From contig BDSI01000062.1 in NCBI GenBank assembly GCA_003117195.1, positions 351,726-415,725 on the forward strand: a stretch of 64,000 nt of DNA, given 5' to 3'. Source of the stretch: Eudorina sp. 2006-703-Eu-15 (lineage: Eukaryota; Chlorophyta; Chlorophyceae; Chlamydomonadales; Volvocaceae). A program made the translations under genes and the position numbers. Shown here piece by piece: positions 1 through 64,000 of this stretch. How positions within the stretch are numbered: position 1 is the stretch's first letter; each line of letters begins with the position of its first letter. A model generated the notes under the pieces. That model was given only the letters and a program-made list of their open reading frames with translations, was not told where the DNA came from and did not search any database.

Positions 1-608
1 GTCCCCGGGCGGCCCCGAGCCACCGTACACGGTGCGTTGCACCGCCTATGTACACACCTGTCGACGAGCACCGCGCATCGCCATCTCCTTCCCTCGCCCC
101 GACAGCGAGGACCAATCCGATGCTCCGGCGACGGCGACGGCCCGCGCCCAACCCCCCCGCCACACAGAAGCTCTGCCGCGTGGGTTCCTTGTCTAAACAC
201 ACACGCACACACACACACGGGTCGGCCGCTGGGTGTGTCGCGGCAGTACCGTGGCGGCGCTGCCCTCCTCCCCCCAATCGACCCCGAACCCGGAGCGGTT
301 TAATGCCCCCCAGGGGCCACGGCCAGCGCAGCGCAGAGCCCATCGCCGCGCGGCCCCGCGGCGCAGCTCGCTTCCCCCTTTCGGATGCACCCACCGGGGG
401 CACGTGCCCCCTCCCGTCCGGGGACCCACCCTCGGGTATGTGACGGCGGCGGGGGACCGCCGAAGACCGCCCCCCTCCACCCCGCGCGCACTGAGCCCCG
501 TCAGGCCGTCCCTTTTCCCGGCGCCGCTGCTCGCCGCCTGCCACGACCGCCGCCTGCCACGACCGCCGCATCGCCAGACCGAGCCCCGCCCTGCCGCGGC
601 CCCGCCCC
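1..608. other. 3' flank of IFT140, no gene seen
   Basis: This is the region downstream of the IFT140 stop codon (the gene runs leftward). It is GC-rich with a short CA-rich microsatellite near 199-220. Open frames on both strands look like by-products of GC richness and I recognise no protein in them. No TGTAA poly(A) signal (TTACA on the plus strand) was seen here, so the 3' UTR may continue beyond the window. A copy of the short motif GGGTTCCTTGTCTAAACACA, which recurs in introns across the window, lies at about 182-201. Confidence 0.5.
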
Positions 609-3600
609 TCAGTCGTCGTCGTCCGGCACCTCCTCCTCCACGAAGCCACCCTGGTCCGTCTCTCGGTCCCCTCGCAGCCCCAGGTCCGCGGGCCCGCGGC
701 GGTCCTCCGCCATGTCGGGGGCCACACCCAGAGCCTGGGGAGGGGAGGGGAGGGGAGGGAAATCCCCACATGGGTGCGGGGACGGCCGGACCGGGGGAGA
801 TGGGCGACCGGGGGAGGGGAGGGGAGGGGAATTGAGTGTTGGGGAAAGGGAAGGGGTGTGGGGTGGGTGGTTTGGCGTGTCGTGAAAAACACACCGTGGC
901 AGACGCACGCCGGGGACACGAGGGGCCGTGCAATAGACTGGAGGCCGAAGCAGGAGCCCGTCAGAAACCCGTCACGTCGCGACGCCGTCCTGAACCTCCC
1001 ACCCTGGGCATCCTCATATATTACACACACACACACGGGCTTCCCCCCGGGCTCCCTGCACCCCCCTCCCGCCTTAACCCCACCTCCCGGCTCCACTCAA
1101 TCCCGAACCCCCCAGCAGCAGCAGCAGCAGCAGCAGCGCAGTATAAATTTTCTACCAATTTCCGATATGCCCCACCCACCCCCACCTTGTAGATGTCCTC
1201 CACCATTCGAGTGTCCAGGTAGGGCGACAAGATGATGCCCCGCCGCCGCATCGCCTCGATGGCTTTGTACGCCTCCATCGGCTGCCGCGCCTCGTACCTG
1301 GAGGTACGACAGACATAAGTACGACAGACATAAGTACGACAAGGGGGTCAGTGAGAGCGGGTGCGGGAGCGGGTTGCATCCAGGAGCGCCCGCGGTGGTG
1401 CGACGTCTACCCCTACCCGGGGTGCCTTTGGGTCAGTTGGGGCCAACGGTGATGAAAGTTATAACAACAAAGAGTCAGTCGGCGTTGCACCGCAGCAGCA
1501 CAACGGCGGCAGCTCGGACTGTGGGTCGCTTGAGGACCTCCGCCCCGCCCAGCCGCGCCCAGCCCCGCCCAGCCGCGCCCAGCCGCGCCGCGGCCCCCCC
1601 CCGGCCCCCCTCCCCGCCGCGGCCCCCCCTCTCTTCTCACCAGTACTCCACCATGAGCGCGTACACGTCACCGATCCGGATGCCCGCCTCCAGGTCCTGA
1701 AGGGGGTTGGGGACAGAGGGAGGGCCACGTTGAAGGGAGAGCGGCGGGGGGAGCGAGGGTGTAGGAGGGAGAGGGGAGAGCGGGGGAAGCGGGGCGAGGG
1801 TTTCGAGCACCTGCGCTGGACGTCATGGCACAGGTCCGACGGCGAAGAGCGGGAGCGGAGGGGGTTCAGAGGGCGCACACCCACACCCACACACCCTTCC
1901 TCCCACCCCACCCCCCAATCCCCCCCCCCACACCCACCGCACCTGGCTGTCCGGCGGAATGGTCTGCAGCAGCTCCTCGCACACCCGCAGCGCCTCCGTG
2001 GGGTTGGTGGCGATGAGCTGCCTCGCCTCCACGAAGCGCTCGCTGATGGTGATGCGGTCGCTGATGGCCGCCAGCCGCTGGTCCCGGTCCTCGGACTTGG
2101 ACTTGGCCACGTACTTGGCGGCCTCGCGCATGGCCTGGGCGGGAGGGGGGTGGGGGTGGGGTCATATGATGGGGGATTGGGTGGGTGGGGGGGGTGAGGA
2201 GGGTGGGGGGCGGGTGAGGAATGGGGGAAGGTGGGAGTGGGGAATGGGGCCAGGGGTCATGATGGGGGGCACAATCACAAACACACACATAGGCACACAC
2301 ACACACAGCTCGCGGCTCGGTTATCTTATACACACAACTCGCCTGGGTCTGGGCGGTTCTGGGCGGGTTTCTCATTTAAACACAAAACTCGCACCGCTCA
2401 TTTTCTTATCCACAAGATTCGCACCGCCTCACACCGATTGAAGACGCACATGCCGCCCCTCCTCCCCTCCCGCCTTCCAATCTCCCAACCCCCACCTCCC
2501 CTCCCTCCTTCCAACCTCAGCCCCCCACCCCCACCCCCACCCCCACCCCACCCCCACCCCCACCCCCACCCCACCCCCACCCCCCCCACCCCTACCCCCA
2601 CCCCCACCCCCACCTGCAGCGCCTTCTCGTAGTCCCGGTACTCGTCCACCTCGATCTGCGCGCACGCCTCGTAGAAGCCGGCCAGGCTGTCCCAGGCAGC
2701 AGCCTGGTAGGAGGGGGCGGCAGAGGGGGGGGAGAGGGAGAGGAGAGGCAGGCGGACAGGCAGGTCGGGAGGGAGGCAGGTACAGTCCGCTGCACCACGC
2801 GACCCGCATGCCCCGGCCATGTGCCACGCACCCGGGGACTCTGGACACTACTTGTATTTTCTGGAGACGCCGCCCTCCCCAGGCCCATGCCCCCTCCCCT
2901 GCGTCATGGGCTTGCTTTGTACCGCTTAACTCCCTTTTCCCCTCCCCCAGGTTCACCCCCTCCCGCCCCTGAATATTACCCTCGCCTCCAGTCCCTTCCC
3001 TCCCCAGCTCGTCCCCCTGCCCCTCCCCAGCCCCTCCCCAGCCTCTCCCCTTCCCCAGCCCCTCCTTCCCCCTCCCTCCCTCCCTCCCTCCCTCCTCCCT
3101 CCCTCCCTCCCCAGTGTCCTAACCTTGGTGTAGAAGGAGATGATGTGCTTCATGAGCTCCGGGTCGGAGTGCCAGTTGAGGGTCTGCAGGTAGTTGGCGG
3201 CCATCAGGTACAGGTCCTTCTGGCGGGACACACCTGGGCGAAGGGGGGGAGGAGGGACGAGGGGGTCAAGGGAGGGAGGAGGGAGGAGGGGGAGGGGGGA
3301 GGGGGCGACGGGGCAAGGGGTCAAGACGGACAACGGGAGGGGCCGAGAGGGGGGCGCGAAGCCCGGATCGTAACGTGTATCGATGAGTCTGAGTGCAGCG
3401 CGTAACACGGATAAGGCACCGGAGTGGGGCAGCAGCAGCAGCAGCAGCAGCAGCAGCGGGGAGGCGGTCAGCGGGGGAGCTTTGAGGGCTCGAGGGAGGG
3501 GGGCCCGGTGTGAAGCCTGCAGGTGTGAAGCCTGAAACGGGTACGTACCGGACAGGCCAGCGGTATCCCCGCCCCCGGACAGGCCAGCGGTAACCCCCCC

Positions 3601-6600
3601 CTCCTCCCCGACGATCCCGCGGTGAGGTCCGCTGTGGCATCCCCCAACTCATTCGCCAACACCACCCACATCCCCACCCCCACCCCCAACCCCACTCCCA
3701 CTCTCCGCCACCCACCCACCCGCGAAGAAGATGATCTTCTCCGCGTCCCCTCCCCTCAGCAGCGCCTTCATGGCCTTGACCTTGTCCCCTGCCTGGGTGT
3801 ACTTCTTGGCGGCCAGCTGGTAGTTGCCCTGCCGCTTGGCCACCTGACAAGGGGGGGACGGGGGAGAGATAAGTTGAAGAAAAAGAAAGGAACCCGAAAC
3901 AACCCGGGCACACCCCGGGCACGGGCGGGGGAGGGCGGCCAAGTCCAAGGGGGGTTGGGGGGAAGCGGGGCCATATTGCGGAGCTACAGGAGGGGCAAGC
4001 CCCCCGGGGGATGGGGGATGGGGGTACACACACCAACGCCCCCCACCTCGCGCACGAGCTCTCCCATGCCCCCTTATTCCCCTGCCTTCCCGCTTCGCCC
4101 ACCTGCCTGCCACACGCAACTTGCCCTGGCGGTGCCATCCTCCCCCTGACCCTTACCCCGGCCCCTTACCCCGTCCCGACCCCTCCCGACCCCTCCACTC
4201 CCCCCTATCCCCCCACCCCTCCCCGGCCCCACCCGCCCCCCACCCCGCACCTTGGCTATCCGGCAGATAACCCCGTTGCGCTCGTCCGCGCCCATGGCGG
4301 CCTTGTCCGGCGTCATGGAGTCCGCCATCTCCTGCAGCCCCCCGGGGGACACACACACATCGACGAGGAGGGGTAAGAAAGAAAGAAAGAAAACCAAACC
4401 ACACCAACGGCGGAGGGGTACTGTACGGTACTGTTGCATGGGAGGGGGAGCTCTGCAATGCTGGGATGCGGTCAACGAAGGCAAAGTGCACCTTCTCGCC
4501 CGCGTCTGTCCGGGTCCCTGTCCCGCGCCCTACCGCCCCTACGCCCCTTTCCCCTACTCCGCCCAGCCCCTTTTATGTCAATGAAAACAGCGAAAGACAG
4601 CAAAAGAGCACCAAATCGATACGCCCCGCCGCGCCCCGCCCCGCTCCGCCCCTTCATTGACAAAAGAAGGGGCCCGCAAAAGGGCAACAAACCGATGACC
4701 GCCGATGTTTGCATTCATGAAGACGGCGAGCCCCGACCCGCCCCGACCCCATTCTCCCACCCCCAACACACTCCACCCCACCTCCGAGATGGCCACGTCG
4801 TGCTCCACACACATCTCCAGCGCGCGGCTGTACTGCTGCGCCGCGATCAGCATCTTGACGGCCTTATCGTTGTGCCCGAACTGCATGAAGAACTCGGCGC
4901 AGCGGCTGTAGAGCGCGGGGTCGCTCTTCTCGGGCGACATGTCGTCGGCGATGTGCTGCAGCACGTCGAAGAGCTGCGCCTGGAAGCACATCTCCACCGC
5001 CTTGGACAGCTTGCCGCCCTTCATGTACAGCGTCGCGGCCTTCTCGTGCTGGCCCTGGAGGGAAGGAGGGGGGAGGGGCAGGGAGAGGGGGTGGAGAGTG
5101 GAGGGTTGGGCGGCACGGCAGATTGATGGAGGAGGAGGGGGTTAGAGGTTGGGTCACCGTGTTCGGGGTTCGGGGTTGGGTGGGAAGGGACTGAACACGC
5201 CTTGCGAACAAGAGGAGGGGCTGGATGGATTGAGGGAAGACAAACGCATTGAGGATGAGGGCAAAGGGATTCAAGCGAGCAACCCCACCCCCACCCCCAC
5301 CCCCACCTTTTGGAAGAGGTAGTCGGCTGTGTCGATCATGACCGCGGGGGTGCTCTTCAGCGCCAGGTTCATCAGGTCGCTGTCCAGCTCGTTCACCTTG
5401 GCCAGCCGCACGCCGTGGCTGTAGCGCTTCGCCTGGGGATTGGGAGGGGGGGAGGGGGAGGGGGGGTATAGGAAGTTGGTAGGCATTGGGGGGTATAGGA
5501 AATTGGTAGACATATCTACACTGGCAATGGGGGGGAGAGGAGGGGGAGGGGTTGGAGGGGGCGGGTGGATGGAGGGGGGTGGAGAGGGGTTTGTTGGGCG
5601 GGGAAGTCACGGCCAGGGCCGAGGCGCCCCACGCGCAGACCACTACCAGCGAGCGCGCGCCGACCTCGTTTGGAGGGCAGCAGCAACGCATGTGCAGCAA
5701 AACGCATCCTCCCACCCTCCCTCCCTCCCTGGCGCACCCACCCACCCACCCACCCGCAGCCACCAACCCCACCCCCTCACTCACCAGTGTGTAGTACCGC
5801 ACCGCCTCCGGGATGCGGTTAGCGGCCTCGTACTGGCGGGCCAGGTGGAAGGCGGCGGCCTGGTCGTTGCTGTTGGCCACCTGGATAAGGTGCCGGAAAG
5901 GCAGGGGGGGGCGGGGGTGTAAGAGGCTGGTAGGCACTTTGAAGCTGCGCTGCTGCCAGGGCAGCTGTCCGATTGTATTACGGTACAGTGCTATCGGGGT
6001 TGGGGGGTGGGGGGGTAGCGGGGCCCGGACCCGCGCAAGGGGACGCGACGAGGAGGTGGGCGGAAGGTGCAGGCGCATGTGCCTCTTGCCACCAGCTGTG
6101 ATGGAGACTTGGAGAGAGAAAGGGAGGGGACCCCACAGCTGAGACGGACCGCCGCCGCCTCCCCCCCCTTCCCTTCCTCCTTTACCCCCGCCACCCCGCA
6201 CCTCCGCCCCTCACCCTCCTTCATAACCCCCCCCTTCACCCCTCCCGCGCACCTCCTCCTCCGCCTGCTTCCACTCCTTCTGGAAACAGTAGATGCGGAC
6301 CATGGACAGCGAGTCGCCCGCCTTGCGGTAGCAGTCCAGGGCCTTGCCGTACTCGGCCAGAGACTCCAGGTACTTGCCCCACCACAGGATCAGCTCGCGG
6401 CTGTCGTTGGCCTGAGGGGTGGGTGGGTGTGCGGGTGGGTGGGTGTGCGGGTGGGTGGGTGTGCGGGTGGGTGGGTGTGCGGGTGGGTGGGTGTGCGGGT
6501 GGGTGTGCGGGCGTGTGGGTGGGTGGGTGGGTGGGTGTGGAGGAGATTTCAGGTGAGGCATTGTGAATTGATTACGTGACTTGCGAGTTGAGTTGGGTTG

Positions 6601-9010
6601 ATTTGAAGTGAGATCGTGTGGGCTGTGGGGTGGGACGGGGTTTAACCCTTCCCTCCGCCCCCCTTATGTCAATAAAGACAGCAAGATCGCGAAACAATCA
6701 CTGATTGTGGACATCGCCGGCGAAGTAGGACGCAGTAATTAAATAAGCGGATTATATGAGCCCCCGGCTCTCCCCCCCCCGCTCTCCCCCTCCCGGCTTA
6801 CCCCTCCCCGCGCTCTCCCACCCCCGCCCCCCCCACCTGGATGTAGGCCTGCAGCTCGTTGAACTTCTCCGCCTCGAACAGCATGCGGGGCACCTCCACC
6901 AGCGCGCAGCCGCTGGCCTCGTAGTGCTTCTGGGCGTTGGTCAGGTCGCCGGCGCGCTCCAGGTACTGCGGAGGAGGGGGTGGGGGGTGGGGACGACGAG
7001 GGGATGGGAGGTGGGAGGCGAAAGGCGACCAGCGGTGTCCGAGAACCCGTTCTGTTTAGTGCCGGCAGCTCTGGAGCCATCATCATCACCGGGCAACCGC
7101 CGCACGTGGGTTGTGGCGGGCAACCCCCTTCCTGCGCCCTGCTTTGGTCAATCAAGACAGCGGAGCCGCAACCCCCCCCTCCTGGACCTTCACCCTTCAC
7201 CACCCCCGCCCGGCCCGACGCCCCCCTCCCTGGGACCTCAGCTCCTCTCCCGGCCCCCTCAATTTACCCCTCGGCCCCTTCCCCCCCCCCCCACACACAC
7301 ACACCTGCGCGTACGCGTAGTGGGTGGACTTGAGGTGGATGCGGTCGTTCTTCTCCGCGATCTCCAGCGCCTTGTCCCACTGCCCGCACGCGCGGTGCAG
7401 GTGGTTGAGCAGGTCGTACCTGCCGTCGGGTTCGAGGGCGCGCCGGGTTCGAGGTTCCGGGTTGGGTGTTTGAGGTTCGGGGGTCAGGTTCGGGTTCGGG
7501 ACAGGCATGTGCCGGGTAGGCACCCACCCACCATCCGCCCTCACCAACCGGCCACCTACGGCTGAAGACGCATGTGTGTGAGGTGTTGCGCCGGTCCTTT
7601 GCCGCGCCCGCCCCCACCACCCGCGCCCACCACCCGCCCGCCATCCGCCCACCTCTCGCAGGCGATGTAGAGCTTCTTGGCGTCCTCGATCATGCCCAGG
7701 TGCACCGCCACGGTGGCCACCCGCGCGTCCGCCTCCTCGATGGTCTTGGCCTCACGCAGCGCCCGGGCGCCGCGGGCGTGCTCCATGTTGCTCAGACAGT
7801 GCTCTGTGGGGGTTGGTGTGGTAACGGGCGGTGCAGCACCGACAGCAGCGGTGTGTTTGGGTTTAGGAAAGGAACCCGCCGGGCAGCGGGGTGTGAGTGT
7901 GTGTAAAAGATAACTGAGCCGCGAGAAATGAAGTCCAGCGCAAAAGTCGATGTCGGCGACGGAAACAGAGGATACCCGAAACCCGCCCGAGTGTGTGTGG
8001 GAGCATCCCCACCAGCACCCCCTCCCCGTCCCTCACCCGCCACCTCTCCCTGCTTCAACCCCCACCCCCCACCCCCCAGCCCCCCAGCCCCTCCCTCACC
8101 CGCCACGTCCAGCCGCTTGTTCCGTATGCACATGTGCGCCATGTTCTCCCACACCGCGGGGTTCTTGATGGCCTTGACGGAGCGGAACGCCTCGTCCATG
8201 TTGCCGGTGGCCAGGCTGAACGAAAAGTCCAGCAGCGCGCGACGGGTCTTCTCGTCCGAGTCCTGCGGGGCGGTGTGTATGTGTGTGTTGGGGGGGGGGG
8301 TAGGTCAGGTGGAAAGGGAAACAGGCCCAGAGATACGGGGCGTGTGTGTGGTTGGGGGGGAGACACGTGAGGAGGTGGGGTGTATAGGGAATGGGGATGG
8401 GGTTGGGGAGGGGCGCGGGGCGTGTAAGGCTTGGGGGTTGCCAGAGTGGGCGCCCCCGGGATGGGTGCACCCAGACGGGACGCTCCCGCGCTCCCCCACG
8501 GCCCCCTGGCCCCCTTTCCTCCCCCCCTGCCCTGCCCTGCCCTGTCCCTTGGCGTTTCCTTACCACTTCCTCAGTGGCGGGTCACTCGCGGGTCTACATA
8601 CCACCTAGACGGGTCAGCCGCGGCCCTTCCTTCNNNNNNNNNNNNNNNNNNNNNNNNNNNNNNNNNNNNNNNNNNNNNNNNNNNNNNNNNNNNNNNNNNN
8701 NNNNNNNNNNNNNNNNNNNNNNNNNNNNNNNNNNNNNNNNNNNNNNNNNNNNNNNNNNNNNNNNNNNNNNNNNNNNNNNNNNNNNNNNNNNNNNNNNNNN
8801 NNNNNNNNNNNNNNNNNNNNNNNNNNNNNNNNNNNNNNNNNNNNNNNNNNNNNNNNNNNNNNNNNNNNNNNNNNNNNNNNNNNNNNNNNNCCCTCCTCCC
8901 TCCCCTCCCTCCCTCCCTCCCTCCCTCCTCCTCCCTCCCTCCCTCCTCCCTCCCTCCCTCCCTCCCTCCCTCCCTCCCTCCCTCCCTCCCTCCCTCCCTC
9001 CCTCCCTCCC

Positions 9011-9046
<36 letters not shown>

Positions 9047-9074
9047 CTCCTCCCTCCCTCCCTCCCTCCCTCCC

Positions 9075-9116
<42 letters not shown>

Positions 9117-12100
9117 CTCCCCCTCCCTCCCTCCCTCCCTCCCTCCCTCCCTCCCTCCCTCCCTCCCTCCCTCCCGCCCCCCGCCTCGCCGCACCTGCAT
9201 GCCGCGAAGCTGCTCATGGCGACCTTGGAGACGTTGCTGGTGAAGGGCTGGTATCCGCCCGACCCCGGCGTGGGCTGCACCATGCACTTGCGGTTGACCA
9301 GCAGGAAGGGCGCCGCGGAGCCGATGCAGGCGGTGGCGCCGCCCGCGTGGATGGGCTGGTACTCCTGCGGGGAGGGGGGGGAGGAGGAGGAGGAGGAGAA
9401 AGGGGGGGAGGGGGGAGGACACGAGGGGGCAGGTGGGCATGTTTGCAGGATATTGAACCCCCTCTGCGCCGGCCTTTCCTGCTCCCCCTTGAAACCGTTA
9501 CAAGGCGGATCCCCCCCTTTACACTTGAACCATGATCTGTCCTACATCTGTCATCGTGTCCTGATTCTGCTCGTGGGAGGGGACCCATTCTGCTGCATGT
9601 ACCGCAGTACCTTTCCTTCCTCCCCCCCCCCCACACACACAAACGCTGTGTTGTGACTCTGTACCGCACAAGGCCCCCCTCCCCCTTTAATGCCAACAAA
9701 GACAGGCCCCCCTCCCCCCCCACACACACTTACGCATGCCACGCACTACTGTTCTGCCTGCCACAGCAACACAGACGGGTCTCTTACCTAAACACACATA
9801 CACACGTTACGCGCACAGCGCACCTGCAGCAGCACCCCCTTGTCCACGTCCACAAAGATGATGGCCACGTCCGCCCCGTGGGACTCCCCGGCGGTCCCCT
9901 TGTCGTCCACCGACTCATTGAAGGCGGGCTGCGGCATCCAGATGACCAGGCAGGCAGACCGAGTCGGCGGACAGGCAAGCAGGGCAGGCACGGCAGACAG
10001 GCAGACAGGCAGGATCCCCCATCCCCATACGACATCCCCCATCCCCCATACGACATCCCCCATCCCCCATACGACATCCCCCATCCCCCATCCGACATCC
10101 CCCCTCACCCCGCGTGTGTGTTAGGTTTGCCCTGAATTTGCGCTATTCATTTAACCTCCCACACATCCCCCCTTCCCCCGCCGCACCGACGTCTGCAACC
10201 CCATCCTTGCCCCGCCGCCCACCCGCCCTCACCCACGTCCGCACCCTCATCCCCTTTACCCCGGCCCCACGCCCCCCTTTCTCCCTTTGAATATGTCTAC
10301 CAATTTCCTATAGCCCCCTTTCCCGCCCTTGTCCCCCCCCCTCCTCCCCCCCACCCTCACCGTCGTCTGCACCACCAGCAGCTTGGGCTCCACCGTGTCC
10401 CAGATGACCCCCACCGGCACCCGCCCGTCCGCCGCGAAGTCGTGCACGTGGTGGCTGTTCACCTCGCCGCACCACACCACCAGCCGCACCGCGCGCCCGG
10501 GATCCGGACCCGCCAGCAGCGCCGCCACCATGGTTCCGGAGCCGTTCACCTTGGCGGTCAGCAGCTTCCAGCCCTTGAGCTCGGGAGGGCAGAGGGATGC
10601 TGCGGGTGGCGACGGGGGGGAAGGGGGGCAGGGGGAGGGGGGAGGGGGGGGTTGTGAATGTGTGGCGTGCTTAGATAAGAGACCCGCCCGACCCGTGGTG
10701 TGTTTAGAAATGCAACCCGCCCGTGGTGTGTGGTGAATGTGTGTAAAAGATAAAAGTGTGGTGGTGTGTTGGTGGGGGGGAAGAGGGGCGGTCCGGGCGG
10801 CAGCGGGGGGGCAACGGGGTCGGGGACGGTGGACACGGAGGCTGGCGGGGCGGGATGCCGCCGACGACCGCTGTGTGTTCCGAGGGGCACATGCGGTCGC
10901 GGATGCGGATGCGGACCGAGGTCGGTCGCGGGTCTATCAGTATGGGATTGTAACAAGGACGGAACCGGGGAGTGGGATGGAACGAATGGGCATGCGCGGC
11001 GACGGCGCCTGCAGCTGTCCGCCCCCTCCGGACCCTTTCCCGCCTCTGCCTCTGCCTCCCTGGAGTCTTCTCCTTGCACCGCTCAGCCCGTTCCGCGCTA
11101 AACCCACCCACCCAACCAACCGCTCCCTCATCCGCTCCCTCATCCGCTCCCTCATCCGCTCCCTCATCCCCCCCCGTCTCACCCGGTCCCGCGTGCGGCT
11201 TGGCCTCCCGTCCCGCCACTTTGAAGATGCGCACAAAGTTGAGGTTGGTGACACACACCAGGTAGTCCCGGGCCACGTCCATGAAGGCGGGGCTGCCGTG
11301 GTTGTCGTCGAACACGATGGTCTGCTTCACCGTACCTGGGGGTGGGGGGTGGGGCGGGGTTGTTGCCGGGGCGGCGGGGGAGGGGGGGGGGGTACAGTAA
11401 CGTGGTAGGCATGTACAAACTTTGGGGGGGAGGGGGGCGCGCCGGGGGCCGTGGCAGAGGGGGAGGTCAGAGTGGGCGGGCGCTGGCCAAGACGAGCGGT
11501 AACCAGAGAACGGACCCAGGGGACGGTGGCCAGGGGAAGGTGGACGCGCGGCGGGGGGTGGGGGGAGGGTGGGAGGGTGAGGATTCGCGGGAAGGCGGTG
11601 CCCAGACGTAGGTGACACAGCATCAGGACGAATACGCACGCACCCACGTACGCAAATAGGGGGCCCCACCGGGCCCGGCAGGCAGGCAGGCACGCCGGCC
11701 CTGCTTTGCCCCGTGCGCTCTCACCTGCCATGTTGACGACCTCCAGCTTGCTGTCCGCGCCCCGGTAGATGGAGTCGTTGTTAATGGCCATGCAGCGGCT
11801 GGTGGTCTCGAACTGGGAGGCGGCCATGATGTCGTTGGTCTCGGTCACCTTGTACACCTGCGGGGGAAGGGGGGGAGGGGTTAAAGGGGGAAGGGGGGAG
11901 GGAGGGGGGGAGGGGTTAAAGGGGGAAGGGGGGAGGGAGGGGGGGAGGGGGAGGGGTTGATTGACGTGACCAGGGAGGGAGGGAGGCAGGGAGGGAGGGA
12001 GGGCGAGGAGCGAGGGCGTGACTTTACGAGGTGTTTATGCGAATCGAACGGGAATGGAGATACAAGCGGCTCAGATGGCGCGAAGCACGGCACCGCCGCC

Positions 12101-15100
12101 CCGCTCACTGCCTTCCCCCTTGTCCCTCTGCCGCCCTCAGTCCCGCATGTTCATTCCTCCCGCCCCCCCTCCCCTGCCCCCCGCCCACCTCGGCGCGCTC
12201 TCCGTCCCACACCAGCAGCAGCCCCTTGCTCAGGTCCAGGCCCAGCAGCTGCATGTCCTGTGGGACGGGACGGCAGGGGGGGAGCGAGGGGGGTTGAGCG
12301 TTGTGAGGGGGGTAAACATAAGAGAGGGGGTTCAGGGGGGCTATAATCCAATACAATGGAAAAAAGTTTCACTGCCGACACGAGGGTGCGCACGTGGGGC
12401 AGGGCGGGGCGGGGCGGAAGAAGTAGCAGAGCCAAGGTCCGAGCGGTACCGCATACCCGGCCCCACCCTGCAGCGGTAAACCGTACCCGGCCCCCACCTG
12501 CAGCTGCAGCCGACCCGGGGGTCGCTGGGGGGTCGCCTCCATGTTCTCAAGCACCACACGATCCACGGCAACCTGGGGGGGGGGGTGAGGGTGAGGGGTT
12601 ATAGGAGATTGGTTGACAGCTTGAGGGGGGAGGGGCCAACATGTCGATCGGTCAACGGCGCGGCGCAGATACCGTCCGCACGTCCATCGAAGCCCTTTCA
12701 ACTTCAAGGAAGGAATCCTTGTGCGTAGGTGTGGGTGGGCGAGCGGGTGACGTTGGTAGGCTAGGCACGCAGCCTCCCCTCTCTCCCCTTCCCTTCCCTG
12801 CCTCACCCCTTTGTCCCCTTAATCAAGATAGCAGGACCGCGAGCCAGGTGGAGTCACCCACCAGAAGGATTCGCCGTCCCCCCCTCCCTCTCCCCTCCTC
12901 CCCCCCGCCCGGGGTCCGCTGACCTGCATGATGGCCACCCCGTCCCCTCCTCTTCCCTCCCTCCCCTGACCTGCATGACGACCAGGCCCCCCTCTGTTTC
13001 CCCCCTCCCCTCCCCTCAGGGGAGCTTGAAAGGTCTACCCATTTCCTATACCCCATCCCGCTCCCCTCCCCTCCTCCCTCGCCCCTCTCCGGGGCCCCCC
13101 CGCCCACCTGCATGATGGCCACCCCGTCCCTGTACTTGTAGCTGAGCATGGTCTTACGGCACACGTTGATGGCGTCGCTGCAGGCCACCACCATGAGCCG
13201 GGGGAAGGGACCCCACTCCATGGACAGCGCGCGGTTGCCCACCTGGTCAACAGGGGGAGGGGGGGAGGGGGGTATAGGGGGGAAGCGGGGGAGGGGGGGA
13301 AGAGGCACGTTCAGAGTTAGGGGGTGCAGGATGAGAGGGAAGTAGTCACGAGTTGGGGGTGTGGAGGTGAGACGGGGAGGAGGGGCGGGTGCGAACGGAT
13401 GACGCATGAACTGTAGAGGTCCTGTAGGAGGTCGTGGTCGAAAATGACCTGGGATTGGGGTAGAAGACCACCACCACAACCACCACCACCATCTTGCAAG
13501 CGCTTCTCGGCAAGCCGGTGGCACGACCGTAACCGGCGCTGAGCAGCTACGCCCTGCAACCAACTGGTTTCGGAAACCCCACACGGGCGGGTTCCTTTCC
13601 TTAACACATGCACACGCACACACACATGGTGGTGCACACATCGCGGCACAGTTCTCTTTTACACACACATGGTGGACGGTTATGGGTGGGCTTCTTGTTA
13701 AACACACACACACACACATGCATGGTGGGCGGGTTGCAATTCTAAACACACACATGCGTTGGTAGGTGTACTCACGAAGAAGGCGGGCTGCATCTCCCAG
13801 CACTTGGCCAGGTCCAGCACGGGCTCGGAGCGGTCCGAGGGCTCGTTGTACTTGTACATCATCACGCGGCCGTCCGTGGTGCCAATGGCCAGCAGGTGGT
13901 ACCTGGGAGCGGGGTTGGGGGGAGGGGGGAAGGGATGAAAAGAGAAGAAAAACCAAACGCGGAGGGGTATCGGACATTTGTTTACATATTCGTGCTTATT
14001 GCGCTGCTGGATCGGGGAGGGAGGGAGGGTTGCAGTGTTCGCTGGCTGATTGACTTAAGAGGGGAGGGGAGAAGGACAAGCGAAGCCCTTCCTCCTGTCG
14101 GCCCCGGCCCCCCCAACACGAACCCGCACCCAAAGTCCCGGCCACGTCCACTACGGTAATCTCCTACACAGCAATCTCCCATACCTCCCTCCTCCTCCCC
14201 TTCCCCCGCCCACCCCCACCTCTGGTCCAAGGCCAGACGCACCAACCTTCTCCCTCCTCCCTCCCCCCCACCCTCCCACCTCTGGTCGAAGGCCAGACAC
14301 ACCACCCGGCTGACCAGCCCCGAGTCCTGCTCCAGGTTGAGCACGTAGTTGTCCTCCGTGTCGAAGTTGTACATGCGGACCACGTTGTCCTTGTCGCTGG
14401 CGGAGGCAAGCGTGTGGTTGCCGGCCCAGGCCACCTGAAGGGGGTGGGTGGGTGAAAGGGGTTGGGTTACAGGAACTTGACAGACATTCTGAGGCTGCGC
14501 TGCTGCCAGATCACCGACGGGGTTGGGGGCCGTGAGGGGTCCAGGGGGTGGGGGCTGGGTGGGGGGGTGGGGTAGCTGGGTGCACCGCGCAGCCGCATGC
14601 TAGGCCCCGTGGTTTCGGACCTTAGCATGCCGGAGGGCACCGACCCACGGGTCAGTGGGGCCCCGCTCCCGGGCCCCTGCTTCATTTCAACCTCCCAACG
14701 GGTGCGGCGCGGAGCTCAGCTTCGCCCGCCCCCTTCCCCCCCCGCGGACCGCTGCCGTACCACCGTCATGGGACGACCCCCGCATGTCACCCTCACCCCA
14801 CCGGTCCAGCAGCTGCAGACCCTGGGGGGCCTACACCCACCGCCCCCCCCCCCTCACCCGCAGCGCTCCGTGCGGCCCTCCCCCCTAGCACAGCAGCCCT
14901 GCCCCCGGCCCCACACGCCCCCCCCGTGCCCTGCTTACCCAAACCCGCCCCACCCGCGCCCCGACGACCGCGCACCCCGGCCCCACCCCACCTGCAGCCC
15001 CGCCCCACCTGCAGCCCCGCCCCGGCCCCCGCCCACCTGAAGCTCCGCCCCCGCCCCCCACCTGAAGCCCCACCCCCCGCCTCCCACCTTCAGCCCCGCC

Positions 15101-18021
15101 CCCGGCCCCGGCCCACCTGAAGCTCCGCCCCCGCCCCCACCCCCCACCTGAAGCCCCGCCCCCCACCTGCAGCCCCAGCCCCAGCCCACCCTGGCCGCGC
15201 CCCACCTGCAGCCCCGCCCCCGACGCCGCCTCGCCCGTGCCCGTGGCGAACTTCATCTTGGAGCTAATGGCCCATGCGCCCAGCTGCTCGTCCCGGGCCA
15301 GCACGTTGAGGGTGCAGGAGGCCCCGATGACCAACAGCTGGTCGCGCTCCGGGTAGTGGATCAGCGAGTGGATCGACTCGGCCATCTCCTGCGGGGGCGG
15401 GGGTGAGTTGCGGGGTTGCGGGGGTGGAACCGCACGGTTGCGCGGTTGTACGGTTGTGCCGTTGCGTGCAGCAGGGTTGGAACCGTATACGGCACAGTAG
15501 CGTCTCAGCACCGGCTCGGCGCAGGACGGTGCGGTACGTTCCGCCCTCTGCCCTCTTCCCCCGCGACCTGCATAAGGGTAGGGGTCGCTACAGCACCGAC
15601 TCCTCGCCCCTGCGCCCTCTCCCCCTGCTTCCGCCTTTCCTCCCCTTCCCTCACCTCGCGTCGCCTCCCCACCACTCCCCACCTGCACCACCCCGCTGTA
15701 GCCCTGGTCATTGCACCACTTGACCGTGGCCCGCTCCGTGCTGTCCGCCACATAAAAGGCCACCACCACCTGCCGCCACCAGGTGCGTCAGGGATTGGAG
15801 GGGCGGGGGCCGCAAGGGGATGGGGCGAAGTTTCAACGAAGGAGAGCCCAGAGATGGGAGGGTGGGGCCCGCCAGGGATGGGAGGGTGGGGCCCGCCAGG
15901 GGTGGAGGGGAGGGGGTGTATCAAAGAGTACGGTCAGGGATTGGAGGGGAAGGCGCCAGCGATTGGACATTGGGGCCCGCCAGGGATGGGAGGGTGGGGG
16001 GAACGGCCGAGCCCCCGCCAGCGCTCTCAGCCACATTGGAGCCGCCCAGCCAATCGACCAAGTCCTCGGGGCCATGGACGCGCCCCGTTCCCCTCGGGGC
16101 CCCATACCCCGCGGAGTCACGGGGCGGCATATCCCCCATCTCCCCCTCCAGCGCCCAGGCGATCCAATCGACGCTGCATTTCTCTCTAACCCCCCGCTGC
16201 CCCCCTCCCCCTTCTCGCGGCTCAGTTATCTTTTGCGCACCTGGCTGTTGGTCTCCGGCACCTCCTCCGGCAGCCCCACCACGATGTGGCGGATCACGGC
16301 CCCCGGCTCGTCGTACGCCACCACGTGGATGGGCCGCAGCAGCCGGTCCGTCTTCCACATCGAGATCTGCGAGGCGGGGGGGATAGGAAATTGGTAGACA
16401 TTTTCAAACTGCGCTGCCGCCAGAGCGCCGGTGCCAGAGCGACGGGGGAGGGGGAAGGGAGACATCGCCAGGCGGGCTAGGGATCAGGGGTGGGCGGGCG
16501 GCGGGGTATAAGAACTTGGAGACCCGGTTGGGCGGGGTGGGGGGTGGGGGTGTGCACCACCACCATCATAACCACCACCCCGGGCCTGTCCCAAGCGGGG
16601 CAGAGCGTCCCTGCGCCGGTGCCAGTGCCACTGGAGAGGCGTCGTAGCCCAATCCATTACGGAGGCACGAAGGGACGAGGACGCCGCCCATACAGCCGCT
16701 GGATGCAGCCGCGCGGGAGCACCGTCTGCCGACCCGACCCTCTCGCTGCGCCCCTCCTCCGCCGCCCGGACCGCCTGCGTGCATTCCTAGGTGGCAGCTC
16801 GCGCTCAAACCTTCGCTGCTTTCCGGTGGGTACATCCCAGTGCGCCACCCCGGCATCTCCTGCTGCCCTCACCAGCGACGGTAGGAGTCCTCGTGATGCC
16901 CCTGGCAACAATACCCCCTCCCATACCCCGCAACTTGATATTACTATGGTGGGAGCCGTTCGGACAACCTCCACCACCACGATTGGAGTGAAAACGGTTA
17001 AGGTTGACCACGATCGTAGCTGGCCGCGAGGCAGCAGTGACAGTCCTAGACGGCAGCTGAGCGCTGCGAGACATGCAGGCCAGGGCTCGCAAGTCTCACA
17101 GCGCGAGGCGTGCGCTCCTCCCCCCTTTGTCTGGGCTGTTTATCTTTTATATCCGCCTTCCTCCTTCCCGCCCCGCCCCCCCGGGCGGCCCAGCTCCGAG
17201 CAGCTGCTTACGCGGCCATTCTCGTCGCCTGTGATCAGCCGGTCGCCGCTGCTGGTCCACGTCATGCTGCTGATCGTGTTGCGGTGGATCTTGCTGTCTT
17301 CTTCCAGCTTCCGTTCCTCCGAGTTCCAGAAGGAGATGGCACCTGCCGTGGTGCGGGACATGTTACGTAACAGGGAGGCGGACAGCGCCGAGGGGAGGGG
17401 AAGGGTAATCAGGGGAAGAGCGGCCGCCTTGGCGGCTTGGCCAAAGGCCGCGATTGGACATGCATAAGCGACCCAGATGGACTGGGAGGCGTGGCGTCAT
17501 CAGGGCAGTCGGGGTGTTATGGCCTGCGGTGACAGGCTTACGGGCGGCCTGGGCATCGCCTGGCCGGACGCCCGGAGCTGACCGACAAGCTCGAACGCTG
17601 GAGAGCGTGCTTACCATCCTTCCATCCGATAGCGAGCAGCGGCAACAGAGGGTGCCACGCCAGCCGTGCGCACTCCGTGCCGCGGACATTCTTGATGTTT
17701 GCCTCGTTGTTCGGGTCAAGGGGTCGGCCCTGAACCGTGTTGTGCAGACATGTCGTTACGCACTATTCATTCAACGTCTGCGTACTGGCCAGGAAGTCCA
17801 CACGCACCTCCTCGTTATAAATGCCGACCGCGTTTGGGTTAAGCGCCACCGCTAGATAAGAAGGATATCCAGGAGCCTGTTAAGTAATGAAAGTTCCGGT
17901 ATGTAGCTTCCATGCGACCCTGAGTACTGGCAGGTTCGAAGCTCCGCATGTTGCTTGCCTTTGACCATCCCGCGATAACGCCGGCCCTCCCAGCAATCTT
18001 AGTTGTATAATATATTTCCAT
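609..18021 (-). CDS. IFT140: Intraflagellar transport protein IFT140 (IFT-A subunit), 33 recognised exons
   Basis: IFT140 is a core subunit of IFT-A, which drives retrograde ciliary transport and membrane-protein import. The exons translate to about 1,405 residues, close to the family length (human, about 1,460): N-terminal WD repeats (about 1-700), then TPRs (about 740-1330) and an acidic tail ending EEEVPDDDD. Matches recalled from human IFT140 include [56 protein letters not shown] and [15 protein letters not shown]. Exons: 18021-17959, 17876-17808, 17729-17615, 17342-17212, 16366-16241, 15769-15683, 15388-15206, 14434-14280, 13902-13776, 13242-13108, 12572-12498, 12257-12189, 11857-11725, 11335-11183, 10599-10361, 9928-9824, 9364-9195, 8262-8100, 7803-7653, 7419-7305, 6965-6837, 6411-6253, 5880-5785, 5432-5307, 5054-4782, 4331-4251, 3843-3720, 3233-3124, 2703-2614, 2134-1943, 1696-1641, 1297-1186, 734-609. 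Phases agree at every junction except 9195/8262, which spans the N gap. The start MEIYYTTK parallels MALYYDH of human; intron 1 needs a GC donor. About 35-40 residues of the family between exons 5 and 6 (16241-15769) were not found, though those exons join in phase. Confidence 0.95.
6412..6540. repeat. GGTGGGTGTGCG-type minisatellite in an IFT140 intron
   Basis: A tandem array of a G/T-rich unit of about 12-16 bp (GGGTGGGTGGGTGTGCG and shorter variants) begins directly beside the exon ending at 6411. On the coding strand it is a C/A-rich tract immediately upstream of that exon, so it supplies the pyrimidine-rich stretch before the CAG acceptor. Confidence 0.85.
8634..8890. other. Assembly gap (257 N)
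   Basis: There are 257 consecutive N. The flanking right side is an extreme (CCCT)n/poly-C tract, a likely cause of assembly failure. The gap lies inside the IFT140 intron between the exons at 9364-9195 and 8262-8100. Codon phase does not match across this interval, so coding sequence is probably missing here. Confidence 0.99.
8891..9178. repeat. (CCCT)n and poly-C simple-sequence tract
   Basis: Nearly 290 bp of CCCT tetranucleotide repeats interrupted by two long poly-C runs (about 9013-9043 and 9077-9113). It abuts the N gap. The tract gives long artefactual Gly/Arg/Glu and Pro/Ser/Leu open frames that are not genes. The GGGA strand could form G-quadruplexes. Confidence 0.95.
10018..10107. 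repeat. 21-bp tandem repeat in an IFT140 intron
   Basis: About four copies of a 20-21 bp unit built on CCCCCATACGACATC (last unit CCGACATC). It lies in the IFT140 intron between exons 10599-10361 and 9928-9824 and is non-coding. Confidence 0.85.
11105..11170. repeat. 12-bp tandem repeat (CCGCTCCCTCAT)
   Basis: About five near-perfect copies of CCGCTCCCTCAT in an IFT140 intron, ending about 12 bp from the donor of exon 11335-11183. Non-coding. Confidence 0.85.
14986..15205. repeat. Array of duplicated splice-donor/exon-end units in an IFT140 intron
   Basis: Next to the donor of exon 15388-15206 (plus-strand context CCCACCTGCAGCCCCGCCCC) the intron holds roughly ten imperfect copies of the same exon-end plus donor segment, with variants CACCTGAAGC and CACCTTCAGC. 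On the coding strand each reads GGGGCNGGGCTGCAG followed by GTGGGGC, a potential 5' splice site. The outermost one was chosen because it keeps the conserved frame and phase to the next exon. Confidence 0.75.
15840..15998. repeat. 23-bp tandem repeat in an IFT140 intron
   Basis: Two to three close copies of GATGGGAGGGTGGGGCCCGC at 15856-15902, with further degenerate copies to about 15998. It lies in the interval (16240-15770) where about 40 residues of IFT140 could not be located, so an exon may have been eroded or may remain unrecognised here. Confidence 0.7.
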
Positions 18022-19061
18022 CGTGAAATTGCGGCCTTAAGCAGCCGCTGCAGAAATCTATAGAAACGGACAATTCACAGTCATTGTTCAGGCAACGCTA
18101 AGCTGGCTTTCTGCTGCACTGCTGTTTTGGATTGGAATGTGATCTCAGTACCATTTGCGCTTCAGTTGGTGCGTTACCGGTTTCCGAACAGTTCCGTAGT
18201 CCCGTACAGACACACGAGCACACCCGGCCACCCTCAAAACCCGCGGTATTACTAGTAAAGCACAGAGCACCTGTAAGAACATTTCCTCAAGGATCATCGT
18301 CTCGGGCTATACTCGTGCGTAACCTTTCCTAAGGGAGGGGCACGTTGCCATCAGAGGCAAATGCAAGTTCCGCAACCGGCAGTGGCAGCGATTCCAGGGG
18401 GCTCATAAACCCAACGTGCATCTCCGGACGGAGCTATCCCAGTTACCGGAATCTCATGCCTCCGTCCGTTAACAGAAAGCGGAGAGCTTATTCGGCACAA
18501 CCGGCACAACATCAGAACAGTCCGATGGCGTCCAGAAGAAGGCTGATGTGATCGGGAAATTGGTGTCCAGTGTCCAGTCGGGAAAGTGGCGACTTAGCAG
18601 ACGGAGCCGACTTGGGGAGTAAGTCAAAGCGGCGGCCTTGGCGGGCCTTGGCGGGGAGGCATGTTTTGACGACTGCAGCTGCACGCCGCTAACGAACGTC
18701 AACAGCGTCGGTCTCACGGTCTGAAGCTGTCGGGTGATGCTGGCAGGGGTGGAGCGCTATTGCAAGGCTGCGGGAGTGCGGGTGCAAGGCGCTCCACGCC
18801 CCCACAGTCCGCGATCTGCGCGGTTAGGGCGGGTGGTTCATCGGTTGTTGGTTGGTCCGAACTATGGGACCAAGAGAAGCCAACCCTAATACCCTACAAG
18901 GCGAAGACAGAATAGATATTCCGATGCCATCATCAACGATTGCTTGAGATAGATATCTTAAATTTGTTCCGTGCCGTGACCCCGGCCATATCCGTCCTCA
19001 GTCACGTTGGCTGTCTAAGGGTCGACAATTTGCGGAATTTTTACAAAAAAGGAAATTTGAT
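18022..19061. promoter_or_regulatory. Divergent intergenic region between IFT140 and the BAH gene
   Basis: About 1.04 kb separates the IFT140 start codon (18021, leftward) from the BAH-gene start (19062, rightward). It must hold both 5' UTRs and promoters. It is lower in GC than the introns and contains no recognisable coding sequence. No clear TATA box was identified. GGCGGCCTTGGCGG-type repeats occur at about 18630-18656. Confidence 0.5.
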
Positions 19062-22000
19062 ATGAATAAACCAGAGGCAGCTGCCGAGACTGCTGACGAG
19101 GATTTGACAGAAGAAAGTGACGCTGAATTTGACGCCGATGAAGGCGGTGCCGTTGAGGATGCAGATGCGGAAACATCCGACGTGGTGCGGGACCCGGCTA
19201 CTCGGAAAATCACGGTGAGATTGGTCGACCAACCCTGTTGAGTCACATTGCTGCGCCGCACCCTACTGAAATGTTGGGAGTCATGGGTCCCATCAGCTAC
19301 CAAATTTAAACTTCCACTCCCATTTGTGCCGTGACAATGCCCCATACCTATCGACGCACAATCCATAAACAAGTGCGACCGTACTCAGCCGTACTGTATC
19401 CGTACCTGTCACGGCCGTCACCTGCTCGTGGTCGCGCCGTCCGCCCTCCCAGGGCATCCGCATCAGCAATACCTACACCGACAACTGCCTCATACAGCGC
19501 TACTCCATGGTGATGGTACAGGGTGGGTACTCGGGGCCGCTCAGCTCCGCTCTGCCCCGTTGCCCTCCGCTCCGCTCCCCTCCGCTCCGCTCTCCTCCTC
19601 TCCCCTCCCGCACTTTTGCTCTGCCAGCAGCGCATCTTCAGTATGTCTTTCCTATATCCCCTCCTGCACGCACCCACCCCAGCCCAGACCAGCCCAGACC
19701 AGCCCAGCCCCCGAGCTAAAGCCTGCGCTCGGGCCACAGGCGCCCAAAGCCTGCGCTCATGCCACAGCAGGCGCCCAAAGCCCGAGCTCGGGCCTCAGGC
19801 CTGCGCTACAGCCTCCCTGACTCCGTTTTGTCGCCGCAGCATTGCGCGGGGTCGCCGCAGCAGCCCCGGGGAGGCCCTGAGGTCTTCGACCAGGAGCCCG
19901 CATCGCCGTCACCTCCCCCCTCCAACCCTCCAACCCCGCTCAGCGCGGGTCGGTGCACACCTTGGTGCCCTCAGACCCCACTGGGCGCCACAAGCCCGGC
20001 TGGTACCTCGTCCCTCCTTTGACCCTCGCAACCCCCCTCCGCACCCCCGCACTCTCGCTTTTTGTTTGTGCTTTAATTGTTCTTTTTTGTTTGTTTTACG
20101 ATCGCAGCGGAACCGGGCAAGGACAAGTTCCTGGGATATGTACAGAGCGTGAGTTCTCCGGGGCGGCCCGGAGGGCGGTCCGGTCTACTGCTGCTGCTGC
20201 TGCTGCTGTTACTGTTGCCTTCTTCGCCCGTCCGTCCGCACATCTGGTTGGGAATGCGAAGGTTAAATCGGCGCTGCTGCTGCTGCTGCCGCCTGCTTTT
20301 TCCTCCCTCTCCCCCACCCCACCCCGCACAGCTGGGTGGGAACGCGCGCACGCCGCGGGTCAAGATCTGCTGGTTTTACCGCGCCTCCGACCTGCCGGCG
20401 GCGAAGACGTCCGACATGCTGGTCTACCAGGCCCGTCTGTCCGGTCGGTCCTCGGGCGGTGGCGGCAAGAAGCGGTCGGCGCCGGTCGACAAGGGCCGCT
20501 TCAAGGAGGTGGGTTGAGGTGGGTTTGGGGGCATACATACATGTTCGGCGGCGTGCGGCGCCAACGTCCGCGCCGTACATCCCCCCAGTACGGCACTCCG
20601 TAGCTAAGGTGTGACTCCAGCAGTAGTGCCCCCTGCCCCACCAGGGGAGGTACGGCCGCCACTGAGCTGTGCGCGGTGGCATCCTCATCGTCAAAGAGGC
20701 TCCCCGTTGGTCTCGGACCTCCTTCCTGCCCGACAGATTTTCTTCTCCAACCACCTGGATGAAATCTCGGTGGACTCCATCATGCACCCCATCAAGGTGT
20801 GCGGTGTGCGGTGTGCGGTGTGTCATGTGCTTCCGGCGAGAAACCCACCTCAGCGACCCCCTGTGTGTGGAAGCCTGGGGGTGCCCACATCCCCCGCCAT
20901 CCTTTCCGCCGTGCGCGGCCATGGTTTTTCTGTCCTGGCCCGAGCTGACCTGCTGGCCTGACCTGGCCTGACCTAACATGGCCTGACCTGTCCAGCCCTT
21001 CGCCACGCGATCCCGAGTCTTTGTCCCCGGGGCCGGGGCCGGGGCCGGGGGGTTCTCAGGAACTGGACAGGCAAGGACGAACTGCACTAAGGGGCGTGTG
21101 TTTGTAGGCTGGCAGGCAGAGCAGGAGTGCGTGACATGCAAGGGGCAGAGCAGTGCCCCAAAATATGCCCGTATGCGTACATGATATACCCAAAGCTCCA
21201 CCTAGTCAGTGCTCAGTGGACTGCGGTGTCGGAAGAACGCTGTCGCTTTGGCGCGCCGAGAGGTGTGTGTTTAGAGAAGAGACCCGCACGACCCAAACCA
21301 AGGACTCAAACAATTACCATAATAACCTGCAAATGAACAAACAACAAAACACCAACGGACCAAGGGAGCCGCGCCACCACCGGCCCAGCATAGAGGGTGT
21401 GTAAAAGAGAACTGGAGGTGTGTGTTCGTGTGTGTTTTGGACTCTGTCACCTTGCAGGTGTGGTTCCTGCCCTCGGGCTCCCTGGACCCGGTGACGCTGC
21501 CCCCCGAGGGCGGCTCTGAGGGCGGCCGGGTGGTGCTGCTGCCGGGCTTCGTCTGCCGCAAGCTGTACAACACCCACACCAAGGATCTGTACCCGCTGTC
21601 GGAGGTGTCGTCGCCGGAGCGCCGCGAGGAGCTGGGGGAGCCGCTGGTGGAGGATGTGAGTGTGTGTGTGGGGGGCGGCGCTGGTGGAGGATGTGAGGAC
21701 CGGGGGTTAAACAGAAACAGCCGGGGGGGGCGGTGGGTGCGGGGGGGGCGGTGGGTGTGGGGGGGCGGTGGGTGCGGGGGGGGCCGGTGACTGTTTCGCG
21801 ATTTCGCTGTCTTTATTGACAAAAGGGGGGCCGGTGGGTGCGTGCGTGCGGTGGGTGTTCCGGGTGCTGGGGTTGGGGGCGCCGTCCCGTGTGGGTGACG
21901 GGGAACTGACGGGAACTGATGGGCGCTACGAGTCGGAGTCGCTGGAGGACCAGCGGCGGCGCGAGGGGCACGCGGTGCACGGCGAGCGTCGCGGCGGCGA

Positions 22001-22790
22001 AGGGTCTGTTGGGTTTACATTTAAAAAAAGAAAAAAACCGAAAAACGAACGCGGGCACACCCGGTCTGTGGGGGTGCTGGGCGGCGGGGTCCCGGTCCGA
22101 CCGCAGCGGGGCTCAGGGTTACTGGGGGCTGCCCACTCCAGCGCGGAAGAGTGGATGGATGGATGGATGCATGATTGGGTGGATGGGCGAGTATTACCAT
22201 AGTTGAGCACGAGACCACGGGCGGTACCACGAACAAACCCTTGCGCCGGTGGTTCTAGGGTCCAGGTTGGTTTCTCGCGTCGCGGAAACCCCCCTTGCCG
22301 TGCGGCCCTGTCGTCGTGGCCCCCTCGGCTTGCAGGTCGCAGCCCCCACCATCCGCTGTCGCTGGTCAACTTCGTCGCCGGCTTGCTTCAGCCATCACTT
22401 ACCATTAAAAAGCATTCCGCCGCGCTGGATTGGTTGTAGGGAATGTTTCCTCGCTACACATGCTCACACAGTCACACTTCTCACATACTCACACGCACCC
22501 CCTTTGATCAATACTCACTCCCTATGTCAGTAAAGACAGCGAAACCGCAAAAAAAGGCAGAAAGCGGATAACCGCTGATGTTGGCATGGACGAAGACTCA
22601 CCCCCCCTCCCCTGTCCCCTCTCGTGTGCAGGTGGAGGTGCTGACTCGGCTGAGCGAGACGGAGCGCGAGAGGTTCAAGGAGGAGTGGCTGCAGGGCTGC
22701 AGGGAGAGGGCGGCCAGGGCGGAGCAACTCAGGCAGGCGGCAGGTGGGGCAGGCCAGGGTAGGGTGGCAAGTGGGGCAGGCCAGGGGTAG
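19062..22790 (+). CDS. BAH-domain protein, 7 exons
   Basis: Exons 19062-19214, 19453-19522, 20108-20148, 20332-20508, 20737-20796, 21458-21655 and 22632-22790 join in continuous phase to give about 285 residues. Residues 1-45 are very acidic. Residues about 65-210 resemble a bromo-adjacent homology (BAH) domain: PGKDKFLGYVQS, VKICWFYRASDLP, IFFSNHLDEISVDSI and the closing FVCRKLYNTHTKDLYPLSE. In the family, BAH domains bind nucleosomes or histone tails, so a nuclear chromatin role is inferred. The last exon is a charged helix (LSETERERFKEEWLQGCRER) ending in Gly/Ala residues. The exon 2 donor was chosen at 19522|GTGGGT because only that site keeps the BAH frame. No PHD or other chromatin module was seen, so the exact orthologue is unknown. 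The last exon could instead splice at 22743. Confidence 0.8.
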
Positions 22791-23645
22791 GGCAGGGTGG
22801 CAGGTGGCGTAGGTCAGGGAAGGGTGGCAGGAGGGGTAGGGCAAATTAGAGTGGCAGGTGGGGTGGGGTAGGGGCGAATGAGACTCCGAGCTGCAGCAGC
22901 GGGCTCCCAGCGCAGGTGTGCAGCGCGGGCAATGCCTGTGTTGTTTGTGCGCCTGAAAGCAACTGCGGTAACCGGCTTCTCAGTGCCCAGGCCGGTGACA
23001 CCACATCTGCGCGTTGAGTGTACGGCATGCATAAGAATGAGAATGAAGACAATGCGCCACATAACACGGGCGCCAGCAGGGCCCAAGAACATGTTCCGTA
23101 CCACCGTACTGCACCGTGCCGTACCGTGCTGCTTGTTTGATCGCAGATGAGGAGCAGGCCGCGATGGACACGGGCTGAGACTCACACGAGAGAGAGAGAG
23201 AGATAGAGAGAGACGCACACAGAGCGATGAGAGTCTTCCAGCAAGGAAGATGAGAGTGGCCTGTGTTGCCGGGCAGCACGCTCCGAAACTTACAGGAATT
23301 TTCCAATCTTCATTTAACAATACTTTGACGCTACATAGAATTGACAGTCAAAAGCCAAGCTGCATAGAATTGTAAGGAATGGATGAATACCGGTACGCAC
23401 GATGACCGCATACCGAACGACGAATCCGGGTATTTCGTCCCATAACATACATTCTACATACATACATTTCGTCCCATATACGTCACAAGACAGTCACCCC
23501 CGCAAGGCGCAATCCCTTGCATGTGTTAAACGATACATGCGTTGATGTCTTTAGACTCTAAAATGTGAAACAGGCAAGGATTCGCCATTACGAGAGACCA
23601 CACATACATGTAGACCATTTCAAGCAACCTTCAGATTAAAGAGGA
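22791..23645. other. 3' UTR of the BAH gene and spacer
   Basis: No coding sequence recognised. It starts with short GGTGGGGCAGGCCAGG-like direct repeats (22744-22870), carries an AG-rich dinucleotide tract near 23189-23206, and then becomes AT-richer. A TGTAA poly(A) candidate lies at 23371. Repeats of the type ACATACATTCTACATACATACATTTCGTCCCATA occur near 23440-23480, given here only as a description of the region. Confidence 0.45.
23371..23375 (+). terminator. TGTAA poly(A) signal candidate for the BAH gene
   Basis: TGTAA is the usual volvocine poly(A) signal. This one is about 580 bp after the BAH-gene stop, a typical 3' UTR length in this group, and sits in an AT-richer stretch. Confidence 0.45.
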
Positions 23646-26172
23646 ATGGTCCTCGCTGCAGAGCCATGTCGGGGGCTCAATGCTGACGACCCGCCGTGTA
23701 TCGTAGGCGTCAGGAAGCCGCCAAATAGCACGTCGGTGTCATATACCCGTATGAATTATGATCAGCGTCTCAAGCAGTGGGAAAAGCGGATGCGGAGCTC
23801 GTCCAGCATCTCCAGCTTCATTCCGACTGCCGTGCTTGGCGCGTCGCTGGACGACATCCCCCCTGTGATATTCGTCCTAATGCAGCGAATCAAGGAGCTG
23901 GGCGACCGCCCCGTGTTTGGAGGGTTCGGAAGACCCGATAAGGCCATGGCCGCTGGGCCAAGCGGCCAGCCTTGTCACCCTGTTCCGGGCTCCGGTGAGC
24001 AGGCACCCACATCAACGGTCGCAAATAACAGCGCACTGTACAAAGTGAAGAAGCTTCGCGATGAAGGGATGGAGTACATCGGGGCGCTCAGTGCTCAGGT
24101 GATCATGCTGGAGCAAGTCAGGCCGACGCCGGGACCCCAAATTTCTGTGCCAGCGGTTGGTGCAGGGGCAGCGGCGGACCAGGAGCCGGTGTCACCATCG
24201 ACCGCCTGGGCGGCGGCTGTGTCACCTGCATCGCCCACAGCGGCGGCGGCTGTGTCACCTGCATCGCCCACAGCGGCGGCGGCTGTGTCACCTGCATCGC
24301 CCACAGCGGCGGCGGCTGTGTCACCTGCATCGCCCACAGCGGCGGCGGCTGTGTCACCTGCATCGCCCACAGCGGCGGCGGCTTTGTCACCTGCATCGCC
24401 CACAGCGGCGGCGGCTGTGTCACCTGCATCGCCCACAGCGGCGGCGGCTGTGTCACCTGCATCCGCCCGGGCTGCTCTGCTGTCACCTCCTCCGTCGGGA
24501 AACCCCGCAGACTCAGATATCGCCGGGGACACCGGTGCGGCTTCCTCTGCCCGCGGGGTAACCACGAAGCCCGCCGCTGAAGGGGCCGAGAGGCGTCGTG
24601 AGCGAGGGCCGACTCCCAACGGCGGCCCAAACGACCCTACTCCACTTTCTGCTGGCGACCCCACATCAAGTAGTGCAGCAATGAGTGCTTCGGAGCAGTC
24701 GCTGCTGCTTCGGGATGCCTGGATGTTTTACCTGGGGTCGCTTCGGGGCCAGCTCGCCATGCTGCAGCGATCTCGCCCCGCTGCGGCCCTTCAAAAGCTT
24801 GTGTCAGCGGCGGTTGACGCAGCGGGGGATCCGGACCATGCGCCTGCATCGCCCGGGCCGGCGGCTGTGCCTGCATCGCCCGCCGGGGAGGACCCTGTGC
24901 CTGCATTGGACGAGGCGGAACGAGAGTCGCTCGCGTCATTGCACAATCCGCCAGGCGCCGAGCTGGCGCAGGAGAGCAGTGGGGCCTCATCCACTCGGAG
25001 AGGTGCCGCGGAGGTCGCCGCCGAAGGCGGCGAGAGTCGCGGGCGCAGCCCGGGTGTCGGACTTGCCGCGGCGGGGTCAGGGCGCGGCCCTGTCGCGGCT
25101 GCTGAGGCAGCGGCGGAGACGGAGACGGAGGCGGGGGCAGGGCCGCCGCCGGGTGTCGAGGGCCGTCGCACCGGCGGCGCAGCACGGACTCATAGGTGGT
25201 GCGGCTGCTTCCGAGGTGAGTGCGGGCACACGGGGATCTAGGGGTACATCCCTTCTCAATAGAGGAGTGCTTCGGTTGGTCTCCCCGATTTCATGCAGTT
25301 CCGATATGAATTGAACCCCGGGTGTCCCCTATCGCCCTGTTCATCGTGTCCCTTGCGTCAGCCTGATCCGGGCGGCGCTGGCATCACCGCTCAGCCCGAA
25401 CATCTGCCTTGAAGGTGGGTCAGGGGGATGCACCGTTGAGTGCCACAGGGGAAAGGAAGACGGCACACGGAAAGCGGCACACGGAAAGCGGCACACGGAA
25501 AGCGGCACACGGAAAGCGGCACACGGAAAGCCAGAGTGTACTTTGATGCAGCGATGAACTTTGAATGGAGAGGAGCCACGAGCCGAGCCACGGCGGAAAC
25601 GGCGGACGTTGTGGGGATGGCGCTCGGGGGGTTCGATGGGCGTTCGCTGCTGTCACGTGGTGCTGGGCTACGGTCCGCGGGGCCCGTGGGTCGGCTCTTG
25701 GCCGGGTGGATGGCCCCCGATGGCCCCCGATGGCCCCCGATGCCCCACGAGGTTCGTTCTTCGGGTTTATTTCTTTTTTTCAATTTAGCCCCCCCGAGGC
25801 CGAGTGCCCCGGGCGCTTCCCTGAGGGAGGACGGAAGAGGTTGCGCCTTGGTGCAGTGCCATGGCGCGCGTTCTTCTGTACCAGCTACCAGCCCCCTACC
25901 ATGTACCAGTCCTTCAGATGGGAAATCCCAGAGGCCCCGGCTGTGCCATTGTGCCCCAGGGACAAACAAAAAAAAACCGTTCGCCACACCACCTCCCTCG
26001 TCCCTCCCCTACAGCAGGCAAAATGCAAGTAACTGGCGCCGGTGGGGCAGCGACTGGGGCCGCGGCGGTGGCGACTCTTGCGCCGCCGCGGCCCAGCGCA
26101 GCCCCGGCAGTGCCAAACATTGATGCGGACGGGGGCGAGAGTGCGTTTCTTTGCTGTGGCGTCCCGGGGTGA
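23646..26172 (+). CDS. Ala/Pro/Ser-rich protein with 11-residue repeats, function unknown
   Basis: Proposed exons are 23646-25215 and 26015-26172, about 575 residues. The first open frame ends at a consensus donor (CCGAG|GTGAGT). The acceptor CCCTACAG at 26011-26014 continues the frame in phase to NIDADGGESAFLCCGVPG and a stop. The first frame alone would otherwise end at 25241. An alternative start is the ATG at 23754. Residues about 190-280 are seven full copies of VSPASPTAAAA coded by a 33-bp repeat. Two segments flanking the repeat resemble each other: LRDEGMEYIGALSAQVIMLE (about 139-158) and LRDAWMFYLGSLRGQLAMLQ (about 354-373), each a predicted amphipathic helix. I recognise no known domain. 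The acceptor is NAGNAG-type (CAGCAG), allowing a one-residue variant. Confidence 0.5.
24219..24480 (+). repeat. 33-bp tandem repeat coding (VSPASPTAAAA)n
   Basis: Seven full units start at 24219, 24252, 24285, 24318, 24351, 24384 and 24417, with a diverging eighth from 24450. Units are almost identical; the one at 24384 has a single G-to-T change giving leucine. Because the unit is a multiple of three, copy-number change keeps the frame. Confidence 0.95.
25465..25534. repeat. 14-bp tandem repeat CGGCACACGGAAAG
   Basis: Five consecutive copies of CGGCACACGGAAAG lie in the proposed intron of the 23646-26172 gene. A second short array (GATGGCCCCC, three to four copies) lies at 25711-25745 in the same intron. 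Confidence 0.9.
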
Positions 26173-26333
26173 CAGGGTGTTGGCTAAGAGACCCGCCCGA
26201 CCCGGACCAGGACAGGGACCCGGGGCGAAAGGTAGGGTGCCTTCACACCACACAGGGCGGCTGACGTGAGGGAACCGTGTTGCTGTGGGCAGGATCAACA
26301 TGTCGGCACCATTGCTTGGCACGAGGAACGCGC

Positions 26334-26436
26334 GCGTTCCTCCTGGGTTAGGTCCTGGGGGGTGGGGAGGCGGTCCTAGGAGATAGGGCCCTGCTGATGG
26401 CCCCCCACCCCCCAGGACCTAACCCAGGAGGAACGC
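26334..26436. repeat. Perfect 34-bp inverted repeat (hairpin), 35-bp loop
   Basis: Left arm 26334-26367 begins GCGTTCCTCCTGGGTTAGG. Right arm 26403-26436 is its exact reverse complement, ending AACCCAGGAGGAACGC. The loop is 26368-26402. The left arm also overlaps a smaller palindrome, GGAACGCGCGCGTTCC, at 26325-26340. A four-T run follows the right arm. It could be a small-RNA precursor or a foldback element. Confidence 0.85.
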
Positions 26437-26589
26437 TTTTCATCCTTGATTGAGGATAGCCGCCGGCATGCTGATCCTGCCAAAGGAACGGCCGCCTGTT
26501 CAGGAAGCTGCACCCCGACATGGATGGCCGCTACTGATCACGTGGGACTGGAGATGCATGGGGCACACCGACACAAATGAATGAATGAA

Positions 26590-27138
26590 CGTTACAGCGG
26601 ACCCCAGAGGGATCAGCGGTGTATACGGTACCACGACATGTCCGGGCTCGTTCCTGGGTTTGGTTCTTTCCTTGTTGCACGGTGCAACGGCTGCTGCTGC
26701 CTTGCCCCCCAGTCCGCAACCCGTGTGGCGGGTGGGGTCGCTCGTGGGGTGCAAGGCAGCAGCGCTGCTCTCGTCAAGACTCATAACGCCGGCGGGCGCG
26801 CTCGGGCGGGGACCGAGCGACCACCGCGGGTTTTGGCAGGGCCAGAGGGAAGCGGGTGATGCGTAGCTGGCTGCGGCTGTCACAGATGATCCGCGGGGTC
26901 CACTGAACCTTGATGTCACTGTGTAATTTGAACCAAGTAAAGACGGCAGTTCGTCCCGCCCTTTACTGTGCCTATCCGTTTGGTAGTTTTGCCCCGCTGT
27001 GCGCCTCTGCTTGCTTCAGTGTCTGTCTGGGTGGGGTCAAATGGCCCGATGTGTTTTTTATTCGCAGCGTTGAGGTGTGGAGGTGTCTTGCCGCCTTATG
27101 GTGGGGCCTGCCCTGGCCCACTGGGGTCCGCTGTAACG
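26590..27138. mobile_element. Short element bounded by inverted repeats (CGTTACAGCGGACCCCAG)
   Basis: CGTTACAGCGGACCCCAG occurs at 26590-26607 and, in inverse orientation, at 27121-27138. The 549-bp interval between has no coding capacity, which suggests a MITE-like non-autonomous element. The same terminal motif recurs at both ends of homologous blocks at 49983-50500 and 57433-57850, in less perfect form. No clear target-site duplication was found. Confidence 0.5.
26922..26926 (+). terminator. TGTAA poly(A) signal candidate
   Basis: TGTAA about 750 bp after the stop at 26172 of the low-complexity gene. It lies inside the inverted-repeat element, so it may be coincidental. Confidence 0.25.
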
Positions 27139-28247
27139 ACATTTATTCAGTTGTGCTGGATACCGATAGTTGTTCCGAAGTGTCGGCGCTTGAGAGGCTT
27201 GGTTGCTGGGTCGCGAGTCCTGAGCGAACTGATGTTTGGGGATTGCAGGGAGGTGGCGCACACCCAGTTAGTTACCGGTTGTCGTTCTGAGGCACGCTAA
27301 GAACGATTGTTGAAGGGATGCCCTACTGCCGTCGCGCCCAGTCGTGGCCTTGTGGTAATTTTGCCTGCTGCACGACTGTAGCTGGTGCCGCCCGTCGTTC
27401 CGTACCGCTGCAGCTTCGTCTGTGCCGTTGGTACAGACATTCGCCAAACAGGGAAAGACTGGTCCGCCAATCACCGGTCTGAATCGTGCAGCAGTCCTCC
27501 GAGTTTGCAACACCGGATTAAACCCCGTATGTGTCCACATCTTCCGTCTTTGCTGCGGTGTTTTACGATGCAATCAGATAGAAACCCGACCAGCGCTGTT
27601 CTACTTCCGGGCATTCTAAGGAGGTGGTTATGGCGGCCTACTGAACCGACTTTAGAAATTACATCCCCCCGTCCGTCCTACCGATCTGTCTCATCCGCAA
27701 CCTCATCACTCCCAGGCAGCCAGGTGTCATGCGGCAATAAACATATGTGGTAGCGCGCACATGACAACCTGACCTTGCCTTGTGCGTACGATGTTAGTTG
27801 CAGCTCCCTCTCGCTCTGGCGGCCTACATCCGTTCTCATGAATGAGGCCAAGGAAAATTTTCACTCAACTCTCCAAACTGACGCGCAGTGCAATTGCTGC
27901 ATCATAATACAAAGCCGCTGCTGCTGTGTAAGCACCGACCGACCCGCAATCGTGCAAACGATATCGTCCACCTCGGCACTCACACGAGCAAGAGCTGACC
28001 GCAACACGGTGCGATGGGGGCCAGAGCGCAGGTCACGGCTGACCCAGCCATTTCCTCTGGTGCCATTCACCAGCCCTGCCTGTCGCCTGAAACATCACAG
28101 CGCTCCGGTCTCGTCATGTTTTAGTCTGTACCACACTCGACAACAGGGAGGTATAAGATACACCACCGCGCGGCACGGGCAGCGCCATTGGCGCGTGCAC
28201 CGCCTCTTAAATGTCCGATCACAACAAAAAACGCGACGAGGAACGAA

Positions 28248-28252
28248 TTACA
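28248..28252 (-). terminator. TGTAA poly(A) signal candidate for FTSH2
   Basis: TTACA on the plus strand reads TGTAA on the coding strand, about 620 bp after the FTSH2 stop, in an AT-richer stretch. Confidence 0.4.
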
Positions 28253-28867
28253 TTGTAAAACGTAGTATACCAAGGACACAGGAACACATGCATAACACGC
28301 AACCAACACCAGAAGTCAACGTGCTGACAACGCGCTCTCGGCAACGGCGCAGCAGTTGCTTGTACGGCAACCCGACACCGTATGTACGGCAAGCGCACCT
28401 GTGGAACGCCCCGTTGGGTACAACCACAAAATGGTGATACACTCCTCCTCCTAGGTGTGCATGTGGGCATTTCAACGGGAATACCTTACCACATTCACTC
28501 CTTCGCTGCCAAGCTCCCCCGATCCTGATTGCCGCCAGGACCGCGTTATCCTCCTGATTTCTTCCTTAATCAATCCGGCCTGGGGACATGCTGCGCGACA
28601 CGGCTTCGCTGCGCTGGCGTACCTATCCACGACATGCAAAAGACGCCACCACTCAAGCTGCGCCGCAGCCGCTTCGCGAGCCCAGGTTCATACTCCCACG
28701 AGGTCATCGCTCGACCCTTGACGATGTACGTCCCGAGCTGCCGAACGCTGCACCAAACAGCGGATTCCGACGCGGGGCTTCAGTAGCTGCGCCCGCCCTC
28801 AATAATCTGACCAATAAGAGAAGCTCCAGCGATCAATCAATCAATCAGCGTCAAGCTCCCGGTTTCT

Positions 28868-33695
<4,828 letters not shown>

Positions 33696-33980
33696 TGTGT
33701 GTTGGGCACGAGTGTTGTAGGCAGTGGTGAATAAGTACTTGCTCGTATCCCTGGCGGACAATCTGAAATTGCAAGTACTGTCTCAAACAACAAGCCTCGA
33801 TCTAGCATTTACGGATGCCCTGCAGCTTTAAATGTCGCCACGGGCGCGTCACTGGCCTTGGACTCTGAAACCACACGTTGAGTGCGGGCCCTATGCTTCC
33901 CGTGTGATGGATGCTATGTGTGGTATGGAAAGAGTGGCCAAGCGTAGGTAACACCGTTTCCATGCTTTTGATACGTCGCG
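33696..33980. promoter_or_regulatory. 285-bp divergent promoter region, FTSH2 and chaperonin-like gene
   Basis: The start codons of FTSH2 (leftward) and the chaperonin-like gene (rightward) are only 285 bp apart, so both promoters and 5' UTRs must overlap here or use the flanking exons. No coding sequence or clear TATA motif was recognised. Confidence 0.5.
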
Positions 33981-36900
33981 ATGGCACATCTGCAGCGTGC
34001 GGTAGCGAGCATTTGCGGACATGAGTTAGCCATGTCGGTTGGTTTAGGACCTCACGGTGAGATGTCTCGTGTGATGTGCAACATAATTGAGAATAAATTA
34101 CACATGTGTATTAATGCTACCCGTAATGATTGAAAGGAAAACCAACTGTTATGCGGTTCCCGACCGTCGACGGAATACATTCAGGTCTCGACCAGCTTTA
34201 CATCGATGAAGCTAATCAACCAACAATTACAAATTGCGGTGACGTAATCCTCTCATCAGACGCCCCGGGGGATGCATTGGGCGCGCTCATTCTGAAGCTT
34301 GTCGCGGTGAGCCAACTTCTCGCTTTTGGTTATACCCGTGGCATTGGGTGTATCCCGCACTTCATTGGCAAATTCAAGTCTGTCGGGACCCTGGGTGACG
34401 TGAAGGGTTGCGAAGCCCCTAAAGTGAATCTGTTGGCCGTTACCCCCACCCCCTTTGCAGTTTGAATGCCAGTCCTCGGATCCTTGGCCCCCCCAACGCG
34501 CCTCATCCCGACCTTCCTTCCCCCTGCTGTCACCGCACCCGCTGTATGGACGACGGCCCCCTCAGGACAGCTGCGCCTCCCTGGGCGACGCCTCCAAGAG
34601 GGTGCTGCTGATGGTGCTGGCCGGCCTGCGGGAGGTACACTCGGTGCCGCGTTGCCGGGAGGAGGAGGAGGAGTGCAGTGTGGGAGGGAGGGGCCGGTGG
34701 ATAGATGCGCCGTAGATGCGCCGCTGTCAGGTGGTGCGACGGATCCGCGCCCTCGGGTCCCACCGCCTAACTTACATACCGGGATGGGACCGGAGGGCGG
34801 GCACGTCTGCCCGGTGGGTAGATGCGCCGGAATGAGGGGCCGATGGCACTGTCCTGGTTGACAGAGGGGCCGGTGGCAGAGCTCCGCGGTCAGCCCTCCG
34901 GGAACCCCCTCGAGCACCTCACCTCCTGATGCCGATGAGGGGCGCAGGAGGGGGGAGCAACAGCAGCTCTTGGGGAAGGCGAGGGAAGGCAGGGGGAAGG
35001 CAGGGGGTTAAATTGAAAAAAAGAAATAAACCCAGAGAACGTCCCGGGAAGGCCGGGGAAGAAGAGGGAGAGACGGGTCGGTCAACGAAAGACACGTTGG
35101 GCTGGCTGGGCTTGGCTCGTAACTGGCTTCCCCCCCTCCCCTCCCTCCCCTCTCCCCCCCTCCCGCAGTATCAGCGCACCGGTCTGCACCCGCACACGTT
35201 CCAGTACGACCTGGCGTCGCAGGTACGGCAGCGTGACCGCTGTGCCGTACTCGAAAGAGGGCCGTCGAGGGCGTCCGCCGGACCGAGAGGGGAATGGCGG
35301 CTTGAGAGCGATCATCCACATAGCCTGCCAGCCAACCCCCCTCACCCCCAATCCCCAGTTGTGCCACAGCACGTCCGGATGATCTGACCGTAGCATTGCA
35401 GCTGGACATCGACCGTTCCCAACGACCATTCAAACGGCCAACGACCAACGACTAACGTCCGACCTAAGAAAGCCACGCTGTGCTGTGTAGCTGTGTAGGT
35501 GTGTAGGTGTATCCGTCAGAGCGACCGAGTCGGTGATAAATGGTTACTATGTTGGTGGATCATTACTTGGTGATCACCAGTCGGTGATTGATGGATCATC
35601 ATTTGGCGGTCCCTGGTGGAGTCCCCTCGGCTCAGTCTCAGTCGCGGGCCCACGGACCTGCCGGCTCTCCTGCCAAGCTGCCATGTTGGTCCGGCCGAGG
35701 GCCGAACCTCCCGGATGGGGCGAGGCCTCAGCGCTTCCTCCCCACCCCCCAACCCCGGCCCGCCGAAGCAGGAAACCCCCATCCGCTGCCCTCCCCTCCT
35801 CCGGCACCTGGCCTGTCCTCTCTCGCACGCCAGGTGCTGCAGTGTACGGTGCCGTCTGCCGTACTGCACGTGCCGCTGCCGCGGGAGGGACCGCCGCCGG
35901 GCAGCGCCGCCGCCGAGGTGAGCCCGGACCCCGCCCCCTAGGGAGCCCTACCTCATGGCTCATACCCGGCTGGGAACCGAGTAACGGTGCTCTGAGACGA
36001 GCCGGGTCGAAGCCCGGGCAGCTCGGCTTGATCTTGGAGCAGCCTGTCTCATCGACCAGCCCGTTTACACCGACCAAGACCAACATGTTTTATCGACCCG
36101 TTTGGTGCCGAGGTCGTTCGTTGTGATGACGTGTCATGTGTCATGTGTGGCCCAACGGTGTCGGTTGTGGGCCCAACGGTCCAAGGTGTTGAAGGGCTGA
36201 AGCCGATGCGGTGTGGAGCCACTGCGGTGCTGTCCAGCAGAGGTGGAGGGTGGAGGGACCGGGAGCGGGTCATCCACCACCGGGGCGGCAAACACGCGGC
36301 CCCGCGCCCGACCACCGCCACGTGGCCGTGTGTGTATGTGTACGGCGAGCCCCTCCCCCGCCCTTCTTGGTGTGTTTCTTGGTGTGACGTCGTTTCCCCT
36401 CATACCTTAACTCTGGCGGCAGCTGCTACCAATTCCCTAAATCTCCCTCCCTCCTCCCCCCGCCCTTACCCCTAAACCCCTAAACCCTAAGCCCCCCATA
36501 CACAACCCCCCCCGCGCAGGTGCTCCACGCGCTCATCGCCACCCACCTGTGCGGTCAGGCGGGGGGCCCCTCCGCGGAGGAGCGCCTGGGGGACTGCCTG
36601 CAGGTGGGGGCGGGAGGTGGGGGAGGTGGGGTGTGGGGGAGGTGGGAGGTGGGGTGTGGGGGAGGTGGGGAGTGGGGGAGGTGGGGAGTGGGGTGAAGTG
36701 AAAGCGGCATGTCCAGGGCGATGGGTGGTGGTGGTGTTGGACTAGGAGAAAACAGCAGGGGGCGGGGGCGGGGGCGGGGGTGTGTGGGACACCCCAGTGG
36801 CTTACCCGGGGGGCGGGGCCAGTACCCGGGGTTCTTCATGTTTGTTTGCGCTGTCTTCTCCGGTGTCCTCTACCTGTCGGTGGGCAGGCGGTGCGGGGGG

Positions 36901-39900
36901 GGTTGCTCTCGGCGGGGGGGGAGCCTTATGTGAGCTGGGGAGCGGCTGCGGGCTTTTTGGGTTTGGGAGTGCGGGAGGGGGCCCGGCCCCGGATGATTCC
37001 TACCACGCTGAGCATCCGCGGACCGCCACTCCGCCTCTCCCTTTGGTGGGTTGTTATATGTGATTCCGCGCCGCCCGCCCCCTCCTGGCTCCTCCCCGGC
37101 TCAGGAGCTGGTGCTGCTGCAGCTGCGGGCTGCGGCGGCTGCAGGGCTGTCCGCCGCCCAGGTGGGTGCTGGGTGGGTGGCGGGGTGGGTGGGTGGCGGG
37201 GTGGGTGGGTGGCGGGGTGGGTGGCGGCCTCGGCCCTTTGCCGACCGGGAATGGATCGCGGTTTGAGCCGCCTGAGGTTCCCCTTTGGTCCTCCCCTGTA
37301 GTGGTTGTCCGCTGTGTCTTCTACTGTGTCCTCCACCGCGGCTACTTGCCTGCGGCGACATCCGTTCCATTCCGTTCCGCGGCGCGGCCGCGCTCCGCCG
37401 CGCGGCCTCTCTGCCGGTCATCTGGCGGCAGCGCGGCTTCAATCAGGTGTCTACCAATGTCCTCCATTCCTCCTTTCAACACTCCCCTTCCGGCCTTCTC
37501 CCTCCCGGCCTTCCTCCCTGCCTTAGTCTGCATATGTCTTCCAATTTCCTGTATCCCTCCCGGCCTTCCTCCCTGCCTTCGTCTGAGTATGTCTATCCCT
37601 CCCTCCCGCCCCCAGGCCCTGGCCGCCCTGCGTGACGACCCCCCTCTCGCCCGACTGCCCGGCGCCCCCGCCACCGAGTCGCGGCTGCTCCAGGGGGTGC
37701 TGCTGCACGAGGGGCCGCTGGCGGGGCCGGCGCCCAAGGGGGACGTGCTGCTGCAAAGGCAGGCAGGCGAGGATGACGGGCGGCGCGAGGGGGGGGACGG
37801 GGGGGCGGGGAATGGGTAGGTGGGGCAGAGCTCAAGCGGTGTGGCGCTGGCAGGTTAAAGGAGTGTCATTGCAACAAAACTGAATTTCCTCTCCGTCTGT
37901 GTCCAACCCGCACCGGCCCCCACTAATTTCCTGTACCCCCCACCTATCCCCCACCGCCCCCACCTATCCGACCTCACCACAGCCCCTTGTTCCTCGCTCT
38001 GGGATGTCCGTTGGAGGGCGAGGACATCGCCTTTGCGGGCGGGGCACGACAACGACGACGCGATGGCGGCGGAGGTTGTGGTGTGGCTGAGGAGGGCGGC
38101 GGAGGTGATCCAGCGGTGGCGGTGCGGGTGGGCTCGACGGCGGAGCGCGCGGCGGGTGAGGCGTCGGCGGCGGAGCTGGTACGGCAGCGGGTGGCGCTGC
38201 TGGCGGAGCGGGGCGTGGGGCTGGTGCTGCTGTGCGGCCGGGTGAGTGATCCCGGGGCGGGGGGTAGCGGTGGTGAGGTGGAGCGGGGAGGGGATGGTGG
38301 TGGCGGCGGTGGAGAGCGAGGACGATGGGTGGGTGGGAGGGTAACAACGCGAAGCGGGCCCAGAATGACCGGCAGGAGGGGGTAAGAGGGCGAGGAGCTG
38401 TCGCAATGTTTAGTTGGGCTCTTCGAGGGACACCCCGGGTGGAGGGTGGACGGTGGAGGGTAGGGGTTCAAGAGTCTCCGACAGGGTTTTCTTCGCCCCC
38501 TTTCCCTCCGGATCTCCCCCCGCAGCCGCCCTCCATAGCGACCCAGCTGTGTCACCAGTACGGCATCTGTCTCGTCGCCGGACTGGACGAGCAGGACGTC
38601 GCGCGCGCCTGCGCCGCCGGCGGCGCCGCGCCGCCGCTGTCTCGATCGGGTCCGGCGGCGCTGACGGCGGCGCCGCTGGGGCGCGCGGCGGCGGCGAGGC
38701 TGGTGGCGTTGGGCCCGGGGCGGTGGGGGCTGCTGCTGGAGTTCTCGGCGGAACAGCGGGCCGCGTCGGGCCAGGTACGAGTCACCGCGTGTATGTATTG
38801 TACGGCGGCAAGGCAGGCGGGCGGTGCCCTATCACCTTTGTCACGGTTGGCGCCGTTGGATCGCTCGGCTGGGATTAAGGATGAGAACCTGGCGGCAAGT
38901 GAGGGACGATGGGCGTCATCGGGTGTTCATTCAGTGAAGAAGAAAGCCGTCGCGCGGACCTGAAAACCTGCCGAATACTTATTACCTGCAAAATAATGAA
39001 CTGAATATATGATAATATGACCGGCGTGGTTGGGCGCGCAAGCACGCCACCCAACCACGCCGCTCATGTTTGGTGGCGTGCTTGAGCGCCATTCAACTGA
39101 CCAACTGTAGCACCTGCCCGTCGCAAACTGACCAACCACCCGCCGCCAACTGACCAACCACCCGCCGCCAACTGACCAACCAACCGCCGCCAACTGACCA
39201 ACCGTCCGCCGCCACAGGCCGCCTGCACTCTCCTGCTCCGGGGTGTCAGCGAGGTGGTGGTACGACAATCTGCGCGTGCCGTACGCCGCTGCCTGATCTC
39301 CGTGGCCGCCGCCGTCGGCACCATGTCACCCGCGGCTGCCGGCGGCGGTGATGTCGCCGTCGACGGTGCCAGTAGCGTTGACGACGTTGGCGCCGTCGCC
39401 AACACCGTTGGCGGCGGCGGCGTCAACACCGTTCACGGCGGCGGCGTCAACACCGTTGGCGACGGCGGCGTCAACACCGTGGACGGCGGCAGCGTCAACA
39501 CCGTTGGCGACGTTGGCGGTGGCGGCGGCGGCGGCGGCGAGTGCCTGGTGTTCGTTGCGGGCGGCGGCGGCTTTGAGGGGCTGTTGGAGATGCAGCTGAG
39601 GGAGCTGTCGGATGTGGCCAAGCGGGGCGTGCCCGAGGACCTGGGAGAGGCAGACGAGGGCGAGAAGGAGAGGGAGAAGGAGGAGCAGGGCTTGGAGTCT
39701 CAGCTAGCGGAGCAGGAGGCGGACGCGGAGGATGCAAGAGCGGCGAGCGAGGTGGGTCCAGGGGGGTGGGATGCATACTGCCGTACAAGCCGTACAGCGC
39801 ACCGTACGGCACGGCCAGGTGCGGCTGCTGCGGCGTCTGGATGATGGTGGGGGTCGAAACCCCCTTAGCAGTGATCCCCTTAGAGTCCCCCCTCCTCAAT

Positions 39901-41721
39901 CCTTCCTCATTCCATAGTCCATACCTACCCTCACCGCCTTGTTTCAACTGGGTTTATGAGTGTCGTCTGCATCCCGACCTGTACCATGGGGAGATCCCCG
40001 CCTGTCTCAATCCTTTCAAAGCTGGACTCAGGCACCCTCTCCTCGCCTCCAACATACTCCTCAACGAACTCCTCAACGAACTCCCCAACAAACTCCCCAA
40101 CGAACTCCCCAATTGGGCGCAGCTGCTGGCGTCTTTACGTGTCCTGCATGCCATGGCGGCGGCGGTGCCTCGGGCCCTCACCGGTGCCGGCGGCGACGGC
40201 AGCGGTGCCGTCAGTGCCGCGCAGCGCCGGGCCCGGAGGGAGGCGCTCTTGCAGGTGCGGGGGCCTTAGGGGTTAGCCCCAGCAGGGTGGTACGGAAGGT
40301 ACGGCAGGTGTGTGTGAAAGACAACTGGCAGGTGTGTGCAAGGGGCTCCAGGGGAGGCCCCAGCGGGATCATTGGGAGGGCCTGGGAGGCAGCAGGGTTC
40401 TTCTTCGCTGTACGTATGGCCTCCTCACAGCTCACAGCTCATAGCTGCCGCACCGCTGCCTCACCGCAGCTGATGTGTAAGGACGTAGGCCTTACAGAGT
40501 ATAAATACCATAGAAAGCTGGTGCCCTGCATCCGCGGAGGCCTTTTCCAAAGACCGTCCTTACATGCTGTGTTGCGACTGAGGGTCGAGGTATACATGAG
40601 CTGCGATGGGTGCGGGGTGCGGGGAGGTGGGCGATCAGCAGCCGTGGCCGCATCCTCTGACCGGTGCTAATGAGATCCGCTGATGGGGCGGGTGTCGGGG
40701 GACCAACTCAATGGCCGGCGCTGTCTCAACGTCAACAATGCGGCTGAGTCAGTATCATGTTTCGTACGTCTTCAGTACGTCGCAGGTGCATGACGTCTGG
40801 TACCGTACGTGTTCTGCCCCCGCCCCCTCACGCAGGTACATGCCCTCCGTCGCTGCCAGGCCGAGGCGCTGCGGGGGCAGCTGCGGGTGGCGCGATGCGG
40901 CCTGGTGGTGCCGTCGGCGGCCTTCTCCTTCCACGGCAGGGCGCTGCGCGGCGTTGCCGACGGCTGCGGCGATGCCGTGATGGCTGCCGTACAAGGGTCC
41001 GATGGTGGGAGCGGCGGCGGCGGCAAGGGGTGCGAGTACGACAGCGCGTTCGTACGGGCCCGGGCGGTGCTCGGCGGGCATGACTTTGTCGCCGTACCGG
41101 ACGCGGTGTCGTACGGTGTCGTGGAGGCGGCGGCGGTCGTGACGAGCGCCTGGAGCTATGCGGTCGACATTGTACGGCAGGTACGACAACAGTCTTAACG
41201 AAGAGCATGGGCGGGCGGGCTGTTGCAATTGGTTAGGACGTTATCAGCATGTAGGCGCTGGGTTATAACAGCATCGATCTAATACAGAGCGCTCGCCGCC
41301 GTGTGATCCGTTCTGAACTCAAATGAATACAAACACTGCGATGACACTGAATAAATATCGATCTTCATGCTGTCGCGTTTGTTGCTGTCCGTTATAGGCG
41401 TATGTCCGTTAATTGGATCTGCTGCTGTCCGTTGAAGCCGTTGGGGCCGATGGGCCCAGCATACCACAATTCTGATATACGTTACCGCGCTGTCGTACAC
41501 AGGTGATCCGGATCGATGGCACGCCGGTGGCTGTGGTCTCGCTGCGGGGGCGGCGGGGGGGAACCCGGCAGGGCTGGGGTGCAGGGGTGGCGGTGGCTGG
41601 CCCTTCACAGGTGGCGGTGCCCCGGCGGGTGCGACGCGGCGGCCGCCACGCGGGGTGGAGCGACTCCGCCTCCTCCTCCTCCAGCTCAGAGGGGGCCTCC
41701 GACGGCCGTGACGGGGATTGA
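33981..41721 (+). CDS. Divergent CCT/TCP-1-like chaperonin, probably BBS type (MKKS/BBS10/BBS12 group)
   Basis: Exons 33981-34056, 34185-34306, 34566-34634, 35169-35222, 35834-35917, 36520-36603, 37105-37172, 37302-37446, 37616-37758, 37983-38241, 38526-38774, 39218-39751, 40123-40254, 40836-41180 and 41503-41721 join in phase to about 860 residues. The N-terminus has the group II chaperonin pattern: VGLGPHGLDQLYID and TITNCGDVIL, then SLGDASKRVLLMVLAGL where CCT has GDGT. Later come RLLQGVLLHEG and LALGCPLEGEDIAF (like CCT V-KGVV and LD-LE), CTLLLRGVSE (TILLRG), VFVAGGGGFE (V-GGGA-E) and a C-terminal VIRIDGTPVAV. The catalytic GDGTT is degenerate (GDASK), as in BBS chaperonin-like proteins, which assist BBSome assembly; the role here is inferred. 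Exon 12 carries a repeat insertion (NTV-GG-G). Exons 7-8 are the least certain, and exon 9 needs a GC donor at 37758. Confidence 0.7.
39126..39213. repeat. 22-bp tandem repeat ending at a splice acceptor
   Basis: Four copies (starting 39126, 39148, 39170, 39192) of AACTGACCAACCACCCGCCG plus CC. The last copy runs into the acceptor GCCACAG of the exon at 39218, so the repeat forms the branch-point/pyrimidine region of that intron. Confidence 0.9.
39418..39515 (+). repeat. Coding microrepeat (VNTV-GG) in the chaperonin-like gene
   Basis: Five imperfect copies of a 24-27 bp unit GGCGTCAACACCGTTGGCG code for G(V/S)NTV followed by acidic/Gly residues, within exon 39218-39751. It is inserted between a CCT-like TILLRG segment and the GGG-E segment, which are closer together in ordinary chaperonins. 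Confidence 0.85.
40061..40112. repeat. 12-bp tandem repeat (AACTCCNCAACG)
   Basis: About four copies of AACTCCTCAACG or AACTCCCCAACG just upstream of the acceptor of exon 40123-40254. The frame stays open through it (LLNELPNELPNW), so the exon may begin further left than 40123. Confidence 0.8.
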
Positions 41722-43884
41722 ATGGAGGCTCGTGAGGCTGGGGAGGGAAGTGGGGATCGGTGGTTGGGTTTGGAAGACTGGGATGGGTTCGTGCGTAGGA
41801 TGGGGTGAGCATACGCTAGATGAGTGCCGCTAGATGATGACGACAACGGTGAAAAGATTCAGGGCAGCATGCAGGTCAACTGTCCGTGACGGGGCTGGGC
41901 TGGGCGGGCTGAGGAGGTACGCTGCTGTCGTGCCGTACCGTGTACACGCCTCTGCCGTACCATGTAGATGTATGCCGCTTCTGCCGTACCATACATGTAG
42001 ATAGATACGCTGTGGGGCGGCAAGGACTGACATATAGCGCGGGCTGGCCGTCACTGACCAATCAACTGAGGTCATATACTTTGTTGCACGTGACTGTGTG
42101 GTCTAACTCCCTACGACCGCGGAGGACGTACATTTGGCGTGTGCGGTGCAGATTATCATCTGCATGTCTGTTACTAATGCGGGGCACGTTTGCAAGTACG
42201 GAATGATGAGCAAGCGACCACACCGGTAACACATCGCGACCACACCGGTAACACATCAACACAAGCACTTAATCCAGCAGCACCTTGCACAGTAACAACG
42301 CGCTGTCCTCACCATCGCCGTACACAGCGCCGTACGGACTGCTGCCTCTGTGGGCAATTGCGTGCGTGCCAGGACGTGTATGTGTTTCGGTTCCCCAATC
42401 AACACCTGGGACAGTGCGTACCCGTACAAGGCCCTACCTACTGTACACTCCGTACTCTCCATTGTCTCCTCCAACTAGGAGGCGCATAACCGGACCCTTG
42501 CTTCGCCAAACGGGTGAGGACAACCTTGAGCCACACGCACCGCCACCAGCCATGATAAATGTCTCGCGATGCTGTACACGCAATATGACATCAGCGCGTT
42601 TGACATCAGCGCTTTTATTGCCGTATGTCAGGCCCCAATGAGGTTTCGGCACGGCGAGGGCACTGGTACGGGCACTTGGGTTGCTCGCTCAGCCCTGTTT
42701 GTCCGCTGCCCTAGCTGAGGAGTCAGGCTCGCGAAAGCCTACCACCGGATTCCCTACCTGCAACGGGTCCTGCCCGCGCAAGCGAGACATACCCCCATTG
42801 CTGACATTGCTGACAATAGCTGTGCTGAATGCCAGGCATCGCCGCGCCGTTCAGGGACGGCGTCTGGTCCCTCCTATCCTGTCACGTGACATGGCCCGTG
42901 GCTGTCTCTATCGCTCGGAAGCAAGGCAATGAGCTCACGCTTCGGTCTTGGAGAGAAAGAGAACAACGTCGAGCTTCACTCGCGTTGCCACATAAACAGC
43001 AGCCCAAACGACCGTATGATCGCCTGCCGTACAACCACCAGTACCAACCACAGATTGAATCTGCTCGGGAACCGCAACGGGACAAAGCACCACCGGTGCC
43101 TGACACATACACGTGATGCCTTTTATTACGACCTAGGTGTGGGCACCTGGTACTGACACGATGTCGATGAGGATGACAGTGCCGTACAGTGCCGTACACA
43201 TTGATTGCAGCGAACTGTAGAGCGGCGTTTGTGGCTGCGGCCAGTCAGCGGTCCAGCACCGTCTGCGGCTAGCAGTTGCAGGAAGGCTTCGGTATGCTGC
43301 CCCATCACGTAAACTCCACTCCCCACGTTAACAACCTGAACCTGACCCCACTCCCACGTTTCCTAAAAGCAAAAACTCACACAAATGACCTTACCTAGCG
43401 TAGATGTGTGAGGTAAATATTTACGATGAGTACGACATGCTTGCATCCAGTGCTGTGGAAACCTGTGTCGTGTTCCTCTGTTCCAGACAAGTGTGCGCCA
43501 AGGCTGCTCGTCCCAACCGACCAACCGACAGTGCTAACCACGCAGCTTGACGATCCCCTGCGTCTTGTTTTGCATGGAGCCATGGATCCCCACGCACCCT
43601 GGCCATGACTACCAGCCCTCTCAGGCCTTACCCACCAGCCATCCCCTCGGGACAGAACCCCGACACAAACCTCTCCTCCCCAGGTGTTGAACGACTGGTC
43701 CCGTACGGTCGCCGTACTGTCTGGATTGCCACCCGCGGACACAAACACGGATTGCTTGATGAAGCTGCTCGTCAGCTCCCCTGCTCGACGTCGTACAGAT
43801 ACCGGTGTCCCGCCCCTGGAGCCTGGACCCGCCGCCGGCCCCGAATCCGCCTTCACTGCATTCCCACCTTCACAACCCCTCCCG
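41722..43884. other. Spacer between the chaperonin-like gene and MYND copy 1
   Basis: No gene recognised. TGCCGTAC is frequent (for example 41931, 41954, 41979, 43181). A 20-bp direct repeat, GACCACACCGGTAACACATC, occurs twice at 42218-42259. A block at 42508-42555 (ACAACCTTGAGCCACACGCA...) recurs at 53966-54012. From about 43490 the sequence is homologous to 59287 onward, the 3' flank of MYND copy 3. Confidence 0.5.
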
Positions 43885-46800
43885 TCAAAGGCCCCGCGAC
43901 CCCCGCCGCCGCCTTGCCCACCGTCGCCTGGCACCCCGAGCCGCTGCCTCCGCCGCCCCCGTCCCGACCGGCCCGACGATGACGACGACGCACTCCGCCT
44001 TGTGACCTGCCCGCCAGTGCGCCGTCTGGCAGTCGCGGCTGCAGTACGACACTGTACGGCAGCGGCCGCAGGCCTGCAGCCGCAGCGCCGCCTCCGTGTC
44101 GCCCTCCAGGTTGGTGCAGTCGGGGTTGGAGCACGTGCGCAGGGCCGAGGACAGATCCGCCGGGGAGGCCAGGCTGCGAGCCGCCATCGCTGCCGCCGTC
44201 GACGCCAGCAGCTGCTCCGCCCGTATGCCCCCTGCCGCCACTGCCCGCAGGTCGTCGCCACTGCTGTCCTCCTCGTCCGCCGCCAGACACGCGACGGCCC
44301 ATCGGCTCAGCCGCGACGCCAGCGCCTCCACCTCCATCGCCAGGACCTCCCACTCGTTGTCGCTGCCCGATGCCCGCAGGTCCGCCGCCAGGCTGCGGAC
44401 GAGCTCCGGGGGCCAGTACGACACAGGCTGCTGTGGAGGCGTCGTCGCCGCCGCCGGGACCGCCGCCGCAGGCCGGGCCGCCGACGTCGTCTCGCCACCG
44501 GGGGTAGCGGAGCCGCCGGGTGCGGCGCCGACGGCGACTGCGGCGGATGGCCCCCTCGCCGCCGCCATCGCATCGCGCACGTCCCGGGGCATCCCATCCG
44601 CCACCAGGATCAGAGCCGAGGCCAGGTGCACTCGGCACCAGCTCAATTCGAGGGCCTGGAAGAGGCCGCGACGGCGCCACTCGCCGCCGCCCTGCAGCAC
44701 CCTCAGGCCGATGCCCAGCACCGACAGCATCTGCCCCCGGCGCAGACGGAGGACGGGATCGACGGCATCAGCGGCGGCGGCGGCAGCGGCCCTGACGGCG
44801 TGCCCCGCCGCGGCGGAGTCTGCAGGGATGGAAGCGGGTCCGCCATCGACTCTGCCACCACCGCCTCCGTCGCCGCCGGAGCCGCGGCTGTCGTCGTCAA
44901 CAGCACCGGTGCCACGGGTTGCGTCGTCGTCGCCGGCTGCGGTCGGCGAGTTGCGTGCAGCGGCGGTCGCAGCCTGTCTCCAAGCCAACAGCGCCGGCGC
45001 GGCGCGAACGAAGGCCCAATTCAGCTGCATGTGCAGCATATTCCGGAACCTTCCGATCAATACCTCGTCGTCCCGGCCCGGAGGCGCCTCCGCCTCATCG
45101 CAAGCGCTCAGCGTCTCGAAGTCCCGAATCAGCTTCGCCGCATCGCGCGGCAACACGGACTCCATCGCGGGTGACAGCACCGCCGCCAGCCGCTGCACTG
45201 GCAGTGGCGGCGGCGGCAGCGGCAGCAGCGGCGACGTCACTGTCACCGCACCGCCAAGCCCCGCCGCCGCCGCCGCGTCGTCGTCCGCTGCCCGTTCCGC
45301 GTCGCAGCGCCTGCCCGCATGGCCGGTCGCGCACGACAGCAGCGCCATACGACCGTTGGCCAGCAGTACAATATCTAGCTCCGAAACCAGTGCCGCGACC
45401 GCATCCGATCCCGCGCCAACCGGCCCGACGAGGGAGCCGTCGGCAGCCGCTGCGGTCACAACCCCCAGGTCCAAGTCCCGGTCCTCGCAGCTGCCCCCGC
45501 GGCGGCGCATCTTGCGCAGTGTGGCCGCGAAGGACGCCACCTGCCGGTCACTGCCGTACGCTAGCAGGTACGGCAACGGGTACGTCGCGTCCTCCAGCAA
45601 CGCTCCCAGCAGGCGGCGCTCCGGGCCCGATGGGTCCCGGCAGGCGCGACGCAGCAGGCGCTCCAGGGCGGGCAGCAGGCCGCCGGTCAGCGCCGCCGCG
45701 ATGTCTGGCGGCGGCGGCGGCCGCAGTGGAGGCGGCGCGGCGGCGCGCGGAATGCCGCCTGCGGCATCCGATCGCGTCGACAAGCAAATGGAGCACAAAT
45801 CGATGCAGCACGTTCCAGATGACCGAAAAAGGGCTGTCCCAAACTCCCCAATGGCAGCAGTAATGCACCCCCCTTTTTATAATAACTAGGGGTTTAATTA
45901 CCGGTGCAGCCGGTAGTAGCTGGATGTGAGGAGTATCTTCAACAAATAGGGTTATGCAGCGGGTAAGCGGATTAAACAAAAATGACGTCTCCTCACACAG
46001 TGGACAATCGCCAAACTGATGAGCGAGGGCAATACCCGTTTGTGTGAACTGAGCAAAGGGGAGACCCCCAGGATAGATAGAGCCCCTTCCACTGTCGTAC
46101 ACGTCGTACGACCCGAGCAACATACGATGTACCCAGTTCCATCCAGTACCATTTCCTGATAAGGCTCACAACAAGGTAAGGCCCACAAGAACGAACACTG
46201 ACCGCACCGCTTACCGCCGCCAGAGGACGTGTCATCACCGGCGTCATCTGGCCCGTGATGTCTGCCGCCGCCCTCTCCGCCGCGTGTGCCGCCACGTGTG
46301 CCGCCGTCGGCCTCTCCAGGCGACAGCCGAGGCCACAGCAGGGGGGCAAAGCGTTCCACACTTCCGGTCCCAAGCCACCACGCCACATGACCCAGAATGT
46401 CAACGGTCAACCGCCAACGGGCAACCAACATGCCAGCTGCTGCAGACGCAGCGGGTGTGGTAGTGACGGCGCTGTCGCTGTCGTACAGCAGCGAATGTAC
46501 GGTCTTCAGGGCGTGTTTGGCAGCGGAAACGATCGGGCCTCGGGGCAGCACCATCCGCGGCTGGAAGGATACCTCCGAACGCCCCCTCATCAGCCCACAG
46601 CCACCACCGGGCGTTGCCGTGCTGCCGCTCCCGCTTGAGCTCACGCCGCCGCCGCTGCCGCCGCCGCCGCCACCCCTGCCTCCACTGCCGGTCACTGCGG
46701 CCTCCTCCTCCTGCTGCAGCTGCATCCTCTCCTCCTCCTCCCGTCGCCTCCAGACCCGCGCGGAGTCCACCGCCAGCCGCCCGATCCGCAGGGCAAGGGC

Positions 46801-49259
46801 CGTCAGCGCCCGATGGCTGACTAGGGGCGGGCCAATCGTTGACAGTGTCACCGCGTGCAGCAATAGCTCGAGCGCCCTGCATGCCGTTTCCGGGAGGGCC
46901 GGACCAGCGGCGTCAATTGCCTGCGACTGCGGCTGCTGCGGCGACTGCGGCTGCTGCGGCGACTGCGGCTGCAACTGCGGCTGCTGCTGCGGCGGCTCCT
47001 GCTGCAGAAGGCCGAGGCGGAACCTGGCAGAAGGCTCAAGGGCTCTGAGAGACCCCATGATGACTTGGTGCATGCCGTACAGCATCTGTTCCGGCACGCC
47101 GTACGTTGTCTCCCCATCTGCGGCGTGCAGCGCCGTCACCGCCGCTGCCAGCACCAGGTACTGCACGCCGTGGGCCGACAAGGCCGTACGCAGCCGTACG
47201 GCGGTTGAGGATGACCGCGGCAGTCGCGACAGCGCTTTCAATAAAACGCTCAAGATGCCCAGATGGTCTGACAGACTCGATCCGCGCATCCGCTGTTGAG
47301 CCATGCCGTAGAACGCCTCTGCAGCCGCAGTGGTACCGCCCGCTGCCACGTCACCCTGTCGTACAGCCGGCGGCGGCGCCATCAGCTCCGCCTCCGTCAG
47401 CAGCGCCCGGGCCGCTTGGTCCAGTACGGCGCTGTCCGCCAGAGCGGCCACCAGCTCGTCCAAGTACGACGGAGGCAGCCTCCCCTCATCGAAAGGGTAC
47501 GTTCGCTGCGTCATCTGGACTGGGATTCGAAGCGCCCAAACCACTTGCCACAGCTGGGCGTTCAGCACAACCGCGGCATCGGGCAGGCCTTGGCCCTCCG
47601 ATGGTGAGGTCTGCGCCGGCAGCAGCCCGTGGACGGCTCGCGCCGCAGCGGTGGTGGTGGCGGCGCAGAGGCTGCGGCTCCAGTGCCGCAGAGCGCCCAT
47701 TCGGAGCAGGGCGCGAGCCAGGCGGACGGCGGCTGCAGCGGCGACACCGGCGTTTGCGGGGATTGGGCTTTGCTTCAAGGTCTTCAGTGTTGTGTAATCC
47801 ATGGCGACTGTCAAGGCCCATAACGCCGAGCCGCTGATGAAGCGGCTGATGCTGCTGATACTGCCATCCATGTCGGCGATGTTGGAACTGGCCGACCCGG
47901 GTGGTGAGTCATCGAAGGAGAGCGCGTGGATGGTCAACAGCGCGCGGCAGAGGGGGCGGTTGTGCAGAATGGCGCCCGCCGCTGTTGCCGCCATCGCCAT
48001 CGTCTGAACAGTTTTTGGAACATGCCGATACGAAACTAGATCCAAAATCACATCCAGGTAGCGCTTCAGGTAGATGATTAACTGGGCGTGCACGTGAGTT
48101 GCGGACGGCCCTGATGGATTGCTGCCAGGCGCGGAAGAGCGCCCTCGCGGCTGCGGCTGCGGCTCAGGGTCACGGCTTTGCTGCTGCTGGTATTGGTGGT
48201 GAGAGAAACCTCGTCGGGGTTGGGGCCAGTAGTGCAAAGATAGGTAGGCAGGTGGTCAAGCAGTCCGGGTATGGTGAAGGGGTAAAGGAGGCGAAGACAG
48301 AAAAGAAAGGTACCAGGCGAGTTTCTAGTGAGTCCGGTTGACGCGTAGTAATCGTACCGAAGTTACTACTGAATGCGCCTCTAGTTGGGGGCGATGAGAG
48401 AGAGAATAAAAGATTTGGGTTAGGGTGCTCGCGGAGTGCAAGGTGCAAGTGCAGCTAGTGCGCAGAGCATAGGGCAAGGCACGTCACGACGCGTTTCGGC
48501 CTTGCCAGGGCCTCATCAGGTGACTTTAGCTACCGTGCCTAGTGCGCATGCAACCTAGCAACCCCGGAGCCCGTAACCCTCGTTTCACGTGTCGCGGTAG
48601 GGCTTACGTTTTTGGGACGTCGGTTGCAGTCGAACGACGTGGGGACGTTGGGCAAGCTTGAGCGGTGTAAGCGGTGGGCGGTCGGGCGGGATCGATGTCG
48701 CGGACTTGTCTTAGGTGCGGCGGTCGGCGTTGCGGTGGTCGAGCAGCGCGGTGCTTGGCGGAGTTCGTATTTTGCTCGGTCTCAGGGGCAGTCTTCGAAG
48801 CGGCCAGGTGCGCGCGCGGCGTGGACTGGGCCGGCGGTCTTGGCGACGGTGTGCAGGAAGTTGTGAGGAACAGATATAATTTTTGGAACGTTTTGAGAGA
48901 TGGTTCATAGTGAGGCGCGGCGGCGTATTTAAGCCCGCGTAAAAGGGAAGGGTGTACGGCGGGGATCCGGTTTCGGAGGGAGGTTTTCGTTTGGATGGTC
49001 GAGGTGTGCCAGGATATGATTTTTTGCCCGTTAATTTCATTTTTCAAGCAGATTTCGTTCGTAATGGAGTTGGTAGATGACGAGCCGTCATGAGGCGAAA
49101 AATCGGATTTTGAGGAGGAGCGGATTGGCGGGTAAGCCGTTTTGGATTTTAACAGGCGGGTGATGTGCGTCATATTGCGGTGAGACAAAAGGGGCCGATA
49201 TGGAAAAATATCGGGTTGTTGCAGTATTTTGGAGCTAGCCAGCGAACCGCCCGTGATAG

Positions 49260-49324
<65 letters not shown>

Positions 49325-49537
49325 ATTCTGTTTCAACAACTGCAGCAGCTGATCTGCGGCGTCGGGAAGCTTCTCGAACGCTTCTTCCAGGTCCGCGGGC
49401 AGCAACCTTCGCGGCCCTGCTGCGCTCGTCCCTCGGGCGGGTCGAGCGCGCGAGGACTGCTGGCTGCCGCGCTGCTGGCCCGACTGAGATGCGGCTGCTG
49501 CTGCTGCTGCTGCTGCAGCTGCTGCTGCTTGTCGCAT
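43885..49537 (-). CDS. MYND zinc-finger protein, copy 1 (N-terminus split by a retroelement insertion)
   Basis: Exon 1 runs from ATG 49537 to a donor at 46215 (GGCG|GTAAGC). Exon 2 is 45758-43885, joined in phase. Exon 1 starts MRQ-polyAla, then LLPADLEEAFEKLPDA and poly-Gln, where the 48186-49261 insertion breaks the frame; it resumes as QQQSRDPEPQPQPRG. The long Ala/Leu-rich, probably alpha-helical body contains Gln- and Gly/Ser-rich linkers. Near the C-terminus of exon 2 is a full MYND finger: CSNPDC, then ACGRCRTVSYCSRDC and HWRAGHKAEC. MYND fingers are protein-interaction modules; no SET or other catalytic domain was seen, so function is unknown. Without the insertion it would be about 1,350 residues. 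No GT donor exists at the left insertion edge, so the insertion is unlikely to be spliced out; translation could start internally, for example near 48000. Confidence 0.75.
48186..49261 (-). mobile_element. Retroelement fragment with hammerhead ribozyme, inserted in a CAG tract
   Basis: Comparison with MYND copy 2 (uninterrupted CTG run at 56700-56731) shows about 1.08 kb of extra sequence in copy 1, flanked on both sides by CTG/CAG repeats. It is AT-richer than the gene. On the minus strand an open frame (from about 49258 to a TGA at 48604-48606) precedes a hammerhead ribozyme (48540-48477), then about 290 bp to the far edge. That layout fits the 3' part of a Penelope-like element with its pLTR, or a retrozyme. 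No reverse transcriptase or GIY-YIG motif was recognised, so it is truncated or non-autonomous. No clear target-site duplication could be told apart from the CTG repeats. Confidence 0.7.
48477..48540 (-). ncRNA. Hammerhead ribozyme (type I)
   Basis: On the minus strand all core positions are present: CTGATGA, then stem II GGCC/GGCC closing a 7-nt loop CTGGCAA, then GAA, then a minimal stem III ACGCGT and the cleavage nucleotide C (GTC). Self-cleavage is predicted between plus-strand positions 48488 and 48487. Stem I pairs GTCAC with GTGAC, followed by an asymmetric 10-nt loop and an outer helix AGGCAC/GTGCCT. That loop and loop II could make the tertiary contact that natural hammerheads need. 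The very short palindromic stem III resembles hammerheads described from Penelope-like elements and retrozymes, which tend to act as dimers. Confidence 0.92.
49262..49323. repeat. (CTG)n about 20 copies, poly-Gln coding on the minus strand
   Basis: About 20 CTG triplets, read as CAG (Gln) in MYND copy 1. Copy 2 has about 10 at 56700-56731. This is the insertion site of the ribozyme-bearing element. Confidence 0.95.
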
Positions 49538-50164
49538 TCTCAAACCTAGCTATGTCGCTGGCTGACTGACTCAGTGCTGTGGGGCACTCCACTGCGATCC
49601 TCCTTGAAATTAAAGCCTCGTATATTCAAATAAGAAACCAAAATTATCCTCGAGAGCACTCCATCCATTCGGCGAGATCATCACCAGTCATCGAGATTGC
49701 TCGCACTAACCCGGTAGAGCTGTTCATGCTGAGTTGCTATCGTTGACATGGGATGACTAAAAACGATAAATCGTAAATCTGCACAGACCTCTTCGAGGTT
49801 GACTCTGAGCCAATAATGTGAAACTTCTCGTTGCCTCGTTCGTACTTGCGCAAATCCAACGACCCTGCCCGAGGCGTTTCGGTTCCGCAGTTCCGCGCTC
49901 CTCGCGTTCCCAGCAAGACCTTGCGCACTTGCTGCTCCCCATACCGGTAACTCGACTTATGCCCATTGTATGAATGCATGAACGTTACAGCGGACTCCAA
50001 AGGGATCGACGGTGTGTAGCAGGGCAAGCCCCAGCTTGTCTTTCGGGTATCAATTTAACCCCAGCACGCCAGCAGGCCCCACCCACAATGCCCATTGTCA
50101 TGAGCAAGATGGAGCAACTGAGCGCTCGCCGGGCCACACGCCCCAGCGAGCTTGCTAACACAAT

Positions 50165-50251
50165 TACGTTAATTCACAAATACGTCGATTCACAAATACG
50201 TCAATTCACAAATACGTCAATTCACAAATACGTCAATTCACAAATACGTCA
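50165..50251. repeat. 16-bp tandem repeat AATTCACAAATACGTC
   Basis: Five copies at 16-bp spacing (variant GATTCACA...). The homologous place in the duplicate (57594-57620) has only two degenerate copies, so it expanded after duplication. Confidence 0.9.
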
Positions 50252-50747
50252 GTCCCAGATGCGAATGGATGAGCTCATGGAGACCCAGGGGACACCAGGT
50301 CGCGGAATCAGCATCTCAACCGAGCCAGCTAGCTGTGGGGTTCATTCAGGTACGTAGCTGAATGAACCACACAGCTACGTACCTATCCGGCCCCGGGTCC
50401 TGGTCCCCCATCTCGCACGCAAGATGCAGCACACCGGCGGTAGGCACGCACCGATGTTCCTTCGGTCGATCCCGTTGCGCACGAGGGGTCCCGCTGTCAC
50501 GATACTGTACCCACGCAGTCGTTCAGCCGTCCTGCTGATGCGTATTACAACCCGCCCAGGAGCAATTCAGCATTTGCTAGACTCGCATCAATGTACGGTG
50601 TGTACCGGTAATGGACCCACATCGAAAAGGCCGCCTTTCCTGATACCTGACCACGTTGCTCGTTTGTATCGAACGGAATCATTCGGCAGTGTTTGCAGCT
50701 TTCATGCAACACCACGCACGCAGCATGGGCACCCCCATCTCCACACA

Positions 50748-50749
50748 CA

Positions 50750-50800
<51 letters not shown>

Positions 50801-50805
50801 CACAT

Positions 50806-50868
<63 letters not shown>

Positions 50869-50869
50869 C
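50748..50869. repeat. (ACGC)n microsatellite, about 120 bp
   Basis: Two (ACGC)n runs separated by CACATGC. The duplicate at 58098-58115 has only a short CACACACGGCGGCACACG. It creates long artefactual Thr/His/Ala/Arg frames. Confidence 0.95.
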
Positions 50870-52640
50870 GACCGACTGACACCGACGCACGACCCGCGCG
50901 CTGCGGCCCTGTATGTGCCCGTCCCCTACCTTCCGGCGGCGCGACCGACCTGCCGTACTGAGCAGACAACTAACTAAATCGCGCAGTGCATGCACGCTCC
51001 CGTAGCCACCGTCAGCAGTCCCAGATTCAGAATTGCTACGTTTTCTTCCAACCGCAAGCAACTCTCCCAGACACCCTTGCTTACTCAACGCACCACAGTC
51101 CCCTCTTTGCCCCCCATATGTTCTCCCGGCATTTGATTGCGATGGGCTGCCTGTCCGGGCGGCAGTTCCCTTCCCCCACCTCCGTCCCTCACCGACAGGT
51201 CAACGACCACCAGATGCAACTCCTACCTCAGCTGCCTGTCCCAGTCTATGGGCCGGGGAGACCATCATTGCACGCACCGCACCGCACCGCACCGACCGCA
51301 CTGTACCGGTGCAAATCTTATCCTCTGGCAGCTTGATTGCTCCCAGTCCTTCCGCATCCCACCTATCGGCACCTACCAAGGACAGGGCCATCATGGATAC
51401 TACTCGGACGCGTAACGTCAAGTCGCCATCACAGACCCCTGCGACCACACGCGTGCATACTGCCAGGCTGGCTGCGATGGATGGACCTCCGCCTACCTGT
51501 GTTGAGATAGGGTAGACCCCAACCTCGCCCCCGCCTCCGCCCCCGCCAAGGGGGATCAGCCCACACACCGAGGAGTGGGGACTGAGGCTCGTGGGCCTGC
51601 CATGCATCCGTGAGTACGGTCCGTGATATGAGGACGGTACGGCCGACGGATTACGGGTACGGTCGGTACCGGGTACGGAGATCCCTGTACGAACTGCTAC
51701 GGCCCACAGGCGTGTAACTCTGCTTCAGTGGCCGGCATCCCCGTCCGCGAGCCCGACTGCGGGAAGCATCTCCAAGATCGACTTGGACATGACCGATTTT
51801 ATGCAGATTTTATGTCGACGATCTCGTTCGGGGGTGGCACCATCCGCGGCTGCGAGAAGACTTCCTGAGGCTCCCCCATCTCGCTTGAGCCGCCTCCGCC
51901 GCCTCCGCCGCCTCAGCCACCATCACCGCCGCCGCCAGCAGCATCGCTGCTGCCGCCGCCACGATTGATGCCGCCACCGCTGCCGCCGCCGCCCCCGCGG
52001 CCCGGCTGCAGGCTTTGTTGCGGCGCGGCGCTGAGGGATTGCGGTGCCGTACCGGCCACACGTGAGTTCCCGCCGCCGCTACCACCGCCACCTCTGCCGC
52101 CGCCGCCGCCGCCGGGCACTGCGGCCGCCTCCTGCTGCTGCTCCATGCCCTTCCAGATCCGCGCGGAGTCCACCGCCAGCCGCCCGATCCGCAGGGCAAG
52201 GGCCGTGAGTGCCCGATGGCTGACGAAGAGCGGGCCGATCGTTGAAAGCATCGCAGCATTCATCAATAATTCGAGGTCTCTGCATGCTGCGAAGGGAAGC
52301 ATCGGAACCGCAGCGTTCACAGGCTCCCCACACCAGCAAGACCCACACACCAGCCCGGCAAGCAACAACAAATTTAACGCGAGAAAAATCATACAATTAC
52401 AAACAACAAGGCAGGGACTCAAACAGACAGGTGACAAGCACACATGAAGTACGTCGGATTCCCCGTGAGCCCAATCCAGGGCCTCCACATGACACAGCAT
52501 CCGCCTTGCCGTCCTGTACGGTACCCAATTCCAATACATCACAACGACAGAGCTATGGATGCACCAGTACGACACAGTGACAGCTGTGAACTCTCTAGCC
52601 AGGGCAGCTGCCTGCTGATGGCCCCGAACATTCCGCGCTG

Positions 52641-53012
52641 GTGGCAATTGGCGTGGAGCCCCACACCCGGCCGCCTGACCTGCTGCCGCCGGCCGCCAAG
52701 CCGGCCTCGGCGCCAAGCTCGTCAACTTCTTCAGATCCGGACGCCGACCTCAGCCCTGAGAAGAAGTGGGCTGATGCCTGGGCGAGGTTCCGCAAGGGCG
52801 TGGAGGTGTACCGTGGCCAGCTGAGGGAGCAGCTCGCCCGGGAGGAGCAGCGGCAAAGGATGCGGCGGAAGCGGAGGAGCAGCAACCAGCAAAAGAACGC
52901 AGCGGCAGCGGAGCAGGAGCGGCAAAGATACGAGGAACAGCTGCGCGCCCTGAAGGAGCAGCTGCAAGCTGCGGAGGAGCGATGGCGGGCTCAGGCGCAG
53001 CAGGAGGCTTAG
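52641..53012 (+). pseudogene. Coiled-coil coding fragment, no ATG
   Basis: An open frame of about 123 codons whose product begins with Pro/Ala/Ser-rich sequence. It then has WADAWARFRKGVEVYRGQLR and a long charged coiled coil (EEQRQRMRRKRRSS, RYEEQLRALKEQLQAAEERW) to a TAG. The frame has no upstream ATG, so it is probably an internal or terminal exon of a relic gene. The FR-GVEVYRGQLREQL segment resembles the two helices of the 23646-26172 protein. Confidence 0.4.
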
Positions 53013-53061
53013 GTGCAGCGGGATGCAGAGGCTCCTGTGCCGGTGCCTCCCCAAGCGGAGG

Positions 53062-53963
53062 CATCACCGGTGGCGGCGGCGGTCGAGGCATCACAGGCGC
53101 CACGAAGAGCTGCAGAGGCAGCGTCAGGCGACGCTTGCACAGCCGCCAGCGCCAGCCCCCAAAATGCTGGTGCTGGCCAGCACCCTGGCGCTGATGGTCC
53201 CCCAGTCCCAGGTGGCTGCAGGCGAGGTGAGGATGCCTCCGTGGGGAGAGAGGGGCGAGCAATGGAGGGTGGGAGGCGGCAGACTCTGCGAAGACTGGTG
53301 GCGGCGGAGCAGCAGCTCGCAGAAGCAGTAGCAGCAGCGGCGGCGGTGGAGCAGCAGCGCACAGAAGCAGTAACAGCGGAAGCGGCGGCGGTGGAGCAGC
53401 GTCAGGCGCCAGCCCCCAAATGCTGGTGCTGGCCCTGGCGCTGATGGTCCCCCGGTCCCAGGTGGCTGCAGGCCAGGTGAGGATGCCTCCATGGGGAGCC
53501 GTTGGCGGGGCTGGGCGACTGCCTGCCCCTCTCTCCCCACGGAGGCTTCCTCACCTGGCCTGCAGCCACCTGGGACCGGGGGACCATCAGCGCCAGGGCC
53601 AGCACCAGCATTTGGGGGCTGGCGCCTGACGCTGCTCCGCCGCCGCCGGTGCCGCTGTTACTGCTTCTGTGCGCTGCTGCTCCACCGCCGCCGCTGCTGC
53701 TACTGCTTCTGCGAGCTGCTGCTCCGCCGCCACCGGTCTTCGCAGAGTCTGCCGCCTCCCACCCTCCATTGCTCGCCCCTCTCTCCCCACGGAGGCTTCC
53801 TCACCTGGCCTGCAGCCACCTGGGACCGGGGGACCATCAGCGCCAGGGCCAGCACCAGCATTTTGGGGGCTGGCGCTGGCGGCTGTGCAAGCGTCGCCTG
53901 ACGCTGCCTCTGCAGCTCTTCATGGCGCCTGTGATGCCTCGACCGCCGCCGCAACCGGTGATG
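53062..53963. repeat. Long inverted repeat 1 (arms about 435 bp, spacer about 34 bp)
   Basis: Left arm 53062-53498 and right arm 53533-53963 are near-perfect reverse complements. Landmarks are CATCACCGGTGGCGG versus its complement at 53949-53963, GAGCTGCAGAGGCAGCGTCA versus TGACGCTGCCTCTGCAGCTC, and CCCCAAAATGCTGGTGCTGG versus CCAGCACCAGCATTTTGGGG. Within each arm there are also direct sub-repeats of the ATGCTGGTGCTGG...CTGATGGTCCC block. RNA from either strand would form a long duplex. Confidence 0.9.
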
Positions 53964-54019
53964 TTAACAACCTTGAGCCACACGCACTGCTGCCAGCCAT
54001 GATAGATGTCTCAGGCGGC

Positions 54020-55378
54020 AGCCGAGGTCAAGCTTGGGCCGGCGTGGCAGAGGCAGGGCTCCTCAGCCACACGTGCCGACTGCACGCGGTCATCAGCACA
54101 ACCTCCACAGACGGTGGACGACGGAGGATTTGAGTGGCCGGCTGTCCTGTGTGATTGAGCCCCATGTACAGCCACCCGCCGGGGACCTCCGCCTCCCCGC
54201 CAAGATGGAAGCTGTTGTGGTACAGGACAACCCTGCAGCCCTCTGCTGCACCAGGGCCGCCTACACATGTCTGGTTGTGGTGGGCAACACCCTGAGGGAC
54301 AAGTTTCGTGTGGTCCCGGGCCCTTGGTGAGTGTGTAGGAGCAGTACCGGGACAAGACTGTATCCAAGCTGTGCGAGAAAGACAGTGCTGAGGGCTGTGC
54401 AGTCGTTGAACGAGCAATGCCAGTGCTGTGCCCCCTGCACCACACTGGGGGGTGGGTAATGGTGTGGCTGCACTTCCCGCTTCACCCCACCACATGGTGG
54501 CGACGTCAGGCAAACCCCACATAACCGGGGGCGCAGATGCATGGGGACACAGTCCTCAACGGGATAGCGTAAAAGATGGTCGGGGTTTAGCCCACAAGGT
54601 TAGCCCACAAGGGTGCCCTGCTGTTTCTTGCCGCTCACTGTCACCCTTCCGTACCACTACAGCCTGTAAACAGGGGCTCAAGATTAGAGAGCCCCATTGC
54701 AGTACATGCATCCAGGCACTTGTCCTCCGGCACCACATACACCCCCGACTGTCTCATACACAATCCCGGTGAGGACTGTGTCCCCATCCGCACCCCAGTT
54801 GCGTGGGATTTGCCCGACACCGCCACCACGTGCTGGGGTGAAGCGGGAAGTGCCGCCGCACCATTACCCATCCCTAAGTGTGGTGCAGGGGGCACAACAC
54901 CAGCATCACTCGTTCAACGACTGCACGGCCCCTGGCACTGTCTTTATCACACAGCTTGGATACAAGCAAGCTTGTCCCGGTAATGCTCCCACACACTCAC
55001 CGGGCGGGTTGCACTTCTAAACACACTCACCAAGAGCCCTGAACCACACGAAGCTTGCCCCTCAGGGTGTTGCCCAGCACAACCAGACATGCATAGGTGG
55101 CCCTGGTGCGGCAGAGGGCTGAAGGGTTGTCCTGTACCACAACAGCTTCCATCTTGGCGGGGAGGCGGAGGTCCCGTGGCTGTACATGGGGCTCAATCCC
55201 GGCGGAGGTCCCGTGGCTGCCGGACAGTGGGCCACTCAAATCCTCTGCTTTCAACCGTCTGTCGAGGTTGTGCTGATGACCACGTGCAGTCGGCACGTGT
55301 GGCTGAGGAGCCCTCCCTCAGCCACGCCGGCCCCGAGTGCAACAAGGCTAGGGTGCCAGCGGCGAGCTTGACCTCGGC
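54020..55378. repeat. Long inverted repeat 2 (arms about 540-610 bp, spacer about 205 bp)
   Basis: Left arm 54020-54560, right arm 54766-55378 in inverse orientation. Landmarks are GATGGAAGCTGTTGTGGTAC (54203) versus GTACCACAACAGCTTCCATC (55134), and GACTGTGTCC (54774) versus GGACACAGTC (54545). The arms differ by scattered substitutions and a small internal duplication on the right (GGAGGTCCCGTGGCTG, 55167 and 55204), so they are more diverged than inverted repeat 1. Confidence 0.88.
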
Positions 55379-56696
55379 AGCGGTGAGGGTGGTGTCTGCT
55401 GCTGCGGCTGCAGATGCTGTCGCTGTCGAGGAGAGCGCTCAAGGTGGACTAGACAATAGCCGGGCTGCTGGGCAGCGCCTCCTGCTGTGAGGCGCCCGCC
55501 GGTGCAGGTGGCTCCGGCTCCTGGGAGAGGAGAGGCAGGGTGACGTCCGCGGGCTGCGACAGCAGCAGCAGCAGCAGCAGCAGGAGCGGGGCCGCCGCCG
55601 CGTTCAGGGTCAGTGGGCAGTCCATGATGGATTACTGAGCAGGAGATAGATGATGCTCCAGAGCAGCAGCATTGGTCGCGGAGGCCTTTGGGTCGTTCAA
55701 GCTGCGGCCGCGATTCAAGTGGTGGGTCGCCGGCATACAGAGCGCAGGAGCAGCAGCACCCCAGCTCAGCTCACGCAAGGTAGGGGCGGCAAACGAGCAG
55801 ACAGACAGAACCGGATATGCCCGCGTACTAGAGATATGCTGGGGCAAAATGAAATTTGAGCTTGCGGATATGGGTGTCGTACAGCCGTTGGCGGCGCCAG
55901 CAGCTCCGCCCCCGTGAGCAGCGCCCAGGTCGCGTGGTCCACAGTAAGGTGCTGTCCGCCAGCGCGGCCACCAGCTCGTCCAAGTACGACGGAGGCAGCC
56001 TGCCCTCGTCGAACGCGTACGTTTTCAGGGTAATCTGGACCGGGATCCTAAGCGCCAAAACAACTTCGATCAGCTGGGCGCTCAGCACTGCCGCGGCATG
56101 GGGCAGGCCTTGTCCCTCCGATGGTGAGGTCGGCACCGGCAGCAGCCCGTGGACGGCCCGCGCCGCGGTGTTGGCGGCGCAGAGGCTGCGGCTCCAGTGC
56201 CGAAGAGCGCACACTCGGAGCAGGGGGCGAGAGCCAGGCGGACGGCGGATGAGGCTGCGACACCGGCGCTTGCGGGGATTGGGCTTTGCTTCAAGGTCTT
56301 CGGCGTTGTGTAATCCATGGCAACTGTCAAGGCCCATACGGCCGAGGCGCAAGCAAGCGGCTGATGCTGCTGATGCTGCTGATGCTGCCATCCATGTCGG
56401 CGATGTTGGAACTGGCCGACCCGGGCGGTGAGTCATCGAAGGAGAGCGCGTGGAGGGTCAACAGGGCGCTGCAGACGAGGCGGTTGTGCAAGATGGCGCC
56501 GGCCGCTGTGTCTAGCCGCCACCACCATCGTCTGAACAGTTCTTGGAACACGCCGATACGAAACTAGATCCAAAATCACATCCAGGTAGCGTTTCAACTG
56601 GGCGTGCACGTGAGCTGCGGACGGCCCTGATGGATAGCTGCCAGGCGCGGAAGAGCGCCCTCGCGGCTGCGGCTGCGGCTCAGGGTCGCGGCTACG

Positions 56697-56728
<32 letters not shown>

Positions 56729-56833
56729 CATTCTGTTTCAACAACTGCAGCAGCTGATATGCGGCGTCGGGAAGCTTCTCGAACGCTTCTTCCAGGTCCG
56801 CGGGCAGCAACCTTCGCGGCCCTGCTGCGCTCG

Positions 56834-56859
56834 TCCCTCGGGCGGGTCCCTCGGGCGGG
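56834..56859. repeat. 13-bp tandem duplication, frameshift in MYND copy 2
   Basis: TCCCTCGGGCGGG occurs twice in succession. Copy 1 has it once (49429-49441). The extra 13 bp shifts the N-terminal reading frame. Confidence 0.95.
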
Positions 56860-56931
56860 TCGAGCGCGCGAGGACTGCTGGCTGCCGCGCTGCTGGCCCG
56901 ATTGAGATGCCGCTGCTGCTGCTTGTCGCAT

Positions 56932-59829
56932 TTTTAAACGTAGCTATGTCGCTGGTTGGCTGACTGACTTCCCAGCGTTGTGGGGCAATCCACTGCGGTC
57001 CTCCTTGAAACCCTCAACCCTAAACCCCTTGATAATGATGTAAAGCCTCATATAACCACATAAGAAACCCAAATTATTCTCGTGAGCACTCCATCCATTT
57101 GGCGAGATCATCACCAGTCATCGAGACTGCTCGAACTCACTCGGTAGAGCTGTTCCTGCTGGGTTGCAATCGTTGACAAGGGCTGACTAAGAAAGAGTAA
57201 CCCGTAAATCTGCATGATTGCGGACAGACGTCCTCGAGGTTGACTCTGAGCCAATGTTACGCTTGCTTCTCGTGGCCCCGTTCGTACTTACGCGAACTCC
57301 AACGACCCTGCCCGAGGCGTTTCGGTTCCGCAGTTCCGCGCTCCTCGCGTTCCCAGCAAGACCTTGCGCACTTGCTTGCTGCTCCCCATACCGGTAACCT
57401 GGCCTATGCCGCCCATTGTATGAATGCATGAACGTTAAAGCGGACTACAAAGGGATCAGCGGTAGGTGTATAGGAGGGCAAGCCTCAGCTTGTCTTATCT
57501 GGTTCAATTGAACCCCCTGCAGGCCCCACCGACAATGCCCATTGTCATGAGCAAGATGGAGCAACTGAGCGCTCGCCGGGCCGCCCGCCCCAGTACGTCA
57601 TTCCTCAAATACGTCATTTTCCCAGATGCGAATGAACGAGGTAACAGAGACCCAGCCACGGGCCACCAGGCCGCGGAATCAGCGTCCCTTCCGGGCCAAC
57701 TAGCAAGTGTAGTTCATCCAGCTACGTACCTATCCGGCGGCCCCGGGTCCTGGCCCCAACTCGCACGCGAGATGCAACACACCGGCGGCAGGCACGCACC
57801 GATGTTCATTCGATCGATCCCGTTGCGCACGAGGGGTCCGCTGTAATGATACCGTTTCCACGCAGTCGTTCAGCCATCCTGTAGATTACCGTATACAACC
57901 CGTCCATGAGCAATTCAGCACTTGCTAGACCCGCATCAATTTACGGTATGTACCGGCATTTGACCCACATCGAAATGGCCGCTTTTTCTGCTTTGCTTAC
58001 CGACCACGTTGCTCGTTAGTACCGAACGGTATCATTCAGCATTGGTTGCAGCTTTGCAGCAACACCACGCACGCAGCATGGGCGCTGCCGTCTCCATACA
58101 CACACGGCGGCACACGTTTTCCGATGCGGTGTTAACCGAAAGCAGTGTACGGCAATGGGGCCATGCACGACACTGGGGACCGTGTACGGGACGCACTTGG
58201 CACGCAGGACCCGCTGCCCTGTATGTGGCCGTCCGCTTCCGGCAGCACGACCGACCTGCCGCACTGAGCAGGCAGCTGACTGAATCGCAGTGCGTGCACG
58301 CTCCCGTAGCCAGCGTCAGCAGATCCAGATGCGACATTTCTGCGTTTGGTTCCAACCGCAAATCCAAAGCAAACCTCCCAGGTTGTCCTGGAAAACACCC
58401 TTGCTTGCCCAACGCACTGCGGTCCCCTCTTCGCCGCTGTTATGTGCTCCCGGCATTTGATTGCGATGGGCTGCCTGTCGTTGCGGCGGGCAGCTCCCTT
58501 CCCCCACCTCCGTCCCTCACCGGCAGATTGACGACCACCAGATGCGAAACCTACCTCGGCTACCTGTCCCCCCGCATCCGGGGGGACCATCATCGCTCGC
58601 ACTGCACCGTACCGTACGGCACCGTACCGTACCGCACCCGCGCAAACCTTATCCTCCGGCAGCTTGATTGCTCCCAGTCCTTCCGCATCCCACCTACCGG
58701 CACCTACCAAGGACAGGGCCATCATGGATACTACTCGGACGCGTAACGTCAAGTCGCCATCACAGACCCCTGCGACCACACGCGTGCACACTGCCAGGCT
58801 GGCTGCGAGGTACTCGCGGATGGACCTCCGCCTACCTGTGTCAAGATAGGGTACGGTAGGCCCCAACCTCGCCACCGCCACCGCCGCCACCACCCGCCAC
58901 CACCGCCACCACCGCCACCGCCGCCACCGCCGCTACCGCCGCCATCGCCGCCACCACAGCCACCGGGGATCAGCTCTCACACCGAGGAGTGGGGACTGCG
59001 GCTCGTGGGCCAGTCATGCATCCGTGAGTACGACCCGTGATATGAGGACGGTAGCACGGTACGGCCAACGGATCACGGGTACGGCCGATGCTGGGTACGG
59101 AGATCCGTACACTAACTGATATGGCCCGCAGGCGTGTGACCTCTGCTACAATAGTCGGCATCCACTCCGTCCGCGCGTCCGTCCGCCCGTGAGAAGCCTC
59201 CGACATCGACTCGGACGCGACCGACTTCAATCATATTATGCATAATGAGTAACCTCGCGGCCAACTACTCCAGGCACGGCGTCTGACGGTGCGCGCCATG
59301 GATGCTCGTCCCAACCGACCAACCCACCGTCCTAACGACCTTGACCCCGTGACTGGGCGCGACGTCTCTTTCGCAGGGGCCTTGGGCCAATGTTCGACCC
59401 GCCCTAGCTATAGCCGTCACTACCCAGCCACATGGGCCTTACATGCCGAACATAGACTTGGGACAATAAGACCCCCGCACAACCAGCCCTCTTCTCCTCA
59501 GGTGCCGACGATCGACTGGCCCAGCAATGTTGCCGTACTGATGTACGACAAGGTGTAGTACAGCATCTTCAGGTCCGAGCGTCCGACCCGCCGGCGGCGA
59601 AACCTCGCGAAGAACAGGAAAAATGCTCCTGCCCGTACTCGGCTCCGCGAGCAAGTCGATATGACCGCTCTGGATCTATGGCGACAAACCCGGATCTGGA
59701 TCTAGACACATGACCACAGCTTCGGCCACAGGTCGCCCCGCTCTAAGATATGAACCACACCCACATAATATCATCATAGTCCCCCGCCATCCCGCTCCTG
59801 GACCCGACCCCCGCGATCGACCCCGACCC
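56932..59829. other. Flank between MYND copy 3 and copy 2
   Basis: No gene recognised. 56932-59250 is the duplicate of 49538-51814. From about 59287 the sequence matches 43490 onward, the 3' flank of copy 1. A TGTAA signal candidate for copy 3 (TTACA on plus) is at 59439-59443, about 390 bp past its stop. A (CCGCCACC)n tract lies at about 58864-58966. Confidence 0.5.
58864..58966. repeat. (CCGCCACC)n-like tract
   Basis: A run of CCGCCACC, CCACCGCC and CCGCTACC units. The homologous place in the other duplicate (51522-51545) has only a short CGCCCCCGCCTCCGCC, so the array expanded locally. Confidence 0.85.
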
Positions 59830-62800
59830 TTAACCATCGGCCTCCGTTACATCTCCCGCTGTTTTGACCACCGCCTCCGTCGCCGCCTTGCCCACCGTCA
59901 TCGTCGCCTCCGCCGCCTCAGCCGCCGCCTCAGCCCCCGTCCCGACCGGCCTGACGACGACGACGCACTCCGCCTTGTGACCCGCCGCCCAGTGTCCTTT
60001 TTGGCAGTCGCGGCTGCAGTACGACACTGTACGGCAGCGGCCGCAGGCCTGCAGCCGCAGCTCCGCCTCCGTGTCGCCCTCCAGGTTGCTGCAGGCGGGG
60101 TTGGAGCACGTGCGCAGGGCCGAGGACAGATCCGCCGGGGAGGCTAGGCTGCGAGCCGCCATCGCTGCAGCCGACGACGACAGCTGAACCACCCGTATGC
60201 CCGCCGCCACTGCCTGCAGGTCTTCGCCACTGATGTCCTCCTCGCCCGCCGCCAGACCCGCGACGGCCCATCGGCTCAGCCGTGACGCCAGCGCCTCCAC
60301 CTCCATCGCCAGAAGCTTCCACCTGTGGTCGTTGCCCGATGCCCGCAGGTCCGCCGCCAGGCTGCGGACGAGCTCCGGAGGCCAGTACGACACTGGCTGT
60401 GACGGCGCCGCTGCAGCCGCCGCCGGGTCGGCCGCGACGGATGCGGTCGCCGCCGCCGCTGCCGTACCACCGCCTTTATTGTACTTGCGGGAGCGGCCGC
60501 ACGTGCCGCCCCCGCTGGCGCCCGCTGCTCGCTGGGCCTTCGACGCTTCCGCCGCTGCCGCCGCCGCCGCCCTGACGTCTTGCGGCATCGCTTCCGCCAC
60601 CAGAACCAGTGCCGTAGCTAGCCGTTGCTTCCAGTCGGGCGGATCGGATGGACCGCCACCTCCGACACCCTCCTGCAGGGCCCTGAGGCCGATGCCCAGC
60701 ACTGATAGCACCTGGCACCGCTGCAGCAGTCGGATTCGCCAGTCATCCCCGCTGGCGCCGGCGGACCCAGCCGCGTCAGGATGAGCATCCGTTACGTCAG
60801 GCCCGCCGCTACCGCCACCATCAGCGCTGCCGCGGCCGTAAATGTTGCCGGTTGTGGCGCGGTCGTCACCGCTGCTGGATGTTGTGGCGCGGCTACCGGC
60901 CAGCCCCGAGCTGCCCGCGGAGGCAGACTCCTCGACGGCTCCGGAACCCCGTACGGACGACGCCAACATGCAAGCCCAGTCGATATGCATTCCCAGCGTG
61001 TTCCAGAAACCCGCCGCCGCCTTGTCCGTGCCGCCCTCGACGGCTGCCGCCACGTCATCACGACCGCGCAGTTTCTTGAAATCCTTGATCAGCTGATCCG
61101 CACTGCGCGGCAAGGCTGACTGTGCGACAGGCACCAGCACAGCCGCCAGCCGGCACAGCGGCGGCGGCGGCGGCGTTGGCGGCGGCGGCGTTGGCGGCGG
61201 CGGCGTTGGCGGCGGCACCGGCGGCGGCACCCTCGGCTCCGCGCCAACGGGCGTCGTATGGAGCGTACCCTGTCGCCTGACATCGCACATCCGTAGGAGT
61301 GCGTGGATGCTGTGCAGCATCACCGCGTTTAGCTCCGAAACCATCACGAGGTAGTTGGCCGTGTCCCCCTGTATGCACGGCACCCCGCTCGTGGGGTACC
61401 CGCCGGCGAACATAGCTTGCACTGCCGCCAAGTAGCTTTCCTCCCGGCTGAGCAGCTTGTACAGTGTGGCCGCGAAGGACGCCACCTGCCGGTCACTGCC
61501 GTACGCTAGCATGTACGGCAATGGGTGGATAGTGGTGTTCTTCAGCAACGCCCCCAGCAAGCGGTACTCGGGGCCACACGAATCCCGGCAGGCGCGACGC
61601 AGCAGGCGCTCCAGGGCGGGCAGCAGGCCGCCGGTCAGCGCCGCCGCGACGTCCGGCGGCGGCGCCAGTGGCGGCGCGGCAGTAGGGGGCGCATCGCCGC
61701 CTTCAAATTTGAATTAAGGCGGGTTCAGGGCCCATGACCAGGTCAGGTGGTGGTTTTCAACCGACATGGCCGATCGATTCAAGCACAGGTTGGCGGCGTC
61801 AAAGGATCCCGCTTTGGTTTTGGTTAGTCAACGAAACTAACTATGCCGTACAAATGCTTTTAATTTTACCGCCAAGGTACGGTACGGCACCACCAAGACA
61901 ACCTGCCGCAGACAGGTCGCGCACGCCGTACAGTCAGGGCGGCAAATGCCATCGTACACCCCCTGCCTCACCAGTCCCTGCGTTTGGCAGCTATACCTCT
62001 GGTAAGGCCCTCACAACAACGAACACCGACCGCACGTCTTACCGCCGCCAGAGGACGAGATGACACCGGCGTCTTCGGGCCCGCGATGACTGCCGCCGTC
62101 CTCTCCGCCGCCGTTGCCGCCGCCGCGTGTGCCGCCGTTGGCCTCTCCAGGCGGCAGCTGAGGCCACAGCAGGGGGGCGAGGCGTCCCACACTTCCGGTC
62201 CCAAGCCACCACGCCACATGGCCCAGAACATCGACCGTCAACCGCCAACGGTCAACCAACATGTCCGCGCGCCAGCGGTCGCTACCGCCAGCTGCTGTGG
62301 ACGCAGCGGGCGTGGCAACGACGGCGCTGTCGTTGCGGTACAGCATCGCACATACAGTCTCCAACGCCTGATCGGCAACGTGGACGATCTCGTTCGGGGG
62401 TAGCACCATCCGCGGCTGCAAGAAGACTTCCTGAGGCTCCACCATCTCGCTTGAGCTGCCGTCACCGCTGCCGCCGCCACGAGCAATACCGCCACCGCTG
62501 CCGCCGCCGCCCCCGCGGCCCGGCTGCAGGCTTGGCTGCGGCGCGGCGCTGAGGGATTGCGGTGCCGTACCGGCCACGCGCGAGCTTCCGCCGCCGCTAC
62601 CACCGCCAACATTGCCGCCGCCGCCGCTGCCGCCGGGCACTGCGGCCGCCGCCTCCTCCTCCCGGCGCTCCCAGACCCGCGCGGAGTCCACCGCCAGCCG
62701 CCCGATCCGCAGGGCTAGGGCAGTGAGTGCCCGATGGCTGACGAAGGGCGGGCCAATCGTTGACAGTGTCACCGCGTGCAGCAATAGCTCGAGCGCCCTG

Positions 62801-64000
62801 CATGCCGTTTCCGGGAGGGCCGGACCAGCGGCGTTCGCAGGCTCCTCCTCCTCCTCCTCCTCCACTTTCTGCGTCCGTCGTTGAGTGCGCGGCGGAAGGT
62901 CCAAAACGCCTAACGGGAGAGCGCTTTCCTGCCCCGGATGCCCCCCAATCGCTTGTTGCATGCCGTACAACAGCCTTGCCGGCATGCCGTACGATGTCGC
63001 GCCGTCGGCGGCGTGCAGCGCCGTCACCGCCACTGCCAGCACCAGGTACTGCACACCGCGGGCCGACAAGGCCGTACGCAGCCGTACGGCGGTTGAGGAT
63101 GACGGCGGCAGTGGCGCCAGCGCTATCAATAATAAGCCTAGGATGTTCATAAATCCTGAACGCGACCTCTCATCGCCCATCTGCTGTTGAGCCATGCCGT
63201 ACAACGCCTCTGCAGCCGCAGTCGTACCGCTCGCTGCCACGTCACCCTGTCGTACAGCCGGCGGCGGCGCCATCAGCTCTACCTCCGTGAGCACCGCACG
63301 GGCCGCGTGGTCCAGTACGGCGCTGTCCGCCAGCTCCGCCGCCAGCTCGTCCAAGTACGACGGGGGCAGCCTGCCCTCGTCGAACTGGTACGTTTTCAGA
63401 GTCATGTTGACAGGGATTGAAAGCGCCAAAACCACTTCGGTCAGCTTGGCGTTCAGCACTGCCGCGGCATGGGGCAGGCCTTGGCCCTCCGATGGTGAGG
63501 TCGGCGCCGGCAGCAGCCCGTGGACGGCTCGAGCCGCGGCGTTGGCGGCGCAGAGGCTGCGGCTCCAGTGCCGCAGAGCGCCCATTCGGAGCAGGGCAAG
63601 AGCCAGGCGAAGCGTGGCTGCGATGGAGGTGTCGGTCGGCCGGGCGTCGGGCAAATTTGCAGAGGTCATGCGAGTTGCAGTCATGCAGATGGACACGATC
63701 CTCAGGGCCACGTCGCCCAGGTTTCTGCTCAGGCCGCTGCCGCTGCCGCCGCCCTGTCGAGCCCCCAAGGCCGAGTCGCCAAGCAAGCCACTGATCCCGC
63801 TGGTGCTGCGCGGCATGTCGATGATGTTGGAACTGGCCGACCCGGGCGGTGCTGCGCGGCATGTCGATGATGTTGGAACTGGCCGACCCGGGCGGTGAGT
63901 CATCGAAGGAGAGCGCGAAGACGGTCAACAGCGCGCGGCAGACGGCCTCATTGCGGAGAATCGCTGGCCAAAACGCTTGTTCCGTTGATTCGGGCATGAT
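59830..64000 (-). CDS. MYND zinc-finger protein, copy 3 (5' end outside the window, frameshifted)
   Basis: Exon 2 is 61700-59830 (acceptor TTTGAAG, ending TAA). Exon 1 ends at 62043 (GGCG|GTAAGA) and extends past the right edge. Landmarks shared with copy 1 are FALSFDDSPPGSASSNI, LRMGALRHWSRSLCAA, FDEGRLPPSYLDEL, ALRIGRLAVDSARVW, LGHVAWWLGTGSV, AAALTGGLLPALERLLRRAC and PYMLAYGSDRQVASFAATL. The MYND finger is intact near the C-terminus (CSNPAC, ACGRCRTVSYCSRDC, HWAAGHKAEC). A 46-bp tandem duplication at 63803-63894 puts the upstream part of exon 1 out of frame with the rest, so this copy may be inactive, may use a later start, or the duplication may be an assembly error. Confidence 0.7.
63803..63894. 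repeat. 46-bp tandem duplication in MYND copy 3 exon 1
   Basis: Two identical 46-bp units (63803-63848, 63849-63894) each begin GTGCTGCGCGGCATGTCG and end CCGACCCGGGCG. Copies 1 and 2 have the corresponding sequence once (47861-47909, 56386-56430). Forty-six is not a multiple of three, so the reading frame changes across it. Confidence 0.95.

Follow-up and report, generated by a model that had tools for sequence, protein, structure and literature searches.

A type I hammerhead ribozyme within repeats that insert into CAG tracts and move through RNA in a Eudorina genome

An insertion in the poly-Q tract of a host gene

The stretch of DNA analyzed here (hereafter, the window) comprises 64,000 nt of contig BDSI01000062.1 from Eudorina sp. 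2006-703-Eu-15. On its minus strand, a host open frame at 49261..49543 ends in ...LLKQNEQQQQ, and a second host frame, beginning with QQQQSRDPEPQPQ..., lies downstream at 45952..48189. Between the two sits a 1071-bp unit (48190..49260, minus), a solo copy resembling a terminal repeat, which belongs to a family of elements we term A. The insertion is in the sense orientation and interrupts a CAG (poly-Q) tract, with a CAG/AGC tract at its 5′ flank (49261..49323, minus) and a short CAG tract at its 3′ flank (48181..48189, minus). A tandem paralogue at ∼56.6–57.0 kb encodes this protein without a break and with ten Q residues, and its poly-Q tract (56600..56800, minus) represents the empty site. 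Comparison of the two loci shows that the element copy broke the host gene at a coding poly-Q tract. A frame further downstream (43885..45798, minus) contains a MYND finger (PF01753, E 1.7e-10) and is probably part of the same host gene.

The window holds several tandem paralogous pieces of this MYND-finger family, at 44001–48189, 51814–52327, 55875–59227 and 59976–63945. It also contains, at 53062–53963, a long inverted repeat that is 94% identical to its own complement. The element copy itself includes a 240-aa frame, which we consider unlikely to be coding because single-base indels are found among A copies.

A type I hammerhead with a minimal stem III

Read on the ribozyme strand, the window copy has the form (CAG)n-CCTATCACGG...ribozyme...CACCAATAC-(CAG)n. 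The ribozyme, a type I hammerhead, occupies 48477..48540 (minus). From 48540 to 48477, the minus strand reads AGGCAC-GGTAGCTAAA-GTCAC-CTGATGA-GGCC-CTGGCAA-GGCC-GAA-ACGCGT-C up to the predicted cleavage site and GTGAC-GTGCCT beyond it. Stem I is formed by GTCAC/GTGAC and AGGCAC/GTGCCT, stem II by GGCC/GGCC with the loop CTGGCAA, and stem III is reduced to one A-U pair around a palindromic CGCG, a weak type I form. The elements of a type I core are all present: CUGAUGA, GAA, the closing A-U pair and a UH cleavage triplet. By the hammerhead rule, cleavage would fall after GTC, between 48488 and 48487 (minus). An earlier note, made from the sequence alone, had described a complete hammerhead here, and our reading of the minus strand agrees with it as to the core nucleotides and their order, stems I and II, the cut site and the minimal palindromic stem III, ACGCGT. 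The 10-nt loop that it placed in stem I is also there; it is one-sided and lies on the 5′ strand.

When the 64-nt piece was folded on its own, the minimum-energy structure was not the hammerhead, and the best structure with stems I and II lay 1.2 kcal/mol higher, in a folding model that cannot form the ribozyme's stem III. Shuffling gave unremarkable z-scores (–0.73, 0.84 and –1.17 for pieces from families A, B and C, respectively). In longer A and C pieces, the predicted minimum includes a competing helix between GGCAAGGC and GCCTTGCC. Within 48473–48540 of the window, GGCAAGGC, located in the loop and 3′ strand of stem II, is able to pair with GCCTTGCC immediately downstream, as it also is in family C. 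On the folding model, this pairing is a possible off-state of the ribozyme. The lone copy in the window may cut poorly by itself, because it has a single ribozyme with a one-pair stem III.

The earlier note had looked to Rfam for a hammerhead match. RF00008, a type III model, does match the window ribozyme, but at 24.0 bits it falls short of the gathering threshold of 48.5, with an E-value of 0.0071 in a search of 401 bases and of 1.1 across the window as a whole; at gathering, Rfam gave no match anywhere in the 64-kb window. The same result was obtained for the ribozymes of two other loci examined in this way (L003 and L006), and three further loci (L009, L019 and L012) had no Rfam hammerhead up to E 5. 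A genome-wide search with RF00008 returned 0 matches, as did its 14 controls. Rfam matches to isrG and Afu_254 in L003, L006 and L009 fall on CAG/CTG repeats and look artefactual.

Could the resemblance to a hammerhead be accidental? The Rfam score below gathering is what speaks for this. Against it stand the copy number, the pairing of the stems relative to shuffles, and both the reversed-pattern and Markov controls. A motif descriptor (CTGATGA, stem II of 4 pairs, GAAA, A..T stem III, H17, stem I of 5 pairs) matched once in the window and in 0 of 1588 first-order Markov windows of equal size. The 28-nt core, with up to 2 mismatches allowed, is present at least 52 times across the genome (181 Mb), 49 exact and 3 with one mismatch, and the reversed pattern in none. 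These counts uphold the earlier view that a chance origin is very unlikely. Given the genomic copy number and the reversed control, we conclude that the ribozyme is not a product of chance, a comparative proof obtained at an Rfam score below threshold; an accident of sequence has a vanishingly small probability and is, in our view, already refuted. A looser pattern, with no constraint on stem II and tolerance for one mismatch, gave 55 matches, made up of the same 52 and 3 unrelated strings, and 1 match in the reversed control. Scans for the exact 28-nt core in viral and prokaryote collections gave 0 matches each. A covariance model (R1; window plus 18 of 45 loci) gave 8 matches, one of them in the window. 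At another locus (L022:4736–4805), there is a further, degenerate hammerhead, scoring 44.8 bits to R1, which lies upstream of family A pieces and a broken reverse transcriptase (RT)-like frame in contig C175.

Conservation of the ribozyme in three element families

By a manual tally, forty of the 52 core copies were read in their loci. The ribozyme copies form three families, A (that of the window), B and C, with an additional diverged copy in L012. Pairwise searches of seven element bodies showed that the families share just 53–85 nt around the ribozyme, the sole match found between families. We could rule out that the A, B and C ribozymes are unrelated, as stem II and its loop are identical, and that the ribozyme is free-standing, as it is located inside a repeat.

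Among 16 distinct sequences, 91.1% of stem cells pair, a value reached by 0 of 500 shuffles. Pairing is most complete in stem II (98.4%) and inner stem I (95.0%), lower in the outer helix of stem I (79.3%), and limited to one to two pairs in stem III. No shuffle attains the covariation score or the count of cells in which both bases are altered (10). Counted by pair, such changes number 2, the same as the mean of the shuffles, and there are 6 pair types against a shuffled mean of 7.8. Both bases differ at two stem I pairs in 5 of the 16 rows, all from family B (U-A to C-G and C-G to U-A), most likely reflecting a single event. Modest covariation thus supports stem II together with an open stem I. 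These data identify the window motif as one copy of a conserved, multi-copy type I hammerhead with a minimal stem III.

One might ask whether the ribozyme, as a passenger of the repeat, no longer serves any role. Inactivation is to be expected in some copies: GTG replaces GTC in L007 and L013, the 5′ strand of stem I is broken in L014 and L015, and the core is changed in L016 and L012. Such a view must contend with the 28-nt core being exact in 49 of 52 matches, with the compensatory changes in stem I, and with the 40 nt from the core, which are 97–100% identical in five within-family comparisons, and we consider it unlikely. In other 40-nt bins, identity ranges from 10 to 100%; for the 40 nt preceding the core, it goes from 60% (L014 versus L009) to 100%.

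Insertion into CAG tracts through an RNA intermediate

Element ends from families A, B and C that could be recognized by pattern adjoin CAG/AGC/GCA on the ribozyme strand in 73 of 73 cases, a count in which a few loci overlap, some ends are inner ends of composite B units, and copies lacking an end are left out. At one locus (L011), an A, a B and a C element and then a piece of A follow one another, with CAG tracts between them. These junctions show that all three families insert into CAG tracts.

The window copy corresponds to the A copy at L006 minus two GT-AG introns, the two aligning over 1071 columns with 0 gaps and 1061 identities (99.1%). Missing from the window copy are a 231-nt intron of the form GTAAGT...AACAG, leaving an exon junction at 48766..48767 (minus), and a 249-nt intron of the form GTAAGT...CACAG, with its junction at 48696..48697 (minus). 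The exact loss of both introns implies that the window copy derives from spliced RNA, and comparison of the copies in this way shows an RNA intermediate for the element family. In the window copy, a donor-like GTAAGC (48600..48612, minus) precedes the ribozyme and is unused; A copies, B copies and 5 of 6 aligned C copies have a donor-like GTAAGC, GTGAGC or GTAAGT on the upstream side of their ribozymes.

Most A copies retain both introns, intron 1 being missing from 1 of 7 rows that cover it and intron 2 from 1 of 8, where two rows (L001 and L002) probably represent a single copy in two pieces. In family B, an intron of the form GTAAGC...TGCAG (intron 2) is kept in 4 and missing in 10 of the 14 aligned rows listed, with two of these rows representing one locus and another two one unit. 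A further intron has been exactly removed from a B copy, L008. The single large deletion examined in family C (L010) has no intron borders. From this pattern of presence and absence, we infer that the elements move via RNA that can be unspliced, partly spliced or spliced.

Larger elements and an RT-like frame

Family B occurs both as solo copies and in the arrangement B-CAG3-internal-CAGn-B. The direct repeats are ∼1.3 kb each, and the two ribozymes of such a unit are 2.1 kb apart. In three units (L021, L023 and L028), the outer flanks differ and the paired B copies show 0 differences; on contig C786, identity to the B query is 100% for one copy and 99% for the other, so that this pair is not identical. 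The internal part looks non-coding, and in L029–L031 it includes the end of a frame of which L019 has a longer version. A retrozyme model, in which a non-coding element with a hammerhead in direct repeats would be moved by the RT of another element, fits these B-internal-B units and the solo copies.

On the ribozyme strand, B is preceded by an RT-like frame in L019, as is A in C175. The L019 frame contains SFDQTQDVTQCFERIP, CGIPMGIHPDPDWCNLYLLSYE and YRLMDDLRT, which we take to resemble RT motifs of the Penelope/telomerase group; its first ∼40 residues are a dispersed repeat. Beyond residue 130, the frame matches at least four places in the genome (among the best 77 of 881 candidates). Its relative in C175 has frameshifts and stops and ends ∼74 bases before a 5′-shortened A copy. 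Sequence searches of Pfam, NCBIfam, PHROGs and PDB with this frame returned nothing convincing, and no match to Pfam RVT_1. The frame did not match the LINE RT of L033 when the two were compared by profile, no match was found in phages, and none of 7 pattern-matching stretches in viral_contigs is a relative. Two AlphaFold models of the frame, with pLDDT values of 34.8 and 35.8, were useless. On the strength of the motifs, larger members of the family appear to encode a Penelope/telomerase-like RT. A pseudo-LTR arrangement with a hammerhead and retained introns, as expected of Penelope-like elements (PLEs), is seen here in the B-internal-B units, in the A and B copies that follow RT-like frames, and in the introns kept by most A copies.

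An LTR-retrotransposon or a plant-type retrozyme with true LTRs, its solos arising from LTR recombination, could also explain direct repeats of this length that flank an internal part and are identical to each other in three units, as well as the existence of solo repeats. The ends, however, lie in CAG tracts rather than being TG..CA, CAG3 stands between the left repeat and the internal part, and no primer-binding site was noticed by eye. Moreover, the RT-like frame lacks RVT_1, and its four loci are absent from the best 150 of 1052 PF00078 candidates. We regard true LTRs as quite improbable.

We also looked for an endonuclease and for other partners. No endonuclease was found for the ribozyme elements, nor any GIY-YIG frame next to those examined. 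PF01541 has 3 matches in the genome, and neither a ribozyme nor a CAG tract of 4 units is present in their 6.5-kb pieces. These (L034, L035 and L036) represent a dispersed repeat with a GIY-YIG frame, for which no link to the ribozyme was found. They were rejected as partners, having no CAG tract of at least 4 units; the RT frame in L035 is of the RVT_1 type and on the other strand. LINE partners with CAG tails were likewise rejected, none of 8 RT loci read 3′ having a CAG tract of >3 units. The 10-kb stretch between L001 and L002 is not an autonomous partner either: it holds a LINE (RVT_1, Pfam) on the opposite strand that splits an A copy. This LINE lies in C121:323548–335580 (L001, L002, L032 and L033), and ∼350 bp of A is present on both sides of the ∼10-kb insert, an unusually long duplication.

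DISCUSSION

We think it probable, from the sequence relationships, that this type I hammerhead sits in the terminal repeat of a CAG-targeting, RNA-mobilized family, whose larger members apparently code for a Penelope/telomerase-like RT, and that it processes multimers for copying. The ribozyme and its family, the RNA intermediate, the CAG-tract insertion and the insertion into a host frame are shown; the processing role is our interpretation.

Among the A and B matches listed (best 40 candidates each), none begins or ends at the cut site. As the insertions span this site and none listed ends there, the template must be RNA that is either uncut or re-joined. Uncut RNA would suffice if host/element transcripts were copied from CAG to CAG by target-primed reverse transcription, with a ribozyme that is weak or serves only to remove unwanted multimers, and no circle would be necessary. 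Consistent with such linear read-through, the cut site is intact in solo copies, stem III has one pair, and both introns are kept in most A copies, hence an unspliced template. It accounts less readily for the retention of the ribozyme core in three otherwise unlike families, and for the identity of the B copies in three B-internal-B units, though not on C786. We view it as a possibility to be taken seriously, but not the one we favor.

For re-joined RNA, under the processing role that we favor, the following steps can be envisaged. The ribozyme likely acts as a dimer, given its one-pair stem III and palindromic segment and the precedent in newt and axolotl. Transcripts of the repeat-internal-repeat form would carry two ribozymes, whose ACGCGU stem III segments would pair as a dimer, and cutting at both would free a unit-length RNA, probably then ligated to a circle. 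A nicked (CAG)n tract would prime RT on the RNA's own (CAG)n, and the enzyme would copy on to the next (CAG)n. Copying of one repeat would give a solo insertion, as in the window, and more than one turn would give repeat-internal-repeat. A circular RNA, with a stop at the first or second (CAG)n, would therefore produce both observed insertion sizes. Only tentatively do we propose the full version, in which hammerhead-made circles are the template of a Penelope-like lineage, the (CAG)n of the circle anneals to nicked coding (CAG)n, and the RT halts when it passes its own (CAG)n for the first time or on a subsequent round, so that a single molecule gives both insertion types.

The earlier note had remarked that hammerheads with a short stem III are established in PLEs and retrozymes. 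In keeping with this, the copies belong to a retroelement family with an RT-like frame beside the repeat at two loci, and the carrier is a putative PLE. The elements bear on two questions, the persistence of hammerheads in PLEs and retrozymes and the mobility of intron-bearing PLEs. Here, a single genome offers related copies with a clear RNA step, a defined CAG target, two insertion sizes and a ribozyme kept across unlike families, which makes the role of the ribozyme testable. The window also provides a case in which a coding poly-Q tract is disrupted by one of these elements.

Craig and colleagues are said to have described, in 2021, the Chlamys clade, PLEs of green algae with an N-terminal endonuclease, a microsatellite bias and pseudo-LTRs, and without canonical hammerheads. 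Green algal hosts, microsatellite bias and pseudo-LTRs are thus reportedly common to both, whereas the elements studied here have a hammerhead, and no GIY-YIG endonuclease was found adjoining them.

By analogy with the type I hammerheads that amphibian retrozymes and PLEs carry, the ribozyme would work in the same way. The newt/axolotl retrozymes (HHR_Amex1) are similar in having a one-pair helix III, a palindromic tetraloop, stem I and II loops, and repeats (PMC7229834). Amphibian hammerheads of this kind cleave much better as dimers (PMC7229834, PMC6155905). Unlike HHR_Amex1, our elements have an algal host, 1–1.6 kb units in CAG tracts, introns, and an RT-like frame upstream at two loci. 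The minimal hammerheads of PLEs and Terminons are also type I, with almost no helix III, and lie in repeats of an RT-encoding element, and they are described as without helix III or tertiary loop contacts (PMC7761336, PMC6155905). In contrast, both loops are present here, judging by sequence, along with the CAG-tract insertion and a putative RT. Plant LTR retrozymes resemble the B units in having a ribozyme in both direct repeats around a non-coding internal part, but have mostly type III hammerheads and LTR signals where ours have type I and CAG ends (PMC4918200, PMC11722881). Isolated algal hammerheads are already mentioned in PMC4918200. What sets the Eudorina elements apart is the combination of an algal host, CAG tracts, introns, a terminal-repeat position and an RT-like frame.
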